The notes below the pieces were generated by a model. The model searched no databases and had not been told where the DNA came from. It was given only the letters and a program-made list of their open reading frames with translations. A program made the position numbers and the translations under genes. This document shows, in pieces, positions 1-64,000 of a DNA stretch of 64,000 nt. How positions within the stretch are numbered: the first letter of the stretch is position 1; the number at the start of each line of letters is the position of its first letter. The stretch is taken from NCBI RefSeq assembly GCF_009695545.1, contig NZ_VUNS01000004.1:124001-188000 (forward strand), given 5' to 3'. Origin of the DNA: Victivallis lenta. GTDB lineage: Bacteria > Verrucomicrobiota > Lentisphaeria > Victivallales > Victivallaceae.

Positions 1-1308
1 TCCGTTGCGAAGCACGGCGAACGTCGCCTTCGGATTCGTATCGAGCCGCTCCATCGCTTTCCTGTAGAGCGTTTCGAGTTCGGCGGGGGTATTGACCGGT
101 TCCCCGTCGATCGAAACGAGAATGTCGTTCGGCCGCAGCTCGGCCTGCGCCGCATTGCCGAAATCCGAAACGCCGTAGATATAGACGCCGGAATTACGGT
201 AGTAATGGAGATTCGGCGTGTCGAAACGGTTGATCGCCTTGGCGGTGAATCCCCAGCGCGGGCAGGAGACCTCTTCGCCTTCAACCTCGCCTTTGGCGAC
301 CGGGGCGGCGTCGATCACAACCGTTTCCCCCTCGCGGACGACGGTGAAGGCGACCGGCTTGCCGAACGGCAGGAGACCGAGCATGCGGCGGAATCCCGGC
401 ATCTCCTCGTTGGTGCCGACCGTGACCGGCTTGCCGTCGATCGCCACGATGCGGTCGTTCGGCAGAAAACCGGCCTTCCGGGCCGGGCTGCCGGGTTCGG
501 TGCCGGAAACGATGACGCCGTCCGGAAAATCGAAGTAAATGTCCCGGTTGAAATCGCGCAGCGGCTGAAGCTGAAAACCGAGCCAGGCCCAGTTGACCTT
601 GCCGTATTCGCGCAGCCGGGGCAGAGCGTCGCGGATGGTCGGCGCCGGAATCGAGAAACCGACCGTGCCGCCCATCAGCATGCCGAGCGTGTTGATGCCG
701 ACCACCTTTCCGTCGGTGTTGACCAGCGGACCGCCGGAATTGCCGGGCGAAATCGAAGCGTCGGTCTGATACCAGAGGCTGTAGGTTCCCTCCGGCAGAT
801 AGCGCGAGGCGCACGAAACGATGCCGATCGAAACCGAACGGTTGAGCCCCCACGGCGCTCCCATCGCCATAACGAAGTCCCCTTCGGTCAGACGGTCTTC
901 GTAATCGATCGCGGCATACGGCAGCGGCGGCGTGCCTTCCGGCAGATCGAGTTTCAGCAGCGACAGGTCGAGGTCCTTGTCGAGCCCGACCACTTTAGCC
1001 GTGAATGCCCGGCCGTCATTCAGCAGGCAGCGGATGCTCTGCGCCTTGTCGACCACATGCCAGTTCGAAAGCAGCTCCCCGTCCGGCGTGATGAGGACGC
1101 CGGAACCGGAAACCACATCGTTCTGGGCCCGGCCGCTTTTGAGATTGCCGGTCACGACCTGAATGTAGACGACGGCCGGGAACACCTTGCCGCCCGCCTC
1201 CGACACAATCTGCTGGAACCCCGGCGCCGGAGCTGCGTTCTGAGCGGCGCAGCCGGCGAACAGCAGCGCGCCGGCCGCGAGACCGGGCAAAAAGATACGT
1301 TGAATCAT
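1..1308 (-). CDS. HtrA/DegP-like serine protease with PDZ domains, lipoprotein, 3' end cut off by the window
   Basis: Reading the minus strand from 1308 gives an open frame of 436 codons that runs off the left edge. The N-terminus is a lipoprotein signal peptide ending in the lipobox LFAGC (Cys20), so the enzyme is probably anchored in the cell envelope. A trypsin-like fold follows, with the triad His84 (in SNWHVVD), Asp114 (in DLSLLKL) and Ser191 (in GNSGGPL). Two PDZ-like segments follow, at about residues 210-310 and 350-430; the second is incomplete. The family degrades or refolds damaged envelope proteins. AGAGGA lies just upstream of the ATG. A divergent promoter region separates it from the FAD oxidoreductase gene. 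Family assignment is firm; the substrate is unknown. Confidence 0.9.
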   Translation of the reverse strand, partial: MIQRIFLPGLAAGALLFAGCAAQNAAPAPGFQQIVSEAGGKVFPAVVYIQVVTGNLKSGRAQNDVVSGSGVLITPDGELLSNWHVVDKAQSIRCLLNDGRAFTAKVVGLDKDLDLSLLKLDLPEGTPPLPYAAIDYEDRLTEGDFVMAMGAPWGLNRSVSIGIVSCASRYLPEGTYSLWYQTDASISPGNSGGPLVNTDGKVVGINTLGMLMGGTVGFSIPAPTIRDALPRLREYGKVNWAWLGFQLQPLRDFNRDIYFDFPDGVIVSGTEPGSPARKAGFLPNDRIVAIDGKPVTVGTNEEMPGFRRMLGLLPFGKPVAFTVVREGETVVIDAAPVAKGEVEGEEVSCPRWGFTAKAINRFDTPNLHYYRNSGVYIYGVSDFGNAAQAELRPNDILVSIDGEPVNTPAELETLYRKAMERLDTNPKATFAVLRNG

Positions 1309-1329
1309 AAAATCCTCTGCAATTAAGGG

Positions 1330-1376
1330 TTGTTTATTCCTTCATGCAAGTTATATTAAAAAACGCCGGAATGCAA
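1330..1376. promoter_or_regulatory. divergent promoters between protease and FAD oxidoreductase genes
   Basis: On the plus strand, TTGTTT (1330-1335) and TATATT (1352-1357) are 16 bp apart and face the FAD oxidoreductase gene. On the minus strand, TTGCAT (1371-1376) and TATAAC (1350-1355) are 15 bp apart and face the protease gene. The two -10 boxes overlap, so the promoters probably exclude each other. Read by eye. Confidence 0.4.
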
Positions 1377-1468
1377 GTCCGGACCCAAAAAATAAATCCG
1401 GAATCGTTCATCCGGCTTTGTTTCTTGAGACGATCCGAATCACTGAAATCTTATCGGAGATGACGAAA

Positions 1469-2743
1469 ATGAGCCAAACCGCATCAAAAGAGAGTTTCGA
1501 TATCCTGGTCGCCGGGGCCGGAACCGCCGGCGTCTGCGCGGCGATCCAGGCCGCGCGGGCGGGAGCTTCGGTCTGTCTGGTCGAAAAAAACGGGATCCCG
1601 GGCGGAACCATCACGGCCGCGGGAATCGCCTACCCCGGCATCTTCCACGCCTGGGGGAAGCAGGTCATCGCCGGCATCGGCTGGGAGCTTGTGGAGCGCA
1701 CCCGGCAGGAGAGCCGCGATCCGCTGCCGAATCTCTGCGACACGAATCTCAACGAGCATTGGCGGTACCAGGTTCAGATCGATCCGGTCATCTTCGCGGC
1801 CCTCTGCGACGAAGAGTTTGAAAAGGCCGGAGTGACGGTCAAATACCATACGATGATCGGCGCGGCGGAGACGGCCGCGGACGGTGTCGGGCTGACGCTC
1901 TGCGGCAAGGACGGTCTTTATCCGGTTTTCGCCCGGCGGGTGATCGACTGCACCGGGGACGCGAATCTTTCGAAGCTGCTCGGCGCCGAGCTCCGCACCT
2001 CCGACCCCTGTCAGCCCGGCACGCTCTGCGTGTATGCGACCGGCTACGACCCGGAGAAGCTCGATATCGATGCGCTCCGCACGGCGTTCGAGGAAGCTGC
2101 CGCGCGCGGCGAGGTCAGCTGCGAGGATACGGGCTGGAGCAACGGCTTCAACCCGCATTTCCTCTTTTCGCGCGGAAACAATTCGAACCACATCTCCGGG
2201 ATCAACGCGGCCGATTCGGCCGGCCGGACCCGGATCGAAATTGCGGGCCGCGCATCGCTGCTGCGGCTTTACCGCTTCCTGAAAAAGCAGCCGGGGCTTG
2301 AGAAGCTCGAATTCAAGCTCAACGCCGCCGAGTGCGGCGTGCGCGAGACGCGCACCATCGTCGGGCTTGAGACCGTCACGGCGGAGGAGTATGCGGCGGG
2401 GAAGAAGTACAAAGACGCGGTTTCGCATGCATTCTACCCGATCGACCTCCACGATGCGAAGGTCGGTCTGGATAAGCGGAATCTGGCGCCCGGAATTGTT
2501 CCGACGGTGCCGCGCGGTGCGCTGATTCCGCGCAATACGCGCCATCTGCTTGCAGCCGGGCGGATTCTGTCCAGCGACCGGCTGGCGAATTCGGCGCTGC
2601 GGGTGCAGGCCACATGTATGGCGACCGGGCAGGCGGCGGGAGCGCTCGCGGCGCTCTCGGTCCGGCTCGGAGTTCCCGCCGAAGAAATTCCGATGCCGGA
2701 ACTGCGCAGGCTGCTTGAAGCGAATCGGGCGATCGTTCCGTAG
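1469..2743 (+). CDS. FAD-dependent oxidoreductase (FAD_oxidored family)
   Basis: A 424-residue protein with an N-terminal dinucleotide-binding motif (VAGAGTAGVCAAIQAARAG, about residues 12-30), followed by an acidic strand end (VEKNG) and the PGG turn common in this flavoprotein group. A second FAD-contacting stretch lies near the C-terminus (RHLLAAGRILSSD). It has no signal peptide and should be cytoplasmic. GGAG lies 9 bases before the ATG at 1469, which is preferred to the ATG at 1460 where the GGAG abuts the start. This family is abundant in Lentisphaerota and Planctomycetota, often near sugar-utilisation genes, but its substrate is generally unknown. The gene stands alone and converges on the pseudopilin gene that follows. 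Confidence 0.8.
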   Translation: MSQTASKESFDILVAGAGTAGVCAAIQAARAGASVCLVEKNGIPGGTITAAGIAYPGIFHAWGKQVIAGIGWELVERTRQESRDPLPNLCDTNLNEHWRYQVQIDPVIFAALCDEEFEKAGVTVKYHTMIGAAETAADGVGLTLCGKDGLYPVFARRVIDCTGDANLSKLLGAELRTSDPCQPGTLCVYATGYDPEKLDIDALRTAFEEAAARGEVSCEDTGWSNGFNPHFLFSRGNNSNHISGINAADSAGRTRIEIAGRASLLRLYRFLKKQPGLEKLEFKLNAAECGVRETRTIVGLETVTAEEYAAGKKYKDAVSHAFYPIDLHDAKVGLDKRNLAPGIVPTVPRGALIPRNTRHLLAAGRILSSDRLANSALRVQATCMATGQAAGALAALSVRLGVPAEEIPMPELRRLLEANRAIVP

Positions 2744-2899
2744 AAACCGCAGCACGCCGGCCCGCGCGACAATTCTGCCGGGGACAATGCGGCAGCCTCC
2801 GGTCCGCACTGCGCCGTCCATCGCCTCGCTCCCGCTGTTCCCGGCGGGGGGCGCGGCTCTCACGCCGCAGGAAGTTCCGCGCCCTGCTCTCCGCAAAGA

Positions 2900-2917
2900 A
2901 GTGCGGTTGCCCGCACT
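2900..2917. terminator. hairpin between convergent genes
   Basis: A perfect 7-bp inverted repeat (AGTGCGG, loop TTGC, CCGCACT) lies between the stop codons of the convergent FAD oxidoreductase and pseudopilin genes. It is followed by CTTT on the plus strand and TCTTT on the minus strand, so the U-tracts are weak. A bidirectional terminator is the likeliest role. Confidence 0.4.
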
Positions 2918-2935
2918 CTTTCCGCCGAGAGGTCT

Positions 2936-3628
2936 TTATTCGCCGGAGGGCGCTTTACCGAACCAGAAGGTGCGGCCGTAAACGCCGCCCTTCTGCGCGT
3001 TCTCTCCGACGGAACCCGGAATCGCATTGCGGTTGTGCAGCGCCACATGGCCGTCAATCCAGCAGATGTTCACGTTGTTGTTATGCACATTGTCCGGCAT
3101 CTGCGTATAGGCAAGCACTTTGTTGAAGCCGGAGAGCGACTCCACCCAGAGCCCGTCCATGAAATGCATCATGCCGCTCGGGCGGCTGATCGTCGAAAGC
3201 TTCTTCCGGTAATTGCTGCTGCGGTTATTCTTCGTGATCTCCCCCGCGTAAGCCGACTTGGCGTAGGTCCGGTGGGCCATATTCGAACGGTGCTCGCCGA
3301 AATGCGTCGGGCAGGTGAACACACTGGTATAATCACGGATCCGGAACTTCATCTCCTCCCGCGTACCCGACAGCCCGACATACGGAGCGAGGTTGGTCTG
3401 CCACGCATAGAGGTCAGTCGTGTCGTCGGTGAAGTCGGCCACCAGAAAATCATCGTAATCGGCCGCATACTGCGCGGCACCGCTGCCGAGCTGCTTCAAA
3501 TTGCCCGAACAGGTTGCCGTATGTGCCCGGCCGCGCGCCTGGTTCAGCGCCGGCAGCAGCATCGAAGCCAGAATCGCGATGATGGCGATGACGACCAGGA
3601 GCTCGATCAGGGTAAATGTTTTTTTCAT
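2936..3628 (-). CDS. pseudopilin-like protein with H-X9-DG motif
   Basis: A 230-residue protein starting with a type IV prepilin/pseudopilin-like leader: a short basic start (MKKT), then FTLIELLVV with Glu at mature position 5, then a hydrophobic helix to about residue 30 and LNQAR. The residue before the Phe is Thr, not the usual Gly. The C-terminal half carries His-X9-Asp-Gly (ending IDGHV), the hallmark of the prepilin-processing-associated H-X9-DG family. It should sit in the inner membrane with a periplasmic globular domain. It is the last gene of a three-gene minus-strand operon, 24 bp after the hydrolase stop, with a GGAGGA ribosome-binding site. A role in a type II secretion-like system or as a partner of the adjacent hydrolase is inference. 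Confidence 0.88.
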
Positions 3629-3652
3629 GGAACAATCCTCCTTCGGGTTATG

Positions 3653-6424
3653 TTATTGGTGAATGAGTTCAAAAAAGACGGCCGGTCCGTCCGGCAGCGC
3701 AGCCGTGTCGATGTCGAGGACGAGCCGGCCCGCTTCGTTTTTCACCGGCAGCTCCGACGCGCGTTCGCCGTTCAGCTTCAGCGCATACGCCCTGAAGCGT
3801 TCTCCGTCCGGACGGGCGATCGCAAGCCGGAACTTTCCCGTGCGCACCAGGGCCGGCAGACTGCCGATCTCCTCGAGCACCGTTTCATTCGCATCGGAGA
3901 ACTTCATGCCGCTGTTGCGCGCGTCGGTTGCGATGACCGCAAGCAGCCGCTTCGCCGTCGCCAGCGTCGCCTCCTTTTCCAGCGACACGACCGTAACCGA
4001 AGCCGGAACCGAACAGCCGAGCACCGAGAGCGCGCCGAGCACAACCGGCCGGTCCTGTTTGACGACCGCCCCCTCGAGCCGCGGAGTCTTCACGGTCATT
4101 TCGGCCCGGCTGACATCCATATAGACCTGCGCCGTGTCGCTCTCGAAAATTCCGCGGGCCGGATCGCTGCGGTTCTCCCGTCCGAGTATGCCCTTCTTCT
4201 TCAGGATCGCGCAGATCCGCTCAAGTCTGGAGGTTTCGCCGGTCGCCAGAATCTCTTCAAACATGTCGCCGCCGCCGGATTGAGCGACGCCGTCCGGCGA
4301 TACCGTGAGATCGGCCCTGACCGGAGCGCGGCGGCGGCCGTCGAAGCTGATGCCGACCTTGCTCCAGATCCACATGCGTGAAATCTCGTCCGGAATCGCC
4401 CCCATCGCCCGGCCGTCGAACGCGAACTTCCGCGATACCGGAATCTCAATCGTGTGCGGCGACGTTTCGATGTCGCGCCGCAGGAAGCCCATCGCGGTCA
4501 CCAGTTCCGAAGCCCGGCCGACCGGATCGACCCCGACCATGAAGCTCGCCAGCGGGTCGCCGTACAGGACGGCCTGATTGCAGTGGCAGGCGACGCCGTT
4601 CCAGTTCTGCAGCGCGGCGCAGGCGGCGTAGACCAGCCCCTGCTCGTGACGGAACCGGTTCCAGAAGACGAAGCCGAACTCCGTGATCAGGTAGGGGCGG
4701 TCGAGCCAGCGCGCCGTGCTCTGGCGCTTGACCGCGCTGCCGTTTTCGGCCAGCGGGCTCTTCTGGTTCAGCGTGATGCCCTTCGAGCCGCCGTAACCGG
4801 ACGGATGCGCGTGATAGCCGTGCATGGTGATGACCGGCATCCGCTCCCGGGCCGGCAAATGCACGAGGCGGGTGATCATATCCCACTGCGTCGTGAGCCC
4901 GCGGTAACCGATCTTCGCCGTTTCCTCCTCGTAGAACTTCGTCATTTCGACTTCGCGTTCGGACTGGAAGAGCGCCATGTCGATTCCGGCCGGCGTATCG
5001 GTGCGGGCTACCTTGAAGCTGATTTCGGGAACCTGTTCGAATGTGCCGTTCTCCGGCAGAAGCACGTCGCCGCATTTGCCGCCCCATGCGGCGTAAAGCT
5101 TTCCGTAACTGCCGTAGCGGTTCTTCAGGAACGCGACCCAGAGCGGCTGGAACGCCTTCGAATATTCGCGCAGGTCGAGCCGGATATCCTGCTCGTTGTA
5201 GTACTGGAACAGCGCGAGCACCGGGTCATCCCGCAGAGCGGTTTTCGTGTACGGATTCACATGAGTCAGGATCTTCGACACGCCGGCGACCCAGTTCCGC
5301 CGCCGGGCCGGATTGACGAACATCTGCACCTTCGAGCTGTTCGGATGGCGCGGCGCAATCGACAGATTGAGGTCGCTGGAAAATCCGACGAAGGAGACCA
5401 GTCCGTCCAGATTGACGTAAACGCCGTTCTTTTTCAGCAGATAGATGAAGTAGTCGAACCGGTCCTGAATCTCCGGATCGAACTCAAGCTCGTCCGGAGT
5501 CTGCGGCAGCTCGAACCGCTCCTGATTCTTCAACACCGCGCCGCGGTTCGGGCCGACCAGGAAACGGCCGGGACCGTGGATGCGCACCATGTTGTACCCC
5601 TGCCGGACGATCGTATCGACGTATGCCTCGAGTTCGGCCTTGCTCATGTACTGCATGCCGGCCTGCCCGGGCAGAAGCTGCAGCGAGAAGAAGCGCAGCT
5701 CCTCATCCGGCCGTTTCTCGAAAACCAGCTGTCCGGCGGCGTTGACGGTCACCCGCCCGTAGGTCCCGGCCGGCGCACGGTCGGTGATGCCGGAGAGATC
5801 GAGCGCCGAACCAGCCCGGACGACGAGGTCGGAGAGATCGACCGCCTTCCACTCTTTCCCCTCCCGGATTTCGCGGATTGCCGGAACGGCAGCGGCCGAG
5901 GTTGCATCCGTGACCCGGATCGGCCCGAAATCGATCTTCGCCCCGGCCGGAGCGTTCCGGAAAATGAACTGCGGCAGCGCCGCCGTCCCGATTCCGCCGG
6001 CATCGGCGGTGACGGCGAGCACGATGCGGTGGCGCTTCCAGCTCGCCGGAATATCGAAGCTCTGCACCGCCGAAAGATAGTTGTAGGGCGCTTCGCCGTT
6101 CGCAATCAGGATTTCGGCACGGCACGGCACGGAGCCGCGGACTTCGAACTCGACGGCGAGCTTCTGCTTCCGCGCCGGAACCGTTTTCGAGCGGAATGCC
6201 GCAACGACCGGATAATTCCCCGGCTTCTCCGGCAACGCGATTTCGAGCACCGGATTGCCGGACGAATCGCGCAGCGGATCGAAGGCGAGCGTTCCGCCGT
6301 TGCGGAGCGTCACCTCCGGATCGGTTTTGCCGAAGCTCCAGAGCTTCAGCTCCGTCTCCGCGGCAGCCGCCGCAAACAGAACGCCGCAGAACAAGACAGG
6401 GACGAACCGTTTCAGCAATTTCAT
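3653..6424 (-). CDS. secreted glycoside hydrolase, clan GH-A-like (cellulase/GH5-type barrel)
   Basis: A 923-residue protein with a Sec signal peptide (about residues 1-22). A jelly-roll-like N-terminal module (about 25-190) ends in FGPIRVTDA. A TIM-barrel-like region spans about 260-680, and a C-terminal region is likely beta-rich. The best acid/base candidate is Glu411 in YYNEQD and the best nucleophile is Glu582 in LITEFGF; both positions fit the clan GH-A layout of Asn-Glu and Glu at strand ends 4 and 7. It probably attacks a plant or host glycan outside the cytoplasm. The ATG overlaps the stop of the upstream small gene (ATGA), and the pseudopilin follows after 24 bp. The exact GH family cannot be fixed by reading alone. 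Confidence 0.75.
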   Translation of the reverse strand: MKLLKRFVPVLFCGVLFAAAAAETELKLWSFGKTDPEVTLRNGGTLAFDPLRDSSGNPVLEIALPEKPGNYPVVAAFRSKTVPARKQKLAVEFEVRGSVPCRAEILIANGEAPYNYLSAVQSFDIPASWKRHRIVLAVTADAGGIGTAALPQFIFRNAPAGAKIDFGPIRVTDATSAAAVPAIREIREGKEWKAVDLSDLVVRAGSALDLSGITDRAPAGTYGRVTVNAAGQLVFEKRPDEELRFFSLQLLPGQAGMQYMSKAELEAYVDTIVRQGYNMVRIHGPGRFLVGPNRGAVLKNQERFELPQTPDELEFDPEIQDRFDYFIYLLKKNGVYVNLDGLVSFVGFSSDLNLSIAPRHPNSSKVQMFVNPARRRNWVAGVSKILTHVNPYTKTALRDDPVLALFQYYNEQDIRLDLREYSKAFQPLWVAFLKNRYGSYGKLYAAWGGKCGDVLLPENGTFEQVPEISFKVARTDTPAGIDMALFQSEREVEMTKFYEEETAKIGYRGLTTQWDMITRLVHLPARERMPVITMHGYHAHPSGYGGSKGITLNQKSPLAENGSAVKRQSTARWLDRPYLITEFGFVFWNRFRHEQGLVYAACAALQNWNGVACHCNQAVLYGDPLASFMVGVDPVGRASELVTAMGFLRRDIETSPHTIEIPVSRKFAFDGRAMGAIPDEISRMWIWSKVGISFDGRRRAPVRADLTVSPDGVAQSGGGDMFEEILATGETSRLERICAILKKKGILGRENRSDPARGIFESDTAQVYMDVSRAEMTVKTPRLEGAVVKQDRPVVLGALSVLGCSVPASVTVVSLEKEATLATAKRLLAVIATDARNSGMKFSDANETVLEEIGSLPALVRTGKFRLAIARPDGERFRAYALKLNGERASELPVKNEAGRLVLDIDTAALPDGPAVFFELIHQ

Positions 6425-6963
6425 TCTGCGCCCTCCTTCCCTGCCGGAACCGTAACCGTAATCGGGCCGAAATAGATCATCTGATTCGCCTTCACGGTCG
6501 AAAGCAGGATGCGCGGCAGCTGGATCACCGGCTCCCCGCCCCGGGCGGGCCGCACCTTCAACGTGCAGGTCAGCCGCTTCCACCGGGTGCCGAATTTCAC
6601 CGGAACCGTATCGGTCAGGTGAAACGCGGTATTGCTGCGCGGTGTGCTTCTGAGCTCAAGCGTTCCGTCAAAGTCGGCGCGGCAGTAAAAACTGATTTCC
6701 ACCGTCTCCGCATTTTCAAGAACGCCGGCCGGAGCCATGAAAGTGATGACCGGCTGGTATTTGAGCTCCTCCGAGTCATACTTCGCCCAGACGCGCAGCG
6801 CGTTTTTGCCGTCCGGCGTTTTCACGTCGCTCAGCCGCGCAAAAGCGCCGTTCTGTTCCTTCGGCATGGATTCCGTCCCGGAATAGTTCCACACCAGCTC
6901 CGCCCCCGGCGCAAGCAGGCCGGAAAGCAATGCAGCCATTGCCAGATACCCTTTGATTCTCAC
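6421..6963 (-). CDS. small secreted carbohydrate-binding-like protein
   Basis: A 180-residue protein with a signal peptide (residues 1 to about 25, ending GLLAPGAE). The body is predicted beta-rich. It resembles the N-terminal module of the hydrolase encoded next: both have a Trp-Lys-Arg strand and both end in FGPI-x-VT. I chose the GTG at 6963 because AAAGGA lies 7 bases upstream and the signal peptide starts there (MRIKGYL); longer in-frame starts would add an implausible N-terminus. It is first in the operon, and its stop overlaps the hydrolase start by 4 bp. A free-standing glycan-binding module is the likely role; no catalytic residues are apparent. Confidence 0.65.
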   Translation of the reverse strand: MRIKGYLAMAALLSGLLAPGAELVWNYSGTESMPKEQNGAFARLSDVKTPDGKNALRVWAKYDSEELKYQPVITFMAPAGVLENAETVEISFYCRADFDGTLELRSTPRSNTAFHLTDTVPVKFGTRWKRLTCTLKVRPARGGEPVIQLPRILLSTVKANQMIYFGPITVTVPAGKEGAE

Positions 6964-7009
6964 CGCTGTTCCTTTCCCCAAAAAGAATTCGTCGCATTCT
7001 TCCTTAAAT

Positions 7010-7037
7010 ATTATAAGCAAAAAAAACTGGAAAGCAA
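7010..7037 (-). promoter_or_regulatory. promoter of the hydrolase-pseudopilin operon
   Basis: Reading the minus strand, TTGCTT (7032-7037) is followed after 16 bp by a perfect TATAAT (7010-7015), 47 bases before the GTG start. A GAAATTTC palindrome lies a little upstream and could belong to the operator of the divergent LacI-type regulator. Confidence 0.5.
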
Positions 7038-7079
7038 CGATTTTGCGAAATTTCCCGTGTAACAAAATGTACCAGAGCC

Positions 7080-7108
7080 TTGTAAAACCGTTCCCGGGCA
7101 TGTATGGT
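7080..7108 (+). promoter_or_regulatory. promoter of the LacI-type regulator
   Basis: TTGTAA (7080-7085), a 17-bp spacer and TATGGT (7103-7108) lie 22 bases before the ATG, just upstream of the AAGGAG ribosome-binding site. Each hexamer matches the sigma-70 consensus at four of six positions. Confidence 0.4.
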
Positions 7109-7130
7109 AATGCGGGAAGGAGAGCGCGGG

Positions 7131-8084
7131 ATGAAAAAAGTGACAGTCAGAATGGTCGGAGCGGCGGCGGGAGTGTCGCATGCAACCGTTTCGCGGGTAT
7201 TGAACAACGACCCGCGCGTCCACCCGTCCACCCGGCTTGCGGTGATCCGGGCGGCCCAGCAGCTCGGCTACCGGCTCGAAAGCGGCGGCGGCCGCAAGAC
7301 GATCGCCCTGATCCTGCCGAACGCGGTCGCGGGCGGCTACATGGGACATATGCTCATGCAGATCCGGGCCGAGATCAGCAGCCGCGGCTACCATACCGAA
7401 CTGGTCTCCCCCTCCGACATCGACATTCTGAACGACCGGGTCATCTCCGGCGGAATTTCGCTGGCCATCGACAACGATCAGGAGGCGTGGGAGGAACTGA
7501 AAACCCTGCCGCTCGTGAAGGTAAACCAGACCGGCAACCACCTGAACCGGATCTACTGCGTGCGCTCGGACGGAATTCAGGCGATGGATCTCGCCGTCGA
7601 ATATCTGGCCGCCCGCGGACACCGGCGCATCGCCTATCTGTCCGACGTGGCCGAAGAGCGCGACCGGAGGCTCTGCTCGCGCCGGTACGACGGCTTCATC
7701 GCCGCCATGCGGCGGCTCGGCTGGTCCGACCCGCACCGGTTCATGCATTTCTTCGCCTGGCATGAGCTGCCGGATTTCGTCGCGCTCAAAAAACAGGGGA
7801 TCACCGCGTTCGTCTGCGCCGGAGAGATGACCGGCGTTTTCGTCGCCCGCGGCATTCACCTGCAGAAACTGCGCATCCCGGAGGATTTTTCACTGCTCGG
7901 CATGGAGTACGTCCGAATCTCGCAGGCGCTGCTGCCGGCCCAGACCACCCTGGTCCAGAACTACAGCGAACTCGCGTTTCACGCCCTTGAGCTGCTCGAA
8001 CAGCTGATCCGGGGGGAGACTCCGGCCGGAGACATCACCGTTCCGTACAGCCTCATCGAACGCGAGAGCGTCGGGTCCCTGTAA
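7131..8084 (+). CDS. LacI/GalR-family transcriptional regulator
   Basis: A 317-residue protein. The N-terminal helix-turn-helix (about residues 3-50) has the diagnostic VSHATVSRVLNNDPRV. A periplasmic-binding-protein-like sensor domain follows (about 60-310), including the GHRRIAYLS strand typical of the family. The start is the ATG at 7131, 8 bases after AAGGAG; upstream ATGs lack a ribosome-binding site. It is transcribed away from the carbohydrate-binding-like / hydrolase / pseudopilin operon, so it probably controls that operon and itself through sites in the 167-bp gap. The effector is probably a sugar released by the hydrolase; that is inference from position. Confidence 0.9.
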   Translation: MKKVTVRMVGAAAGVSHATVSRVLNNDPRVHPSTRLAVIRAAQQLGYRLESGGGRKTIALILPNAVAGGYMGHMLMQIRAEISSRGYHTELVSPSDIDILNDRVISGGISLAIDNDQEAWEELKTLPLVKVNQTGNHLNRIYCVRSDGIQAMDLAVEYLAARGHRRIAYLSDVAEERDRRLCSRRYDGFIAAMRRLGWSDPHRFMHFFAWHELPDFVALKKQGITAFVCAGEMTGVFVARGIHLQKLRIPEDFSLLGMEYVRISQALLPAQTTLVQNYSELAFHALELLEQLIRGETPAGDITVPYSLIERESVGSL

Positions 8085-8088
8085 ACGG

Positions 8089-8119
8089 CCGGCCCGGAGA
8101 AACCGTTTCTCCGGGCCGG
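8089..8119. terminator. long perfect hairpin between convergent genes
   Basis: Two 14-bp perfect arms (8089-8102 and 8106-8119) enclose a 3-base loop between the stops of the LacI-type regulator and the convergent Pro-rich protein gene. The U-tract (CTTCTTTTC) begins only about 10 bases after the stem, so it is a strong hairpin but not a textbook terminator. Confidence 0.55.
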
Positions 8120-8143
8120 ATCGCCGCTTCTTTTCAGTTCCGC

Positions 8144-9697
8144 TCAGCGGCGGCCGTGTCCTCCGGCCGGGCGGGGCGGGTTGAACGGCGTCGAGGGACC
8201 GGACCACGTCGCGGGGCGCGCCGGCGTCGGCCGGATTCCGGACGGGCGGACATTCGTGCCGGGTGAAGTCGACGGCCGGGCCGGCGCCGGGCTCGGGACG
8301 ACTCGCCGGAATCCGCCGTTCCGTTCCATCTGATAACCTCGGCCGGGCCGGTTCACCGCCGGGCCGCTGATGCCGGAACCGGTTCCGGACGGACGAACCG
8401 GCAGCTTGTCAGCGCCGGAAAGCGACGGAACGACATTGTTCTTTCCGGGCGCCGGGCGGTTCGCGTCGGGATTCGGCCGGCTCGGGCGGTCGGGACGCGG
8501 CACGAGCGGCCGGTCCGCTCCCGGCAGCGGACGCAGATTGTCGGTCGGCGGCTTCGGCCCCGGGTCGGGCTTCGGCGGCCGCGGCGGCCGCGGCGGATGC
8601 GGTCCCGGATCGGGCCTGGGCGGGCGAGGCGGGCGCGGTCCCGGTCCCGGCCACGGACGGGGCGGGCGCGGGCGCGGCCAGTCGTTCCAGCAGTTGTTCG
8701 ACCACCAGATCACCGGCCAGTAGGTGCTGCCGATATAATACGGATAATAATAGTAACGTTCCGTGCCGAGGTTGTCGTTCCGGCTGTTGTTCGAGACGCT
8801 GCCGCCTTTGTTGTCCAGCCCGGCGACTTCGGCCTGATCCGGGGGAGCGTCCTGCGTTTCGGGCGGAGCGGCGGTTTCGGCATTCTCCTTCTGCGCGGCG
8901 GCGAACTCGCTGTAAATGTCGAGATAGCGCTCAAGCAGCAGCTGGGCCTCGTCGAGCGAATCCGAAAAAACCGGAATCCGTTCGATATCGCGGTAGCGCG
9001 CGTGCATACCGGTCGGATACAGAAAACCGCTCCAGCGGCCGGTTCCCTCAGGCAGCTCAAGTCCGTCGATCAGAACAAGCGTCGGCAGCTGCGGCAGTTC
9101 GCTCGTGTCGTCGATGACCGCGACCACCGTGCCGGAACGCACCCGTTCGACCGGAACCACCGCCACCGGGCGGCGGCGCGCGTAAATCGCGAACCGCAGG
9201 TCGGCCGGCTTGATCTTCACTTCGTCGCCCGAAAGCCGCGCCTTGATCTCGCGGGTCACGCGGGCCATGCGGTCGGCCTCACTCTCGGCGGTCTCCTCAA
9301 GCGTGCGCTTTCCGGCGGCCTGCAATTGCTCTTCAAACTTCTTCGCCTGTTCGGGATCGTAGCCGAAATGCTTCTGCAATTCCGGCGTGAGCTGGGCCAG
9401 CGGCACGCCGATCATTGCATAACTGCCGTCTTCACGCAGGTAGCCGATGTCGATGCCGCTCGGCGTAACCCGTTCGACGGTCGCATCCTTGTAGACCTTC
9501 CCGCCGGCGGTCCTGATGTCCATGACCGGTTCTTCCCCGCCGCCCGCCTCCTCCCCGGCGGCTTCCGCCTCCGGCACGGGAGCCGCCGCCTCTTCAACGG
9601 CAGGCTCGGAATTCGGAGCCCGCGGCGGCTCTTCGGCGCCCAGCGGCAGAAAACCGCCCAGGCACCAGCACAGCAACAGAGGCAAATAATGTTTCAT
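8144..9697 (-). CDS. secreted protein with N-terminal PVC-type domain and Pro/Arg/Gly-rich tail
   Basis: A 517-residue protein. A Sec signal peptide (about residues 1-20, MKHYLPLLLCW start) is followed by an acidic Ala/Glu-rich linker. A domain at about 60-125 (GGKVYKDATVERVTPSGI through QKHFGYDPEQA) resembles a short beta-domain frequent in Verrucomicrobiota/Lentisphaerota secreted proteins. A second globular region spans about 140-275. A Tyr/Trp patch (YYYYPYYIG) leads into about 190 residues of Pro-Arg-Pro, Pro-Gly-Pro and Pro-Asp-Pro repeats. The C-terminal tail is probably extended and cell-wall or surface associated. AGGAGG lies 6 bases before the ATG, and a TATAAT box is seen at 9790-9795 on the minus strand. 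Function unknown. Confidence 0.75.
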   Translation of the reverse strand: MKHYLPLLLCWCLGGFLPLGAEEPPRAPNSEPAVEEAAAPVPEAEAAGEEAGGGEEPVMDIRTAGGKVYKDATVERVTPSGIDIGYLREDGSYAMIGVPLAQLTPELQKHFGYDPEQAKKFEEQLQAAGKRTLEETAESEADRMARVTREIKARLSGDEVKIKPADLRFAIYARRRPVAVVPVERVRSGTVVAVIDDTSELPQLPTLVLIDGLELPEGTGRWSGFLYPTGMHARYRDIERIPVFSDSLDEAQLLLERYLDIYSEFAAAQKENAETAAPPETQDAPPDQAEVAGLDNKGGSVSNNSRNDNLGTERYYYYPYYIGSTYWPVIWWSNNCWNDWPRPRPPRPWPGPGPRPPRPPRPDPGPHPPRPPRPPKPDPGPKPPTDNLRPLPGADRPLVPRPDRPSRPNPDANRPAPGKNNVVPSLSGADKLPVRPSGTGSGISGPAVNRPGRGYQMERNGGFRRVVPSPAPARPSTSPGTNVRPSGIRPTPARPATWSGPSTPFNPPRPAGGHGRR

Positions 9698-9901
9698 TTC
9701 AGACCTCCTAAGTAATTCTAAGATAACTATACGCCGGAATTCCGGAATATCAAATCGAAATGATTGCAAATCGCGCTGTTTTCATCTACATTATACACAT
9801 AAGACAGCGAAAACTTGAAAAGATGCGGAACCGGCTCCCGGCGCGGATTTAAAGTTTTCCACTGAAACGGGTATAGATCAGAAAAGAGCTCCGTCAATCC
9901 A

Positions 9902-12118
9902 ATGATGCACGTACCGTTCCGCCGAATCCGCTGCCGCCTGACGGCGCCGGGCGCGCTTTTTCCGGGCATTCTCGCCGGAGCGCTCCCGGCGACGCTGGAC
10001 GGCCGGTTCCTGCCGTGGGGCGCGGTCGTCGCCGTTGCGGCGGCAGCGGCGGCCCTTCTCCTGCTCGAACGCCGCTGCGCCGCGGTCGCGCTCGCCGGAA
10101 TCGGGCTGGGAACAGCGAGCATCGGGCTGCATGCGCTGTGGGAGCAGCGGCCCGGAGCGTATGAAACCCTGCTGCCGCCGCGCAGCTGCGGAGGGACGGC
10201 CGAGCTCCGGATCGCCGACCCGCGCGTCTCGTCGGTGCCGGGCATCACGCCGCCGTCGCTGATCCGCGCGCAGGTCCGGCGCATCCGCCTCACCGGAGAA
10301 ACCGGCTTCCGGAACGCATCGGGAGTGATTTATCTGAAACTCCCGGCCGAATCACCGCCGGCGGTCCGCTGCGGAGATCTGCTGACCGCCGAGGGAGTCT
10401 TCGTGCTGCCGGAACCCGGCGGCGTATTCCGGCGGGAGCATGGCGGGACCGCGACCCGGATCACGCCGATGCGCGATTTCTCGACTTATCTGGCCGGGCG
10501 CGGCGCAAGCCGGACCTTCCGGGCCCGCGAAGCGGCGGTCACCGGCCGGAGTCCGGGCATGCTCGGCCGGATCTGCCTCGTCCGCGACCGGCTGCTCGAA
10601 CGGGCCGTCAGCGGGATCGGCTCCGCGCGCATCCGCAATTTGGCCGCGGCGCTCTTTTTCGGAACCTCGGGCGGAGTCGACCCGGCCAACCGGCTGCGGC
10701 TCATCGAATCCGGCACGATCCACCTCTATTCGGTCTCCGGCATGCATGTCGCGATGCTCGCGGCGGTTCTGCTCTGGCTGCTGCGCCCGCTGCCGTTCCG
10801 GAGCCGCTACCTGACGCTCGCGGCGCTTGTGCTGCTCTACGTTCTTTCGACCGGCGCGAACGCCCCGGCGATGCGCGCCTTTTACATGATCGGACTCTGG
10901 TGCGTGCTCCGCGCTTCACTGCTCTACATCCCGCCGTTTCACGCGCTGCTGCTGGCGGGGGGAATCCTGATTCTCGTTTCACCGGGACTCATGCTCGACA
11001 TGGGGTTCCAGTATTCGTTCCTGATCACCGCGATCCTGATTCTGGCGAGCGGCCGGTTCGACCGGGCGGCGGAGCTGCTCGGCGAAGAGTTCCGCTGCAT
11101 GCCGAATTCGCGCTTCAAACGGCGGCGTGAAAAACGGCTCCGGCGCGGCTGGGCGCTGCTGTTCGCGGCAGGCGCATGCTTTGCGGCATTTCTCGGCGGC
11201 GCAGGCATCTCGCTTCACACGCAGGGGCTGCTGCTGCCGGGGTCGGTGCTCGCGAACCTCGCGCTCATGCCGGTGGTGGGACTGTTGTTCCCGATCCTCT
11301 TTTTCAAGCTCGGCGGCGGACTCTTCTGGAGCGGGTTCGACTGGTTCGGCGCCCGGCTGCTCGAGTTCTGCTTCGGTTTCATGGAGACGGTTACGCGAAT
11401 CGCCGCGACCGGGCTCGAGCGGCTGCCCGCGGTCCGGCCGTCCCTGCCGGAGATCGTCCTTTTTTACGCAGCGCTCTTTCTGTTGATCGCGGGACGGCGG
11501 CGGGCGGTGCTGTTTCCGGCGGCGGCCCTGCTTGTCCTGCTGCCGTCCGCCTGGCTGTTCCGGGCTGAATTCCGGAAGCCGTCGCTCCTCGTCGTCGCCG
11601 GCGGCGGCTCGACGCCGATGGTCGTCTTTCATCATCCCGGCACGGCGTATACGGCCGCCGTCAATGCCGACGGCTACGGCACCGTGCCGGCAGCGGCTGA
11701 TTTTCTCCTGAAACGCGGCGCGACGCACATCGACCGCCTCGCCTTTTCGGCGGCGCGGACCGGGAACCTGTCGGCGCTGCCGCTGCTCGTCACCCGGCTG
11801 CCGGTTTCGGAGCTTTCGGTGCCGGAGCTCGACCGTTATTCCCGCGTGTTCACCGCAAAACTCGCGGAGACGCTGCCCGGCTGCCGCCTGACCACCCCGG
11901 CCGACGGCGGCAGCTACGGACCGCTTGCGGTCACCCCGAACGAGAACGGATTCGAATTGGCTTATTCGGATCCTTCCGCCGCCTTTGAATGGCGCCTTTC
12001 GCTTGTTACGACCGATTCCGGCTGTGCCATCACGCTGCGGCAGCCGGGACGGGAGGCGACGGGCACACTTATACCGAACAGCAGCGTCCCGGAGGTTTGG
12101 GAACATGAGTTCCGGTAA
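9902..12118 (+). CDS. comEC: ComEC/Rec2-family DNA-uptake membrane protein
   Basis: A 738-residue protein. N-terminal membrane segments and a DUF4131-like soluble stretch (about 30-200) are followed by the Competence domain (about 225-520). That domain carries the family signature LYSVSGMHVAML, with its conserved His, and many membrane helices. A C-terminal segment of about 200 residues sits where the metallo-beta-lactamase domain normally lies, but no HxHxDH motif is present. Family members form the inner-membrane channel for single-stranded DNA during natural transformation. The start lies at a double ATG (9902/9905) without a strong ribosome-binding site. The stop overlaps the next gene by 14 bp. 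No other competence genes are in this window. Confidence 0.85.
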   Translation: MMHVPFRRIRCRLTAPGALFPGILAGALPATLDGRFLPWGAVVAVAAAAAALLLLERRCAAVALAGIGLGTASIGLHALWEQRPGAYETLLPPRSCGGTAELRIADPRVSSVPGITPPSLIRAQVRRIRLTGETGFRNASGVIYLKLPAESPPAVRCGDLLTAEGVFVLPEPGGVFRREHGGTATRITPMRDFSTYLAGRGASRTFRAREAAVTGRSPGMLGRICLVRDRLLERAVSGIGSARIRNLAAALFFGTSGGVDPANRLRLIESGTIHLYSVSGMHVAMLAAVLLWLLRPLPFRSRYLTLAALVLLYVLSTGANAPAMRAFYMIGLWCVLRASLLYIPPFHALLLAGGILILVSPGLMLDMGFQYSFLITAILILASGRFDRAAELLGEEFRCMPNSRFKRRREKRLRRGWALLFAAGACFAAFLGGAGISLHTQGLLLPGSVLANLALMPVVGLLFPILFFKLGGGLFWSGFDWFGARLLEFCFGFMETVTRIAATGLERLPAVRPSLPEIVLFYAALFLLIAGRRRAVLFPAAALLVLLPSAWLFRAEFRKPSLLVVAGGGSTPMVVFHHPGTAYTAAVNADGYGTVPAAADFLLKRGATHIDRLAFSAARTGNLSALPLLVTRLPVSELSVPELDRYSRVFTAKLAETLPGCRLTTPADGGSYGPLAVTPNENGFELAYSDPSAAFEWRLSLVTTDSGCAITLRQPGREATGTLIPNSSVPEVWEHEFR

Positions 12119-13286
12119 AAAAATGAAGATCTGCCACGTCATCACCCGCATGATCGTCGGCGGCGCGCAGGAGAACACGCTGTACACGATTCTCGGCCAT
12201 CTGCGCAGGGGGCACGAGGTCGTCCTGGTCACCGGCCCGTCACCGGGGCGGGAGGGGAAACTGCTGCAGAACGTCGATTTTCCGCCGTTCGAAACGGTCG
12301 AGCTGCCGAGCCTGGTCCGCGAGCTCGACCCGGCCAACGACCTGAAGGCGTATTTCGCTCTGAAAAAGTTCTTCCGGGAGCGGAAATTCGACATCGTCCA
12401 CACCCACAGCTCGAAGGCCGGCGTCATCGGCCGGATCGCGGCCCGGCGCGCCGGCGTGCCGGTCGTGGTTCACACCGTCCACGGTCAGGCGTTCCATCCT
12501 TACGAAACCGGCTGGAAAAATGCGCTCTACAAGGAGTCGGAACGGATCGCCGCCCGTTACTGCGACAAAATCTACGCCGTCGCCCAAGCCATGATCGATC
12601 AGTGCGTCGAGGCCCGCATCGCCCCGCGCGAAAAATACATGGTCGTTTACAGCGGCATGGAGACGTCCGCGTTTGCGAACGCGGTGCGGGAACCGGAGCT
12701 GCGGAACGAGCTTGGACTTCCGGAAAAGGCGCGGGTCATCGCAACCCTCGCCCGGCTCTTTCCGATGAAAGGTTACGAATACGTCGTCCCGGCGGCGGCC
12801 GAGCTGATCCGGGAGTATCCGGATACGCACCTGCTCCTGATCGGCGACGGGCCGATGCGCGACGAACTCGATGCGCAGATCGCCGCGCTCGGACTGACGG
12901 ACCACTTCCACTTTGCCGGACTCGTGCCTCCGGCCCAAGTACATCGCTATCTCGCGCAGGCCGACCTGCTCTGGCATTTGTCGCTGCGCGAAGGGCTGCC
13001 GCGCTCGGTGGTGCAGGCGCTGGCGACCGGCATCCCGGCGATCGGCTACCGCCTCGACGGCACCCCGGAGGTGATCCGCGACGGGGAAACCGGCTACTGC
13101 GTCGCGCCGCAGCAGGTCGGCGAAGTCATCGAAGCGACCCGGAAGATCTGGAACGATCCCGCTCTCGCCCGCCGGATGGGGGAGACCGGGCGGAAACGCG
13201 TCATCGAACAATTCGACTGGCCGCGCATGGCCGATATTCTGAAAAGGGAATACCGTGAGCTTCTGGCGCACAAAACTCGAAGCTGA
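12105..13286 (+). CDS. glycosyltransferase family 4
   Basis: A 393-residue GT-B enzyme. The N-terminal Rossmann domain begins MKICHVITRMIVGGAQENT and includes the VHTHSSKAGVIGR loop. The C-terminal nucleotide-sugar-binding domain has the IGDGPMRDEL loop and a family-4 Glu-containing stretch (REGLPRSVVQALATG, then GTPEVI). It probably transfers a sugar from a nucleotide donor during polysaccharide or lipopolysaccharide assembly at the inner membrane. GGAGG lies 9 bases before the ATG at 12105, inside the end of comEC; a second ATG at 12123 is possible. The gene overlaps comEC by 14 bp and the larE start by 32 bp, so translation of the three is probably coupled. The acceptor is unknown. Confidence 0.9.
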   Translation: MSSGKKMKICHVITRMIVGGAQENTLYTILGHLRRGHEVVLVTGPSPGREGKLLQNVDFPPFETVELPSLVRELDPANDLKAYFALKKFFRERKFDIVHTHSSKAGVIGRIAARRAGVPVVVHTVHGQAFHPYETGWKNALYKESERIAARYCDKIYAVAQAMIDQCVEARIAPREKYMVVYSGMETSAFANAVREPELRNELGLPEKARVIATLARLFPMKGYEYVVPAAAELIREYPDTHLLLIGDGPMRDELDAQIAALGLTDHFHFAGLVPPAQVHRYLAQADLLWHLSLREGLPRSVVQALATGIPAIGYRLDGTPEVIRDGETGYCVAPQQVGEVIEATRKIWNDPALARRMGETGRKRVIEQFDWPRMADILKREYRELLAHKTRS

Positions 13287-14046
13287 GCTCCGGCCGTACG
13301 GAAAGCTTGCCGTCGCCTTCTCGGGCGGCTGCGACAGCACGTTGCTGGCCGAGGCGGCGCGGCGTGTGCTCGGCGGCGGCAATGTGCTTCTGCTGCTGGC
13401 CGACTCGGTTCTGCTGCCGCGCCGCGAGGCAGAACAGGCGCGGACGCTGGCGGCGGCGGCAGGACTCCGGCTCGAAACCGTTCCGCTGGACCCGCTGGCG
13501 GACGAGGCCGTGCGGGCTAACGGTCCGCTGCGCTGCTATTACTGCAAGAAGCGGATTTTCACCGCGCTCGGCGAACGGGCGCGCAGCCTCGGTTTTGCGG
13601 TACTTGCAGACGGAGCGAATTTCGACGACCGGGGGGATTACCGGCCCGGCGCGAAGGCGGCCGATGAGCTCGGCGTGGCACATCCGCTCCGGGAACTGCC
13701 GAAGCAGGCGATCCGTGATCTGGCGCGGGAGTGGAAGCTGCCGGTCTGGAACCTCCCGGCGGCGGCCTGTCTCGCAAGCAGGATTCCGGCCGGAACGCCG
13801 CTGGACCGGGAAGCGCTTGCGACGGTCGAAGCCGGGGAGAACGCGGTCGCGGCACGGGGATACACCGGCTTCCGGGTACGCAGGATCGGGCCGGAAACGG
13901 CCCGGCTCGAGTTCCGGGCGGACGATCTGGAACGGGCGGAGGCCGAACGCGGGAGCCTCGAAACGCTGCTTGCCCCGCTCGGCTTTGAAACCGTTGAGAT
14001 CGCGCTGTACCGTACCGGCTCGATGAACCGCGCATCCGGGGCATAA
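13255..14046 (+). CDS. larE: ATP-dependent sacrificial sulfur transferase LarE
   Basis: A 263-residue PP-loop enzyme. The ATP pyrophosphatase motif SGGCDS is at residues 23-28, a Cys-containing stretch (PLRCYYCKK) at 91-99, and the family motif CLASRIP at 172-178. In characterised LarE the Cys of that last motif donates its sulfur to make the nickel-pincer nucleotide cofactor of lactate racemase and related enzymes. Translation starts at a GTG (13255) after AAAGGGA, inside the glycosyltransferase gene. The partner genes larA, larB and larC are not in this window. Convergent with the Gfo/Idh-type gene downstream. Confidence 0.85.
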   Translation: MSFWRTKLEAELRPYGKLAVAFSGGCDSTLLAEAARRVLGGGNVLLLLADSVLLPRREAEQARTLAAAAGLRLETVPLDPLADEAVRANGPLRCYYCKKRIFTALGERARSLGFAVLADGANFDDRGDYRPGAKAADELGVAHPLRELPKQAIRDLAREWKLPVWNLPAAACLASRIPAGTPLDREALATVEAGENAVAARGYTGFRVRRIGPETARLEFRADDLERAEAERGSLETLLAPLGFETVEIALYRTGSMNRASGA

Positions 14047-14381
14047 AGACGGCCGGGACGTATCCGGCCGCCGGGCAGCCTGCATTCGGACACCTCCCGG
14101 TTCACAAGCCGAATCGGAAATTCCGGCGGAGACCCTGCACGGCCTGTTGCGCGAGACCCCGGAAAGGGCGCGCAAACTCACCGGCAACAATACGGCCCCG
14201 CATTTTAACCACGCCGGCGGCTCCGGCCAGTCAACAGCTTGTCGGACAGTCTCTTCGACCGCGGCGTTCACACCGGGCGGAACGCCGCGACTCCGCCGCG
14301 GCCCCTGGCGCAGGGAGCTTCGCGCGGGCCGACTTGAGGTTCTGCCTCTGGCTCCGCCCGGCGTTCCCCCTGCGTTTGCCG
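14047..14381. other. 335-bp intergenic stretch between convergent genes
   Basis: No gene is recognised here. A G+C-rich inverted repeat (CGGCCGG ... CCGGCCG) sits just after the larE stop, without a U-tract. The rest shows no ribosome-binding site plus frame combination that looks coding on either strand. Confidence 0.5.
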
Positions 14382-15449
14382 TCAGAACTTGACCGGCTCG
14401 CCGGTCCGGGCCGACTCGTAGATCGCGTCGAGCAGACGCATGACGACCACGCCTTCCTCTGGCTGGACGAGGAACGGAGTGTCGTCCCGCACTGCGTCGG
14501 CGAAAAGCCAGAATGCGTTGCGGACTTCCGGCGACGAATGGAGTTTGCTGTCGAACTGCCTGCCTTCCATATCCTGATAATATTCGGCATCCCAGGTATA
14601 GCCTTCATTCAGGTTATACTGGTAGAGCCCGCCCTTGTCGCCGAGAATGCGGGTCGACATCTGTTCGTTCTCTTTGATGTTCGAAGCCCAGGCCGCGTCG
14701 AGTTCGAGCGTGGCGCCGTTCTTGAACTTGATCATCGCGCAGGCGAGGTCTTCGACCGTGTAGTCGAGTCCGCGTTCAGCCGCGAGCTTTCCGGCGATCT
14801 TGCAGTAGGTGCTGCCCATGACCCAGGCCGGTTCGGGGTAGCCCATGAGCCAGAGCGCAAGGTCGAGCCGATGCACGCCGAGGTCGATCAGCGGGCCGCC
14901 GCCCGACTGGCTCTTGTCGAAAAACCAGCTTCCGGCGCCGCCGCCCTTGGTGTTGAAACCGGAGCCGAGGCCCGGCACGCCGCGACGGCGCAGCCAGACG
15001 CTGCGTCCATAGTAGATCTCGCCGAGACGGCCCGCATCGACCAGATCCTTCATGGCGCGGGACTGCGGGTTGAAGCGGTAACTGAAGTCGATGCCGAGCT
15101 TCAGGCCGAGCCGTGCGGCCGTGTCGAGCATCTCCTGCGCCTCGGCGGTATTCATCGCCATCGGCTTTTCGCAGAGGACGTTCGCCCCGGCTTCGAGCCC
15201 GGCGATGGTCAGTTCCCTGTGCTGGTTGTTCGGTACGGCGACCGACAGGATGTCGAGCTTTTCGTTCCGGATCATGTCGATGCCCTCGGCATAGACTTTC
15301 GGGAGATTGAACTCCTTCTTCGCGTTTTCCCGCTTCGCCTCGATGCGGTCGGCGACGGCGACGACCTCGACATCGGGGTGTTCCATGTAGCCGGCGAGAT
15401 GCCCCCACCCCATGCCGAGACCGATAACGCCTGCTTTCAGCTTTGCCAT
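14382..15449 (-). CDS. Gfo/Idh/MocA-family oxidoreductase
   Basis: A 355-residue protein. The N-terminal Rossmann motif (VIGLGMGWGHLAGY, about 8-21) binds NAD(P), and the signature EKPMAMNT (about 94-101) precedes the C-terminal alpha/beta substrate domain. There is no signal peptide, so it is probably cytoplasmic. Such enzymes oxidise or epimerise sugars, inositols or sugar acids. It follows the ThuA-domain gene by 24 bp on the same strand; ThuA-Gfo/Idh pairs are common in sugar-utilisation loci. The ribosome-binding site is weak (AGAAGAAAG). Likely controlled by the divergent AraC-type regulator at 16431-17309. Substrate unknown. Confidence 0.9.
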   Translation of the reverse strand: MAKLKAGVIGLGMGWGHLAGYMEHPDVEVVAVADRIEAKRENAKKEFNLPKVYAEGIDMIRNEKLDILSVAVPNNQHRELTIAGLEAGANVLCEKPMAMNTAEAQEMLDTAARLGLKLGIDFSYRFNPQSRAMKDLVDAGRLGEIYYGRSVWLRRRGVPGLGSGFNTKGGGAGSWFFDKSQSGGGPLIDLGVHRLDLALWLMGYPEPAWVMGSTYCKIAGKLAAERGLDYTVEDLACAMIKFKNGATLELDAAWASNIKENEQMSTRILGDKGGLYQYNLNEGYTWDAEYYQDMEGRQFDSKLHSSPEVRNAFWLFADAVRDDTPFLVQPEEGVVVMRLLDAIYESARTGEPVKF

Positions 15450-15473
15450 ACGATAGTCTTTCTTCTGTCCGGA

Positions 15474-16253
15474 TTACTTGTTGGTTCCGTCGGCGTTCTG
15501 CAGAACGGCCGCCTTCGGCGCGGTATCAACCGAGCGGATCTCCTCGAGGGCCGGATAACAGGGCGCGCACATTTCGCGGAAGAAGACCGGCTTCGCCCAG
15601 CGGACCGCGTTGCCGATGACCCTGAGGACGTTTTCGTCATAGAAATTCGGGTACGATTCATGGCCGGGCTGGAAGTAGAAAACCTTGCCGTAGCCGCGTT
15701 CGAGCGTGAAGCCGCTGCGCATGACGTTGCCGCCCTCGAACCAGGAGAGGAAGATGATCTCGGCATCGCGCGGAATGTCGAAGCGCTCGCCGTACATCTC
15801 CTCGTGCGCCAGCTCGAAGTATTCGCCGATTCCCTGCGTGATCGGGTGCCACGGCGCGATGTTCCAGAGACGCTCCTTCTCGCCGGCCTCACGCCACTTG
15901 AGCGAGCCGGAGCAGCCGGTGACCGCCTTGAAAATCTTCGAGAAATGGCCCGAATGCAGCACGATGAGGCCCATCCCCTCGTGAATGCGTTTCAGGACTT
16001 TCGCCACGATGTCGTCGCGCACCTCGGCGTGGGCGCAATGGCCCCACCAGATCAGCACGTCGGTGGACTGAATGACTTCGTCGGTGAGGCCGTGCTCCGG
16101 TTCGTCGAGCGAGGCGAGCCGGATGTTGAGGTCATCGGCCGCGATGCCCCTGGCGATGGCGGCATGAAGCCCTTCGGGGTAAATCGCCTTGATTCCTTCA
16201 TTCTGCTTTTCGTGACGGAATTCATTCCAGATTGTGACATTGATCTTGCTCAT
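15474..16253 (-). CDS. ThuA-domain protein (trehalose-utilisation type)
   Basis: A 259-residue protein with the glutamine-amidotransferase-like ThuA fold. It shows INVTIWNEFRHE at the N-terminus, the DVLIWWGHCAH loop (about 82-92), GMGLIVLHSGHFSKIF (about 110-125) and GKVFYFQPGHE near residue 200. Close relatives lie in trehalose or other sugar catabolic clusters, and the biochemical role is poorly defined. AAGGAG lies 6 bases before the ATG at 16253. First gene of a two-gene minus-strand operon with the Gfo/Idh-type oxidoreductase, divergent from an AraC-type regulator. Confidence 0.88.
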   Translation of the reverse strand: MSKINVTIWNEFRHEKQNEGIKAIYPEGLHAAIARGIAADDLNIRLASLDEPEHGLTDEVIQSTDVLIWWGHCAHAEVRDDIVAKVLKRIHEGMGLIVLHSGHFSKIFKAVTGCSGSLKWREAGEKERLWNIAPWHPITQGIGEYFELAHEEMYGERFDIPRDAEIIFLSWFEGGNVMRSGFTLERGYGKVFYFQPGHESYPNFYDENVLRVIGNAVRWAKPVFFREMCAPCYPALEEIRSVDTAPKAAVLQNADGTNK

Positions 16254-16296
16254 CGCAAACTCCTTGATTTCTGTTAAGGGATTCGACTTTGCTATA

Positions 16297-16325
16297 AGTA
16301 TAGCCGTTTTTTCCGCAAAAAACAA
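16297..16325 (-). promoter_or_regulatory. promoter of the ThuA-Gfo/Idh operon
   Basis: On the minus strand TTGTTT (16320-16325), a 17-bp spacer and TATACT (16297-16302) lie 43 bases before the ThuA start. The weak -35 box fits a promoter needing an activator; a pair of direct repeats lies just upstream. Confidence 0.5.
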
Positions 16326-16342
16326 GTCGCCATGTGATTGCA

Positions 16343-16370
16343 TTTTGTGATATTCAAAAACCTTTTGTGA
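16343..16370 (+). promoter_or_regulatory. TTTTGTGA direct repeats, candidate AraC-type operator
   Basis: TTTTGTGA occurs at 16343-16350 and again at 16363-16370, 20 bp apart start to start. It lies in the 177-bp gap between the divergent ThuA operon and the AraC-type gene. Tandem sites two helical turns apart are the usual binding pattern of AraC-family activators, and these lie just upstream of the weak -35 box of the ThuA promoter. Confidence 0.5.
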
Positions 16371-16430
16371 GTTCTGCTTGAAAAAATGCCGGAAGAGGGT
16401 ACTATATAACGGAAACGGAGATGCGGACCA

Positions 16431-17309
16431 ATGCCGGAGATGAACGATTACGCGAAAGTGCGCAAATGGCAGGTGCAGTTTGAAGTGCACCGGCCGTTCG
16501 CCACGCTGCCGCTGCCCGACATCGTCGTCGAGGAAGAGCGCTCTTCGCCCCTTTACCGGCTGGACGGCCGGCTGCGCGGTGATTCCGGCGGGCAGCTTTC
16601 GATCACGCTCGGCGGCCGCGGCGGCATCCGCATCGCCGGAGTCGATCACCCGCTGACGCCGGGCCGGGCGTTCCTGCACAACCACGGCGACCGCGACGTC
16701 TGCTATTACTATCCGTCGGACGGAACCGAAGTGTGGAACTTTCTCTGGATGGCTTTCGACGGCGACTATGTGAAGACGCTGATTGCGGAAATCAACCGCA
16801 AATACGGCTATCTCTTCGACGTGCCGCTGAATTCCCCGCTGGTTGCGAAACTCATGTCGTTCAAGAATTACCAGAACGAAATCCAGGTGCTTTCCCCGCT
16901 CGAAGCCGGGACGCTCGCGCTCGATGCGATCGGCATGCTGTGCGCTTCGAAAGAGAGCGAGCTGCGCGAATCGCCGCGCAGCTCTCTGATCCGCGACGTG
17001 CAGACCGTCATCGCCGCCGAAACCGCCGAACGGCTCGATGCGGAGTCGCTTGCCAGGCGGTTCCGCATCTCCCGCGAACATCTGTCGCGCACCTTCCGCG
17101 AACAGACCGGCAGCACACTCCACGACTACGTCACGCGAATCCGTCTCCGGATGGCGGTCGACCTGCTCCTGCAGACCCGGCTGACCGCAAAGGAGATCGC
17201 CGCGCGCTGCGGCTTCTCCGAATACTCGATCTTTTACCGGACCTTCAAGCGCCGTCTCGGCTGGTCTCCCGAGGCGCTGCGCGACAACGGCTTCCGCCCC
17301 GATATCTGA
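16431..17309 (+). CDS. AraC-family transcriptional regulator
   Basis: A 292-residue protein. The N-terminal half is cupin-like (sensor, about 20-160). The C-terminal third carries the two helix-turn-helix motifs of the family (about 190-285): SLARRFRISREHLSRTFREQTG, then IAARCGFSEYSIFYRTFKRRLG. The ATG at 16431 is preferred; GGAG is 11 bases upstream, while the next ATG at 16440 has GGAG only 2 bases away. Transcribed away from the ThuA-Gfo/Idh operon and likely its activator, with TTTTGTGA direct repeats between them. Confidence 0.92.
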   Translation: MPEMNDYAKVRKWQVQFEVHRPFATLPLPDIVVEEERSSPLYRLDGRLRGDSGGQLSITLGGRGGIRIAGVDHPLTPGRAFLHNHGDRDVCYYYPSDGTEVWNFLWMAFDGDYVKTLIAEINRKYGYLFDVPLNSPLVAKLMSFKNYQNEIQVLSPLEAGTLALDAIGMLCASKESELRESPRSSLIRDVQTVIAAETAERLDAESLARRFRISREHLSRTFREQTGSTLHDYVTRIRLRMAVDLLLQTRLTAKEIAARCGFSEYSIFYRTFKRRLGWSPEALRDNGFRPDI

Positions 17310-17553
17310 CGGGCGCGCTGCGGGAGTTTTCCGTCCGGTCACGCCGCTTCTTTGCGCGGCTCCGCCCCGGCCGCCGCCCCTACCGGCGATAAAACACCGC
17401 CCCCGGTATCAACTCCGGGAATTCTTTTTCTCATGAGGAAGAAGAATGTTACATACAGGATTACATATAGAAGACAGGAATTTGAGAGCCGGCAAGGAAA
17501 TCAGCGTTATCATCATCGGCAAATGTAACTATTTGACAGCCAAAGGACAGGAA

Positions 17554-17629
17554 TGGCATCTCCAATGGGAGTCGAACCCATGTTGCCGGGATGAGAACCC
17601 GGTGTCCTAGGCCACTAGACGATGGAGAC
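17554..17629 (-). tRNA. tRNA-Glu (anticodon CTC)
   Basis: The minus strand folds into a standard cloverleaf. The acceptor stem is GTCTCCA / TGGAGAT, the D-arm contains TAGTGGCCTAGGACA, and the anticodon stem CCGGG / CCCGG has loop TTCTCAT and anticodon CTC. The T-arm is ATGGG TTCGACT CCCAT, the discriminator is G and the CCA is encoded. It reads GAG. Bases 1-72 form a G-U pair. A promoter is visible upstream, and gltX, which encodes the synthetase that charges it, is divergent. The 244 bp between the AraC-type gene and this tRNA show no other gene. Confidence 0.95.
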
Positions 17630-17649
17630 ATGCCCTTGAGACATCATTT

Positions 17650-17677
17650 AATATAACCGGCCCGGGAGAAATGTCAA
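17650..17677 (-). promoter_or_regulatory. promoter of tRNA-Glu
   Basis: On the minus strand TTGACA (17672-17677), a 16-bp spacer and TATATT (17650-17655) lie 20 bases before the tRNA 5' end. The -35 box is perfect. Confidence 0.6.
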
Positions 17678-17739
17678 ACCGGATTGCAAAAAAAATCTGT
17701 TTTTTACCGGGAGAAAAGCGGTTTGAGAGAGGGCCGGAG

Positions 17740-17768
17740 TTGTAATCCGGGCGATTTCGCTGTACATT
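17740..17768 (+). promoter_or_regulatory. candidate promoter of gltX
   Basis: TTGTAA (17740-17745), a 17-bp spacer and TACATT (17763-17768) lie about 60 bases before the gltX start. Confidence 0.4.
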
Positions 17769-17830
17769 AATCAGATCGTATCGGCAGTTAACCATGCGGA
17801 CGGCCACGGTTCCGCAGCAACCCAGAGTAA

Positions 17831-19291
17831 ATGAAAATGCCCGGTAAAACAGTCAGAACCAGATTTGCTCCGAGTCCGACCGGATTCATGCATGTCGGCA
17901 ACCTTCGGACCGCGCTCTATGCGTTTCTGCTCGCGCGTTCGCAGAACGGAAAATTCATCCTCCGCATCGAAGATACCGATCAGGCACGCTATGTGGAGGG
18001 AGCGGTCGATGTGATCTACAAGACGCTCGAATCCGCCGGGATCACCCATGACGAAGGGCCTGACGTCGGCGGCGATTTCGGACCGTATATCCAGAGTGAA
18101 CGCAAGAAACTCTATCTCCCCTATGCCGAGGAGCTCGTGAAAAAGGGCGCCGCCTATTACTGCTTCTGCGACAAGCAGGAGGCCGCCGATCCCGCCCCGG
18201 AGGGCGACCCGGCCGTCTCCGGCTATGACGGCCGCTGCCGGAATCTCGACCCGGAGACCGTCGCCGCGAACCTGGCCGCCGGGAAACCGTATGTGATCCG
18301 GCAGAAGATCGACAAGGACGGCGTTTCAACCTATCACGACGCTGTTTACGGCGAAATCACCATCGAGAACAAGGTTCTCGACGACCAGATCCTGATCAAG
18401 CGGGACGGCATGCCGACCTATAACTTCGCAAATGTGATCGACGACCACACCATGGGCATCACCCACGTCGTGCGTGGCTGCGAGTATCTTTCGAGCACGC
18501 CGAAGTATAATCTGCTCTACCGGGCCTTCGGCTGGGAGGTTCCGGAATATGTGCACCTGCCGCTCATCATGGGCCGCGACGCGGAGGGAAATGTCTCGAA
18601 GCTGTCAAAGCGGCACGGTTCCGTGAGCTTCGAAGGGCTCGTCGCCGAAGGTTATCTGCCGGCAGCGGTCATCAATTATATCGCGCTGCTCGGCTGGTCG
18701 CCGAAGAACGACCGCGAAATTTTCTCGCTCGCCGAACTCGAACAGATCTTCAATGTGAACGGCCTCAATAAATCCGCCGCCGTGTTCGACTACGACAAGC
18801 TGACCTGGATGAACGGCGAATACATCAAGGCGCTTTCGCCGGAGGCGTTCGCCGCGCTGGCGTTCCCGTTTTCGAAGCTGGCGGGAACGGCTCTTGAGGA
18901 GAAATGGCCGCTCATTGCGCCGCTCCTGCAGCAGAGAGTCGAGAAGCTGACCGATATTCCGGAGAAGATCGGGTTCCTGTCGGAACAGCCGGACTATTCC
19001 GCCGAGCTTTTCCGCAACAAGAAAAGCAAAGCCACGCCTGAAACCGCAAAAGCGGCGCTGGAGGCGCTCATCCCCGAATTTGAAGCGCTTGAGGCCTGGG
19101 ACGTCGAGTCTCTGAATGCAGTCATGACCCGTTACGCCGAAGCGCAGGGGGTGAAGATCGGCCAGCCGATGTGGGCGATCCGGATCGGAGTGTCGGGGCT
19201 GGCCGTCACTCCGGGAGGCCCCTCCGAAATCATGACCATTCTCGGCAGGGAGGAATCCCTGCGCCGGCTGCAGCTCGCCCGGCAGAAATAA
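17831..19291 (+). CDS. gltX: glutamyl-tRNA synthetase
   Basis: A 486-residue class I aminoacyl-tRNA synthetase that attaches glutamate to tRNA-Glu in the cytoplasm. The HIGH-equivalent lies in FAPSPTGFMHVGNLRTA (about 13-29), and the KMSKS-equivalent is KLSKRHGS (about 257-264). The length is normal for bacterial GltX, and the C-terminal anticodon-binding region is complete. The start at 17831 (or the Met two codons later) has only a weak ribosome-binding site. The gene is divergent from tRNA-Glu(CTC). Downstream is a repeat-rich island without genes. Confidence 0.96.
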   Translation: MKMPGKTVRTRFAPSPTGFMHVGNLRTALYAFLLARSQNGKFILRIEDTDQARYVEGAVDVIYKTLESAGITHDEGPDVGGDFGPYIQSERKKLYLPYAEELVKKGAAYYCFCDKQEAADPAPEGDPAVSGYDGRCRNLDPETVAANLAAGKPYVIRQKIDKDGVSTYHDAVYGEITIENKVLDDQILIKRDGMPTYNFANVIDDHTMGITHVVRGCEYLSSTPKYNLLYRAFGWEVPEYVHLPLIMGRDAEGNVSKLSKRHGSVSFEGLVAEGYLPAAVINYIALLGWSPKNDREIFSLAELEQIFNVNGLNKSAAVFDYDKLTWMNGEYIKALSPEAFAALAFPFSKLAGTALEEKWPLIAPLLQQRVEKLTDIPEKIGFLSEQPDYSAELFRNKKSKATPETAKAALEALIPEFEALEAWDVESLNAVMTRYAEAQGVKIGQPMWAIRIGVSGLAVTPGGPSEIMTILGREESLRRLQLARQK

Positions 19292-19314
19292 CCGGATGCC
19301 GTGCAGCCGTTCCA

Positions 19315-19337
19315 TGCACCCTGACCGGCAGGGTGCA
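19315..19337. repeat. perfect hairpin, 9-bp arms
   Basis: TGCACCCTG, loop ACCGG, CAGGGTGCA, 23 bp after the gltX stop. No U-tract follows, so it may or may not end gltX transcription. Confidence 0.7.
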
Positions 19338-19387
19338 GACCCTTGATGCCACAACACGCCGGTTGGGAGCGCTTGCGCGACCGGGTT

Positions 19388-19459
19388 CAGGGCCATTCGG
19401 CCCTGGCGAGGTTCCAAGGGGCGCGGAGCCCCTTGGCGGAGTTTGAGGCAGCGCCTCAA
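19388..19459. repeat. three consecutive perfect hairpins
   Basis: CAGGGCC-ATTC-GGCCCTG (19388-19405), CCAAGGGGC-GCGGA-GCCCCTTGG (19414-19436) and TTGAGGC-AGC-GCCTCAA (19443-19459) stand 6-8 bp apart. Each is fully paired in its arms, a density not expected by chance. Confidence 0.75.
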
Positions 19460-19574
19460 GCTGCCCCGGGCAAAGCCCCTGCGCAAAAATCCGCAACAAA
19501 GTTGCGGTGCTTTGCACGGTGTGAGCGACGCGGCGAACGCCGCGGAGCGGTCAAAGGGTCTGCCGCGTTGCAAA

Positions 19575-19598
19575 TCCGGTCAACTACGATCGACCGGA
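19575..19598. repeat. palindromic element, copy 1
   Basis: TCCGGTC and GACCGGA form 7-bp arms around AACTACGATC. The flanks (TTGCAAA before) match those of the second copy at 19843-19866. Confidence 0.7.
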
Positions 19599-19649
19599 GC
19601 CGCAAACATTGCTTGAATGCGAGCTGTCAAGGTTGTAGACAGGGGGATG

Positions 19650-19677
19650 CGCGCCCCTTCCGGGGCGCGGTCTTTTT
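19650..19677 (+). terminator. terminator-like hairpin inside the island
   Basis: CGCGCCCC, loop TTCC, GGGGCGCG, then G and TCTTTTT: an 8-bp perfect stem with a U-tract on the plus strand. GGATGCGC and GCGCATCC form an outer inverted repeat around it. What transcript it would end is unknown; gltX is more than 350 bp upstream. Confidence 0.55.
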
Positions 19678-19729
19678 GCGCATCCGCGCAACAGACCGTG
19701 CGGGCTCCCCGTCCGAATCTCCGATTCGG

Positions 19730-19788
19730 TTTGTGAGCTGGTCGGTACGCACGCAGGCTGCCTCCGGCGGCCGGGGCGCTTCGCCCCC
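19730..19788 (+). repeat. 59-bp direct repeat, copy 1
   Basis: Starts TTTGTGAGCTGGTCGGTACG and ends GGGGCGCTTCGCCCCC. Identical to 19867-19925 and followed by unrelated sequence. Confidence 0.85.
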
Positions 19789-19842
19789 GAACCCCAGACC
19801 GGCAGGGTGCCGGTGCCGACGGCGGCTCTGCCGCCTTGCAGT

Positions 19843-19866
19843 TCCGGTCAACAACGATTGACCGGA
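19843..19866. repeat. palindromic element, copy 2
   Basis: TCCGGTCAA and TTGACCGGA are perfect 9-bp arms around CAACGA. It directly abuts the second 59-bp repeat. Confidence 0.75.
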
Positions 19867-19925
19867 TTTGTGAGCTGGTCGGTACGCACGCAGGCTGCCT
19901 CCGGCGGCCGGGGCGCTTCGCCCCC
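19867..19925 (+). repeat. 59-bp direct repeat, copy 2
   Basis: Exact copy of 19730-19788, 137 bp downstream. The internal GGGGCG-CTT-CGCCCC can form a hairpin in both copies. Confidence 0.85.
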
Positions 19926-20073
19926 TCCGCGCCAGGACAGGAAGGCCCTGCCCCCGGCCGGGCAGATACGCCCCATGCGGCAATCGCGCCTTCGCGTATT
20001 TTTTTCGAAACCCGAGTATATTTTTTCCGATTTCATTATATATTAATGAGATTGAAGAAAGGATTGCAGTTCA

Positions 20074-22938
20074 ATGTTTGAAAAGATACAGATACGCGGG
20101 GCGTCGCAGCATAATCTGAAAAACGTCGATGTGACGATTCCCCGCAATCAGTTCGTCGTCGTCACCGGGCTCTCGGGCTCCGGGAAATCGTCGCTCGCGT
20201 TCGACACGCTTTATGCGGAAGGACAGCGGCGTTACGTCGAAAGCCTCTCCGCCTACGCCCGGCAGTTCCTCGACCGGATGCAGAAGCCGAAGGTCGAACA
20301 TATCGAGGGCCTCTCGCCGGCAATCGCGATCGAACAGCGAACGGCCGGCGGCACGCCGCGGTCGACGGTCGCCACCGTGACCGAAATTTATGATTATCTG
20401 CGCCTGCTGTATGCGCATGTCGGGATTCCGCACTGTCCGCACTGCGGGCGGAAGCTCGAGTCGCAGTCGGCCGAGGCGATCGCGAAGCAGCTGCTCGCCC
20501 TGAAGCCGGGAAGGAAGATGGTGATCCTGTCCCCGTTCGTCAGCGGCAAAAAGGGCGAGCACCGCGACGTGCTCGATACGATCCGCAACGAAGGATTCGT
20601 CCGCGCCCGCATCGACGGGAAGATCGTCCCGCTCGACGGAGAAGATTTGCCGGTGCTCGAAAAGACGAAGCGGCATACCGTGGAAGCGGTGGTGGACCGC
20701 CTGATCACCGGAAAGCTCGAACCGTCGCGCCTGACCGATTCGGTCGAGCTCGCCCTGCGCCACGGCAGCGGCACATTGACCGTCCTGCTCGATGCGCCGG
20801 AGGGGGAAGAACCCGAATTCCGCGAGGAGTCGTTCAGCGAAAATCTCGCCTGCGTCCACTGCGGCGTCTCCTACGGCGAACTTCTGCCGCGCAATTTCTC
20901 ATTCAATTCGCCGTACGGGGCGTGTCCGCACTGCAACGGGCTCGGCATCCAGCAGGTCATGGACCCCGCGAAGGTCGTGCCCGACCCGTCGCTGTCGATC
21001 AAAAACGGGGCGATTCCGGGCTGGCGACGCGGTCCGCGCCATCTGATCATCTACTACAATCTGCTGCTGCGCAAGCTGGCCGAGTGGCTGAAGGAGCCGG
21101 ACATGCTGACCATGCCGTTCGAAAAGCTGCCGGAGAAGGTGCGCCGCACCATCCTGTACGGCAGCGGCAGCGAACCGCTCGAATTTGAATACCGGATGCA
21201 CGGTAAAAAGTACCGCTGGAGCAAGCCGTTCGAAGGCGTGCTCGACAACCTGCGCCGCCGCATGGAAGAGACCGAATCCGACTCCGTGCGCGAGCGGCTG
21301 AGCGAATACCTGAGTCCGCAGGAGTGCCCGGTCTGCCATGGCGCGCGGCTGAATCCGGTCAGCCTCGCGGTGACGGTCGGCGGTCTCGGCCTCGACAAAT
21401 TCAACGCGCTTTCGGTCGAAGCCGCGAAGGAGTTCGTCTGCGGTCTGAAGCTCGAAGGCGAACACGCGGTGATCGCCGGAGACATCCTGAAGGAGATCCG
21501 GAGCCGCCTGACCTTTCTGAGCGACGTCGGGTTGAACTATCTGACGCTGAACCGGGTGTCGAGCACGCTTTCGGGCGGCGAGGCGCAGCGGATCCGGCTG
21601 GCGACCCAGCTCGGCTGCGGGCTGGTCGGCGTCCTGTACATTCTCGACGAACCGTCGATCGGACTGCACCAGCGCGACAACGACCGGCTGCTCGACACGC
21701 TGGAAAAGCTGCGCGACATCGGCAACACCGTGCTTGTGGTCGAACACGACCTCGATACGATCCTGCGGGCGGACTATGTGCTCGACCTCGGCCCCGGAGC
21801 CGGCGTGCGCGGCGGCGAACTCGTCGCATACGGCACGCCGCCCGAAATTCCGTCCTTTCCGCGTTCGCTGACCGGCGACTATCTGGCCGGGCGCCGGAAA
21901 ATCGCGCTGCCGGAGAAGCGCAATCCCGGCAACGGGAAATCGCTGAAAATCCGCGGCGCCGCGCTGAACAACCTCAAAAAAGCCGATGTCGAAATTCCGC
22001 TCGGGACTTTCACCTGCGTGACCGGCGTCTCCGGCTCCGGCAAAAGTTCGCTCATCAACGGCATTCTGGTCCGCGCGCTGAATGCGAAGCAGGGCATTCA
22101 GGACCTGCCCCCCGGGAAGCATACGGCAATCGAGGGGCTCGAGCACGTGGACAAGGCGATCGTGATCGACCAGAGCCCGATCGGGCGCACGCCGCGTTCG
22201 AACCCGGCGACCTACACCGACGCGTTCGGCGGCATCCGCAAGCTCTTTTCGGAACTGCCGGAATCGAAGGTGCGCGGCTACGGCCCCGGCCGGTTCAGCT
22301 TCAATGTGAAGGGCGGCCGCTGCGAGGAGTGCAAAGGGGACGGCATCAAGAAGATCGAGATGCAGTTCCTCTCCGACGTCTATGTCGAATGCTCGGCCTG
22401 CGGCGGCCGGCGGTTCAACAAGGAGACGCTCGGCGTTTCCTACAAGAAGAAAAACATCGCCGACGTGCTCGACATGACCGTGAACCAGGCGGTGGACTTC
22501 TTCAGCGCGATTCCGTCGCTGGCGCGCAAGTTCAAGACGCTGCAGGATGTCGGGCTCGGATACATCACGCTCGGACAGCCGGCCACGACGCTGTCGGGCG
22601 GCGAGGCGCAGCGGGTCAAGCTGGCTGCCGAGCTTGCGCGGATTCCGCGCGGGCACACGGTCTACATTCTCGACGAGCCGACCACCGGGCTGCACCTCGC
22701 GGACATCGACCAGCTGCTGCGGGTGCTCTACCGGCTGCGCGACATGGGCAACACCGTGATCGTGATCGAACACAACCTCGACGTGATCAAGACGGCGGAC
22801 CATATCATCGACATGGGTCCCGAAGGCGGCGACAACGGCGGCCGGGTCATCGCCAGCGGCACGCCGGAGGAGGTGGCGAAGGTGAAAAAGTCGCATACCG
22901 GACAATACCTGAAGAAATATCTGAATGCGGGAAAATGA
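20074..22938 (+). CDS. uvrA: excinuclease ABC subunit A
   Basis: A 954-residue protein, the normal length for UvrA, the damage-recognition ATPase of nucleotide excision repair. It has two ABC modules: Walker A GLSGSGKSS (about 31-39) with signature LSGGEAQRIRLA, and Walker A GVSGSGKSS (about 650-658) with signature LSGGEAQRVKLA. Zinc-binding Cys pairs are visible (CVHCG...CPHCN in the first half, CEECKG...CSACGG in the second). AAAGGA lies 10 bases before the ATG. It works with UvrB and UvrC, which are not in this window. It stands alone between the repeat island and a lipoprotein pair. Confidence 0.97.
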   Translation: MFEKIQIRGASQHNLKNVDVTIPRNQFVVVTGLSGSGKSSLAFDTLYAEGQRRYVESLSAYARQFLDRMQKPKVEHIEGLSPAIAIEQRTAGGTPRSTVATVTEIYDYLRLLYAHVGIPHCPHCGRKLESQSAEAIAKQLLALKPGRKMVILSPFVSGKKGEHRDVLDTIRNEGFVRARIDGKIVPLDGEDLPVLEKTKRHTVEAVVDRLITGKLEPSRLTDSVELALRHGSGTLTVLLDAPEGEEPEFREESFSENLACVHCGVSYGELLPRNFSFNSPYGACPHCNGLGIQQVMDPAKVVPDPSLSIKNGAIPGWRRGPRHLIIYYNLLLRKLAEWLKEPDMLTMPFEKLPEKVRRTILYGSGSEPLEFEYRMHGKKYRWSKPFEGVLDNLRRRMEETESDSVRERLSEYLSPQECPVCHGARLNPVSLAVTVGGLGLDKFNALSVEAAKEFVCGLKLEGEHAVIAGDILKEIRSRLTFLSDVGLNYLTLNRVSSTLSGGEAQRIRLATQLGCGLVGVLYILDEPSIGLHQRDNDRLLDTLEKLRDIGNTVLVVEHDLDTILRADYVLDLGPGAGVRGGELVAYGTPPEIPSFPRSLTGDYLAGRRKIALPEKRNPGNGKSLKIRGAALNNLKKADVEIPLGTFTCVTGVSGSGKSSLINGILVRALNAKQGIQDLPPGKHTAIEGLEHVDKAIVIDQSPIGRTPRSNPATYTDAFGGIRKLFSELPESKVRGYGPGRFSFNVKGGRCEECKGDGIKKIEMQFLSDVYVECSACGGRRFNKETLGVSYKKKNIADVLDMTVNQAVDFFSAIPSLARKFKTLQDVGLGYITLGQPATTLSGGEAQRVKLAAELARIPRGHTVYILDEPTTGLHLADIDQLLRVLYRLRDMGNTVIVIEHNLDVIKTADHIIDMGPEGGDNGGRVIASGTPEEVAKVKKSHTGQYLKKYLNAGK

Positions 22939-22978
22939 GCAAGAACTCCGTTTCTCCGAAATTTACGCCGGAGGCGGC

Positions 22979-23006
22979 TTGCATTCTTTTGAGGGGATGT
23001 TATATT
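22979..23006 (+). promoter_or_regulatory. promoter of the lipoprotein pair
   Basis: TTGCAT (22979-22984), a 16-bp spacer and TATATT (23001-23006), leaving a leader of about 110 bases before the first ATG. Confidence 0.5.
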
Positions 23007-23124
23007 TAAAAAAACGAATTCCCAGCAGGAATGAAGAGGGGGAAATTGCTTTCGGCGCAGTTTCGTGCGAATCTCCGGCGAACGCATTTCCCGGTTCAAA
23101 ATAATCAACATAAGGATCGATGAA

Positions 23125-23526
23125 ATGAAGAAAAAAATCGCGTTTCTGTTCGCCCTGACCGGCGCGGCACTCCTGTTCGCGGGCTGCTCCTCGCTGCAGA
23201 CTGCCGGGACCTCGAAGTTCAACGGCCAGAAAATCACCGCCTCCGGCAACGGCGTGGCGCACATCTCCGGCTACAGCAGCGGCCTCTACCTCCTGTGGAT
23301 TCCGCTGATCGTCGGTTCGACCGAGAACCCGGGCGCCATCACCTTCGGCGAAGATTCCTGCAACGTCACTGCCGTGACGAAGATGGTCACCGGCAAGAGC
23401 AAAGAGATGAAAGCCGCCAAGACGGTCGACCTCGTCTCCAGCAGCAGCAGCTTCAACATTCCGGTTCCGATTCCGTTCATCTTCAACTGGAAGTCGGTCA
23501 CGGTTTCGGGCAATGCGGCCAACTGA
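23125..23526 (+). CDS. small lipoprotein, first of a paralogous pair
   Basis: A 133-residue protein. The lipoprotein signal peptide has lipobox LFAGC (Cys21), and the mature part of about 112 residues begins SSLQTAG. It shares LNG/FNG...SG..VAH, G-x-YL..IPL..GST and KSKE.KA..T.DL.S with the next gene product, so the two are tandem duplicates. I do not recognise the family. AAGGA lies upstream of the ATG at 23125. Likely attached to an envelope membrane; function unknown. Confidence 0.75.
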   Translation: MKKKIAFLFALTGAALLFAGCSSLQTAGTSKFNGQKITASGNGVAHISGYSSGLYLLWIPLIVGSTENPGAITFGEDSCNVTAVTKMVTGKSKEMKAAKTVDLVSSSSSFNIPVPIPFIFNWKSVTVSGNAAN

Positions 23527-23571
23527 GCCGGCATCGGTACGGATCATCTTTAAACACAGGAATTTATTGAC

Positions 23572-23952
23572 ATGAAAAAGATTATGTTTCTTCTTTCCGT
23601 CGCTGCCGTCGGGCTGCTTTTCGCCGGATGCGCCAGCGTTGAGGCCGTCCAGAACCCGAACCTGAACGGCGAGAACATTTCGCTCTCCGGCACGCCGGTC
23701 GCGCACCTGAACGCCCAGAACTGGGGCATCTACCTCTTCTCGATTCCGCTCCTGACCGGTTCGACCGATGCAGTCGGCAGCATCGCCGTGCTGCAGGACA
23801 CCGTGAACGTCGACTCGATGATTCCGGTCATCACCGCGAAGAGCAAGGAACTCAAGGCGAGCCAGACGCTCGACCTCGCGTCGCAGTATTCGGTCGGCGG
23901 ATTCATTTTCTACTCCCGCTCGATCAACATCTCCGCGAACGCAGTGAAGTAA
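23572..23952 (+). CDS. small lipoprotein, second of a paralogous pair
   Basis: A 126-residue protein with lipobox LFAGC (Cys20) after MKKIMFLLSV. The mature domain is collinear with the preceding lipoprotein but clearly diverged; it lacks the Ser-rich stretch and ends SINISANAVK. It begins 45 bp after the stop of its paralogue, with AGGAA upstream, and is followed by a strong terminator, so the two form an operon. No known family recognised. Confidence 0.75.
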   Translation: MKKIMFLLSVAAVGLLFAGCASVEAVQNPNLNGENISLSGTPVAHLNAQNWGIYLFSIPLLTGSTDAVGSIAVLQDTVNVDSMIPVITAKSKELKASQTLDLASQYSVGGFIFYSRSINISANAVK

Positions 23953-23976
23953 CGCTTCGGGCATTTGCCGGAAAAA

Positions 23977-24007
23977 AGCCGTTTCCTCCGGGGAACGGCT
24001 TTTTTTT
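23977..24007 (+). terminator. rho-independent terminator of the lipoprotein pair
   Basis: A 10-bp stem (AGCCGTTTCC / GGGAACGGCT, one T-G pair) with loop TCCG, followed directly by seven Ts, 25 bp after the stop codon. Confidence 0.9.
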
Positions 24008-24020
24008 GCCGGGCGGCGTA

Positions 24021-24049
24021 TTGCATTCGGCTGTGTCCCCCGGTATATT
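24021..24049 (+). promoter_or_regulatory. promoter of priA
   Basis: TTGCAT (24021-24026), a 17-bp spacer and TATATT (24044-24049), right after the upstream terminator and 28 bases before the priA ATG. Confidence 0.6.
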
Positions 24050-24077
24050 ATCCGGCGTGATGGATGAAAGGATACGC

Positions 24078-26306
24078 ATGGCTGTTGCAAAGGTGATCGT
24101 CGACCTTGCCCTCGACAAGGAGTTCGACTATGAGATTCCGGAGGAGCTGGCGGAGCGCGTCAAGGTCGGCACAATGGTCAGTGTGCCGTTCGGCAAATCG
24201 CGGCGCGAGGGGTATGTTCTGAGCCTCGCCGAAACAAGCAGCTTCGCCGGGACGGTCAAGCCGATCCTCGGCATCTGCGGCGACCGCGCCCATGTGCCGG
24301 AGCACCTGGTGGCGCTCGGCCGCTGGATGGCCGATTACTACTGCTGCACGCAGGAGCAGGCGATCCGGACGCTGCTGCCCGCCGCCGTGCGGAGCGGCAA
24401 GGTCAAACCGAAAAAACGCAAGCTTTACCGCATCGCCGACCGCGAGGCGGCTTCGGCCTATGTCGCGGTCAACGCGCAGAAGCCCGCCGCCGCGCTGCGG
24501 GTCGATCTGCTGAAAGTACTGCTCTCCGACGGCGCGCAGCCGATCGAATCGCTGAAGGCGTCGGTGCCGGCGTTTTCGAACTCGTCACTGCAGACGCTGG
24601 TCCGCAAGGGAATGGTCGGAACAATCGAGGAGCTGGTCCGGCGCGATGTCTTCGGCGACAGCAAGGTCATTCCGAGCAAACCGCTCGAACCGTCGAAGGA
24701 TCAGAAGAAGGCGCTCGAACTCATCGCCAAAATGCTGCGCGGCGAAACGCCGAGCCACGTCCTGCTGCTGCTCGGCGTGACCAACTCCGGCAAAACCGAG
24801 GTGTACCTTCAGGCCATCGCGATGGCGCTTGCACTCGGGAAGTCCGCGATCGTGCTGGTGCCGGAGATTTCGCTGACGCCGCAGACCGTGCGCCGCTTCC
24901 GGGCCCGGTTCGGCGACGAACTCAGCATCCTGCACAGCCGCCTGTCGGACGGGGAACGGTTCGACGAGTGGAACCGGATCAACGACGGCGAGGTGAAGAT
25001 CGCGGTAGGGGCGCGGTCGGCGCTCTTCGCGCCGTTCCGGAACCTCGGGCTCATCATCGTCGACGAGGAGCACGAGTCGAGCTACAAGCAGTCGGAGGCG
25101 CCTCGCTACTCGGCGCGGGACGTGGCGGTCATGCGCGGCAAGTTCGAGGGAGCGGCCGTGATCCTCGGCTCCGCGACTCCGTCCGCCGAGAGCGCATACA
25201 ACGCCGAGACCGGCAAATTTCTGCTGGCCCGCATGGCGGCGCAGGTGGACAACAAGCTGCCGCCGCATATCCGCATCGTCGACCAGCGGCGGGACGGGCC
25301 GCCGGAGCCGGGCAAAAGCACGTTTTTCTCCCCGATGCTGGTCGAGGCGGTGCGGGACCGGATGAACCGCGGCGAGCAGAGCATCCTCTTCCTGAACCGG
25401 CGCGGCTATGCGCGGGTCATGATCTGCGAGGAGTGCGGCTTCGAGGCGCGCTGTCCGGATTGTTCGGTGACCTACACCTATTCGAAGCTGCATGAGGTCC
25501 TGAGCTGCCACCTGTGCGGCGGCGTGATTCCCGCCTACGCGGCCTGCCCGGAGTGCGGTTCGCCGAAGATCCGCTACGCCGGACTCGGCACCGAGAAGAT
25601 CGAGGCGGTCGCGGGCGCCGTGTTCCACCCGGCCCGGATCGCCCGCATGGATTCCGACACGATGCGCGGCGCGGACGACTACGAGGTGGTTCTCGAGCGG
25701 TTCCGGCGCGGCGAGCTCGATATCCTGATCGGGACCCAGATGATCGCGAAGGGGCTGCACTTTCCAAACGTCACGCTGGTCGGCATCATCAATGCGGACC
25801 TCGGGCTCACCATGCCGGACTTCCGGGCCAGCGAGCGGACGTTCCAGCTGATCACGCAGGTCGCCGGCCGCGCCGGGCGCGGCGACATCCGCGGCGAAGT
25901 CATCATCCAGACCCACAATCCCGAGAACGAGACGATCCTCTACGCGGCGAACCAGGATTACGACGGCTTCTCGAAATTCGACCTCGAATTCCGGGAACTG
26001 CTCGATTATCCGCCGTATACGCACCTGATCACGGTGTTCTTCCGCGGCGAGGACGAATCGAAGCTCGTCGCCTACGCCACGGAGTTCACGAACGGAATCC
26101 AGGCGTACATTCACGACGAAATCAAGGTGGCCGGGCCGTCTCCGGCGCCGATCGAACGGATCAAGGGGAAGTTCCGCTACATGCTCGTGATCCGCGGACG
26201 CAAGCTGAAGCTCATGAAGCAGGCTCTGCGCATTCTCGCGCTGCACCGCCCGATTCCGAAAGGGATCGACGTCTATGTGGACGTCGACGCGCAGTCGATG
26301 CTTTAA
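24078..26306 (+). CDS. priA: primosomal protein N' (replication restart helicase PriA)
   Basis: A 742-residue superfamily 2 helicase that reloads replication at stalled forks. It has an N-terminal 3'-DNA-binding domain, Walker A GVTNSGKTEVY, Walker B DEEH, and a zinc-binding insert with three Cys pairs (CEECGFEARCPDC, CHLCGG, CPECGS). Helicase motifs V and VI follow (GTQMIAKGLHF, QVAGRAGRG). I chose the ATG at 24078, 6 bases after GAAAGGA; an ATG at 24060 is in frame but has no ribosome-binding site and lies nearer the promoter. Length is typical. Confidence 0.95.
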   Translation: MAVAKVIVDLALDKEFDYEIPEELAERVKVGTMVSVPFGKSRREGYVLSLAETSSFAGTVKPILGICGDRAHVPEHLVALGRWMADYYCCTQEQAIRTLLPAAVRSGKVKPKKRKLYRIADREAASAYVAVNAQKPAAALRVDLLKVLLSDGAQPIESLKASVPAFSNSSLQTLVRKGMVGTIEELVRRDVFGDSKVIPSKPLEPSKDQKKALELIAKMLRGETPSHVLLLLGVTNSGKTEVYLQAIAMALALGKSAIVLVPEISLTPQTVRRFRARFGDELSILHSRLSDGERFDEWNRINDGEVKIAVGARSALFAPFRNLGLIIVDEEHESSYKQSEAPRYSARDVAVMRGKFEGAAVILGSATPSAESAYNAETGKFLLARMAAQVDNKLPPHIRIVDQRRDGPPEPGKSTFFSPMLVEAVRDRMNRGEQSILFLNRRGYARVMICEECGFEARCPDCSVTYTYSKLHEVLSCHLCGGVIPAYAACPECGSPKIRYAGLGTEKIEAVAGAVFHPARIARMDSDTMRGADDYEVVLERFRRGELDILIGTQMIAKGLHFPNVTLVGIINADLGLTMPDFRASERTFQLITQVAGRAGRGDIRGEVIIQTHNPENETILYAANQDYDGFSKFDLEFRELLDYPPYTHLITVFFRGEDESKLVAYATEFTNGIQAYIHDEIKVAGPSPAPIERIKGKFRYMLVIRGRKLKLMKQALRILALHRPIPKGIDVYVDVDAQSML

Positions 26307-26322
26307 TACGAAAGGGGGGACG

Positions 26323-26607
26323 ATGAAACGTCCGGAATTTACCGAACAGGAAGAGCGTTATCCGGTACAGGCCAGAACGCCGGCGCGGAAGGAAGATACC
26401 GTTCTCCGGTATGTCACGCAGCTGGCCCCGATCCTGATTTTTGTTCTGGCGCGGCGGCCGGACAGCTGGCTCCGGGGCGCGATCAGCCCGTTTTTTGCCG
26501 CCTGTCACCATGTTTCTTTCATGCGGCTCGGCGGACGGGAAGCCGGGACTCTCTGTTCGATTCCGGACAAGTTCGAAAACGCATTCAGGAACGGAGCGGA
26601 ACGATGA
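26323..26607 (+). CDS. small hypothetical protein
   Basis: A 94-residue frame with a good ribosome-binding site (AAGGGGGG 7 bases before the ATG), between priA (16 bp upstream) and the next gene (4-bp overlap). The N-terminus is charged, and one hydrophobic stretch (TQLAPILIFVLA, about 33-44) could be a membrane segment. No family is recognised. Its support is the start signal and tight spacing; it could instead be a leader without a protein role. Confidence 0.4.
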   Translation: MKRPEFTEQEERYPVQARTPARKEDTVLRYVTQLAPILIFVLARRPDSWLRGAISPFFAACHHVSFMRLGGREAGTLCSIPDKFENAFRNGAER

Positions 26608-27026
26608 TGCGCAATCCGGAGAACACAATCGGCAATCTGATCGACCGTTGCGGCATTGCGATGGTCGGGTCGGTCGATGGGGACGGGTTCCCGAATGTGA
26701 AGGCGATGTACGCGCCGCGTCACAGAAACGGCATCCGCGAGCTCTATTTCACGACGAATCTTTCGTCGCTCCGCGTCGCGCAGTTCCGGGCGGAGCCGAA
26801 AGCGGGCGTCTATTTCTGCGACCGCCGCTTTTTCCGCGGCGTCATGCTGCGAGGCCGGATGGAAATCCTGACCGATGCAGAAAGCCGCGAACTCGTCTGG
26901 CGGGATGGAGACGAGCAATACTATCCGGCGGGCGTCACCGATCCGGATTATTGCGTGCTGCGTTTTACCGCCGGCGACGGCAGGTATTACAGCAACTTCA
27001 GGTCCGAAACGTTTTCCGTCTCCTGA
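26604..27026 (+). CDS. pyridoxamine 5'-phosphate oxidase-family (FMN-binding split-barrel) protein
   Basis: A 140-residue single-domain protein of the general stress protein 26 type. The N-terminal strand pair is MVGSVDGDGFPNVKAM, followed by LYFTTNLSSLRVAQF and the GVMLRGRMEIL strand, the layout of split-barrel flavin proteins. Members reduce or bind flavins or small electrophiles; the substrate here is unknown. The start is one of two consecutive ATGs (26604/26607) after GGAG and overlaps the upstream small frame. No signal peptide. Confidence 0.82.
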   Translation: MMRNPENTIGNLIDRCGIAMVGSVDGDGFPNVKAMYAPRHRNGIRELYFTTNLSSLRVAQFRAEPKAGVYFCDRRFFRGVMLRGRMEILTDAESRELVWRDGDEQYYPAGVTDPDYCVLRFTAGDGRYYSNFRSETFSVS

Positions 27027-27068
27027 CCGCCCCGGCCGCTTTATTTCGGCATTTGCAAGTGTTCGGAT

Positions 27069-27097
27069 TTGACAAACGTCGGTTTCGATGTTAGGTT
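27069..27097 (+). promoter_or_regulatory. promoter of the tyrosine phosphatase gene
   Basis: A perfect TTGACA (27069-27074), a 17-bp spacer and TAGGTT (27092-27097). The predicted transcript starts near 27104, which rules out the ATG there and supports the start at 27125. Confidence 0.55.
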
Positions 27098-27124
27098 CTC
27101 TTCATGAGTAATCAGGAGGATGGA

Positions 27125-27886
27125 ATGTCGGATGCGGTTTCGGTTCTGAATATGGTCCGCAGCGTCCGCCCCGAGGCGGCAGGGCGCTGCATTCCGGCGG
27201 AGGGAGCATTCAATGTTCGCGATCTCGGCGGTTTTGAGACGGAGGACGGCCGCCGGGTCAGGCGGAATCTGGTTTTCCGTTCGGATGACCTGAGCGGACT
27301 CGCTCCCGACGGACTGGCAGCGCTGGCGGAATGCGGAATCCGTACCGTCGTTGATTTTCGCGGCGGCGAAGAGGTCGAACTCGCCCCGAACCGGCTCCCC
27401 GCCACCGTAACCCGGCAGATCCGCCTGCCGATCGAGCCCGGCAGCATCCTTGCGCTGGCGGACCTGACCTGCGAGAGCGGGCCGGCGCTCATGTGCGAGC
27501 TCTACCGCGCCCTGGCGCGGACGGCGCAGGAGATGTACTGGGAATTCTTCCGGCTGCTTTCCAACCCCGGCAACGCGCCGCTGCTGTTTCACTGCTCCGC
27601 CGGCAAGGACCGTACCGGCTTTGCCGCCGCGCTGTTCCTGGCTTCCCTCGGTGTTTCGCGCGAAGAGATCTTCGACGACTATCTGCTCTCCGCCGTGTTT
27701 GTGGAGGCGAAATACCGCAGCGCCGTAGAAGCGGACTCCCGCTACGGTCCCGTATTCACGGTGCGCCGCGAGTATCTGGAAGCGGCCTTCGAGGTGATCG
27801 GGCGGGAGTTCGGCGGCGTTCACAGCTTTCTGGTCCGCCGTCTCGGCGTGGATCTCGCCCGGATGCGTGCCCTCTACACCGACTGA
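27125..27886 (+). CDS. protein tyrosine/serine phosphatase (Y_phosphatase3 type)
   Basis: A 253-residue protein. It has the N-terminal NVRDLGGFETEDGR motif typical of this bacterial phosphatase group, a VVDFRG strand, and the P-loop HCSAGKDRTG with catalytic Cys and Arg (about residues 158-167). There is no signal peptide. The family hydrolyses phosphotyrosine or phosphoinositide-like substrates; the substrate here is unknown. The ATG at 27125 is preceded by AGGAGG. It has its own promoter and appears monocistronic. Confidence 0.88.
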   Translation: MSDAVSVLNMVRSVRPEAAGRCIPAEGAFNVRDLGGFETEDGRRVRRNLVFRSDDLSGLAPDGLAALAECGIRTVVDFRGGEEVELAPNRLPATVTRQIRLPIEPGSILALADLTCESGPALMCELYRALARTAQEMYWEFFRLLSNPGNAPLLFHCSAGKDRTGFAAALFLASLGVSREEIFDDYLLSAVFVEAKYRSAVEADSRYGPVFTVRREYLEAAFEVIGREFGGVHSFLVRRLGVDLARMRALYTD

Positions 27887-27987
27887 CAAATGCATATCCG
27901 CAAAATCCCGGTTCCGGCCGCCGTCAACGGACGTTTTGTCGCGTCCATGTCGTAACAAAGCGACATCCGTTTACCGGCGCCCCGCCC

Positions 27988-28015
27988 TTGAAAACGGCCG
28001 ATCCCCCGGTATAGT
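27988..28015 (+). promoter_or_regulatory. promoter of the TIM-barrel isomerase-like gene
   Basis: TTGAAA (27988-27993), a 16-bp spacer and TATAGT (28010-28015), about 25 bases before the ATG and just ahead of an AAGGAGG ribosome-binding site. Confidence 0.6.
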
Positions 28016-28040
28016 AGACGGAAAAGGAGGGCTGCCAGTC

Positions 28041-28946
28041 ATGAAAATCGCGCTCAACACGGATTACTATTCCGGAACCGGCTCACCGGAGATGCCGCTG
28101 CGGTATCTCGCCGAGGCGGGTTTCACCCACGTCCACTGGTGCCATCAGTGGTGCACCGACTTCCTTTACGGGAAGGCCGAAATCGACGCCATCGGCCGCC
28201 TGCTCCGCGGACTCGGGCTGACGCTGCTCGACATCCACGGCAGCGCCGGCGTTGAAAAGTGCTGGTTTTCGACGGTCGAGTACCAGCGCCGGGCCGGCGT
28301 CGAGCTCGTCGCCAACCGTGTCGGCATGTTCACGGCGCTCGGCGGCACCGGGGCGGTCATGATGCATGTGCCGTGCTTTCAATGCGGCCAGGACGAAGCG
28401 GCGCGCCAACGCGTTCTCCTGCAATTCGACGCGCTGCGCCGCTCGCTCGACGAACTGATGCCTGAACTCGAACGGGCCCAGGTCCCGCTCGCCCTCGAAA
28501 ATATGTGGGGGGACGACTGGAAGCTCCTGAACGCGCTGCTCGACGCCTATCCGCCCGAACGGGTCGGCATCACCTACGACTCCGGCCACGGAAACTCCGA
28601 CTGCCTCAGGCAGCTTGAGCTTCTCAATGCGGCCCGGGAACGGCTCACCGCGCTGCATCTGCACGACAACGACGGCAGCAGCGACCTCCATCAGCCGCCG
28701 TTTTACGGGACGGTGGACTGGGAACGGCTGGCGGAAATTCTCGCAGCTTCCCCCTATCCGCGCGAATTGAGCTTTGAACTGGCCATGCGCAACACCCCGT
28801 ATTTCGACAAGGGGCGGCAGGAGCAGACACCCGAAGCGATCCGCGCCTTCCTCGGCAATGCAATGCTCTGCTGCGAACGTTTCGCGGAACTGGCGGAGAA
28901 AAAACGGTGCCGGAACCGGGACGTCACTGCCGCTGCGAACACTTGA
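28041..28946 (+). CDS. sugar phosphate isomerase/epimerase-like TIM-barrel protein
   Basis: A 301-residue protein of the xylose isomerase-like / AP-endonuclease-2 barrel fold. Typical strands are VHWCHQWC, LLDIHGSAG, PLALENMW (metal-ligand Glu), GITYDSGHGN (Asp/His ligands), LTALHLHDNDG (His/Asp ligands) and LSFELAM (Glu). These positions suggest a divalent-metal site, so an isomerase or epimerase acting on a sugar or polyol is likely. AAGGAGG lies 10 bases before the ATG. The stop region overlaps the tail of the convergent frameshifted gene by 23 bp. Cytoplasmic; substrate unknown. Confidence 0.82.
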   Translation: MKIALNTDYYSGTGSPEMPLRYLAEAGFTHVHWCHQWCTDFLYGKAEIDAIGRLLRGLGLTLLDIHGSAGVEKCWFSTVEYQRRAGVELVANRVGMFTALGGTGAVMMHVPCFQCGQDEAARQRVLLQFDALRRSLDELMPELERAQVPLALENMWGDDWKLLNALLDAYPPERVGITYDSGHGNSDCLRQLELLNAARERLTALHLHDNDGSSDLHQPPFYGTVDWERLAEILAASPYPRELSFELAMRNTPYFDKGRQEQTPEAIRAFLGNAMLCCERFAELAEKKRCRNRDVTAAANT

Positions 28947-29393
28947 CCGCGTTGATGGCGAGGACGCCCATCAGCGTTCCCGGCACGTCATCCGGGTTGA
29001 CGACATCGATCTCCAGGTGTCGGTCAGTTTCCACAGCCGCTTCGTGATGACGGCAACGCAAGCGCTGCCGTCCATGATGCGGCAGTTCCACCCGAGCCAG
29101 TCGCCGGTAATCTCCCAGTGACGGAAATCGAGTGTGAAACGCGGGCGGAGAAAGGTGATCTCCTTCGTGATGCAGCCGGCCGCCCGGCCGCCGGCAGTCA
29201 GGTCGAACCGGGGCTTCCACCACGTCCAGCGCTCCCGGACCATACCGGCCTCCCGCCCGTCCGGAGTGAAGATTTTCAGGCAGTGCTTCCAGCCCAGGGC
29301 CCCCTTGACGACGAAAAGCACGGAGCCGTCCTCGCCGTAGACATCATAACTGTCGAGCCAGGAAAACAGGCGCTGCCTGAACAGCATTTTCAT
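28924..29393 (-). pseudogene. LURP-one-related (YxjI-like) protein, frameshifted near its 3' end
   Basis: From the ATG at 29393 (after GGGGGA) the frame gives a LURP-one/scramblase-like protein: MLFRQRLFSWLDSYDVYGED, then LKIFTPDGREAGMV, then WEITGDWLGWNCRI. It continues to KRLWKLTDTW and then runs into a non-homologous tail with a stop at 28971. The continuation the family expects (EIDVVNPDDVPG...LAINAVKC) is intact in another frame ending at 28924. Restoring one G near 29013 would join both into a 156-residue protein of normal length. The fold is a membrane-tubby-like beta barrel with a central helix. It is either a one-base deletion in the organism or a sequencing error in a short G run. 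Confidence 0.75.
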
Positions 29394-29505
29394 GGCATAG
29401 TCCCCCATTCGTTGAAATATTGAAGCCCTGTTACCGGAATATATCCCGGCCATCCGGAGAATTCCAGTTCCCGGCGAAAAAAGGGGGAACACCCGTTTTC
29501 TCCGG

Positions 29506-29619
29506 TCACTTTACAACGATTCGTCCGAAGAAGAACGGTTCTTCCGGAGAAACGACGATCGGACCGGTGATCTCCCGCCGTTCGCAGCATCTCCGGGCAA
29601 AGTCGTACTTCTCAAGCAT
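29506..29619 (-). CDS. possible 37-residue frame downstream of ybeY
   Basis: In the same frame as ybeY, after its TGA, a stop-free stretch continues for 61 codons. It contains an ATG at 29619 that would give MLEKYDFARRCCERREITGP and end FFFGRIVVK. The composition looks coding, but the only start signal is a G-run 3-4 bases before the ATG. It may be a small protein, a remnant of a decayed gene, or chance. No family recognised. Confidence 0.22.
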   Translation of the reverse strand: MLEKYDFARRCCERREITGPIVVSPEEPFFFGRIVVK

Positions 29620-29691
29620 GCGCCCCCGCAGGGCCGGAACATCGCCCCGGCTCGGAACATTGCCGGATGAAATCGCCCTCCCCGCTTCCGG

Positions 29692-30177
29692 TCAGGCTCC
29701 CGGGAAAACCGCCGCGAAGTCGAACTCCTTCTCGAGCCCGGCCAGCACCTCGCGCTCGCGGCGGCGCATGCGGCGCCGCGGACCCGGCGAGAGATCGTCC
29801 TCTCCCGCGCTGTGCAGCAGCCCGTGCACAAGATAGAGCACCATTTCGCGCGAATAGCTCGAATCCTCCCGCGCCGCACCCTCGCGCAGCGCGGCGTCGA
29901 TGCAGATGATCAGCTCGACCGCCGCCTCACCCGGAAACAGCGAGTCCGGATCGTCGAAGTAACTGAAGGTGATCACGTCGGTCGTCCCTTCATGCCCGAC
30001 GAATTCGGCGTTCGCCCGCGCCATGGCGCGGTCGCCGACAAAGCGGACATCCAGCTCCCAGTCGAAATCGGCCGGGAGCCCGGCGAGCGCCGCCGCCCGT
30101 TCAACGAGCCGGTCTAGAAGCTTTTTCCGGGGACGGGGAAGGCGGCGAACCTCCCATGCGCTGTTCGTTGTGATCAC
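29692..30177 (-). CDS. ybeY: endoribonuclease YbeY (16S rRNA maturation)
   Basis: A 161-residue protein with the UPF0054 layout. It has TTDVITFSY (about 65-73), a central helix and the metal motif HGLLHSAGEDD. His118 and His122 are present, but the position of the third ligand is Asp128 rather than His. The protein processes the 3' end of 16S rRNA and takes part in ribosome quality control. Translation starts at GTG (30177), 6 bases after AGGAGAG. The gene overlaps pgpH by 77 bp, closing a phoH-pgpH-ybeY operon, an arrangement seen in many bacteria. Confidence 0.9.
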   Translation of the reverse strand: MITTNSAWEVRRLPRPRKKLLDRLVERAAALAGLPADFDWELDVRFVGDRAMARANAEFVGHEGTTDVITFSYFDDPDSLFPGEAAVELIICIDAALREGAAREDSSYSREMVLYLVHGLLHSAGEDDLSPGPRRRMRRREREVLAGLEKEFDFAAVFPGA

Positions 30178-32509
30178 GTTTTCTCTCCTGATGATAGGCG
30201 ATCCGCCCGTGCTTCATGCTGACGAGCGTGTTGATGAAGCTCTGCCGCACCTTGTCCAGCTCGGCAAGCGTGATGTTCGCATTGTTCAGCTGCCTGCCCT
30301 CAAAGCGACCGCGGAAAATGTCGTCGACCACCGCCTCGATCTTGGAGGCGGACGGCTTGTCAAGCGACCGGCAGGCCGCTTCGCACGCATCCGCAAGGCT
30401 GATGATCGCCATCTCCTTGTCCTGCGGCGGAATCCCGTCATAACGGAACTGCGACTCGAGCACCGGAGCACTGTTGCCCCCCTTCTGCTCCTCGAGCGCC
30501 TTGTTGTAGAAGAATTTCACCAGGTCGTTGCCGTGGTGCTGCCGGATCGCGTCGCGCACGGTGCGGCACATCCGATACTGCCGGGCCAGCGCCAGCCCCT
30601 CTTTCACATGGTCGCGGATGATGATGCTGCTCATCTGCGGATTCAGGTCGAGATGCTGGTTCGCGCTGTCGAGATTGTTCTCGGTGAAGTATTGCGGCAT
30701 CGACAGCTTGCCGATATCGTGAAAGAGCGCGCCGGCCTTCGCCTTCAGCGGATTCGCCCCGATCGCCCGCGCCGCGTCCTCGACCAGCGTGGCGACCATG
30801 AGGCTGTGGAAGAAGGTCCCGGGAGCCTCGCGCTTCAGCCGTTCAAGCAGCGGGTGGTTGTAATCGCAGAGCACCATCAGCGACATGTTCGTGCTGACGT
30901 TGAGGACGATCTCGAATGTGAAAATCAGGATCAGCGCCAGAATCGCCGTCGCCGCCGCATTCGCAAATGCGATCACCGCCGACTGCCCGAGCAGCATGAT
31001 GAAATTCGGCGAATGGTAGTTCAGCAGGTTCAAATTCAACACCCAGACCAGCGGGAACACCGACAGCAGAATCCGGATGAAATACGACCGGTAATTCGTC
31101 GCCGACCGCACCGCCAGCGCCGCCAGCGAACAGATCACCATTCCCTTGACCGCGAGATCGAAGGAACGCTCCGGCAGCAGCATCATCGCCGCGATCGACG
31201 CGATGAAGAACCCCGCGCACAGCGCGACGCGATATCCCATGGTCACCGCCAGCAGAACCGCGCCGAGCGCGATCGGAATCGCCTCGGCGACCAGTTCGTT
31301 CGGCAGGTCGATCGACCGGCTCGCCAGCGAATTGAAGAAGTGGAACCCGACGAAATTCGCCAGCATCGAAAGAATCACCACCAGCCCGAGCAGCATGACC
31401 CGCTTGTTCACCCGGACCACCTCCGGGTGCAGGTGATACAGATAGAACGCGGCGAAAATGACCAGCACCAGACTCCAGAGCGCATTGTGGATCAGTGCGG
31501 CGATCTCCTTGTCGACCTTCATGTTGTCGCGGTCGGCAGCCTCGTACGCCTTGAGCTTGACGCTGACCTCCGGCGTGACCTCCTGATCGCGCCGCACCAG
31601 GAGATCCCCCTTCGAAACGGCCACCATCACCGGTTTGACCTCGTCGGCGGCGAGCCGCCGCTCCTCCTGATAAAGTTTCTCGTCGGCAACGAGATTGCCC
31701 TCTTCGCCGATCAGCGCGAGCAGCATCTTCACCAGCGCCGCATCGAGCTGTTCCCGGGCGCCGCCGCCGTAAGTATGCAGGATTTCGGCGGCGAGCTTGT
31801 CGGCCACCGCATGCGGGTCGTCCTGCTCGGTCACGTTCTTCGCGGGCCACTTGCGCTGCTCCTGGTCGATGACCCGCAGCGTCTGGCTCACCTTCAGCGC
31901 ATCCCGGCGGCTCCGGTTCAGAATGCCGCGGGCCAGAATCCGGCTCAGGTGCGTGTTGAACTCCTTGTAGTCGTTCGGGGAGCGCATGAAATCCCCGAGC
32001 GCGGTCACCAGCTGCGGCGATGCCTCGGCCGCCAGCTGATCCGGCAGACTGCCGGCGGCGGGGATGAACTTCTTCCCCGCCTTCTCATCCGCCAGCCGCC
32101 GCCCGACCGCTTCGAACAGCGTGCTGAAATTGCGCCGGATCGTGTTGTTGCTCTTCGCGTCGATCCGGAAATAGAGCGGAATCTTCTCCATCGCCTGCCG
32201 GACCTCCAGCTCGGTCCCCTCGGCGTCCTGATACGAAAAATCCAGCGTCGCGATAATCGTGCGCGGCGCCTGCTGGCCGACGACGAGATTCAGCACGCCC
32301 TCGATATGCTGCTGCGCGGAAATGGTCAGCACCACGGCGGAGACCGTCCAGATCATGACCAGCATGAAAATGCCGGGCGCGGGAGAACCCTCCAGCGCGC
32401 CGAGCAGCTTCTCCGAATCGAATCTGCGGCGCGAGACGACCAGTCCCTTGCGCTGAAGCTTGCGCCGGGTGCTGACCCGGTCCCAGAAGTCACGCAGGGT
32501 CTTGAACAT
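30101..32509 (-). CDS. pgpH: 7TM-HD family cyclic-di-AMP phosphodiesterase-like protein (PgpH type)
   Basis: An 802-residue membrane protein. An N-terminal helix (about 45-65) is followed by a large extracytoplasmic 7TMR-HDED region (about 70-330), seven hydrophobic segments (about 335-530) and a cytoplasmic HD domain. HD-domain landmarks are FHSLMVATLVEDAAR, GALFHDIGKL (His597-Asp598) and IRQHHGNDL. Characterised homologues hydrolyse c-di-AMP. It lies between phoH (3-bp gap) and ybeY (overlap), the order conserved in many phyla. No diadenylate cyclase is in the window. Confidence 0.88.
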   Translation of the reverse strand: MFKTLRDFWDRVSTRRKLQRKGLVVSRRRFDSEKLLGALEGSPAPGIFMLVMIWTVSAVVLTISAQQHIEGVLNLVVGQQAPRTIIATLDFSYQDAEGTELEVRQAMEKIPLYFRIDAKSNNTIRRNFSTLFEAVGRRLADEKAGKKFIPAAGSLPDQLAAEASPQLVTALGDFMRSPNDYKEFNTHLSRILARGILNRSRRDALKVSQTLRVIDQEQRKWPAKNVTEQDDPHAVADKLAAEILHTYGGGAREQLDAALVKMLLALIGEEGNLVADEKLYQEERRLAADEVKPVMVAVSKGDLLVRRDQEVTPEVSVKLKAYEAADRDNMKVDKEIAALIHNALWSLVLVIFAAFYLYHLHPEVVRVNKRVMLLGLVVILSMLANFVGFHFFNSLASRSIDLPNELVAEAIPIALGAVLLAVTMGYRVALCAGFFIASIAAMMLLPERSFDLAVKGMVICSLAALAVRSATNYRSYFIRILLSVFPLVWVLNLNLLNYHSPNFIMLLGQSAVIAFANAAATAILALILIFTFEIVLNVSTNMSLMVLCDYNHPLLERLKREAPGTFFHSLMVATLVEDAARAIGANPLKAKAGALFHDIGKLSMPQYFTENNLDSANQHLDLNPQMSSIIIRDHVKEGLALARQYRMCRTVRDAIRQHHGNDLVKFFYNKALEEQKGGNSAPVLESQFRYDGIPPQDKEMAIISLADACEAACRSLDKPSASKIEAVVDDIFRGRFEGRQLNNANITLAELDKVRQSFINTLVSMKHGRIAYHQERKRDHNEQRMGGSPPSPSPEKASRPAR

Positions 32510-32512
32510 CCG

Positions 32513-33475
32513 TCAGCTCTCCTGTCCCGTGCCGTTGTAGGCGAGGATGATCTTTTCGAGCAGCGCATGCCGCACGACGTCGCGGGTATCGAAAAAGACG
32601 AAACCGATCTCCTCCACGCTCCGCAGCGTGTCGATCGCATGAAGCAGCCCGGAGCGCTCCCGCCCGGTCAGGTCCGACTGCGACGGGTCGCCGGTGATCA
32701 CGCAGCGCGAATTGAACCCCATGCGGGTCAGGAACATCAGCATCTGCTCAACCGTCGTGTTCTGCGCCTCATCGAGAATGATGAACGCATTGTTCAGCGT
32801 CCGCCCGCGCATGAACGCCAGCGGAGCGACTTCGATCACGCCGCGCTCGATCAGAGCCGACACCTCGTCGAAACTCATCATGTCGTAAAGCGCGTCATAA
32901 AGCGGCCGCAGATACGGCATGATCTTCTCCTCGAGGCTGCCGGGCAGGAACCCGAGGTTCTCGCCCGACTCACGCGCCGGCCGCGTCAGCACGATCCGGC
33001 TCACATTGCCTTTCAGGAATTCCGAGACGGCCAGCGCCATCGCCAGATAGGTTTTGCCGGTACCGGCCGGACCGATGCCGAACACGACATCGAGCCGGCG
33101 GATCGCCCGGACATATTCAAGCTGGCGCCGCGAACGCGGCAGCACTTCGCGCTTTTTCGGGCTGACATCGATCCGCTCCTTCATGAGCTCCCGGATGTCC
33201 CCCTCGCTGCGGTCGCGAAACGACCGGCAGAGGAATTCGAAATCACGCGTTTCCAGCTGCTTCCGGCGAATCTGGTAAAAATGCGAAAGCTCGTCGAAGA
33301 AAGCGGAAGCCCGCGCAACCGCGTCCTCCTCCCCGCTGATCTGAACCCAGTTTTCGCGCGCGACAAGATGCACCCCGAACAGCTTTTCGAGCGTGCGCAG
33401 CGACTTCACCTCATCCCCGGCACAGGCGACATGCCAGGAGAGACCATTGTCGAAATAATATTTGCTCTCCACCAT
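32513..33475 (-). CDS. PhoH-family ATPase
   Basis: A 320-residue protein. A KH-like N-terminal part (about 1-70) precedes the PhoH P-loop ATPase domain, with Walker A GIGPAGTGKT (133-142), RPARESGENLGFLPG and Walker B AFIILDEAQN (about 229-238), then RCVITGDPSQSDL. The family is tied to RNA metabolism and often adjoins ybeY. It is the first gene of the phoH-pgpH-ybeY operon. The start at 33475 has a weak ribosome-binding site; a GTG next to it is also possible. Cytoplasmic. Confidence 0.9.
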   Translation of the reverse strand: MVESKYYFDNGLSWHVACAGDEVKSLRTLEKLFGVHLVARENWVQISGEEDAVARASAFFDELSHFYQIRRKQLETRDFEFLCRSFRDRSEGDIRELMKERIDVSPKKREVLPRSRRQLEYVRAIRRLDVVFGIGPAGTGKTYLAMALAVSEFLKGNVSRIVLTRPARESGENLGFLPGSLEEKIMPYLRPLYDALYDMMSFDEVSALIERGVIEVAPLAFMRGRTLNNAFIILDEAQNTTVEQMLMFLTRMGFNSRCVITGDPSQSDLTGRERSGLLHAIDTLRSVEEIGFVFFDTRDVVRHALLEKIILAYNGTGQES

Positions 33476-33494
33476 CGATAACCGTGTTATTCAG

Positions 33495-33528
33495 AAAAAC
33501 GCGGCCACGGGAACCGTACCCGGGCCGC
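33495..33528 (-). terminator. terminator after the LysM lipoprotein gene
   Basis: On the minus strand GCGGCC-CGGG pairs with CCCG-GGCCGC (one bulged base), followed directly by GTTTTTC. It lies between the LysM gene and phoH, so phoH probably has its own promoter or receives only readthrough. Confidence 0.75.
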
Positions 33529-33571
33529 GCCGTTCCGGAGGGCCAGGCTGCCCTTCCTGTTGTCGAATCAA

Positions 33572-34174
33572 TTACAGCTGGGGAATCCGGATTTTCAGCC
33601 CCAGCGGCAACCGGTTCGGATTCTTGATCACGTCCTTGTTCGCCTCGTAGATCCGATCGAAAAGCCGTCCGTCCTTGTAGAATTTCTTCGCGATGACGGA
33701 GAGCGAATCTCCGGGCTTCACCACATATTCCGTATATTTGACCGCAGGAGCGGCAGGCGTCTTTGCCGGTGCGGCGCCTTTGTCCGCGGCCGGAACGGCG
33801 ACAGCGCCTTCCGCATCCTCCGCGGCCGGTTCAAGCACGAGCCCGTCGTTCACCGTTTCGACGGCGGCCGGGTCCTCGGCCGCTTCTCCCGCAGCCGGAA
33901 TCTCCGTCACCACCTCTTCCGCCTCGACCGTCTCTTCAACGGCGGGAGACGCCGGCTGCTCCACAACCGGGACCACCGACTGCAGCGGGGTATTCTTGTC
34001 CTTGATCGCCGGCGGGGCGGTGCGGGGCGGACGGAACCCCGGATAACTTTCGCTGACGATCGCATTCCACTGCACTTCCGCATCACCCAGCTCGACTTCG
34101 GCCAGCTGCGGCTGACAACCGGCGGCCAGGGCCAGCAGAACCGCGCCACTCAAACCGACTGCAAAAGCTTTCAT
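33572..34174 (-). CDS. LysM-domain lipoprotein
   Basis: A 200-residue protein. The lipoprotein signal ends LALAAGC (Cys20). A long acidic Ala/Glu/Pro-rich linker spans about 60-140. A C-terminal LysM domain (about 150-200) begins YVVKPGDSLSVIAKKFY and ends LPLGLKIRIPQL. LysM binds peptidoglycan, so the protein probably links an envelope membrane to the cell wall. AGGAGG lies 6 bases before the ATG at 34174. A clear terminator follows. Confidence 0.9.
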   Translation of the reverse strand: MKAFAVGLSGAVLLALAAGCQPQLAEVELGDAEVQWNAIVSESYPGFRPPRTAPPAIKDKNTPLQSVVPVVEQPASPAVEETVEAEEVVTEIPAAGEAAEDPAAVETVNDGLVLEPAAEDAEGAVAVPAADKGAAPAKTPAAPAVKYTEYVVKPGDSLSVIAKKFYKDGRLFDRIYEANKDVIKNPNRLPLGLKIRIPQL

Positions 34175-34326
34175 AACTCCGCCTCCTATCAAAAAAAACG
34201 AGTATAAAACATTGATCCGGCAATTGCCGTTTCTCCGGCCGGCACCGCCTTCAGACACTTTTCTAAAATATATCCCATTTTTTCTCAAAAACAACCTGGC
34301 CGGAAGTGTTTCCGCAAAAAAAACGG

Positions 34327-34361
34327 AAAAAGCCGCCCCGCCGGACCGGCGGAAACGGCTT
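34327..34361 (-). terminator. terminator of the fab operon
   Basis: On the minus strand AAGCCG...CCGCC-GGTCC-GGCGG...CGGCTT with an internal mismatch, followed by TTT directly after the stem, 23 bp past the fabF stop. Confidence 0.7.
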
Positions 34362-34383
34362 TCTGCTTCTGCGAAGCTGCCGA

Positions 34384-35637
34384 CTATTCGAATTTGCGGA
34401 AGATCAGCACTCCGTTGTGGCCGCCGAACCCGAGGTTCTGGTTCACCGCGACCTTCACGTTGCGTTCCTTCGCCTTGTTCGGTGTGACGTCCAGATCGCA
34501 GGCCGGGTCCGGCGTCTCGTAATTGATCGTCGGGGCGATGATTCCGGTCTCGATCGTCTTCACGCAGACGATCGACTCGAGGCCGCCGGCCGCGCCGAGG
34601 CCGTGGCCGGTCGCTCCCTTCGTGCTGCTGACCGACACCTTGCCGGCATGTTCCTTCAGCACCGACTTCAGCGCCATCGTCTCGAACTTGTCGTTCAGCT
34701 CGGTGCTGGTGCCGTGGGCGTTGATGTAATCGATATCCTCCGGATTCAGCCCGGCATGACGCAGCGCAACCTGCAGCGCGCGGGCCATGCCCTCGCCTTC
34801 CGGATGCGGCGCGGTGATATGATGCGCATCGCCGGTCGCGCCGTAGCCGACCAGCTCGGCCAGGATCGTCGCGCCGCGCTTCTTCGCGTGCTCGTACTCT
34901 TCGAGGATCATGACCCCCGCACCCTCGCTCATGACGAATCCGTCGCGGTTCAGGTCGAACGGACGGCTCGCGTGCTGCGGGTCGTCGTTGCGGGTGCTCA
35001 GCGCCTTCAGCGCGCAGAACCCGGCCACGCCGAGCGGAACGATCGTCGCTTCGGTTCCGCCGCAGATCATGATGTCCGCGTCGTCACGCTTGATCGCCCA
35101 GAACGATTCCCCGATCGAATGGGTGCCCGTCGAGCAGGCGGTGACCAGCCCCATATTCGGGCCGCCCGCGCCGTAACGCATCGAAATGTTGCCCGAAGCG
35201 ATGTCGCCGATCATCATCGGAATCAGGAACGGAGAGATGCGGCCCGGGCCGCGTTCGAGCAGCACCCGGTCCTGATCGCTCATGGTCGCAAGGCCGCCGA
35301 TCCCGCTCGACACGATCACGCCGACGCGGTTCGGATCGATTTCGCTGCCCCGCAGGTCTTTCGGCAGCCCGGCGGTCGCCATGGCTTCGTCGGAGGCGGC
35401 GATCGCATACTGGCAGAAGAGGTCGAGACGCTTCGCGTCCTTCGGATTCATGTATCCGCTGAAATCGAAATCCTTGACCTCCCCGGCGATCTGCGTCCGG
35501 TATTCCGAGGCGTCGAACCGGGTGATCTTCCCGATCCCGCACCGGCCGTTGATCAAAGCGTCCCAGAAATCCGGAACGTTGTTGCCGACGCACGAAATCA
35601 CGCCGTATCCGGTAACTACAACACGTCTGTTGTTCAT
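34384..35637 (-). CDS. fabF: beta-ketoacyl-ACP synthase II
   Basis: A 417-residue thiolase-fold enzyme that condenses malonyl-ACP with acyl-ACP in fatty-acid elongation. Catalytic residues are Cys168 (TACSTGTH), His308 (NAHGTST) and His345 (KGATGHGLGAAG). The C-terminal NQNLGFGGHN stands where NSFGFGGTN is usual. Length is normal. It follows acpP by 176 bp on the same strand, and a terminator follows. Last gene of the fabD-fabG-acpP-fabF cluster. Confidence 0.95.
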   Translation of the reverse strand: MNNRRVVVTGYGVISCVGNNVPDFWDALINGRCGIGKITRFDASEYRTQIAGEVKDFDFSGYMNPKDAKRLDLFCQYAIAASDEAMATAGLPKDLRGSEIDPNRVGVIVSSGIGGLATMSDQDRVLLERGPGRISPFLIPMMIGDIASGNISMRYGAGGPNMGLVTACSTGTHSIGESFWAIKRDDADIMICGGTEATIVPLGVAGFCALKALSTRNDDPQHASRPFDLNRDGFVMSEGAGVMILEEYEHAKKRGATILAELVGYGATGDAHHITAPHPEGEGMARALQVALRHAGLNPEDIDYINAHGTSTELNDKFETMALKSVLKEHAGKVSVSSTKGATGHGLGAAGGLESIVCVKTIETGIIAPTINYETPDPACDLDVTPNKAKERNVKVAVNQNLGFGGHNGVLIFRKFE

Positions 35638-35813
35638 ATCGTCCTTGCTACTCCTTCACTCACCGCGGAATCTGGCCGCCGGATGTTCTTAACAGAAAAC
35701 AGGACCACCTTGCGTATGGATTACGAAAAGTGGCCCGTTTTTCGAGTGCCTGCGCACTGTCTTACGCACCGGCCAGGCCTTTCCAGCTCAGGAACCGTGC
35801 GGGCAAAGAGGAT

Positions 35814-36053
35814 TTACTCCTGGCTCTTGCCTTCGACGTACTTGATCGCATCGCCGACGGTGGTCAGCTTCTCGGCATCTTCATCCGGAATCTCGGAGCC
35901 GAATTCTTCTTCCAGCGCCATCACGAGCTCGACCTGATCGAGGGAGTCGGCGCCGAGGTCTTCGATGAACTTCGCTTCCGGCGTAACCTGATCCTCGGAA
36001 ACCCCGAGCTGTTCGACGACGATTTTCTTCACTTTGTCAGCAACAGAAGACAT
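35814..36053 (-). CDS. acpP: acyl carrier protein
   Basis: A 79-residue acidic protein with the phosphopantetheine attachment site [10 protein letters not shown] (Ser37). It carries the growing acyl chain between fatty-acid synthase enzymes in the cytoplasm. The ATG at 36053 follows AAGGGGA at suitable spacing; a TTG two codons upstream would be in frame but is unnecessary. It lies between fabG and fabF, the usual order. Confidence 0.96.
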
Positions 36054-36235
36054 TTTCAATCCCCTTTTTCGTTAGGTTATTCTCTTTACCGTGCAATGCC
36101 GTTTATTCATTTTCGTCTCAGCATATCATTGGCTTAATATGCCCCCGGGCACGGCAAATGTCAAATTCAATTCTTGAAATATTTCAGATTTTTTGCATTT
36201 CCCCACCCGAAAAAGAGCGGGGAAACAGCTCAAAA

Positions 36236-36988
36236 TCACATCAACATGCCGCCGTCGACATTGATGACCTGCCCGGTCACGTAATCCGAGTCGGGCGAGC
36301 AGAGGAAGTAGACCACGTTCGCCACATCCTCCGGCCGGCCGCCGCGCCTGGCCGGGATCACCGTCAGGAACGCATCGCGCGCCTCCTGCGGAAGCTTCTC
36401 GGTCATCGCGGTTTCGATGAAGCCCGGCGCGACCGCGTTGACCTGGATGTTCCGGGTCGCGAACTCCTTCGCCGTGGTCTTGGCCAGCGCAATGACGCCC
36501 GCCTTCGAAGCCGAGTAGTTCGCCTGCCCGACGTTGCCCATGCGACCGACAACCGACGCGATGTTCACGATCTTGCCGGCGCGCTGCTTCATCATCGGGC
36601 GGACTGCCGCCTTCGTGAAATTGAAGGTTCCCTTCAAATTCACCGCGATGACGGCGTCCCACATATCTTCGGTCATCTTCAGCATCAGCGTATCCTTCGT
36701 GATGCCGGCGTTGTTGACCAGGATATCGAGGCGGCCGAAGTCCCTGACCACCGCCGCGACCGTGTTTTCAGCGTCCTCGAATTTCGCGACGTTCGCCGCA
36801 TAGGCGCGGGCCTCGATCCCCTGCGCGCTGAACTCGTCGGCCGTGGCCTGCGCCACGTCGAGCATGATATCGACAATCGCCAGTTTCGCGCCTTCCGCCG
36901 CGAGACGGGCCGAAATCGCTTTGCCGATGCCGCGGGCACCGCCGGTAACCAGGGCGACCTTGCCCTCCAAACGCTTTTCACAACTCAT
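36236..36988 (-). CDS. fabG: 3-oxoacyl-ACP reductase
   Basis: A 250-residue short-chain dehydrogenase. It has the NADP-binding TGGARGIG (15-22), NNAG (92-95) and the catalytic set Ser145, Tyr158, Lys162 (YSASK). The C-terminus ends VTGQVINVDGGMLM as in FabG. It reduces beta-ketoacyl-ACP in fatty-acid elongation. It lies between fabD (87 bp upstream) and acpP, which supports FabG over other short-chain dehydrogenases. AAAGGGA precedes the ATG. Confidence 0.94.
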   Translation of the reverse strand: MSCEKRLEGKVALVTGGARGIGKAISARLAAEGAKLAIVDIMLDVAQATADEFSAQGIEARAYAANVAKFEDAENTVAAVVRDFGRLDILVNNAGITKDTLMLKMTEDMWDAVIAVNLKGTFNFTKAAVRPMMKQRAGKIVNIASVVGRMGNVGQANYSASKAGVIALAKTTAKEFATRNIQVNAVAPGFIETAMTEKLPQEARDAFLTVIPARRGGRPEDVANVVYFLCSPDSDYVTGQVINVDGGMLM

Positions 36989-37075
36989 CGATGAATCCCT
37001 TTCCTTTGGATTGATGCCTGAATTTATTCTCCCGCAGGCGCGCGGCGGCCGTTCGCCCGCCGCGGCCCGGTTCCC

Positions 37076-37990
37076 TCAGAGAGCGAGCGAGTCGAGCGAC
37101 TCCACGCTGTTGACATTGAAGTACGGCACATCGGGCAGCGTCCGGCGCAGCAGCCCGGTCAGCACGTTGCCGGGGCCGAATTCGATCATGGCGTCTCCGC
37201 CCGCCGCGACCATGGCGCGCACGCACTCCTCCCAGCGCACCGAGCCCGCGACCTGCGCAGCCAGGTTCGCCCTGAGCTCCGCGACGTCCTTCGCCGGAGC
37301 GGCCGTATAATTGTGGTAGACCGGAACAGCCGGAACCGTCATCGGCGCCGCCTCGAGAACCGGTTTCAGCGCCTCGCCGGCCGGAGCCATGAGCCGGGAG
37401 TGGAACGCGCCGGCCACATTGAGGACGATCACCTTGCGCATGCCGCGGTTCTTCAGTTCCTCGACCGCCTCCGCAAGCTTCTCCTTTTCGCCCGAAATCA
37501 CGATCTGGCCGGGGCTGTTGAAGTTCGCCACGTCGATGCCGCAGGCGGCGCAGACCTCCCGGATGACCTCCGGATCGCCGGAGAGCACCGAGGCCATTCC
37601 GCCCGAGGTCGAGCGGCAGGCGCGGTCCATGAGCTCGGCGCGCTGCGCGAGCAGCTTCAGCCCTTCAGCGAAACGGAAGGCGCCGCCCGCATAAAGGGCG
37701 CCGTATTCACCGAGACTGAGCCCGGCGCAGGCGACCGGCTTCACCTCCGGGAACTTCTCCCGGAACGCATCCAGCGCCGCACAGCTCATCGTATAGATCG
37801 CGGGCTGGCAGTAACGGCTCTCGGTCAGCTTTTCGGCCGGACCGTCGAAGATGATCGAGCTCTGGTCATAGCCGAGCACAGCGTCCGCCTCCTCGAACCG
37901 GGCTTTCGCCGCGGGAAATGCTTCCACCAGGTCCTTGCCCATTCCGACGGCTTGCGCCCCCTGCCCCGAAAATACGAAAAACGGCTTCAT
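37076..37990 (-). CDS. fabD: malonyl-CoA:ACP transacylase
   Basis: A 304-residue acyltransferase with N-terminal FVFSGQGAQAVGMG, nucleophile Ser92 and catalytic His197 (AFHSRLM). The serine motif reads GLSLGEY instead of the common GHSLGEY. It loads malonyl units onto ACP. The ATG at 37990 follows AAGGGGTG; a start 9 codons upstream lacks a signal. First gene of the fab cluster, with a promoter upstream. fabH and the other fatty-acid genes are not here. Confidence 0.94.
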   Translation of the reverse strand: MKPFFVFSGQGAQAVGMGKDLVEAFPAAKARFEEADAVLGYDQSSIIFDGPAEKLTESRYCQPAIYTMSCAALDAFREKFPEVKPVACAGLSLGEYGALYAGGAFRFAEGLKLLAQRAELMDRACRSTSGGMASVLSGDPEVIREVCAACGIDVANFNSPGQIVISGEKEKLAEAVEELKNRGMRKVIVLNVAGAFHSRLMAPAGEALKPVLEAAPMTVPAVPVYHNYTAAPAKDVAELRANLAAQVAGSVRWEECVRAMVAAGGDAMIEFGPGNVLTGLLRRTLPDVPYFNVNSVESLDSLAL

Positions 37991-38035
37991 CGGCACCCCT
38001 TTCTTCCCTGTTTCCAAACCAAAAACAACTTTTCT

Positions 38036-38063
38036 AAAGTAACACCGATCCGGCTTTTTTCAA
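38036..38063 (-). promoter_or_regulatory. promoter of the fab operon
   Basis: On the minus strand TTGAAA (38058-38063), a 16-bp spacer and TACTTT (38036-38041), 46 bases before fabD. Confidence 0.45.
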
Positions 38064-38177
38064 GTTTCTCCGCCGGAAAATACCGGAGCGGCCCGAAGCA
38101 TGCGGCGGAGAACCGCGCCGAAGAAGCGGCTACGGCGGGAAAAATGCCGTCTCCGCCCTCCTCTTCCCGCATCCGCC

Positions 38178-38206
38178 TTGAAAAATCCCGCTTTCCGCGG
38201 TATGTT
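38178..38206 (+). promoter_or_regulatory. promoter of the lone pseudopilin gene
   Basis: TTGAAA (38178-38183), a 17-bp spacer and TATGTT (38201-38206), 38 bases before the ATG. Confidence 0.5.
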
Positions 38207-38243
38207 ATCTGCTTCAAAACCGTACGGAAGCTGCTGCCGCTCC

Positions 38244-39014
38244 ATGAAAAGGTCTTTCACACTCATCGAACTGCTTGTCACGATCGCGGTCATCGCGATC
38301 CTGGCCGGTATGCTGCTGCCGGCACTTTCGCGGGCGCGGGAAAGCGGCAGGACCGCCACGTGCGCCGGCGGCCTCCGGCAATTGACGGCCGCGAATATAC
38401 TGTACAGCAATGACTTCGGCGTTTTCGTCAAAATCCGGGCGGACAAAGCGTCGACCATCTACTGGTACGGGGCGAACGTCTCGGGCGGAATGGACCCCGG
38501 CGCCAGGAAATACGACTACACGGCCGGGCCGCTCTACCCCTATTACGGCCGGGCCGCGCGCGCCATCATCTGCCCGACCCTCGCTCTGACCGCCGGGCTC
38601 GACACCGGCGACCTGTCGCGCATGGCCTCCTCCGGCGGGTACGGCTACGCCAGCCGCAGATATTCGACCGCGAAATATTACCTCGGGCAGATCAGCAACG
38701 GCATCACCCGGCCCGGTTCGATCCGGAATCCGTCGCAGGCGGTCATGTTCGGCGACAGCCAGATCAGCAGAAATGCGACCGGCCCGCAGCTCTGTCCGCA
38801 CGGCGAAGGCATGGGAAACACCTACGGAACCGTCGGCTTCCGCCACGCGCGGAAAGCAAACGTCTCCCGCGCGGACGGCCATGTCGCCGCCGAGCAGTTC
38901 GCTGCGGGAGACGAAGCGAACCTCTACGGCAGTTTCGGAGACCCGGCGGAGAGCCCGAGGCTTTTCAACTGCCTCTGGCCCGACCATGCGGAGACCCTCG
39001 CCGAAGTGCCGTAA
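38244..39014 (+). CDS. pseudopilin-like protein with H-X9-DG motif, own promoter
   Basis: A 256-residue protein with leader MKRS then [20 protein letters not shown], Glu at mature position 5 and Ser instead of Gly before the Phe. The C-terminal part has RHARKANVSRADGH, a His-X9-Asp-Gly motif. It is inner-membrane anchored with a periplasmic domain. Unlike the other four copies here it is not in an operon with a hydrolase: it is transcribed toward the hydrolase at 39051-41951 and ends 37 bp from that gene's stop. It has its own promoter and only a weak ribosome-binding site (GGAAG). Confidence 0.85.
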   Translation: MKRSFTLIELLVTIAVIAILAGMLLPALSRARESGRTATCAGGLRQLTAANILYSNDFGVFVKIRADKASTIYWYGANVSGGMDPGARKYDYTAGPLYPYYGRAARAIICPTLALTAGLDTGDLSRMASSGGYGYASRRYSTAKYYLGQISNGITRPGSIRNPSQAVMFGDSQISRNATGPQLCPHGEGMGNTYGTVGFRHARKANVSRADGHVAAEQFAAGDEANLYGSFGDPAESPRLFNCLWPDHAETLAEVP

Positions 39015-39050
39015 AGAGGGCGGACGCGACAACTCGTTTCTCCGCAGCGC

Positions 39051-41951
39051 TCAGGGGCGGCGGACGATCTTCACGTTGCGAATCCAGTAAGTGACTTCCG
39101 CCCCCTTCGGGTTGAAGCCGATCCGCAGCGTGCGGACCCGCTCGAGCGCAACGCCGTCAAGCGGCACAAAGCGCGTCCCCCACTTCTCCGCCGGCGGCTC
39201 GGTGCGCAGATGGACGTCGTTCTTCCGGCCCGCCTCATCCTCCGTAACCGCCATCAGGTACGAGAGGTCGTAACCGGGCTTGTCCGCAACGGCGCAGATC
39301 TCATACGAGATGCCGGCCGCGCCCGCCAGCGACTCCCTCGGCAGTTCGAGCGGCAGCTCCGGGTAGATCCAGCGCCCGTCCTGCGGTTCAAAGCGGACTT
39401 TGAACTCCACGGCGCGTTCGGCACGGTCGTAACCGATCGTCATCGCACCGCCGGCGTTGCTCCGCCACCGCGCCGGATCGGTCGGTATTTCAAGCTCGAC
39501 GCCGACCTCCGCCAGCCGGGAACTGCAGATCAGCGGAACAGTCAGGCGCGTGATCTCCCGGCCGTCGAACACGCCGCCGAATTCGAGCGCCGATTCGAAG
39601 GCGCCGTCGGAATAAGCCGGCGTATATTCCGCCTCGAAGGAGACCGATGCGAAGGGCGGAATCTCCACCCTCTCCGGGAGCCCGGTCAGCGTTCCGCCCT
39701 TCACGGCGATGCGGCCGTTTTTCGTCCTGCCGCTCAAATTGAACACATGCAACGTCAGCCTGCCGCTCTTTCCGGGCAGGTCGGCCGCGTTTTTCCCGGG
39801 CAGCAGCCGGAAATCGTTCGAAAGGTCCGCCTTGAGGACGACGGCGAGCTCCCGCTCCGCAAACGCGGCGGAGGATTCCCCTTTCGGCGGCACGGGAACG
39901 GACGGTTCCAATGCCAGATCGCCGGTCACATAGGCCGTCATCGCCGAAACCGGCAGTTCCAGGCGGCCGTCCCGGCTCTCCTGCTGCTTCGATCTCCCCC
40001 AGATATCGGTCACCGTGCAGCTGCCGGAACGGACCGGAATCGATATGGTTCCGGGCGGAGTCGCGGCCTTCGCTTCGCCGTCGCGGGGAGACACCGCCCA
40101 GAAAGCCAATGTCTTTTCCCCGTCCGGCCGGCGGTACAGGACGCCGCGGACCGACGGAGCCGGATCGAGTGAACCGAGGCAGACCGCGTTCCCGAGCACA
40201 CGATTCAGGGCGGCTATCGCAAGGAATCCCGGCTCCACCGTATAATCGCGGCGCAGCAGCCCCCACACCTTCGCGCCGCCGCGCTCGTTGACCGGCGGCA
40301 GGACAAAAAAGAAGTTGCGGTCCACCCCGGCGGCCTGCAGCGTGAGCGCCGACTTCGGAATGAACTCGGCCACCATCAGCTCCTGCTGCGGCGAATGGGC
40401 CCGAAGCCCCGGAACCGGAGAAGCCTCTTCGCCGTTCCCCTCCGAATCGGTGCCGCTCTCCGTGAACCAGAGCGGTTTCCCGGCGGCTCCGTTCCGGGCC
40501 AGCATATCTCGGATGTCGCGCACCATGACCGGGTAATTCGCCACCGGCCGGTAGGTGTGAAAGCTCAGGATGTCGAAATACCCCGCCGCATCGTTGTCGA
40601 AAAAGGTCTGGTAATACGGAATCAGCGGATGCAGGCAGAAACCGCCCTGCATGACCTTGACCGACGGAGCCCCGGCCTTGAACCCGAGATAAGCCGCCTT
40701 CTGGGCGGCCGCGAAATCCCAGGCCGATTCGGAGGCGAAACCGCCGTCCGGCTCGTTCCAGAACTCCCAGGCGCCGATTTTCCCCTCGAACTCCCGGGCC
40801 AGCGCCTCGGAGAAGCGGTAGAGCGCCAGAAGATCGTCCGGCAGTTTCCGCGAAACCGTCCGCGTCCGCGCCGGCGCATCGTGGAACGTGCTTGCGATGC
40901 CGATTCCGCGTTCCGCCAGAAGCTTCGCGTTGACCGCATATTTGCCCCAGGCGTACTCGCCGGGACGCGGTTCGCACTGTCCCCACGAGATCCGTTCGCG
41001 GACGCTGCCGAAACCGCCGAGCCGGCAAAGCTCGCTCACCGTCTCATATGCGTCGCCCGAAAGCAGCGGACCGGTATAATCGGGCGCGGCCAGCCAGCTC
41101 TGCGCGCTGTCCACCGAAAAGAAGCTCTGCGGATTCCGCCGGTATGAGGCCGGATCGGCGACGACGGCGAACGTGCGCCGCCCCTGCCAGTCGACTCCGT
41201 TCCCGGCCAGCGTCAGCGCATAATAGCCGATGCCGGGGTTCGGCAAGGTCAGTGCGCCGCTCTCCGGCCAGCTGCCGGAAGCGACGGTTTCACCGTCGAT
41301 CGAGGTGATCTCGTAGGTTTCCGGAAGGCAAACACCCTCCTTCAGCCGAAGCTCGACCGGCTGGCCGACATGGAACACCGTACCGGGCGCCGCCGCCTCC
41401 ACGGCGGAGGCGACCGGAACCGGAGACGCCGCGATTTTCGCCGCAAACGCGGCCGGAACCTCGACCTGGATATTCCGCAGCCGGAACACGGCGCGATCGC
41501 CTTTCGGGTTGATGCCGATCCGCAGCACCTTCGCTTTATCGAGCGTCCGCCCGGACAAGTCGACTTCGACCGTTCTCCACTCCGTGCCCGGAACAGGGAA
41601 CGGGATCTCGGCCCCCGGGGAGATCTGCACGAACGCGCAATTGATTCCGTCCCGCACGGTCGCCGCATCCGCCTGAATCTCAAACCGCAGCTTTCCGGCA
41701 TGGGCGAACGATTCGGATGCCTTCAGGTCGATCTGCGGGTAGACCCAGAAATCGGCCGCGCCGTTCCGTTCGGCGGAACAGCGGACCGCCTTCGCCTCCC
41801 GGTCGTACTCCACGCTCATCCGGCCGGACGTGTTCGGGCGGAACCGGCCGGCCCGGTTCAGCCCGGCCGACCACGGCTGGACCGCCGGAGAATCCGCCCG
41901 CAGCAGGACGGCGAAGGCTGCCAGCAGCAGGATTGAGATCGTCAGCTTCAT
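39051..41951 (-). CDS. secreted clan GH-A-like glycoside hydrolase with duplicated flanking modules
   Basis: A 966-residue protein with a signal peptide (about 1-19). A beta module (about 25-165) ends RIGINPKGDRAVFRLRNIQV. A TIM-barrel region spans about 260-620, with acid/base candidate Glu400 in EFWNEPDGG and nucleophile candidate Glu498 in WFTESGTD. A Fibronectin-like region (about 660-810) precedes a C-terminal module (about 815-966) that ends RIGFNPKGAEVTYWIRNVKI and is homologous to the first one. The two repeats resemble carbohydrate-binding modules. WNEP plus TES is the GH39/GH5-like pattern. It follows the pseudopilin gene by 18 bp, with GGAGAG before the ATG. Target glycan unknown. 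Confidence 0.8.
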   Translation of the reverse strand: MKLTISILLLAAFAVLLRADSPAVQPWSAGLNRAGRFRPNTSGRMSVEYDREAKAVRCSAERNGAADFWVYPQIDLKASESFAHAGKLRFEIQADAATVRDGINCAFVQISPGAEIPFPVPGTEWRTVEVDLSGRTLDKAKVLRIGINPKGDRAVFRLRNIQVEVPAAFAAKIAASPVPVASAVEAAAPGTVFHVGQPVELRLKEGVCLPETYEITSIDGETVASGSWPESGALTLPNPGIGYYALTLAGNGVDWQGRRTFAVVADPASYRRNPQSFFSVDSAQSWLAAPDYTGPLLSGDAYETVSELCRLGGFGSVRERISWGQCEPRPGEYAWGKYAVNAKLLAERGIGIASTFHDAPARTRTVSRKLPDDLLALYRFSEALAREFEGKIGAWEFWNEPDGGFASESAWDFAAAQKAAYLGFKAGAPSVKVMQGGFCLHPLIPYYQTFFDNDAAGYFDILSFHTYRPVANYPVMVRDIRDMLARNGAAGKPLWFTESGTDSEGNGEEASPVPGLRAHSPQQELMVAEFIPKSALTLQAAGVDRNFFFVLPPVNERGGAKVWGLLRRDYTVEPGFLAIAALNRVLGNAVCLGSLDPAPSVRGVLYRRPDGEKTLAFWAVSPRDGEAKAATPPGTISIPVRSGSCTVTDIWGRSKQQESRDGRLELPVSAMTAYVTGDLALEPSVPVPPKGESSAAFAERELAVVLKADLSNDFRLLPGKNAADLPGKSGRLTLHVFNLSGRTKNGRIAVKGGTLTGLPERVEIPPFASVSFEAEYTPAYSDGAFESALEFGGVFDGREITRLTVPLICSSRLAEVGVELEIPTDPARWRSNAGGAMTIGYDRAERAVEFKVRFEPQDGRWIYPELPLELPRESLAGAAGISYEICAVADKPGYDLSYLMAVTEDEAGRKNDVHLRTEPPAEKWGTRFVPLDGVALERVRTLRIGFNPKGAEVTYWIRNVKIVRRP

Positions 41952-41969
41952 TCTTCACTCTCCTCGCCT

Positions 41970-42734
41970 TTACGGGTTCACGGTGTACCAGTTGATCTGG
42001 CCGCGGCCGACGTCTTCCACATGGCCGTCAAGCCAGAGGACATTCTTCCGCATCGAATGACGGAAAGCAGCGGTGACCCCCTCCTCGCCATTGCATGCGG
42101 CCGTGGAGTTCAGGTCATAACCGGAACGGAAGTTGGGCTGCCGGACGATCCGTGTCGGTGAATCCTCCGAAAATCCGAGCTCGGCGACGAAAGCGATGCG
42201 GGAGTTGGTCGGCGCCGGCTGATCCGCCACGCCACGCGAGCAACGCGACTCGGGGCGGACGTAGTAACAGGAGGTATCCGAATCCACACCGCTGCCGAGA
42301 ACGAAGCCGTTCATGCCCAGCACCCGGACCGGCGGCCCGAAGTTGTTCATGGCATAGGAGTTGTCATCCATCGTCGCCCGCCTGACCTCCGGGCAGTTGA
42401 ATACACCGTGCTGGCGGATCGCCGCCGCCATGTTCCAGTCTTCCCCGCTGACCTTCCGGCTGTCCCCGACATACGGTGCGACCTTGAAATACCAGAAATG
42501 CTGGTTCGCACTCTGCGCATGTTTCGTCGGGCATGCGGCCGGATACATCGTGTAGTCGGACGCATACATCGCCAGTCCCGTGAAAATCTGTTTCAGATTT
42601 CCGGTACAGGTCGTCTTGCGTGCGGCGGAACGCGCCTTGTTCAAAGCCGGCATCAGCATCGACGCCAGAATCGCGATGATCGCAATAACGACCAGAAGTT
42701 CGATCAATGTGAAAAAATGGTACCGTACTTTCAT
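41970..42734 (-). CDS. pseudopilin-like protein with H-X9-DG motif
   Basis: A 254-residue protein with leader MKVRYHF then [22 protein letters not shown], and Phe rather than Gly before the cleavage-site Phe. The C-terminus has [14 protein letters not shown] (His-X9-Asp-Gly) and ends INWYTVNP. First gene of a two-gene operon with the hydrolase 18 bp downstream, opposite an AraC-type regulator. GAGGCGG precedes the ATG. Expected in the inner membrane with its domain in the periplasm; partnership with the hydrolase is inference from position. Confidence 0.88.
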
Positions 42735-42780
42735 TTTCCGCCTCGAAAGTTGTATCGTTTCAGGTTGCTGCCTGTTTTAA

Positions 42781-42809
42781 AGTATAGTGAATATTCAATG
42801 AAAAGTCAA
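42781..42809 (-). promoter_or_regulatory. promoter of the pseudopilin-hydrolase operon
   Basis: On the minus strand TTGACT (42804-42809), a 17-bp spacer and TATACT (42781-42786). The spacer holds the palindrome GAATATTC. Confidence 0.65.
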
Positions 42810-42812
42810 CCC

Positions 42813-42841
42813 TTGACACCGAAAGAAAATGATGATATAGT
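42813..42841 (+). promoter_or_regulatory. promoter of the AraC-type regulator
   Basis: A perfect TTGACA (42813-42818), a 17-bp spacer and TATAGT (42836-42841). Its -35 box lies 3 bp from the -35 box of the divergent operon, so polymerase binding at the two sites probably competes. Confidence 0.7.
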
Positions 42842-42885
42842 AGCACAAAACGACGATTCATAATCAGCAGCAGGGAATCGGAAGC

Positions 42886-43725
42886 ATGAATGGCGAAATT
42901 GTTTTTTCCTATGCCGGGCACTATCACGACAATTTGCCGAATCCGCACCATTCGCATCGGGGAGCCGAGCTTGTGCTGGTGACGGCGGGCTCCTGCGAAA
43001 CCGCGTTCGACAACGGCGTCACGCTGAAGGGCGGCCCCGGAACCGTCCTGGTCACGCCGCCCGAACTTGCCCATCAGCAGAGCAATTCGCCGGAGTGCGA
43101 AACGTTTTACGCCGTCATGGAGATGGCCGGCAGCGAATTCAGCACGGAACTGCGCACGGTCGAAACCGGGAACGACGCGCTGATCCGGCAGTGGTTCGCA
43201 AACCTGCTGGAGCTCAACATTCCGTACTCCGCCGAGCAGGGTTCGGCTCTGCTCGCCGCGATCTGGGCCCGGCTGACGCTGCTTGAGCAGCAGAGCGACA
43301 ACCGGCGCACTCTCCACCCCGGCGTCCGGGCCGCGGTCGCCCATATCGAGAAGCATTATATGGAACCGATTGCCGTGTCGGAACTTGCCGAACGTTCCGG
43401 CGTCAGCCAGAGCCACCTGAACAGCCTGTTCCGCCGCAGCTTCGGAGTCGGCCCCCTGAACTACCTGACGGCTGTGCGGATGCGCCAGGCCCGGCTCCTG
43501 CTGCTGAATCCGTATTTCAATATCTCGGAGGTGGCGGCGAGGACCGGTTTCCGCGAAGCGAATTATTTTACGCGCGCCTTCCGGCTGTTTCACGGCGTGA
43601 CGCCGGGCGAATACCGCGCCTCTCCCTCCGAAACCGCCGACCGGCTGCAGGTGTACGAACCGGGCGGCAGTCCGGACGGGGCGGCGCCGCCACGCCGCGC
43701 CGGTTCGAATTCGATCATCGCCTGA
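42886..43725 (+). CDS. AraC-family transcriptional regulator
   Basis: A 279-residue protein. An N-terminal cupin-like sensor (about 15-110) carries HSHRGAELVLVTAGS. Two C-terminal helix-turn-helix motifs (about 160-250) follow: ELAERSGVSQSHLNSLFRRSFG, then VAARTGFREANYFTRAFRLFHG. It is divergent from the pseudopilin-hydrolase operon and is probably its regulator, sensing a sugar. Back-to-back promoters lie between them. Confidence 0.9.
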   Translation: MNGEIVFSYAGHYHDNLPNPHHSHRGAELVLVTAGSCETAFDNGVTLKGGPGTVLVTPPELAHQQSNSPECETFYAVMEMAGSEFSTELRTVETGNDALIRQWFANLLELNIPYSAEQGSALLAAIWARLTLLEQQSDNRRTLHPGVRAAVAHIEKHYMEPIAVSELAERSGVSQSHLNSLFRRSFGVGPLNYLTAVRMRQARLLLLNPYFNISEVAARTGFREANYFTRAFRLFHGVTPGEYRASPSETADRLQVYEPGGSPDGAAPPRRAGSNSIIA

Positions 43726-43741
43726 ACCCCGGGCCGGAGCG

Positions 43742-44929
43742 TCACGCTCCGCCGGTCAGATTCGCCTCAAGAAGCTGCTCGGCGGCGGCAAGCCGGGCCA
43801 GCATCCGGTCGCGAGCCGCTTCCGCCGCGCGGCGGAACGCGTCGCCGCCGTCGGCCAGATACGCTTCGACGCCCCGCTCCACCGCCGAAAAATCGCAGTC
43901 GTCCACACTGCCGGCCGGGGCGAGGCCGAATGCCGCGAGGAAATTCGCGATCTTGCTGCCCCGGTCGATGCCGATGATCGGCGTCCCGACATTGGCCGCC
44001 AGAATCAGCAGATGCAGCCGGCTGCTGACGACGACCCGGCAGCTCGCCGCCGCGGCCTGCGCCTCGGCCGGGCGCGTCACATTGAGCAGGATCGCCCGCT
44101 CCGGGTGTTCAAGACCGGAAGCGAGGCCGCGCATAAGCGCGGAATCGGTCTTCGGATTCATCGGGATCAGCACCAGCCGGTAATTTTCGCGCCCGGTCAA
44201 CCGGTTCCAGAGCGCCAGCAGTTCGGCGCGCTGCCCGATGCTGCGCTGCGCCGAAACGCAAAAGCCGATCCGCACCTGTTCCCTGTCCACCAGCGGAATT
44301 TTGCCGGTCCGCTGCAGGATCGCCGAATCGGCCCCGACCACGGCGGAATCGAACCCGCTGCGCCGGAGTTCCTCCGCAGTCTGGGGATCGCGCACCACCA
44401 CGAGAGAACATCCCTTCAGGGCCGCGGCGAGACGCTGCCGCATGCGACTGTCCAGCCGCGCTTCGCAGCGGTCGATGAACGGCACCCGGCCGAACGTCAG
44501 GAGCTCGGCCGCACGCAGCAGCTTCCGCCGCATTCCGGCAATGGAGAAAAAGGCCGGATTCAGCTCCGAATTCATGCCCACGCCCCAGACCACGCATTCG
44601 ACGCGCTGTTTCTGCGCCGCCTCGAGCAGCCCGGCTCCCACGGCGGGATAGTCGGAAAGTCCGGTCGCGCCGCACCAGATGTAACGGTCGAATTTACGCA
44701 CGAAGCGGCCGAACGACGAAACCGGGTGCTCGCGGGTGAACCCGTAGAGCGGAGCGGTCTTCACGCCGAGCAGCGCGGCGGTATCTTCCTCCGCCGCCGT
44801 GCAGACGGTGATTTCGGCGCGGGGGGCCAGCCGCCTCACGAGTGAGGTGAAACAGCCGAGGATCGCCTCGTCGCCGATGTTGTCGCAGCCGAGCGGAATC
44901 CCGCCCAGCAGAATTTTCAGTTCCGGCAT
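43742..44929 (-). CDS. polysaccharide pyruvyl transferase-family protein (CsaB-like)
   Basis: A 395-residue protein with the GT-B-like PS_pyruv_trans fold. It has LLGGIPLGCDNIGDEAIL at the N-terminus, the WCGATGLSDYP loop, VVVRDPQTAEELRRSG, FDSAVVGADSA, and the C-terminal VVSSRLHLLILAANVGTPIIGI that is diagnostic of the family. Members add pyruvate ketals to cell-surface sugars, for example in S-layer anchoring. The ATG at 44929 follows AAGG; upstream ATGs at 44947 and 44959 are possible. It is monocistronic with its own promoter and converges on the AraC-type gene. Acceptor unknown. Confidence 0.85.
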   Translation of the reverse strand: MPELKILLGGIPLGCDNIGDEAILGCFTSLVRRLAPRAEITVCTAAEEDTAALLGVKTAPLYGFTREHPVSSFGRFVRKFDRYIWCGATGLSDYPAVGAGLLEAAQKQRVECVVWGVGMNSELNPAFFSIAGMRRKLLRAAELLTFGRVPFIDRCEARLDSRMRQRLAAALKGCSLVVVRDPQTAEELRRSGFDSAVVGADSAILQRTGKIPLVDREQVRIGFCVSAQRSIGQRAELLALWNRLTGRENYRLVLIPMNPKTDSALMRGLASGLEHPERAILLNVTRPAEAQAAAASCRVVVSSRLHLLILAANVGTPIIGIDRGSKIANFLAAFGLAPAGSVDDCDFSAVERGVEAYLADGGDAFRRAAEAARDRMLARLAAAEQLLEANLTGGA

Positions 44930-44978
44930 CTCGGCCCTTCCCTGCATTCCGGTGACCATTGCATCGATTCCGGTTTAT

Positions 44979-45006
44979 AGTATATCATAACCGGAACCGA
45001 TTTCAA
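44979..45006 (-). promoter_or_regulatory. promoter of the pyruvyl transferase-like gene
   Basis: On the minus strand TTGAAA (45001-45006), a 16-bp spacer and TATACT (44979-44984). CCGGTT and AACCGG flank the -10 box as an inverted repeat, which could be an operator. Confidence 0.55.
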
Positions 45007-45029
45007 GCCGGACTCCGCCGAAAGCCGGT

Positions 45030-48000
45030 TCATCGCGCCGGAATTTCCAGTTGTCCGTCGAGCGTCATCGCCCGGCGGAACTCCGCGGCGCGGGCGGCAC
45101 ATTTTTCCGCCAGCGCATCGGCCCCTTCCGCCGATACGACGTAGAACAATTCATAGGACGAACGGCCGAGGTCGAGCCGGGTCATACCGTCCGCTCCGGC
45201 CTTCACGACGCCGCGCCGAAGCTCCGGGAAGGTCACGAAGCCGTACTCGCGCCCCGGTTCGAGCCGGAGCCGCAGCGATGCGCCGCCGGGCGCATCCGCC
45301 GGATAGACGCCGCCGTCCGCCGTCTCCGCCAACCGGTCGTGCCGCATGGCCGAGACCAGCAGCGTTCCATCGGGAGCGCGGTAAAGCCGCGCCTCAACCG
45401 GGTCCCGGCTCTCCCAGTGCGGCGACACGCCGAGCTTCGCCGGAAGCGCCCGGTAAACCGCATCGCCCGCCGCCGCGTCCCCGCTCCGGCCCTCCGCCGT
45501 TTCAGGAACCGGCGTGAACAGCAGCATCCAGAGCTTCCCCTTTCCGGCCCGGCGGCTCACCACGACCGGACGGCCGCCGACGGAGAATTCCGTCTCATAT
45601 CCGGCGGGCGGTTCATAAAGCTTCCGGACCGATACGTTCTCCGCCAGCACCACGCCGGCCGCATCCTTCAGCGCGCCCGAAGCGGCGCCGACCTCCCGGA
45701 GCTCCAGAAACGGCTCCGGACGCATGGAGCCGCCGATCCTGCGCCGCAGCGCCCCGGCCATGACGACGCCGTTCGCAATGCGTCCGGACTCCAGCAGCGC
45801 CATGAAGTTCCGCCACCCCGACTCCGTTGCGGGAGAAGCGGAGAAAAACACGGTTCCGGCCCGGAATTCCGGCTCCTGCAAACTCTCCTCTCCCTGCCCG
45901 GAAAACACGTAGCCGAGCCGGGCCAGACTCCGGTCCGGAGAAAACTCCGTATCGAGCCGCCAGTTCCACGGGCAGTACCTTGTCCCCCACGGACGAAAGA
46001 GCCGCCGCGAAGTGATCGAAACGAAATCCGGCGCGAGCCGTTCGAAGCGGCCATCCTCCCGCGCATAGCGGAAACCGAGCCCGTAGGCGAGAATCGCGCC
46101 GTAGCGGTTGCGGACCAGCTCCTCCTGCGCACACTCGGCCGGAGAACGGTCGAACCCCCACCAGAAATCTCCCTCCAGGTGGTCGGCGCGGGTCGCCAGC
46201 GTAATTTCATACGCGAGTTTCAGGCTCATTTCGGCGGTATAGTACGGCGCGCCGTTGCCGCCGGCCCCGGCCTCGAGCACAACGCCGGTCTCGGTATCGC
46301 CGGAGGTACGGTCACGGAAATAAGGGAAACGGAAGTAGGCGCCGTTCATGAAAAGCGGGCTTTGAAAATACTCCTCGGTCCGCCCGCCGACATTCGCCAG
46401 CCCGGCGAGAAACAGGAAATCGTTGCCGTTCGCCAGATCCTCCGGATTCGGCAGCACCTGGAAGAAGCCGCCCTCCTCCTTCGCGGCGCGCCCGAGCCGG
46501 TCGGCCGCCTTCAGCCACTCGTAATGAACCAGCAGATCGAGCAGCATGCCTTCGGCGGTGACATCCTTCCCGGCCTTCCGCCGCGCATCGGCCTCGGGCT
46601 TCAGGAGCGGGCGGTATCCGTCCCAGCTTTTGAAGCCGAAATTCTCCGGCCGGGGCTCGGCGCCGAGATAGTAGCGGACATAGTCGCGGAAGAACCAGCG
46701 GCGCGGAGCACGGTTCCCCCAGCCGAGCAGAAATCCCTCGTCCTCCCCTTTCAGGCTCTGCCGGAATGCCCGGAGCGTCTCCGGATTGTAGCCGCTCGCG
46801 CCGCGCCCCGGCCCCCAGTGCCAGACCATGTCGTTGAAACCGCAGCCGGTGTAGCCGCGCCGGACGCTTGCGCGCACCAGCCGGTCGAACGCCTCCCGCA
46901 CCGCCGGATGCGGCAGCGCGGCGGCATGCGCCATTCCGGAGAGAGCGACAAAGCTTTTTTCCGCATGGCAGCGCCCGTTGTAGTCCCACTCGAAGGCGCC
47001 CATGTACCGCCAGTACGGTTCGTAGCCGACGCCGAAATTCTGAACCAGCGCCGGAATGCCGCGTTCCCGGAAAAACGACGGCTCCGGCAGCAGGTCCGGG
47101 CGCGAGGTGACGCCGATCACCGCAAGTTCCGGAATGAACTTCGAGATAAGGTCGATCGCCTCCTTCGTGTGCGGTCCGGCCACCCACGCGCCGTCCGCGC
47201 CGAGCCAGAACAGCCCCTTCCGCATCGGCACGCCCGGAGCGCACCGTTCCGCGGTCAGCTGCGGCAGCACCGATTCCGGCGTTGCGGCAGGAGGCTCCTC
47301 CCCCTCTTCCCCGGCAGGTTCGACCGAGAACCGGATGCGGAACAAATCGGCGTAACCGTCGACACGGGCGTTCAGCCGGAGCGCGACCCGGTCGTCCGCC
47401 TTCAGCTTCAGAATCCGTTCCCCCGCAACGCGCGGCGGTTCCCCCTCCCGGCTGGCCGGAACGGCGAGCCGGAACACGGCCGCCGCGTCGGAACCGGCTC
47501 CGGGCGGCAGGATCGAAACGCTCAAGCTGCCGCCGTCGCCGCCCTTCACATCGAGTCCGGCGTTCGCGGCCTCGACCGCCACCCGGTAATTCCCGGCGGC
47601 GGGGACCGGATAAAGCAGCACGATATCCCCGGAACCGTAAGCGCAGGAACCGTTCTTTTCGGCGCGGGCAGTGATCTCATAAATCCCCTCGCCCGCCCGC
47701 CGGACCGTCGCGGCAGGAAGCGCCTTTTCCTTCGTCCGCCCGAAATCGAAGCGGAACGCCCCCTCTTCCTCCCGCTCCGGGACCGGGACGTACTCTTCAA
47801 GCAGGACCCGCCCGGCCGGAACGGCCGCGCCCCAAAGCCCGGAACGGCCCGGCACGCCATTCAACGCCACCCGGACCGCCGCACGGCAGACCCGGCGCCC
47901 GAAGTCGTCGGCCAGCGTCGCGGTCTTGCGGAACGCGATCCGGTCGCCCGGCCGGACGGCAAGCGCGCCGGAGCGGATCAGGCCGGAGCTGCCGCGAAAT

Positions 48001-48479
48001 GTGAACTCATCAAGCACGGCCTCCCTTCCGGCGGCGTCGATCCGGGAGACCCGGAACATCGCGTTGCCGTCCGCTCCCGGCCCCGGAACCGGCGCCGGGT
48101 CGGTGACCGCCACTTCATAGGCAAGCTCCCCGGCGGCCATGCACTCGTAGACGACCGCCGGATCGGATGACGGTCCGGTCAGAAGCTCGAGAATCTGCTC
48201 GCCCGGCAACTGGAATTTCTGCACGCGCACGGCGGGAACGCCCCACGCATCGCCGTCCGCTTCGGAAAACATAAGCCGGTTTTCGAACGTATTGACATCC
48301 TTCTGTTCAAGCGTCCGCCACTCCGCCGGACTCTTCCCGCGCGGCGCGGAGCAGAAGCTCCAGACGCCGGGCGGATCGACCTTCGTCCACGCCCGGCCCG
48401 GCAGTTCCCATTCGAAAGCGGAGAGCGAAAGCGCGCAGAATGCGGCCGCCGCCGCAAGAAAACGCCCGGCCCGGATCAC
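45030..48479 (-). CDS. very large secreted hydrolase-like protein, family not recognised
   Basis: A 1149-residue protein with a signal peptide (about 1-20) and beta-rich N-terminal modules (about 25-395). A barrel-like central region (about 410-850) includes [25 protein letters not shown] and [14 protein letters not shown], reminiscent of GH42-type beta-galactosidases. A C-terminal beta-rich region ends QLEIPAR. The catalytic carboxylates cannot be assigned with confidence. Translation starts at GTG (48479) after GGGAG, overlapping the pseudopilin stop as GTGA, so it is translationally coupled. Third gene of a regulator-pseudopilin-hydrolase operon. A glycan-degrading role is inferred from context and fold hints. 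Confidence 0.65.
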
Positions 48480-49153
48480 CGCGCGACTCCCGCTTCGCCG
48501 GTGTACCAGGAGACTTCGCGGAAACGCGGCCAGCCGAGGCTCGTGCCGTTCCAGGTGGTCTGCACGTCGACGCAGCGGCCGAAATCAGTGTGGCCGTCCG
48601 CGAACAGAATGTTCGCTCCGCCGTTGTGCCGCCCTTCCGGGACCTGCTTGTCGATCGTGCAGATAAAGCGCGAATACCAGACGTTGCCCTCCTGAAGCGC
48701 CATCGAGTCTCCGTTCTGCGGCTGGATCGACGGGCGGCGCAGCCGGCCGTACTTCCAGTACCGGTCCGCATTGCCCGGCACGTTGACCTGTACGAGCGTG
48801 CCGCCCATCGTGTCGGCGTTGCGGACGGCAGACGGGCAGTTGTAACGGCGTTTCAGCGTGTGGTAATCGTAATCCTCCTCGGCGACCTGTTCGAGAATCG
48901 GCGCCATGACCTTGTCCCAGTAACGTTCTCCCGAAGTGCCTCGTCCGGTCAGGATCGCCGGTATGAGGTCGTTGTAGGTTTCGGCGTAAATGACGTAGCC
49001 GAAGTGCATCTGCTTGAGGTTGTTCATGCAGGAGGCTGAACGGCCTCGCTCGCGCGCCTGGTTCAGCGCGGGCAGCAGCATGGCGGCGAGGATCGCGATG
49101 ATCGCGATCACGACCAGGAGTTCGATCAGGGTGAAGAAAGATGTCCTTTTCAT
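48476..49153 (-). CDS. pseudopilin-like protein with H-X9-DG motif
   Basis: A 225-residue protein with leader MKRTSF then [20 protein letters not shown], and Phe instead of Gly before the cleavage-site Phe. It has [20 protein letters not shown] and C-terminal [14 protein letters not shown] (His-X9-Asp-Gly). It overlaps the upstream regulator stop (ATGA) and the downstream hydrolase start (GTGA), an unusually tight arrangement. GAGAGGAA precedes the ATG. Inner-membrane anchored. Confidence 0.88.
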
Positions 49154-50208
49154 GAGAGTTCCTCTCGGTTGATGTTTCTGACGGATTTCCGGAGTTCGAG
49201 AACGGCGCGTGAAGGAATCGCGATGAGGCCGGACTGCGGGTCGCGGAAATGACGGTCCACTCCCGCCGCAATCCGATTCTCCTCCTGCAATCCCTGCACC
49301 ACCGTCACCGGCGGATTGAAGAGCCTGGCCGCCTCTCCGCTGCCGACACCGATGACGCTGACCTCTCCGGGGACGTCGATTCCGTGCTCGGCCAGAGCCA
49401 GAAGCGCCCCCTTCGCGGCCAGGCCGCTGTTTACGACAAGACCGGTGAACGGGCAGCCGTTCCGGTCGAGATAACCGGTAAGAACCGAATACGCCTGCTC
49501 CGGCGCGTAATCGCCGTCGACGGCATGGCAGTCGATGTCGATGATTTCGCAGCCGCACAGCTTCGCATAGAGCAGCAGATTCTGACGATAATAGGCGTTG
49601 CCGCCGACCGACGGCTCGGCCTGAAGCATTGCAAGCTTGCGGTGTCCGTTGCGGACGAAGCAGTTGACGGTGAGCAGCGCCGAGTATCCGGTATCACTGA
49701 AAACGCAGTTGATCGATGCGTCGCGCAGGTCGCGCCCCATGACGACGACAAGGTTGCGGAACATCGCGAGCTCCGCGATTTCATCCGGCCGGATCGGACG
49801 CGCCGGCCAGTCAACGAGAACCGCGTCGGCATCGGCCCTTTTCAGGATCGGCAGCAGCTCGTGCTGGTAATTGAACGGAAGCCCCGCAAATTCATAGTTG
49901 TCGAGCTTTTCGAAGACGGCGCGAAACCGCTCGGTACGCCCCTTGCACTCCTCGCTCGGCCAGTCCGGATAGAAGTGGACGATTTTCCGGCAGGAACTGC
50001 CGGAGCGCACGAAGATTCCGCTGCGCGAACGCCGTTCGACGATCCCCTTGCGCTCCATGCGCTCAAGCGCCGCGTCTACGACACGCCGGCTCGTGTCGAA
50101 ACTGTCGATGATATGCCGGACGGTATGAAACCGCGCACCCGGCGTAAAACGCCGCACCTCGGCGCACAGCCTGCGGTACAGCTCTTCCGATTGTTCCAGA
50201 GTTTTCAT
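49150..50208 (-). CDS. GntR/LacI-type transcriptional regulator in an operon with pseudopilin and hydrolase
   Basis: A 352-residue protein with an N-terminal winged helix of GntR type (about 5-75; [19 protein letters not shown], then [19 protein letters not shown]). A LacI/GalR-like sensor domain follows (about 85-345), with [27 protein letters not shown] and [15 protein letters not shown]. It is the first gene of the operon; its stop overlaps the pseudopilin start by 4 bp. The start at 50208 has a modest GGAAAG signal. Probably autoregulates and controls the hydrolase; CACAGATT repeats lie upstream. Confidence 0.85.
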
Positions 50209-50254
50209 TTCAATGCCGCTTTCCTGTCGTTCTGCCAATAGTATACCGGATGTG

Positions 50255-50284
50255 CACAGATTCACGAAATACCGCACACAGATT
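50255..50284. promoter_or_regulatory. CACAGATT direct repeats, candidate operator
   Basis: CACAGATT at 50255-50262 and 50277-50284, 22 bp apart start to start; the first copy is part of TGTGCACA. They lie upstream of a minus-strand TATACT box and could bind the operon's own GntR-type regulator. Confidence 0.35.
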
Positions 50285-50471
50285 TATCACAACAGGAAGA
50301 GTATATCATGATTTAAATGAAAATCCAGCAAAAAAAACGCTCCCGGCTGTGCGCACACAAAAAAACCGGCAAAGAGCACAACGCACCTCCCTCCCCGCAG
50401 AAAGCGCGGCGGCCGCCGGAAAAAAACGCCCCCTTTCTCCCGCAAAAGCGCGGCGGACCATTTTCCGGGAG

Positions 50472-50514
50472 AAAAAAGAAGGCCCGGAGAAGGGCGAAAT
50501 GCCCCCTCCGAGCC
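50472..50514 (-). terminator. terminator of the RND efflux operon
   Basis: On the minus strand GGC-CGGAG-GGGC pairs with GCCC-CTCCG-GCC (small mismatches), followed by TTCTTTTTT, about 30 bp after the RND transporter stop. Confidence 0.8.
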
Positions 50515-50543
50515 TGGTGACGCATCACGTCAAAACGGCTGCG

Positions 50544-53500
50544 TCAGGCTTTTTTGCCGAAGAAACGGACGGTTGCCTCCGCAATACGCTGGAATGCAGC
50601 GTAGAGGCCCGGGATGAACATCATGCCGACGATCGTCGCCACCAGCATGCCCCAGAAGGTCGTAATACCGATCGCCTGCCGGCTGCCCGCCCCGGCGCCC
50701 GAGGCGAAAACCATCGGGAACACGCCGATCACGAACGAAAGCGCGGTCATCATGACCGAACGGAACCGGAGCCGCATGCCGTTCAGGGCGGCATCGCTGA
50801 CCGACTGCCCGGCGTCGCGCTCCTGCTTCGAATATTCGACCATCAGGATCGCGGTCTTGGCGGTCAGCCCGATCAGCATCAGGAGCCCGAGCTGGCAGTA
50901 GATGTTGAAGCTCATCTGGAAGATCCACAGGGCGAGCAGCCCGCCGAGCGTCGCCGTGCCGACCGACAGAATCACCGAAATCGGCATCGTCCAGCTCTCG
51001 TACTGCGCCACGAGGAACAGATAGGCGAAGGTGAGCGCCAGCACCATCAGATAGAGGATCATACCCTCGTTCTGGCTCTCCTGATAACTCATATCGGTCC
51101 AGCTGAGCTGATAGTCGTGCGAGAACTCCGTATCCACGATATTCTGCACGAGGTTCATCATCTGCCCGGAACTGAAGAACGGCACACCCTGCGTGTTCAC
51201 GCTGGCGGACGGGAACATGTTGAAACGCTCCGTCTGGCGCGGTCCGAGCGTCCAGCGCACCGTCGCCAGTGCGTCGAGCGGCACAAGCGCTCCGGTCGAG
51301 CTCGGCACGTAGAGCTGGCTCACGATGTTCAAATTCCGGCGGAAATCCTCGGAGGACTGCATCTTAACCTTGTAGGTCTTGCCGTATTTGTTGAAGTCGT
51401 TGATGTAGATCGAACCGAGCTGGCTCTGCAGCGTCGAGAAAATCGCGCTGATCGGAACCTTCATCGCTTCGGCCTTGTCACGATCGATGTCGAGGTGCAG
51501 CATCGGCGTATTCGCATCGAACGAGGTGAAAGCGTAGATCGCCTTGCCGCTCTGCATGATTTTGCCGAGCAGATTCTGCGTCGCCTGCGACAGCTCCTGC
51601 GAGTTCTGGTCGCCGGTCGCCTGGAAAGCGAACGAGACGCCGCCGGTGGCGCCGAGCCCCGGGATCGCGGGCGGCGCAAAGGCGGTGACCTGCGCATCGG
51701 GCAGCACCGCGCAGCGTTTGGTCAGCTCGCTCTGGATCGCCTTGATCTGAAGCGCAGGTTCCTTCCGTTCGCTCCAATCCTTCAGCGTGACGATCGCCAT
51801 GCCGAGGTTTTCGCCCTGACCCGCGGTCATGCTGCGGCCCGGGACGGAGAGCACATGGTCCACGCCCGGCAGCTGCCTGGCGATTTCGGCGACTTCGCTG
51901 AGCGCCGCTTCGGTCCGCGGCAGCGACGCGCCGGGCGGAAGAACGACCTCGCAGAAGAGCGCGCCCTTGTCCTCATCCGGCAGGAACGCGCCGGGGAGTT
52001 CCCGGTAGACGAAGTAGTTCGCCGACAGAATCGCCGCGAAGAGCACGAGCGTCAGGGCCATGCGGCGAACCATCAGTTTGGCGAAGCCGAGATAGCCGTT
52101 CCGGGTCCAGTTCAGCCCGATGTTGAACCAGCGGTAGAGGCCGCGCGGCTCTTTCTGCGGCCGCAGCACGAGCGCGCAGAGGGCGGGGGAAAGCGTCAGG
52201 GCGTTCACCGTCGAAAGGATCAGCGCGATGCACATCGTGACCGCGAACTGCATGTAGATCTTGCCGACCATTCCGCCGTAAAATGCGATCGGCGCATAAA
52301 CCGCCACGACCACGAGCGTGGTTGCAATCAGCGCGCCGGTGAGCTGCTGCATGGTTTTCATCGCAGCGTCGAACGGGGAGAGATGCTCCTCCTGAATCAT
52401 CCGCACACAGCTTTCGGTCACGCAGATCGCATCGTCCACCACCGACCCGATGACCAGGATCAGCGCGAACATCGACAACGTGTTGATGCTCATGCCGAGC
52501 AGGTCAAGGAAGATGAAGGTGCCGATCAGCGAAACCGGAATGGTGACCGAAGGCACGATCGTCGCGCGCCAGTCCTGCAGAAAGAGCCAGGTGATCGCAA
52601 CCACGAGGATGAAGGTCATGACCAGAGTCATGACGATCTCCTCCATCGTGACCCGGACGAAGTTGGTCGAGTCGTAGCCGAGCGTCCATTCCATCCCTTC
52701 CGGGAAGTTCTTCTCGAGGTTTTCCAGCTCCGCCTTGACGGCCGAAAGCACTTCGAGCGCGTTCGCGTCGCTGAGCTTGAAGATGGCGAGCGGCACGGTC
52801 GGCCTGTCGTCGAAGTGGGCGATGCCGGTGTAGTTCTCGGAGCCGAGCTCGACCCGGGCCACGTCCTTCAGCCGGACGATCCGGCCGTCATCGCCGGTCT
52901 TGATGATGATGTTCTCGAATTCGGCCGGCTCCTGAAGCCGCCCCTTCGTGTCGATCTTGAACTGCATGTAGTCGCTGGCGAACTCGGTTCCGACAGAACC
53001 GGTCGCGGCCTGCACGTTCTGGCTTGAAACCGCCTCCGAAATATCGGCATTGGTGATTCCGAGCGCACGCATTTTATTCGGGTTCAGCCAGATGCGCATG
53101 CTGTACGTCATGTCGGTGAACACGATCGCCTGGCCGACGCCGTCGATGCGCGAAATCGGGTCGCGCATGTGGATTGCGACGTAGTTGCTGATGAAGAGCG
53201 GCGTGTGCTCCGGGTTCGTGCTGGTGACCGCCACCATGCCGAGGATGTCGCTCGACCGTTTGTAGACGGTCAATCCGTTGTTGACCACCTCGGTCGGCAG
53301 CGAGTGCTCGGCGCGCTTGACGGCGTTGTTGACGTTGACGTACGCCATATCGTCGTCGGCCTCCGACTTGAAGGTCAGCGTCAGCGAGTAGTTGCCGGAG
53401 TTATCCGAGGTCGACGAGTAGTAGACCAGATCCTCGATGCCGTTGACTTCGGCTTCCAGCGGCGCCGCGACCGTGTCGGCGATGACCTGCGCGCTCGCGC

Positions 53501-53654
53501 CGGGATAAGTGGCCATGACCACGATGGTCGGCGGCGACACTTCGGGATACTCCGCAATCGGCAGCCGGAACATGCAGACCGATCCGGCCAGCACGAAGAA
53601 CAGCGAAATGACGATCGCGAACTTCGGGCGTTTGATGAAAAGTGCTGAAAACAT
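50544..53654 (-). CDS. RND-family efflux transporter permease (AcrB/HAE1 type)
   Basis: A 1036-residue inner-membrane proton-driven pump of normal AcrB length. The first helix follows MFSALFIKRPKFAIVISLF. Two periplasmic porter/docking regions lie at about 30-330 and 555-865. The GSVVDDAICVTESCVR motif carries the paired Asp of the proton relay at about 405-406. Twelve membrane segments are expected. It probably exports hydrophobic drugs, bile salts or toxic metabolites. It follows the adaptor gene by 12 bp and the marR-type gene further upstream. No outer-membrane factor is present. Confidence 0.95.
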   Translation of the reverse strand: MFSALFIKRPKFAIVISLFFVLAGSVCMFRLPIAEYPEVSPPTIVVMATYPGASAQVIADTVAAPLEAEVNGIEDLVYYSSTSDNSGNYSLTLTFKSEADDDMAYVNVNNAVKRAEHSLPTEVVNNGLTVYKRSSDILGMVAVTSTNPEHTPLFISNYVAIHMRDPISRIDGVGQAIVFTDMTYSMRIWLNPNKMRALGITNADISEAVSSQNVQAATGSVGTEFASDYMQFKIDTKGRLQEPAEFENIIIKTGDDGRIVRLKDVARVELGSENYTGIAHFDDRPTVPLAIFKLSDANALEVLSAVKAELENLEKNFPEGMEWTLGYDSTNFVRVTMEEIVMTLVMTFILVVAITWLFLQDWRATIVPSVTIPVSLIGTFIFLDLLGMSINTLSMFALILVIGSVVDDAICVTESCVRMIQEEHLSPFDAAMKTMQQLTGALIATTLVVVAVYAPIAFYGGMVGKIYMQFAVTMCIALILSTVNALTLSPALCALVLRPQKEPRGLYRWFNIGLNWTRNGYLGFAKLMVRRMALTLVLFAAILSANYFVYRELPGAFLPDEDKGALFCEVVLPPGASLPRTEAALSEVAEIARQLPGVDHVLSVPGRSMTAGQGENLGMAIVTLKDWSERKEPALQIKAIQSELTKRCAVLPDAQVTAFAPPAIPGLGATGGVSFAFQATGDQNSQELSQATQNLLGKIMQSGKAIYAFTSFDANTPMLHLDIDRDKAEAMKVPISAIFSTLQSQLGSIYINDFNKYGKTYKVKMQSSEDFRRNLNIVSQLYVPSSTGALVPLDALATVRWTLGPRQTERFNMFPSASVNTQGVPFFSSGQMMNLVQNIVDTEFSHDYQLSWTDMSYQESQNEGMILYLMVLALTFAYLFLVAQYESWTMPISVILSVGTATLGGLLALWIFQMSFNIYCQLGLLMLIGLTAKTAILMVEYSKQERDAGQSVSDAALNGMRLRFRSVMMTALSFVIGVFPMVFASGAGAGSRQAIGITTFWGMLVATIVGMMFIPGLYAAFQRIAEATVRFFGKKA

Positions 53655-53666
53655 GGAGTGCCCCCT

Positions 53667-54782
53667 TTACTTGCCGGGTTCGGCCAAGCCGACCGGGCTG
53701 ACCGTCTGTCCCGGCGCGGCCTTGTGAAGCCCGCCCGTGATGACCCGCTCGCCGGCCGCGAGGCCGGAAAGAACGGCCTGCCGGTCGTAGATCTGGCTGC
53801 CGGTGACGATCTTGCGCTTTTCGACCTTGTTATCCTTGCCGACGACATAGACGAAATGATCCTTGCCGTCGGTCATCAGGGCCGCGACGTTGACCGACGG
53901 GAGCGGCTTCTCGAACTTCTCGGTGAATTTCACCGTGACGTAACCGCCGGGAATCAGCTCCATCTCCGGATTCGGAGCCTCGAACTGAAGCATCAGCGTG
54001 CCGGTATTCGAATCGACCCGGTTGTCGATGAAGTCGAGCCTGGCCTCGTGCTTGAACGGCTGCCCGTCGGCGCGGGAGATCTGAAGTTCCGATTTGCTCT
54101 GGTTGCCGTTGCCGAAATGGCGGAAGAAGTCGGCCTCGCTCATCGAGAACTTGATCTTCACCGGATCGTAGCGGACGATCGTCGCCAGCGTCCCCGTTTC
54201 CGGCGTGATGTAATTGCCTTCGCTGTAGATGTTCGAACCGATCCGGCCGTCGAGCGGCGAGTAGATCTTCGTATAGGAAAGATCGTTTTCCGCGCGGATC
54301 AGATCCGCTTTCGCCTCCTCGATTTTCGCCTCGTAGGATTTCAGCGTGCGCAGCGAGCTGTCGTAAGTCGTCTGGGCGGTCGCCTGCGTCTCGATCAGCT
54401 TCTGGTAACGTTCGTACTCCTTCTGGGCGAACGCATATTCGGCCTCCATCTGGGCCAGGACCGATTTGGCGGAGCGGACGTTGGCCGCATAGATCGTATC
54501 TTCGATCTCGAAAAGCAGGTCGCCTTTCCTGACCATGCTGCCCTCTTTGAACGGCGCTTTCTCCATCGTGCCGGAGACCCGGGCCACAATGTTCACCGTA
54601 TCGGCGGCGGCGACGGTTCCGACATAGGTTTTCGGTTCGCTCCGGTCGATCATGGTCACTTCCTCAACCCGGACCGACGGCGCCTGCGCCTGCGGCGCGG
54701 CGGCGGAGAGCGTTCCGGAGGCCGGCAGAAGCGCCGCCCCGAACAAAATCCCGGTCAATGCTTTCCTTACACTGAGATTCAT
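53667..54782 (-). CDS. RND efflux periplasmic adaptor (HlyD/AcrA type)
   Basis: A 371-residue protein with a Sec signal peptide (about 1-28) and no lipobox Cys. A split biotinyl-lipoyl-like domain (VNIVARVSGTMEKAPFKEG, then IYSPLDGRIGSNIYSEGN) flanks a coiled-coil hairpin (about 105-165), followed by beta-barrel and membrane-proximal domains. It bridges the RND pump to an outer-membrane channel. 12 bp before the RND gene; the marR-type gene lies 118 bp upstream. Confidence 0.93.
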   Translation of the reverse strand: MNLSVRKALTGILFGAALLPASGTLSAAAPQAQAPSVRVEEVTMIDRSEPKTYVGTVAAADTVNIVARVSGTMEKAPFKEGSMVRKGDLLFEIEDTIYAANVRSAKSVLAQMEAEYAFAQKEYERYQKLIETQATAQTTYDSSLRTLKSYEAKIEEAKADLIRAENDLSYTKIYSPLDGRIGSNIYSEGNYITPETGTLATIVRYDPVKIKFSMSEADFFRHFGNGNQSKSELQISRADGQPFKHEARLDFIDNRVDSNTGTLMLQFEAPNPEMELIPGGYVTVKFTEKFEKPLPSVNVAALMTDGKDHFVYVVGKDNKVEKRKIVTGSQIYDRQAVLSGLAAGERVITGGLHKAAPGQTVSPVGLAEPGK

Positions 54783-54900
54783 TTGAATATACCTCGGTTT
54801 TATTTATGGATTCCTGAATGCTAGAAACCTAACAATATCTCTGAAAATACAAATTCTCCGTTTCCGCTCCTTTTCAATGTCGATGGTTTGGGATTGCAGA

Positions 54901-55332
54901 CTAAGTGATCGTATCGCAGATCCGCTCGCTCAAGCGGATGTAAGTCGCCGTCTCCTCATCCGTCAACCGGCTTCTGAGCAGTTGATTCGCCGCCATCGCC
55001 TCCCGGATCACCAGCGGCTGAAGCTCCTTCGCCTTGGGGGTCAGGACGATCTTCTTGAGCCGCGCGTCGGCCGGCACGCTGACCCGCTCGATAAAGCCGT
55101 CCCGCTCGAGCAGCTTCAAAATGCCGGTTGCCGTCGAACGGCGGATTTCAAATTCCTCCTCGATGTCTCTCTGATAAATATCCTGCCATTGGGAAACGAT
55201 GAAGATGAAGCAGAGCACATGCCCCTGCGTGCCGGTCAGCCCGAGCCGGGCCGCGTTGCGGTCGCAGAAGCGGCGGATCTTCTTCCCCAGCGCATTGATG
55301 GTGCCGATCAGCGCAAATTCCGGATTTCTCAT
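54901..55332 (-). CDS. MarR-family transcriptional regulator
   Basis: A 143-residue winged-helix protein with RRSTATGILKLLERDGFIERV (recognition helix, about 64-84) and the wing PADARLKKIVLTPKAKEL. It is probably a repressor of the RND pump operon that follows on the same strand, released by small aromatic ligands. AGGGAAG precedes the ATG. The N-terminal dimerisation helix is complete. Confidence 0.92.
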   Translation of the reverse strand: MRNPEFALIGTINALGKKIRRFCDRNAARLGLTGTQGHVLCFIFIVSQWQDIYQRDIEEEFEIRRSTATGILKLLERDGFIERVSVPADARLKKIVLTPKAKELQPLVIREAMAANQLLRSRLTDEETATYIRLSERICDTIT

Positions 55333-55379
55333 CTGCTTCCCTGATTCATATCGATTTCCGAACTGTTACTCCGATCAAT

Positions 55380-55407
55380 AATATAATGGAGAACGGACGT
55401 TTTTCAA
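55380..55407 (-). promoter_or_regulatory. promoter of the marR-efflux operon
   Basis: On the minus strand TTGAAA (55402-55407), a 16-bp spacer and TATATT (55380-55385), 48 bases before the marR-type start. Confidence 0.5.
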
Positions 55408-55505
55408 TCAGGGTTTCCGAAAAATTCGCATTTTTTGTAAATCATGATTTCCGTTCTTCCGGCTGCGGCATCCTGATAAATTTCCCTTTTTTTGCAGCAG
55501 AAGGC

Positions 55506-55534
55506 TTGACATTCCCCATGAAGTTTGTCATAAT
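55506..55534 (+). promoter_or_regulatory. promoter of the GntR-type regulator
   Basis: A perfect TTGACA (55506-55511), a 17-bp spacer and CATAAT (55529-55534), 52 bases before the ATG. Confidence 0.65.
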
Positions 55535-55560
55535 TAATGCTAAAGAGCAAATCCGCATTA
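55535..55560. promoter_or_regulatory. TAATGC...GCATTA inverted repeat, candidate autoregulatory operator
   Basis: TAATGC (55535-55540) and GCATTA (55555-55560) are 6-bp arms 14 bp apart, directly downstream of the -10 box where a repressor would block transcription. Confidence 0.35.
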
Positions 55561-55585
55561 GCACTATTGACAAAATCAGGATCTT

Positions 55586-56725
55586 ATGAACCGGAAAGAA
55601 TTGTTTGAGTCGGCAAAGCGATACGTCGTCGGCCGAATCGCGCAGGAACTCGGAACGGCGGAGCGGAAACTCCCGACCGCGCGGCGGCTCGCGGAGCTGG
55701 CCGGCTGCAGCTACGGCACGATGCGGCTGGTCATGGCGGAGCTGGAAAAGGAGGGCTTCGTCCGCCAGCGGCAGGGCTCCGGCACCTATATTTCGGAACG
55801 GGCCGGAGAGCTGGCGGAGCCGTTCCTGGCCCGGAAGCTGCTCTATTTCCGCAGCCCGCACTTCGGTACGCCGAGCAACAGCTTCAGCGAGTATCTGGCC
55901 GCGGGGCTCGAGGCGGAGGCGGCGCGCCGCGGCTGGAAAGTCACGAGCGTGACCGTCACCTCGCACGACGAGTTTCTCGCCGCCGCGCGCTCGATGGGCG
56001 GATGCTGCGACGCCGTCGCCTACGCTCCGGTCAGCGAACCGTTCACGCTCGACCAGATCGCGGCGCTGCGGATGCTGCGGGGCAAACCGTTCGTCCTGTT
56101 CAACGACTATCTGAATACCACGGTCCACAGCGTCACCATCGACAACCGCCGCGGCGGCGCGATGGCGGCCAGTCTCCTGCTGTCGCGGAACCACCGCCGG
56201 ATCGGCCTGCTGTTCGGCGAACCCCGGGTCCGGCCGTGCGTGGAGCGCGCCATCGGATTTTCGGAGATGCTGGAACTGGCCGGCATTGCGCCGGTGATCA
56301 TCGATGCGGAAGTGGACCGCGACGCCAACCGCTACGACTGCGCCTACCGCGCCGTGGAGCGGGAACTGCGCCGGGGACTCGACATCACCGCTCTCTTCGC
56401 CGTTTCGGACTACAGCGGCTGGGGCGCCCTCGACGCGCTGAAGGACGCCGGCAGACGAATTCCGGAGGACGTCAGCCTGATCAGCTTCGACGGCCTGCCG
56501 TTTCTGGACGGACTCGACCCGAAACTGACCGCAATCCGGCAGCCGCTGCCGGAGATTCTGGACCGGGCGTTCGCAATTCTCGGGGGAGAACTTCCGTCCG
56601 GCGGCTACCAGACCGTGGTGCCGCCGGTTTTCAAACCCGGCGAAAGCGTCCGTCACCTTCCCGATGTCGCGGTCGAAGCACCGTTCCGTCCGCTCGCCGA
56701 CCGTCCCTGCGAATATTCGCTGTAA
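55586..56725 (+). CDS. GntR-type regulator with LacI-like sensor domain
   Basis: A 379-residue protein. The N-terminal GntR winged helix (about 5-70) has ERKLPTARRLAELAGCSYG, then ELEKEGFVRQRQGSGTYI. A periplasmic-binding-protein-like effector domain (about 85-365) includes FVLFNDYL, NHRRIGLLFGEPRVR and EDVSLISFDGLPFLDG. It is followed after 46 bp by a pseudopilin and then a GH42-like hydrolase on the same strand, so it is probably the local regulator, perhaps co-transcribed. Confidence 0.9.
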   Translation: MNRKELFESAKRYVVGRIAQELGTAERKLPTARRLAELAGCSYGTMRLVMAELEKEGFVRQRQGSGTYISERAGELAEPFLARKLLYFRSPHFGTPSNSFSEYLAAGLEAEAARRGWKVTSVTVTSHDEFLAAARSMGGCCDAVAYAPVSEPFTLDQIAALRMLRGKPFVLFNDYLNTTVHSVTIDNRRGGAMAASLLLSRNHRRIGLLFGEPRVRPCVERAIGFSEMLELAGIAPVIIDAEVDRDANRYDCAYRAVERELRRGLDITALFAVSDYSGWGALDALKDAGRRIPEDVSLISFDGLPFLDGLDPKLTAIRQPLPEILDRAFAILGGELPSGGYQTVVPPVFKPGESVRHLPDVAVEAPFRPLADRPCEYSL

Positions 56726-56771
56726 CCCTGTCCGCGTATTTCACCGTTTTCATTAAGAAGGAGATAATCTC

Positions 56772-57389
56772 ATGGCCCGGAAACATTTTACGCTGATCGA
56801 ATTATTAGTCGTCATTGCGATTATCGCGATCCTCGCCTCGATGCTGCTGCCCGCGCTGAACCAGGCGCGGGCGCGGGCGAAATCGAGCCGCTGCGTCTCG
56901 AACCTCAAGCAGTGCGGAACGGCGCTGCTGCTCTATGCGGATTTCTCCGACGGCTGGATGCCGGACGGCATGGGGCCGGACTATGCGAAGAACTGGCACC
57001 GCTATCTGCTCGACGCCAGACTCTTCAGCGGCAGGAACTCCGACCAGGTCGTCTATCGCTGCCCGGCAGCCGCCTACCGTCCGGGAACCTACGACAAACC
57101 GTTCGAAATCTACGGATTCCGTTCGAAGGACTGGTACAATATGAAGCAGGAGAAACGCTCCGCATCGACCGTCTTCCTGGTGGCGGACAGCTCGAAGGGC
57201 GGCCGGAGCACGGATCAGGCTCCGTATGTCTGCATCAATCCGGGCTGGGATGATCCCCAGCGGGTGATCTTCCGCCACTCCGGCATCGCAAACATGGTGT
57301 TTCTGGACGGCCATGTCGAGGGACTCCGGGCCGGTGAAATCAAGAAGCACGAGAACTTCACCCGGATCTGGCCCTATCTCGGACTCTGA
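56772..57389 (+). CDS. pseudopilin-like protein with H-X9-DG motif
   Basis: A 205-residue protein with leader MARKH then [22 protein letters not shown], and His instead of Gly before the Phe. It has [20 protein letters not shown] and C-terminal [14 protein letters not shown] (His-X9-Asp-Gly). A strong AAGGAG ribosome-binding site sits before the ATG, and the gene ends 17 bp before the hydrolase. Inner-membrane anchored, domain in the periplasm; function inferred from context only. Confidence 0.88.
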
Positions 57390-57406
57390 AAGGAAAGGAC
57401 GGACCG

Positions 57407-60400
57407 ATGACCCTGTTGAAACACTGGCTTGTCCTGGCGGCGCTGGCCGCCGCGCCGCTGCTCCGCGGCGGGGATGAAAACATCGGCGTGTCGGCACTTC
57501 CGGCGCCGGATACGGGGACGGTTTCGGAGCTGCCGGCCATCTGGAAAGGCGGAGAAGGCAGACCTTCCACAGTAATGCTGACGATCCGGATTCCGGGCGG
57601 AGAGCCGCTGTCGGAGATCGCGCTCAAATCGCGCTCGATCAACCGGTGGTGGGTGATTTCCGGCGTCACGCTCGAAGGGGTGCGGGACGGGAAAACCGTG
57701 AAACTGGCCGCGAAGCCGTGGTTCGTGCGCGGTGAAGACGACACGCCGAAGGTGTTTGCAATCAAGCTGAATCCCGGTGCCGAGGGGTTCTCCGAGTACC
57801 GGCTCTCGCTGCGCCGTCCGCACGGCTTCCTCCATATGGAGCTCTCGGAGCTGAACGTCGTTTTCGCCGGCCGGCTGCAGGCGGAAATCCGGCCGGAACG
57901 GACGCTTTTCCGGGCCGGCGGAACAGTCTCCGGGACGGTGAAGCTGAACAACCCGTTTCCTTCCCCCGTTTCCGGCAGACTGAAGCTGTTCGCGGGGGAA
58001 ACCTGCGTATGGGAGAGCGCACTGGCCGTTCCGCCCGGAGAAAGCGAAAGAGTCTGGTCGTTCCCGGCGGCCAAGCCGGAAACGTTCCGCCTGACTCCGC
58101 GCTTCGAATCGGATGCGAAACTGGCGGCGCACTCCACGGGTGAGCTCCGGATTCTGCCGAAGCGCAGCCGATACCGCATGTCGGTCGGAACCGCCCACGG
58201 CTCGGCGCAGTCGGCCGCGCTCGGCTTCACCGTCCGCCACGACTGGAGCGATGCGTCCGGGCTCTCGGACCGGGTGCTGAGTTCGATCGTCCGGGAGCAG
58301 TCGCTCAGCCGCAGCAACTGCGGCGTGACCTTCGAAACCGCCGAAGACGGCCGTTACATGGTCAACGCCGACGGCGAGACGCTGAAGAACATCGCCATGC
58401 ATGTGCCGCGGCGCCTCGGCGCCGAAACCGCCGGGGTGTTCGATGAGCTGAACGGCCACCCCGGCCTGGAGGAGATCGTCTACTACAACGAACACGGCTA
58501 TCACACCTGGCACGTCAGAGGATTGGCCGATTACAGCAAACACACGCTGCGGCTCTACCGCGACTGGCTGAAAGAGCGTTACCGGGACATCTCTGCCCTG
58601 AACCGGCTCTACGGCACAAACTGCCGCGATTTCTCCGGGATCGAACCGCCGCGCAAATTCACGGGCCCGTCCGCCGCCTGGTTCGACTGGATGGAGTTCC
58701 GGCGTTACAGCGTCGCACAATATTTCCGGGAGGCCTACAGCCTGATCAAGCCGCACCTGCCGGATACGCCGATTATGCCCAAGCCGATCAATTTCGATTA
58801 TTACGCCGTCAGCACAGCCGCCGACCCGTGGCTGCTGCGCGATGCGTGCGATGTCTATGGATACGACATCTATCCTTTTCAGCGCGAAGGATATCTCGAT
58901 CCGGCGATGAGCCTGGATTTTCACCGCACGCAGGTCGGGGAACGGCCGCTGAAATTTCTGGAATCGAATTTTGAGTTCCGCCGCGTGAACCAGACGGAGA
59001 AGAGTTCGGCGGATATGCACCTGCTGTATATGCCCGCCTTCCTGCGCGGGCTCAAAGGGGTCTATTTCTACTGCTGGCATCAGGCGTGGACGCAGAATCA
59101 CCGCGGCTTCTGGCTGTGCGGACCGGACGGAGTGCTGACGCCGCAGGGACGCGGCGCGGCGCAGGTTGCGAAGGCCGCCCAGACGCTCGCCCCGGTCCTG
59201 ATGACCGGCCGGGTTCCGCCGGCGACGGCGGCAGTCTATTTTCCGTGGGAGGAGATCTCTCAGACGCCGAACGTCGCGCCGATATCGGCCATGCGCGGGG
59301 CCTACAAGCTCATGACCCAGCTTCACTACCCGACCGATATCATCAGCCATCACAATATTGCGGCCGGAGAGCTGACCCGGTATCGGGTCCTGCTGCTGCC
59401 GCTCTCCCGCCACCTGCGGCCGGAGACGGCGCAGAGAATCGCGGAATTCGTCCGGGCCGGCGGAATCCTGATCGCCGAATACCAGGCCGGGCGCTTCGAC
59501 CAGTTCCACCGCGAAACGGATTCCCTCCGCGGGCTGCTGGGCGGAAAATCGCTCGGCACGACCGATGCGTTCAAGAGCTTCGACGCCGGAGATGACAAAG
59601 GGATCAGGCTTTACGCGCCGATCACGAAGGAGACGCCGTTCGGCTGGCGGCACCGCCCGAACGTCGAGCCGATCGACCGGGCCGAAAGAATCGCCGCCGC
59701 CGCCGATGCGGAAATACCGGCCCGCTTCCCGGACGGCTCCCCGGCGGCGATCGAACGGACGGCCGGCAGAGGGCGGGTGCTCTACTTTGCCGCGACCTTC
59801 TTCAATTCGTACCGGAATTACTTCTACACGCTGAACACGCTGCCGAATCCGGCGACGCGCGGAAACGAGATCATCAACGTCGGAGACCCGGCGTACCGCC
59901 GGCTGCTCCGCGCATTCCTCGACCGCTGCGAAGTGCGTCCGCCGATGCGGCCGGCGCTCGGTTCCGACGATGTCGAAACGGACGATTCGCCATTCCAGAT
60001 CCTCTCCCGCTTCGGCAATGCGGAGTGCATTCTCTTCGGCATCGCCAACTGGGGGCCGCACGAGCGGCATGCGGTTGCATTCGAAGCGGATGTCCCGTTT
60101 GAAATCCGGCGGCTCTTTGTAATGGACACGGTCCGCGAAACGCTCAAAGAACTTCCGTTCCGCTGTGAAAAAGGAGTGCTGTCGACGACGCTGCCGCAGC
60201 TCGACAAAAGCCTGGTGCTGATCGCGATGCGGAATGCCGGACCGCTGCTGGCCGTCGCTTCGCAGCCCGGCGAAGGCAAACCGGTCGCGGTCCGGGTCAT
60301 GAACTTCCTGCCGGAACAGGCGGCGGGAACGCTGCAGCTCCGGGTGGACGGAATTCCGGCACCGCTGTCGGAACCGCTCGCGTTTACGCTCTCCCCGGGG

Positions 60401-60565
60401 GAGGAGAAATGCTTCGAGCTGGAGCCGGACCGCGGTTTCGACGCCGCCCTGCTGCGCGACAAACGCGGCGAACGCCTGCCGTGGTACGTCTGGATCACCT
60501 ACGACGGCGACGCCCGCGCCTTCGCCCGTGTCCACGCCAATCCGGAAGGGCTGAGCGCTCCGTAA
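57407..60565 (+). CDS. secreted GH42-like beta-galactosidase family protein
   Basis: A 1052-residue protein with a signal peptide (about 1-21) and N-terminal beta modules (about 25-255). A catalytic barrel spans about 270-610, with acid/base candidate Glu362 in VYYNEHGYH and nucleophile candidate Glu519 in KFLESNFEF. A Rossmann-like middle domain of GH42 type (about 620-810; RVLLLPLSRHLRPETAQRI, then AGGILIAEY) and C-terminal beta domains follow. It probably removes beta-linked galactose or a similar sugar outside the cytoplasm. GAAAGGA precedes the ATG, 17 bp after the pseudopilin. The region after the stop has no clear hairpin. Confidence 0.82.
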   Translation: MTLLKHWLVLAALAAAPLLRGGDENIGVSALPAPDTGTVSELPAIWKGGEGRPSTVMLTIRIPGGEPLSEIALKSRSINRWWVISGVTLEGVRDGKTVKLAAKPWFVRGEDDTPKVFAIKLNPGAEGFSEYRLSLRRPHGFLHMELSELNVVFAGRLQAEIRPERTLFRAGGTVSGTVKLNNPFPSPVSGRLKLFAGETCVWESALAVPPGESERVWSFPAAKPETFRLTPRFESDAKLAAHSTGELRILPKRSRYRMSVGTAHGSAQSAALGFTVRHDWSDASGLSDRVLSSIVREQSLSRSNCGVTFETAEDGRYMVNADGETLKNIAMHVPRRLGAETAGVFDELNGHPGLEEIVYYNEHGYHTWHVRGLADYSKHTLRLYRDWLKERYRDISALNRLYGTNCRDFSGIEPPRKFTGPSAAWFDWMEFRRYSVAQYFREAYSLIKPHLPDTPIMPKPINFDYYAVSTAADPWLLRDACDVYGYDIYPFQREGYLDPAMSLDFHRTQVGERPLKFLESNFEFRRVNQTEKSSADMHLLYMPAFLRGLKGVYFYCWHQAWTQNHRGFWLCGPDGVLTPQGRGAAQVAKAAQTLAPVLMTGRVPPATAAVYFPWEEISQTPNVAPISAMRGAYKLMTQLHYPTDIISHHNIAAGELTRYRVLLLPLSRHLRPETAQRIAEFVRAGGILIAEYQAGRFDQFHRETDSLRGLLGGKSLGTTDAFKSFDAGDDKGIRLYAPITKETPFGWRHRPNVEPIDRAERIAAAADAEIPARFPDGSPAAIERTAGRGRVLYFAATFFNSYRNYFYTLNTLPNPATRGNEIINVGDPAYRRLLRAFLDRCEVRPPMRPALGSDDVETDDSPFQILSRFGNAECILFGIANWGPHERHAVAFEADVPFEIRRLFVMDTVRETLKELPFRCEKGVLSTTLPQLDKSLVLIAMRNAGPLLAVASQPGEGKPVAVRVMNFLPEQAAGTLQLRVDGIPAPLSEPLAFTLSPGEEKCFELEPDRGFDAALLRDKRGERLPWYVWITYDGDARAFARVHANPEGLSAP

Positions 60566-60598
60566 CCGGAAAAATTCGCATTTTTTTCCATTTCGCGC

Positions 60599-60627
60599 TT
60601 GCATCCGGTATGGTCTTTTCGTAAAAT
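60599..60627 (+). promoter_or_regulatory. promoter of the dehydrogenase-isomerase-GH57 operon
   Basis: TTGCAT (60599-60604), a 17-bp spacer and TAAAAT (60622-60627), 46 bases before the ATG. Confidence 0.55.
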
Positions 60628-60673
60628 AACCATAGTAAAGCCATTCACCTGTCAACAGAAGAGAGGTTTTTCC

Positions 60674-61720
60674 ATGGATCTGATCAGAACCCCCGCCGTG
60701 GTGATCGAGCGGCCGTTTGAAGCGGCGTTCCGTCCCGTCGCTCTGACCCCGAAACGTGCCGACACAGTGGTCGCCCAAACGCTGTGGAGCGCGATTTCGA
60801 CCGGCACGGACATGAAGACCTACCGCGGGGAACAGCACCCCGAACAGTGCTACTACCCGCTCGTGCCGGGCTACGAAAACATGGGCGTGATCCTCGAAGA
60901 AGGATCGTATGCGCCGGACCTGAAGGCCGGCGACCGGGTCATGATCAACGAATGCCGCAAATACGGCGACGTCTGCGCAGCCTGGGGCGGAGGAACCCGC
61001 CTCGTTCACAAGGATTCGGACAACGCCGGAGGAGCCGGCGACCCGATGTGCAAGGTTCCGGACAACGTTTCGGATACGGACGCCGTCCTGGCCTATCTCG
61101 CCTGCGTGCCGCTCAAGGGACTCGAGAAATTCGACCTGCGCCCGACCGACACGGTCGTCGTGGTCGGGGCGGGCATGGTCGGCATATCGGCCATGCAGCT
61201 GCTGAAGATCAAATGTCCCGGAATCCGGGTCATCGCGATCGAGAAGAACGGTTTCCGCCGCGAGATCGCGCAGCACTACGCCGACGTGGTCCTGCCGCAC
61301 GACGACACGACCGAGCGGAAGCTGCTCGACCTGACCGGCGGAAAAAAAGCCGACAAGATCATGGAGTGCAGCGGCAACCCGGCGGTGCCGGGCATCCTGC
61401 ACCGCTACCTCAAGGACGGCGGCTGGGGCGACGACGACGAGCCCGGACACATCCACCTGCAGGGCGACTACCCCGAAAAGCTGCTTTTCGACCACTATCA
61501 CCGCTGGTTCACGAAAAACTGCACGATCACCATGAGCTGCGCAATCAAGGCGCGCGGCAAGGCGGAGATTCTGAAGTACATGGCGGAAGGGAAGTTCGAC
61601 ACGTCGCACCTGCCCTGCGAAATCTGGCCGGTGCAGAAGGTGAAGGAGGCGTTCGAATACCAGAACCGGAAGGGTTACAACGTGTTCAAAATCCTGCTCG
61701 ACTGGCGCGAGGTGAAATAA
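60674..61720 (+). CDS. medium-chain dehydrogenase/reductase family protein lacking the catalytic zinc ligands
   Basis: A 348-residue cytoplasmic protein with the MDR layout: GroES-like N-terminus, then a Rossmann domain with VVVVGAGMVGISAMQLL (about 158-174). At the catalytic zinc positions the usual Cys (CGTD/CGSD) is Ser-Thr (ISTGTD) and the usual GHE is GYE, so the active-site zinc is probably absent, as in BchC-like MDR proteins. It probably oxidises a sugar or polyol-derived alcohol. GAGAGG precedes the ATG. Its TAA overlaps the next ATG (TAATG). First in a three-gene catabolic operon. Confidence 0.82.
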   Translation: MDLIRTPAVVIERPFEAAFRPVALTPKRADTVVAQTLWSAISTGTDMKTYRGEQHPEQCYYPLVPGYENMGVILEEGSYAPDLKAGDRVMINECRKYGDVCAAWGGGTRLVHKDSDNAGGAGDPMCKVPDNVSDTDAVLAYLACVPLKGLEKFDLRPTDTVVVVGAGMVGISAMQLLKIKCPGIRVIAIEKNGFRREIAQHYADVVLPHDDTTERKLLDLTGGKKADKIMECSGNPAVPGILHRYLKDGGWGDDDEPGHIHLQGDYPEKLLFDHYHRWFTKNCTITMSCAIKARGKAEILKYMAEGKFDTSHLPCEIWPVQKVKEAFEYQNRKGYNVFKILLDWREVK

Positions 61721-62550
61721 TGGAGTACGGAAACGCGGCATGGGGGCTGCGCGAGCTCCCGCTGGAGGAACAGCTGAAACTCACGCAGGCGATGGGGCTG
61801 CATCTGCTCGAGCTGTCGATTGCGAACTATCACCGGGATGTGCTGCAGCCTGACGCATCGGCGGAGCAGATCCGGCAGGTCAAAGCGCTTTTCGCGCAAT
61901 ACGATGTGCGTCCGGACTGCGGCGCGACCGGCAATGATTTCACCGCCGGTTCGGCAGCGGATGTGCGGGAATCGCTCGACCGCGTGAAACGGGCGGCCGA
62001 TATCGCGGCCGCGCTGGGAGTGAAGGTGCTGCGCATCTTCGCCGGCTTCACGTCCGACAGCCTCGTTTACGGCGAACGGTTCGACCGCGCGCTTGAGGCG
62101 CTGCAGCTCGCGGCGGAACACGTGCGCGGCACCGGCGTCCGGCTCGCGATCGAGACGCACGGCGGCGTGGCGGCAACCGGAGATGTGCTCCACCACTCCG
62201 CCACCGTCACGACCCGGATCGACACGATGCGGAAACTGCTCGAATCGCTCCCCGCCGCCGAAATCGGCATGAACTACGACCCGGCCAACCTCGCGGCGGT
62301 CGGCGACGCCGCTCCGGAACGGTGGTTCGGGCTCTTCCGGGACCGGATCGTCCTCGTTCACCTGAAGGATTTCCGGGACGTGCCCGGCGGCATCGTCCCG
62401 GCCGGCTGCGGCGAAGGACGGCTCGACTGGAAGGCGCTGCCGGCCGTCCTGAAAGAGTACGACGGCCCCGCGCTGATCGAATACGAACTGCCGGCCGACG
62501 TGGAGGACGGGCTGCGGCGCTCGCTGCGTTTCCTCAAACAGAATCAATAA
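61720..62550 (+). CDS. sugar phosphate isomerase/epimerase-like TIM-barrel protein
   Basis: A 276-residue xylose isomerase-like barrel with GLHLLELSIANYH near the start, VKVLRIFAGF, VRLAIETHGG (metal-ligand Glu), IGMNYDPANL (Asp ligand), IVLVHLKDF (His/Asp) and ALIEYELPA (Glu). The pattern suggests a divalent-metal-dependent isomerase or epimerase. The ATG overlaps the dehydrogenase stop by one base, implying coupled translation. The GH57-like gene follows 20 bp after. Substrate unknown; a paralogous fold is encoded at 28041-28946. Confidence 0.83.
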   Translation: MEYGNAAWGLRELPLEEQLKLTQAMGLHLLELSIANYHRDVLQPDASAEQIRQVKALFAQYDVRPDCGATGNDFTAGSAADVRESLDRVKRAADIAAALGVKVLRIFAGFTSDSLVYGERFDRALEALQLAAEHVRGTGVRLAIETHGGVAATGDVLHHSATVTTRIDTMRKLLESLPAAEIGMNYDPANLAAVGDAAPERWFGLFRDRIVLVHLKDFRDVPGGIVPAGCGEGRLDWKALPAVLKEYDGPALIEYELPADVEDGLRRSLRFLKQNQ

Positions 62551-62570
62551 CAGGATCAAGGAGTTAAACC

Positions 62571-63953
62571 ATGCCGAAGAAACCGCGGATCATCTTTATG
62601 CCGCACGCGAACATCCAGTACTCCCAGCTCGACCCGGCGCGGCGGCGGTGGGTGTGCGAGCACTCCTACCGTCCGCTGTTCGAACTCGTGCGCGACGGCG
62701 GATACCGGATCGCGTTCGAAGCCTCCGGCCGCACGCTCGAGGTCATGGCGCAGGAGGCGCCGGAAGTGCTCGCCCTGCTGCGCGAACTCGTCCAGTCCGG
62801 GCGGATCGAGCCGGTCGGCTCTCCCTTCATCCACGTCATGCTGGCCAACATCCCGCCGGAAATCGGGCTCGACACGCTCCGGCACGGCCTCGATGCGTGG
62901 GAGAAATACACCGGCGTGCGCCCGGCCGCCGGATGGAACCCGGAGTGCGGCTGGGCGTCGTTCCTGCCCGAGCTCTACCGCGAGGCCGGTTTCCAATCGC
63001 TCGTGATGGATGCGGACAGCTTCTTCCTGTCGTTCCCCGAGATCCGCGAAGCGACCGGGCTTTCGTACGACGTGCAGGGGCACAGCAACAAGAATCACCT
63101 GTTCAAGATCGAGGAGTACATCAGGGACAAGCCGGAATTCCTGCGCTACCTGACGAATCCGTCGGCCGCCCCGAACGGGCTCAACATGATCTTCCGTTCC
63201 GACTGCATGGCCAACCCGATGCTCTGGTACCTGATGGGAGCGACCGAGGGGATGCGCAGCGAACCGGTTTCGTCCGGCGAAATCCGCGCCATGCTCGAAA
63301 ACTGGAAATCGCGCATCGCAGCTTCCGGCAGCTTCATCATGCCGTACGCCGAGGATGCCGAGTATATCGGAACTTCCGCCTACTTCTACGTCAAGCAGTT
63401 CAACCAGGCGCGCTTCTTCGAGCCGGAGCCGTCCAGCGTGGCGCGCTTCCGCGAGCTGCTCGACACGGCGACATCGCTCGGCTACGAGCTCTCCACTCCC
63501 TCCGAGGTCATCGAGAATGCCGGCCCCCCGATCGAGAACGATCTCATCGAGCAGATCGAAAACGGCGTCGCCTGGCACGGCGGCACGGCGAAGGCGTGGG
63601 CGAACACCGAATATTCGCGGCTGCTCGACCCGGTCTGCCGTTCGATCTTCGACGGCATCGCGCTCCTGAAAAAGCGGACCGGCGGCCGGAAAGAGCTTGA
63701 CGACGCGCTGAAGGCGCTGACCAGCGCGTGGGTGTCGGATTCGCGCTGGCCGCCGCTGCCGACCTCCCCGGGCCGCTTCAACGTCCGCGAAACGCTCGAC
63801 GACCTGTACCGGGCGAACGGATTTCTCGAAAAAGCGATGGAGAAGGCCGGCATTCGGGAGCTCCGCGCGCTATATTCTCCGGAACTTATGCGGACCCAGA
63901 TCCGCTGCATCGAGGAGAATCTGATGAGCCGCAAGTATTTCGGCGAAGTATGA
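62571..63953 (+). CDS. glycoside hydrolase family 57-like protein
   Basis: A 460-residue protein without a signal peptide. The N-terminal MPHANIQYSQL corresponds to the first conserved GH57 region. AGWNPECGWAS carries the nucleophile candidate Glu125, and IFRSDCMANP the acid candidate Asp. These are the GH57 landmarks of alpha-glucan or alpha-galactoside-active enzymes; a cytoplasmic location fits an intracellular oligosaccharide hydrolase. AAGGAG precedes the ATG. Third gene of the dehydrogenase-isomerase operon, which may continue with the partial gene at the right edge. Confidence 0.75.
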   Translation: MPKKPRIIFMPHANIQYSQLDPARRRWVCEHSYRPLFELVRDGGYRIAFEASGRTLEVMAQEAPEVLALLRELVQSGRIEPVGSPFIHVMLANIPPEIGLDTLRHGLDAWEKYTGVRPAAGWNPECGWASFLPELYREAGFQSLVMDADSFFLSFPEIREATGLSYDVQGHSNKNHLFKIEEYIRDKPEFLRYLTNPSAAPNGLNMIFRSDCMANPMLWYLMGATEGMRSEPVSSGEIRAMLENWKSRIAASGSFIMPYAEDAEYIGTSAYFYVKQFNQARFFEPEPSSVARFRELLDTATSLGYELSTPSEVIENAGPPIENDLIEQIENGVAWHGGTAKAWANTEYSRLLDPVCRSIFDGIALLKKRTGGRKELDDALKALTSAWVSDSRWPPLPTSPGRFNVRETLDDLYRANGFLEKAMEKAGIRELRALYSPELMRTQIRCIEENLMSRKYFGEV

Positions 63954-63969
63954 AACAACGGGGGCGGGC

Positions 63970-64000
63970 ATGAGAATAACGGCGGAAAAAGACGGGTTCC
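63970..64000 (+). CDS. start of a gene cut by the right edge
   Basis: The ATG at 63970, 17 bases after the GH57-like stop, opens MRITAEKDGF to the window end. Only ten codons are visible, so nothing can be said about function. The purine-rich sequence before the start (GGGGGCGGG) could serve as a ribosome-binding site and suggests continuation of the operon. Confidence 0.45.
   Translation, partial: MRITAEKDGF

Follow-up and report, generated by a model that had tools for sequence, protein, structure and literature searches.

A composite multi-hairpin repeat family at gene ends in Victivallis lenta and Victivallis vadensis

At transcript 3' ends, the stable stems of REP and BIME elements obstruct RNA polymerase or exonucleases, and BOX/ERIC-type elements are modular structured repeats of 100 nt and more. 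In the part of PMC12306157 that we consulted, a REP is defined as a short palindrome of about 14-40 nt. The STAXI motif, as far as the consulted section of its description goes (Weinberg 2010, PMC2864571), is a tandem, structured pseudoknot near DNA-handling genes, for which action as RNA and as single-stranded DNA were both considered. Here we describe a repeat family of Victivallis that resembles the REP/BIME elements, including those tagged with GTAG or CGTC, in consisting of dispersed extragenic palindromes at gene 3' ends that are mosaic, tandem and species-specific. However, the Victivallis units measure 230-280 nt and have multi-branched closing stems, with neither a conserved tag nor a link to a RAYT transposase, and 30-60 copies were found where REP/BIME elements number in the hundreds. 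The likeness to BOX/ERIC lies in the modular structured make-up, while the sequences are unrelated as far as known. STAXI shares the tandem, structured character, but the Victivallis elements form hairpin multi-loops and are found at any gene end. Lastly, a hairpin with a T-run at 19650-19677 of the window recalls an intrinsic terminator, yet the element has many stems instead of one, and the alignment shows that the V. vadensis copies do not keep the T-run. The literature that we searched holds no published description of the family, and the portion consulted of a study that counted V. vadensis regions rich in reverse-complement triplets (PMC12985086) does not describe such a repeat.

The island between gltX and uvrA

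The window is a stretch of 64,000 nucleotides from V. lenta (assembly GCF_009695545.1, contig NZ_VUNS01000004.1, positions 124,001 to 188,000 of the forward strand). Within it, gltX (17831-19291, +) and uvrA (20074-22938, +) flank an island at 19292-20073, of which the repeat proper runs from about 19315 to about 19925 and contains a single A unit and a single B unit followed by a 59-nt piece of B. The remaining ~150 bases (19926-20073) are ordinary uvrA upstream sequence. The features are:

19315..19337, +: leading hairpin TGCACCCTGACCGGCAGGGTGCA, 18 nt of which recur in the hairpin of the B 3' domain
19365..19575, +: A unit, the first unit after the gltX stop codon (alignment of 21 copies; pair counts), built from a three-hairpin domain with closing stem at 19381-19469 (R3 match G000:C4:143381-143469), followed by a second hairpin domain
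19491..19507, -: hairpin inside A, terminator-like on the minus strand
19576..19618, +: A/B junction, a CCGGTCAA..TTGACCGG-type hairpin with a decayed promoter-like TCGACC-17-TTGAAT
19619..19838, +: B unit (alignment of 20 copies; R1 match of 146 bits)
19643-19767, +: B core, stems P1-P5
19650..19669, +: P2 hairpin of B, then GTCTTTTT, terminator-like (T-run through 19677)
19768-19838, +: B 3' domain, with GCCTCCGGCGGCC at its head and then hairpins
19843..19866, +: second junction hairpin TCCGGTCAACAACGATTGACCGGA (self-repeat and hairpin scan)
19867..19925, +: what is left of a deleted third unit, a truncated piece of B whose 59 nt match 19730-19788 exactly
14068..14179, -: the other B copy of the window, diverged (R1, 35.5 bits, E 1.5e-4), between genes 13255-14046 (+) and 14382-15449 (-)

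The initial annotation had reported at least five perfect hairpins, a terminator-like element and internally repeated blocks without a convincing gene, and each of these observations held up. Perfect hairpins with a stem of at least 6 and a loop of 3-8 number 16, and those with a stem of at least 7 number nine, compared with means of 1.75 (maximum 5) and 0.48 (maximum 2), respectively, in 200 dinucleotide shuffles of the island. Five nearby coding stretches of 782 nt each hold 0-2 hairpins with a stem of at least 7. Folded as RNA, the island reaches -405 kcal/mol, as opposed to -344 (sd 7.5) in 20 shuffles, a z of -8.1. The internal repeats are a 59-nt pair (100% identical, at 19730 and 19867), a 56-nt pair (79%, at 19543 and 19811) and an 18-nt pair (94%, at 19319 and 19793), and the terminator-like element on the plus strand has a counterpart on the minus strand. 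A codon-usage ORF caller made no call inside the element arrays of 20 V. lenta loci, and the aligned copies contain indels not divisible by three. Elsewhere in the window, a tRNA-Glu (CTC) gene at 17554-17629 (-) adjoins gltX in divergent orientation; by reading, L077 (G002) and L080 (V. vadensis) likewise have a tRNA-like sequence containing this CTC stretch close to gltX.

A repeat family with one kept fold

A search of the 5.5-Mb V. lenta genome for further copies of the hairpin units, as the initial annotation had proposed, gave 69 blastn matches to the island and 33 matches to R1, a covariance model of the B core. The identity of the element as a repeat family is firm. Unit A is about 255 nt long (21 copies aligned) and unit B about 230 nt (20 copies aligned), and both single units and tandem arrays are seen, the latter with a period of 268-288 nt or, for A plus B, of 536 nt. 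The family is a mosaic of A, B and fragments. What had been suggested as a possible accumulation site of small REP/MITE-like elements is indeed a dispersed, multi-copy palindromic repeat, but one in which a single large composite element is copied as units. Mean identity is higher within arrays than between them, both for B copies (0.93 versus 0.81) and for A copies (0.895 versus 0.83), with 0 of 2000 permutations in either case, which fits the prediction of tandem duplication and homogenisation. Copies also lie at or near V. lenta contig ends (L103, L106, L107, L034, L036). The repeat probably breaks the genome assembly there, and since several arrays reach contig ends, copies are probably undercounted and their true number higher. 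Alignment A1 leaves out the partial units C20_110609, C3_130742 and C49_1, A2 leaves out the A units of C2 and C3_130582, and A7 leaves out one A row with an internal deletion (L035:4618-4695).

Outside V. lenta, a 245-nt blastn query from unit A matched none of 60 other genomes, eight of them from the genus; no A unit was found in V. vadensis either, by nhmmer in 30 loci or by model R3 over the whole genome, and confident R3 matches are restricted to the V. lenta genome. The weak multiple matches that R3 also made in G004 (10) and G005 (2) fall on other multi-hairpin arrays. These arrays of other genus members (L194, L197, L199, L201 and L203 in G004, where they are tandem, and L196 in G005) are quite different, with a GGTCAAGGGC..GCCCTTG hairpin module. 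For the B core, in contrast, R1 gave 57 matches in V. vadensis DSM 14823, the best at 80 bits (E 5.5e-12), and V. vadensis thus has a diverged sister family of unit B. A covariance model of both species was positive in two of 137 genomes of the order under strict filters, and a fuller search of five other genus members found 0 copies; within the genus the family is patchy, occurring in two of nine members. Plasmid and phage records gave no match to 462 nt of the element or to a 41-nt module, and the exact B pattern was absent from genome-contig and viral-contig collections, in which the own species is possibly masked. The outcome that the initial annotation named as speaking against it, an island with no other copies and no conservation, is therefore not what we find, as both further copies and cross-species conservation are present.

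The B core folds into a closing stem P1 around hairpin P2, the long hairpin P3 and a stem P4 that carries P5, with P3 (GGUCU..AGACC) as the most constant part. In an alignment of 59 distinct rows that covers both species, 95.8% of cells are paired, whereas slid partners lower pairing to 28-46%, and 0 of 500 shuffles were as high on any of five covariation measures. The covariance analysis with relatives that had been called for shows changes on both sides in 31 of 38 pairs between the two species, at a mean B identity of 57%, where it should be noted that pair counts on A4 and A6, both of unit B, are biased in favour of the structures, as their rows were placed by models. Indeed, the R1, R2 and R3 alignments are all fitted to named structures, and R2 was given 40 of the 43 sources used for A4 (matches kept at E<=1e-7), while A3, A7 and the slide controls are only partly subject to this bias. 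V. vadensis taken alone (45 distinct rows) still has 14 of 38 covarying pairs, all five P4 pairs included, against 0 of 500 shuffles. In the three-hairpin domain of A, six of 29 pairs covary, and because 13 of 500 shuffles were as high, and 462 of 500 on pair types, covariation is weaker in A. One multi-branched fold has thus been kept while nearly every base pair was replaced.

Spread, location and alternative readings

We consider it probable that the island represents one copy of a composite repeat (A plus B), non-coding, rich in hairpins and specific to the lineage, that was tandemly amplified and dispersed as DNA in V. lenta; that amplification took place as DNA is, by itself, likely. Such an element would be a BIME-like amplifying DNA repeat with a multi-branched fold that is tolerated at gene ends. 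Copies would arise by slippage or unequal recombination inside arrays and would be dispersed by an additional route that needs no RAYT transposase, surviving where promoters and genes stay unbroken, namely directly downstream of stop codons and in the gaps of convergent gene pairs. By analogy with REP/BIME, stems that are read through would block RNA polymerase or exonucleases at the 3' end, and on this comparison effects of the elements on transcript 3' ends are probable.

The location of the elements is strict. None of the 38 gaps with elements is divergent, and 17 of them are convergent, compared with 32 divergent and two convergent in 91 control gaps of at least 100 nt from the same loci, although the control gaps come from an ad hoc ORF caller and the elements themselves lengthen gaps. 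Twelve of the 13 V. lenta arrays that start with A follow a same-strand gene (read from the table; the exception is L031), and seven of these twelve begin at most 11 nt from the stop codon. Of the 26 V. vadensis loci examined, out of 57 R1 matches, 25 have a called gene downstream, and in 24 of these that gene runs convergently towards the B 3' end. Where both flanking genes share a direction, B is antisense in 14 cases and sense in one. Of all the observations, this orientation rule is explained least well, and a simple model of elements tolerated where harmless has no account of 14 to 1. Gene order differs between the species, and no locus was found with both flanking genes common to the two, while leuA lies near an element in both. 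Nor was an empty gltX-uvrA site found, as no uvrA follows gltX in the seven loci read from relatives, in several of which the frames do not end at the gltX stop.

Could the element instead be a pure passenger, a tandem repeat without host function in which template-switch correction keeps the hairpins perfect? This reading is possible but doubtful. The presence in only two of nine genus members, the homogenisation of arrays and the scarcity of non-Watson-Crick pairs, with little strand bias, all agree with it. Furthermore, template switching during replication has been argued to create compensatory changes in one step, and proposed to make and keep perfect hairpins, in the sections consulted of PMC8794818. 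While this process explains local hairpins readily, it does so less readily for P1 and P4, which enclose other stems, and these long-range stems are kept together with the branch order at 57% mean identity between species. The strict orientation and location likewise speak against a pure passenger.

A single RNA strand under selection should show more G-U pairs than C-A mismatches. For the B strand we counted 12 G-U types versus six C-A types in V. lenta and 13 versus nine in V. vadensis, both without the two window rows, and 18 versus 12 in a larger V. vadensis row set (p 0.36). This surplus leans towards RNA selection, short of proof. Of the structured RNA that the initial annotation had offered as one possibility, the kept fold with strong covariation is borne out, but the wobble pairs show no more than a lean towards the excess expected of a purely RNA-selected element. 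With a slight G-U lean on the one hand, and template switching that fits the hairpins but P1 and P4 less well on the other, the RNA and DNA routes are both viable, and the compensatory changes may reflect selection acting on the folded RNA, a template-switch correction of DNA in which the hairpins serve as template, or a combination of the two.

It is less probable still that A/B constitutes a structured ncRNA gene, multiplied in the genome and, in V. lenta, transcribed from a TTGACC-17-TAAAAT promoter at the junction, a reading that we regard as unlikely. The multi-branched fold with its deep covariation and the lack of an ORF would suit such a gene, as would the A/B junction hairpin with its sigma-70-like promoter, seen at 24 junctions (20 V. 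lenta loci and the window), seven of them exact; at the island itself this promoter is decayed. However, no junction promoter was seen upstream of the 42 V. vadensis copies inspected, the wobble excess is weak, copies may be truncated and fused, such as the third unit in the window, and 30-60 copies is a high number for such a gene. Moreover, at the gathering threshold Rfam matched only the tRNA in the window, and the further matches at E<=5 were at chance level and of no relevance. The junction promoter was dropped as a general family feature, since inspection showed the V. vadensis copies to be without it.

That the elements are REP/BIME elements mobilised by a RAYT transposase is very improbable and largely refuted, having been rejected on transposase, tag and length. 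Extragenic location near gene 3' ends does resemble that of REPs, which, in the part consulted of PMC3733652, lie in convergent and same-strand gaps near the 3' end of the upstream ORF, and the V. lenta genome has two Y1 transposase matches. However, V. vadensis, the genome richest in copies, has no Y1_Tnp match, and inspection of both V. lenta Y1 loci showed differing flanks and no A/B hairpins nearby. The repeating units, at 268-288 nt with composites up to 538 nt, exceed the REP length, and at P5b GTAG occurs in 0 of 25 V. lenta and two of 33 V. vadensis copies and CGTC in 18 of 25 and 0 of 33, again counted without the two window rows. The alternating orientation typical of BIMEs was limited to one back-to-back inverted B pair (L114, V. 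vadensis), the arrays being otherwise direct tandem. One of the V. lenta loci, L074 (G000:C3:206747-209953), holds a RAYT-like Y1 transposase with GGTAGGGC-type palindromes of its own, roughly 0.5 kb ahead of an ORF whose sequence, by eye, resembles a Cas9 start.

The remnant of a mobile element, which the initial annotation had also raised, would, whether as a MITE, an integron attC array or a group II intron piece, likewise be dispersed, structured and tandem, but is the least credible reading, as we found no transposase, no terminal inverted repeat on self-comparison of the island, no evident target-site duplication in the flanks read, no match in plasmid and phage records, and a best intron-like Rfam score of 17.6 against a cut-off of 36.

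Related cassettes and meaning of the family

The GCCTCCGGCGGCC 13-mer that opens the B 3' domain occurs 29 times in V. lenta and 96 times in V. vadensis (reversed controls 6 and 7), compared with 0-3 times in each of the other seven genus members. It is raised again in another family of the order, in G053 (26), G058 (12) and G106 (16), where it heads different tandem hairpin cassettes. A locus with matching flanks in two species holds three tandem GCCTCCGGCGGCC-headed cassette copies in G058 and two in G053 (L171, L173), and G351, a genome of the class, has repeats of a longer GCCTCCGGCGGCC form. On an unrelated high-GC contig from a virus collection (L178:732-774), GCCTCCGGCGGCC-hairpin-GGAATCCC directly follows an apparent stop codon. 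The kinship of all these with the B 3' domain is putative. We can offer only as a speculation that these belong to a new class of large multi-branched elements, acting as single-strand structures (folded RNA or ssDNA), that mark bacterial gene ends. Their sequence would be particular to each lineage, while they would share a grammar of a GCCTCCGGCGGCC head, a hairpin and GGA-CCC, with closing stems around several hairpins, and one orientation to the preceding gene, reached by insertion or by retention.

The composite repeat would add a large, transposase-independent kind to the interspersed palindromic repeats, and the presence of the family in the V. vadensis type strain makes it testable. 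The family would also be a clean case for asking whether compensatory hairpin changes are proof of RNA selection, or whether template switching of DNA can make them. It offers many paralogous copies in two species, stems of both long and local range and a small wobble bias, and so allows the two predictions to be told apart.
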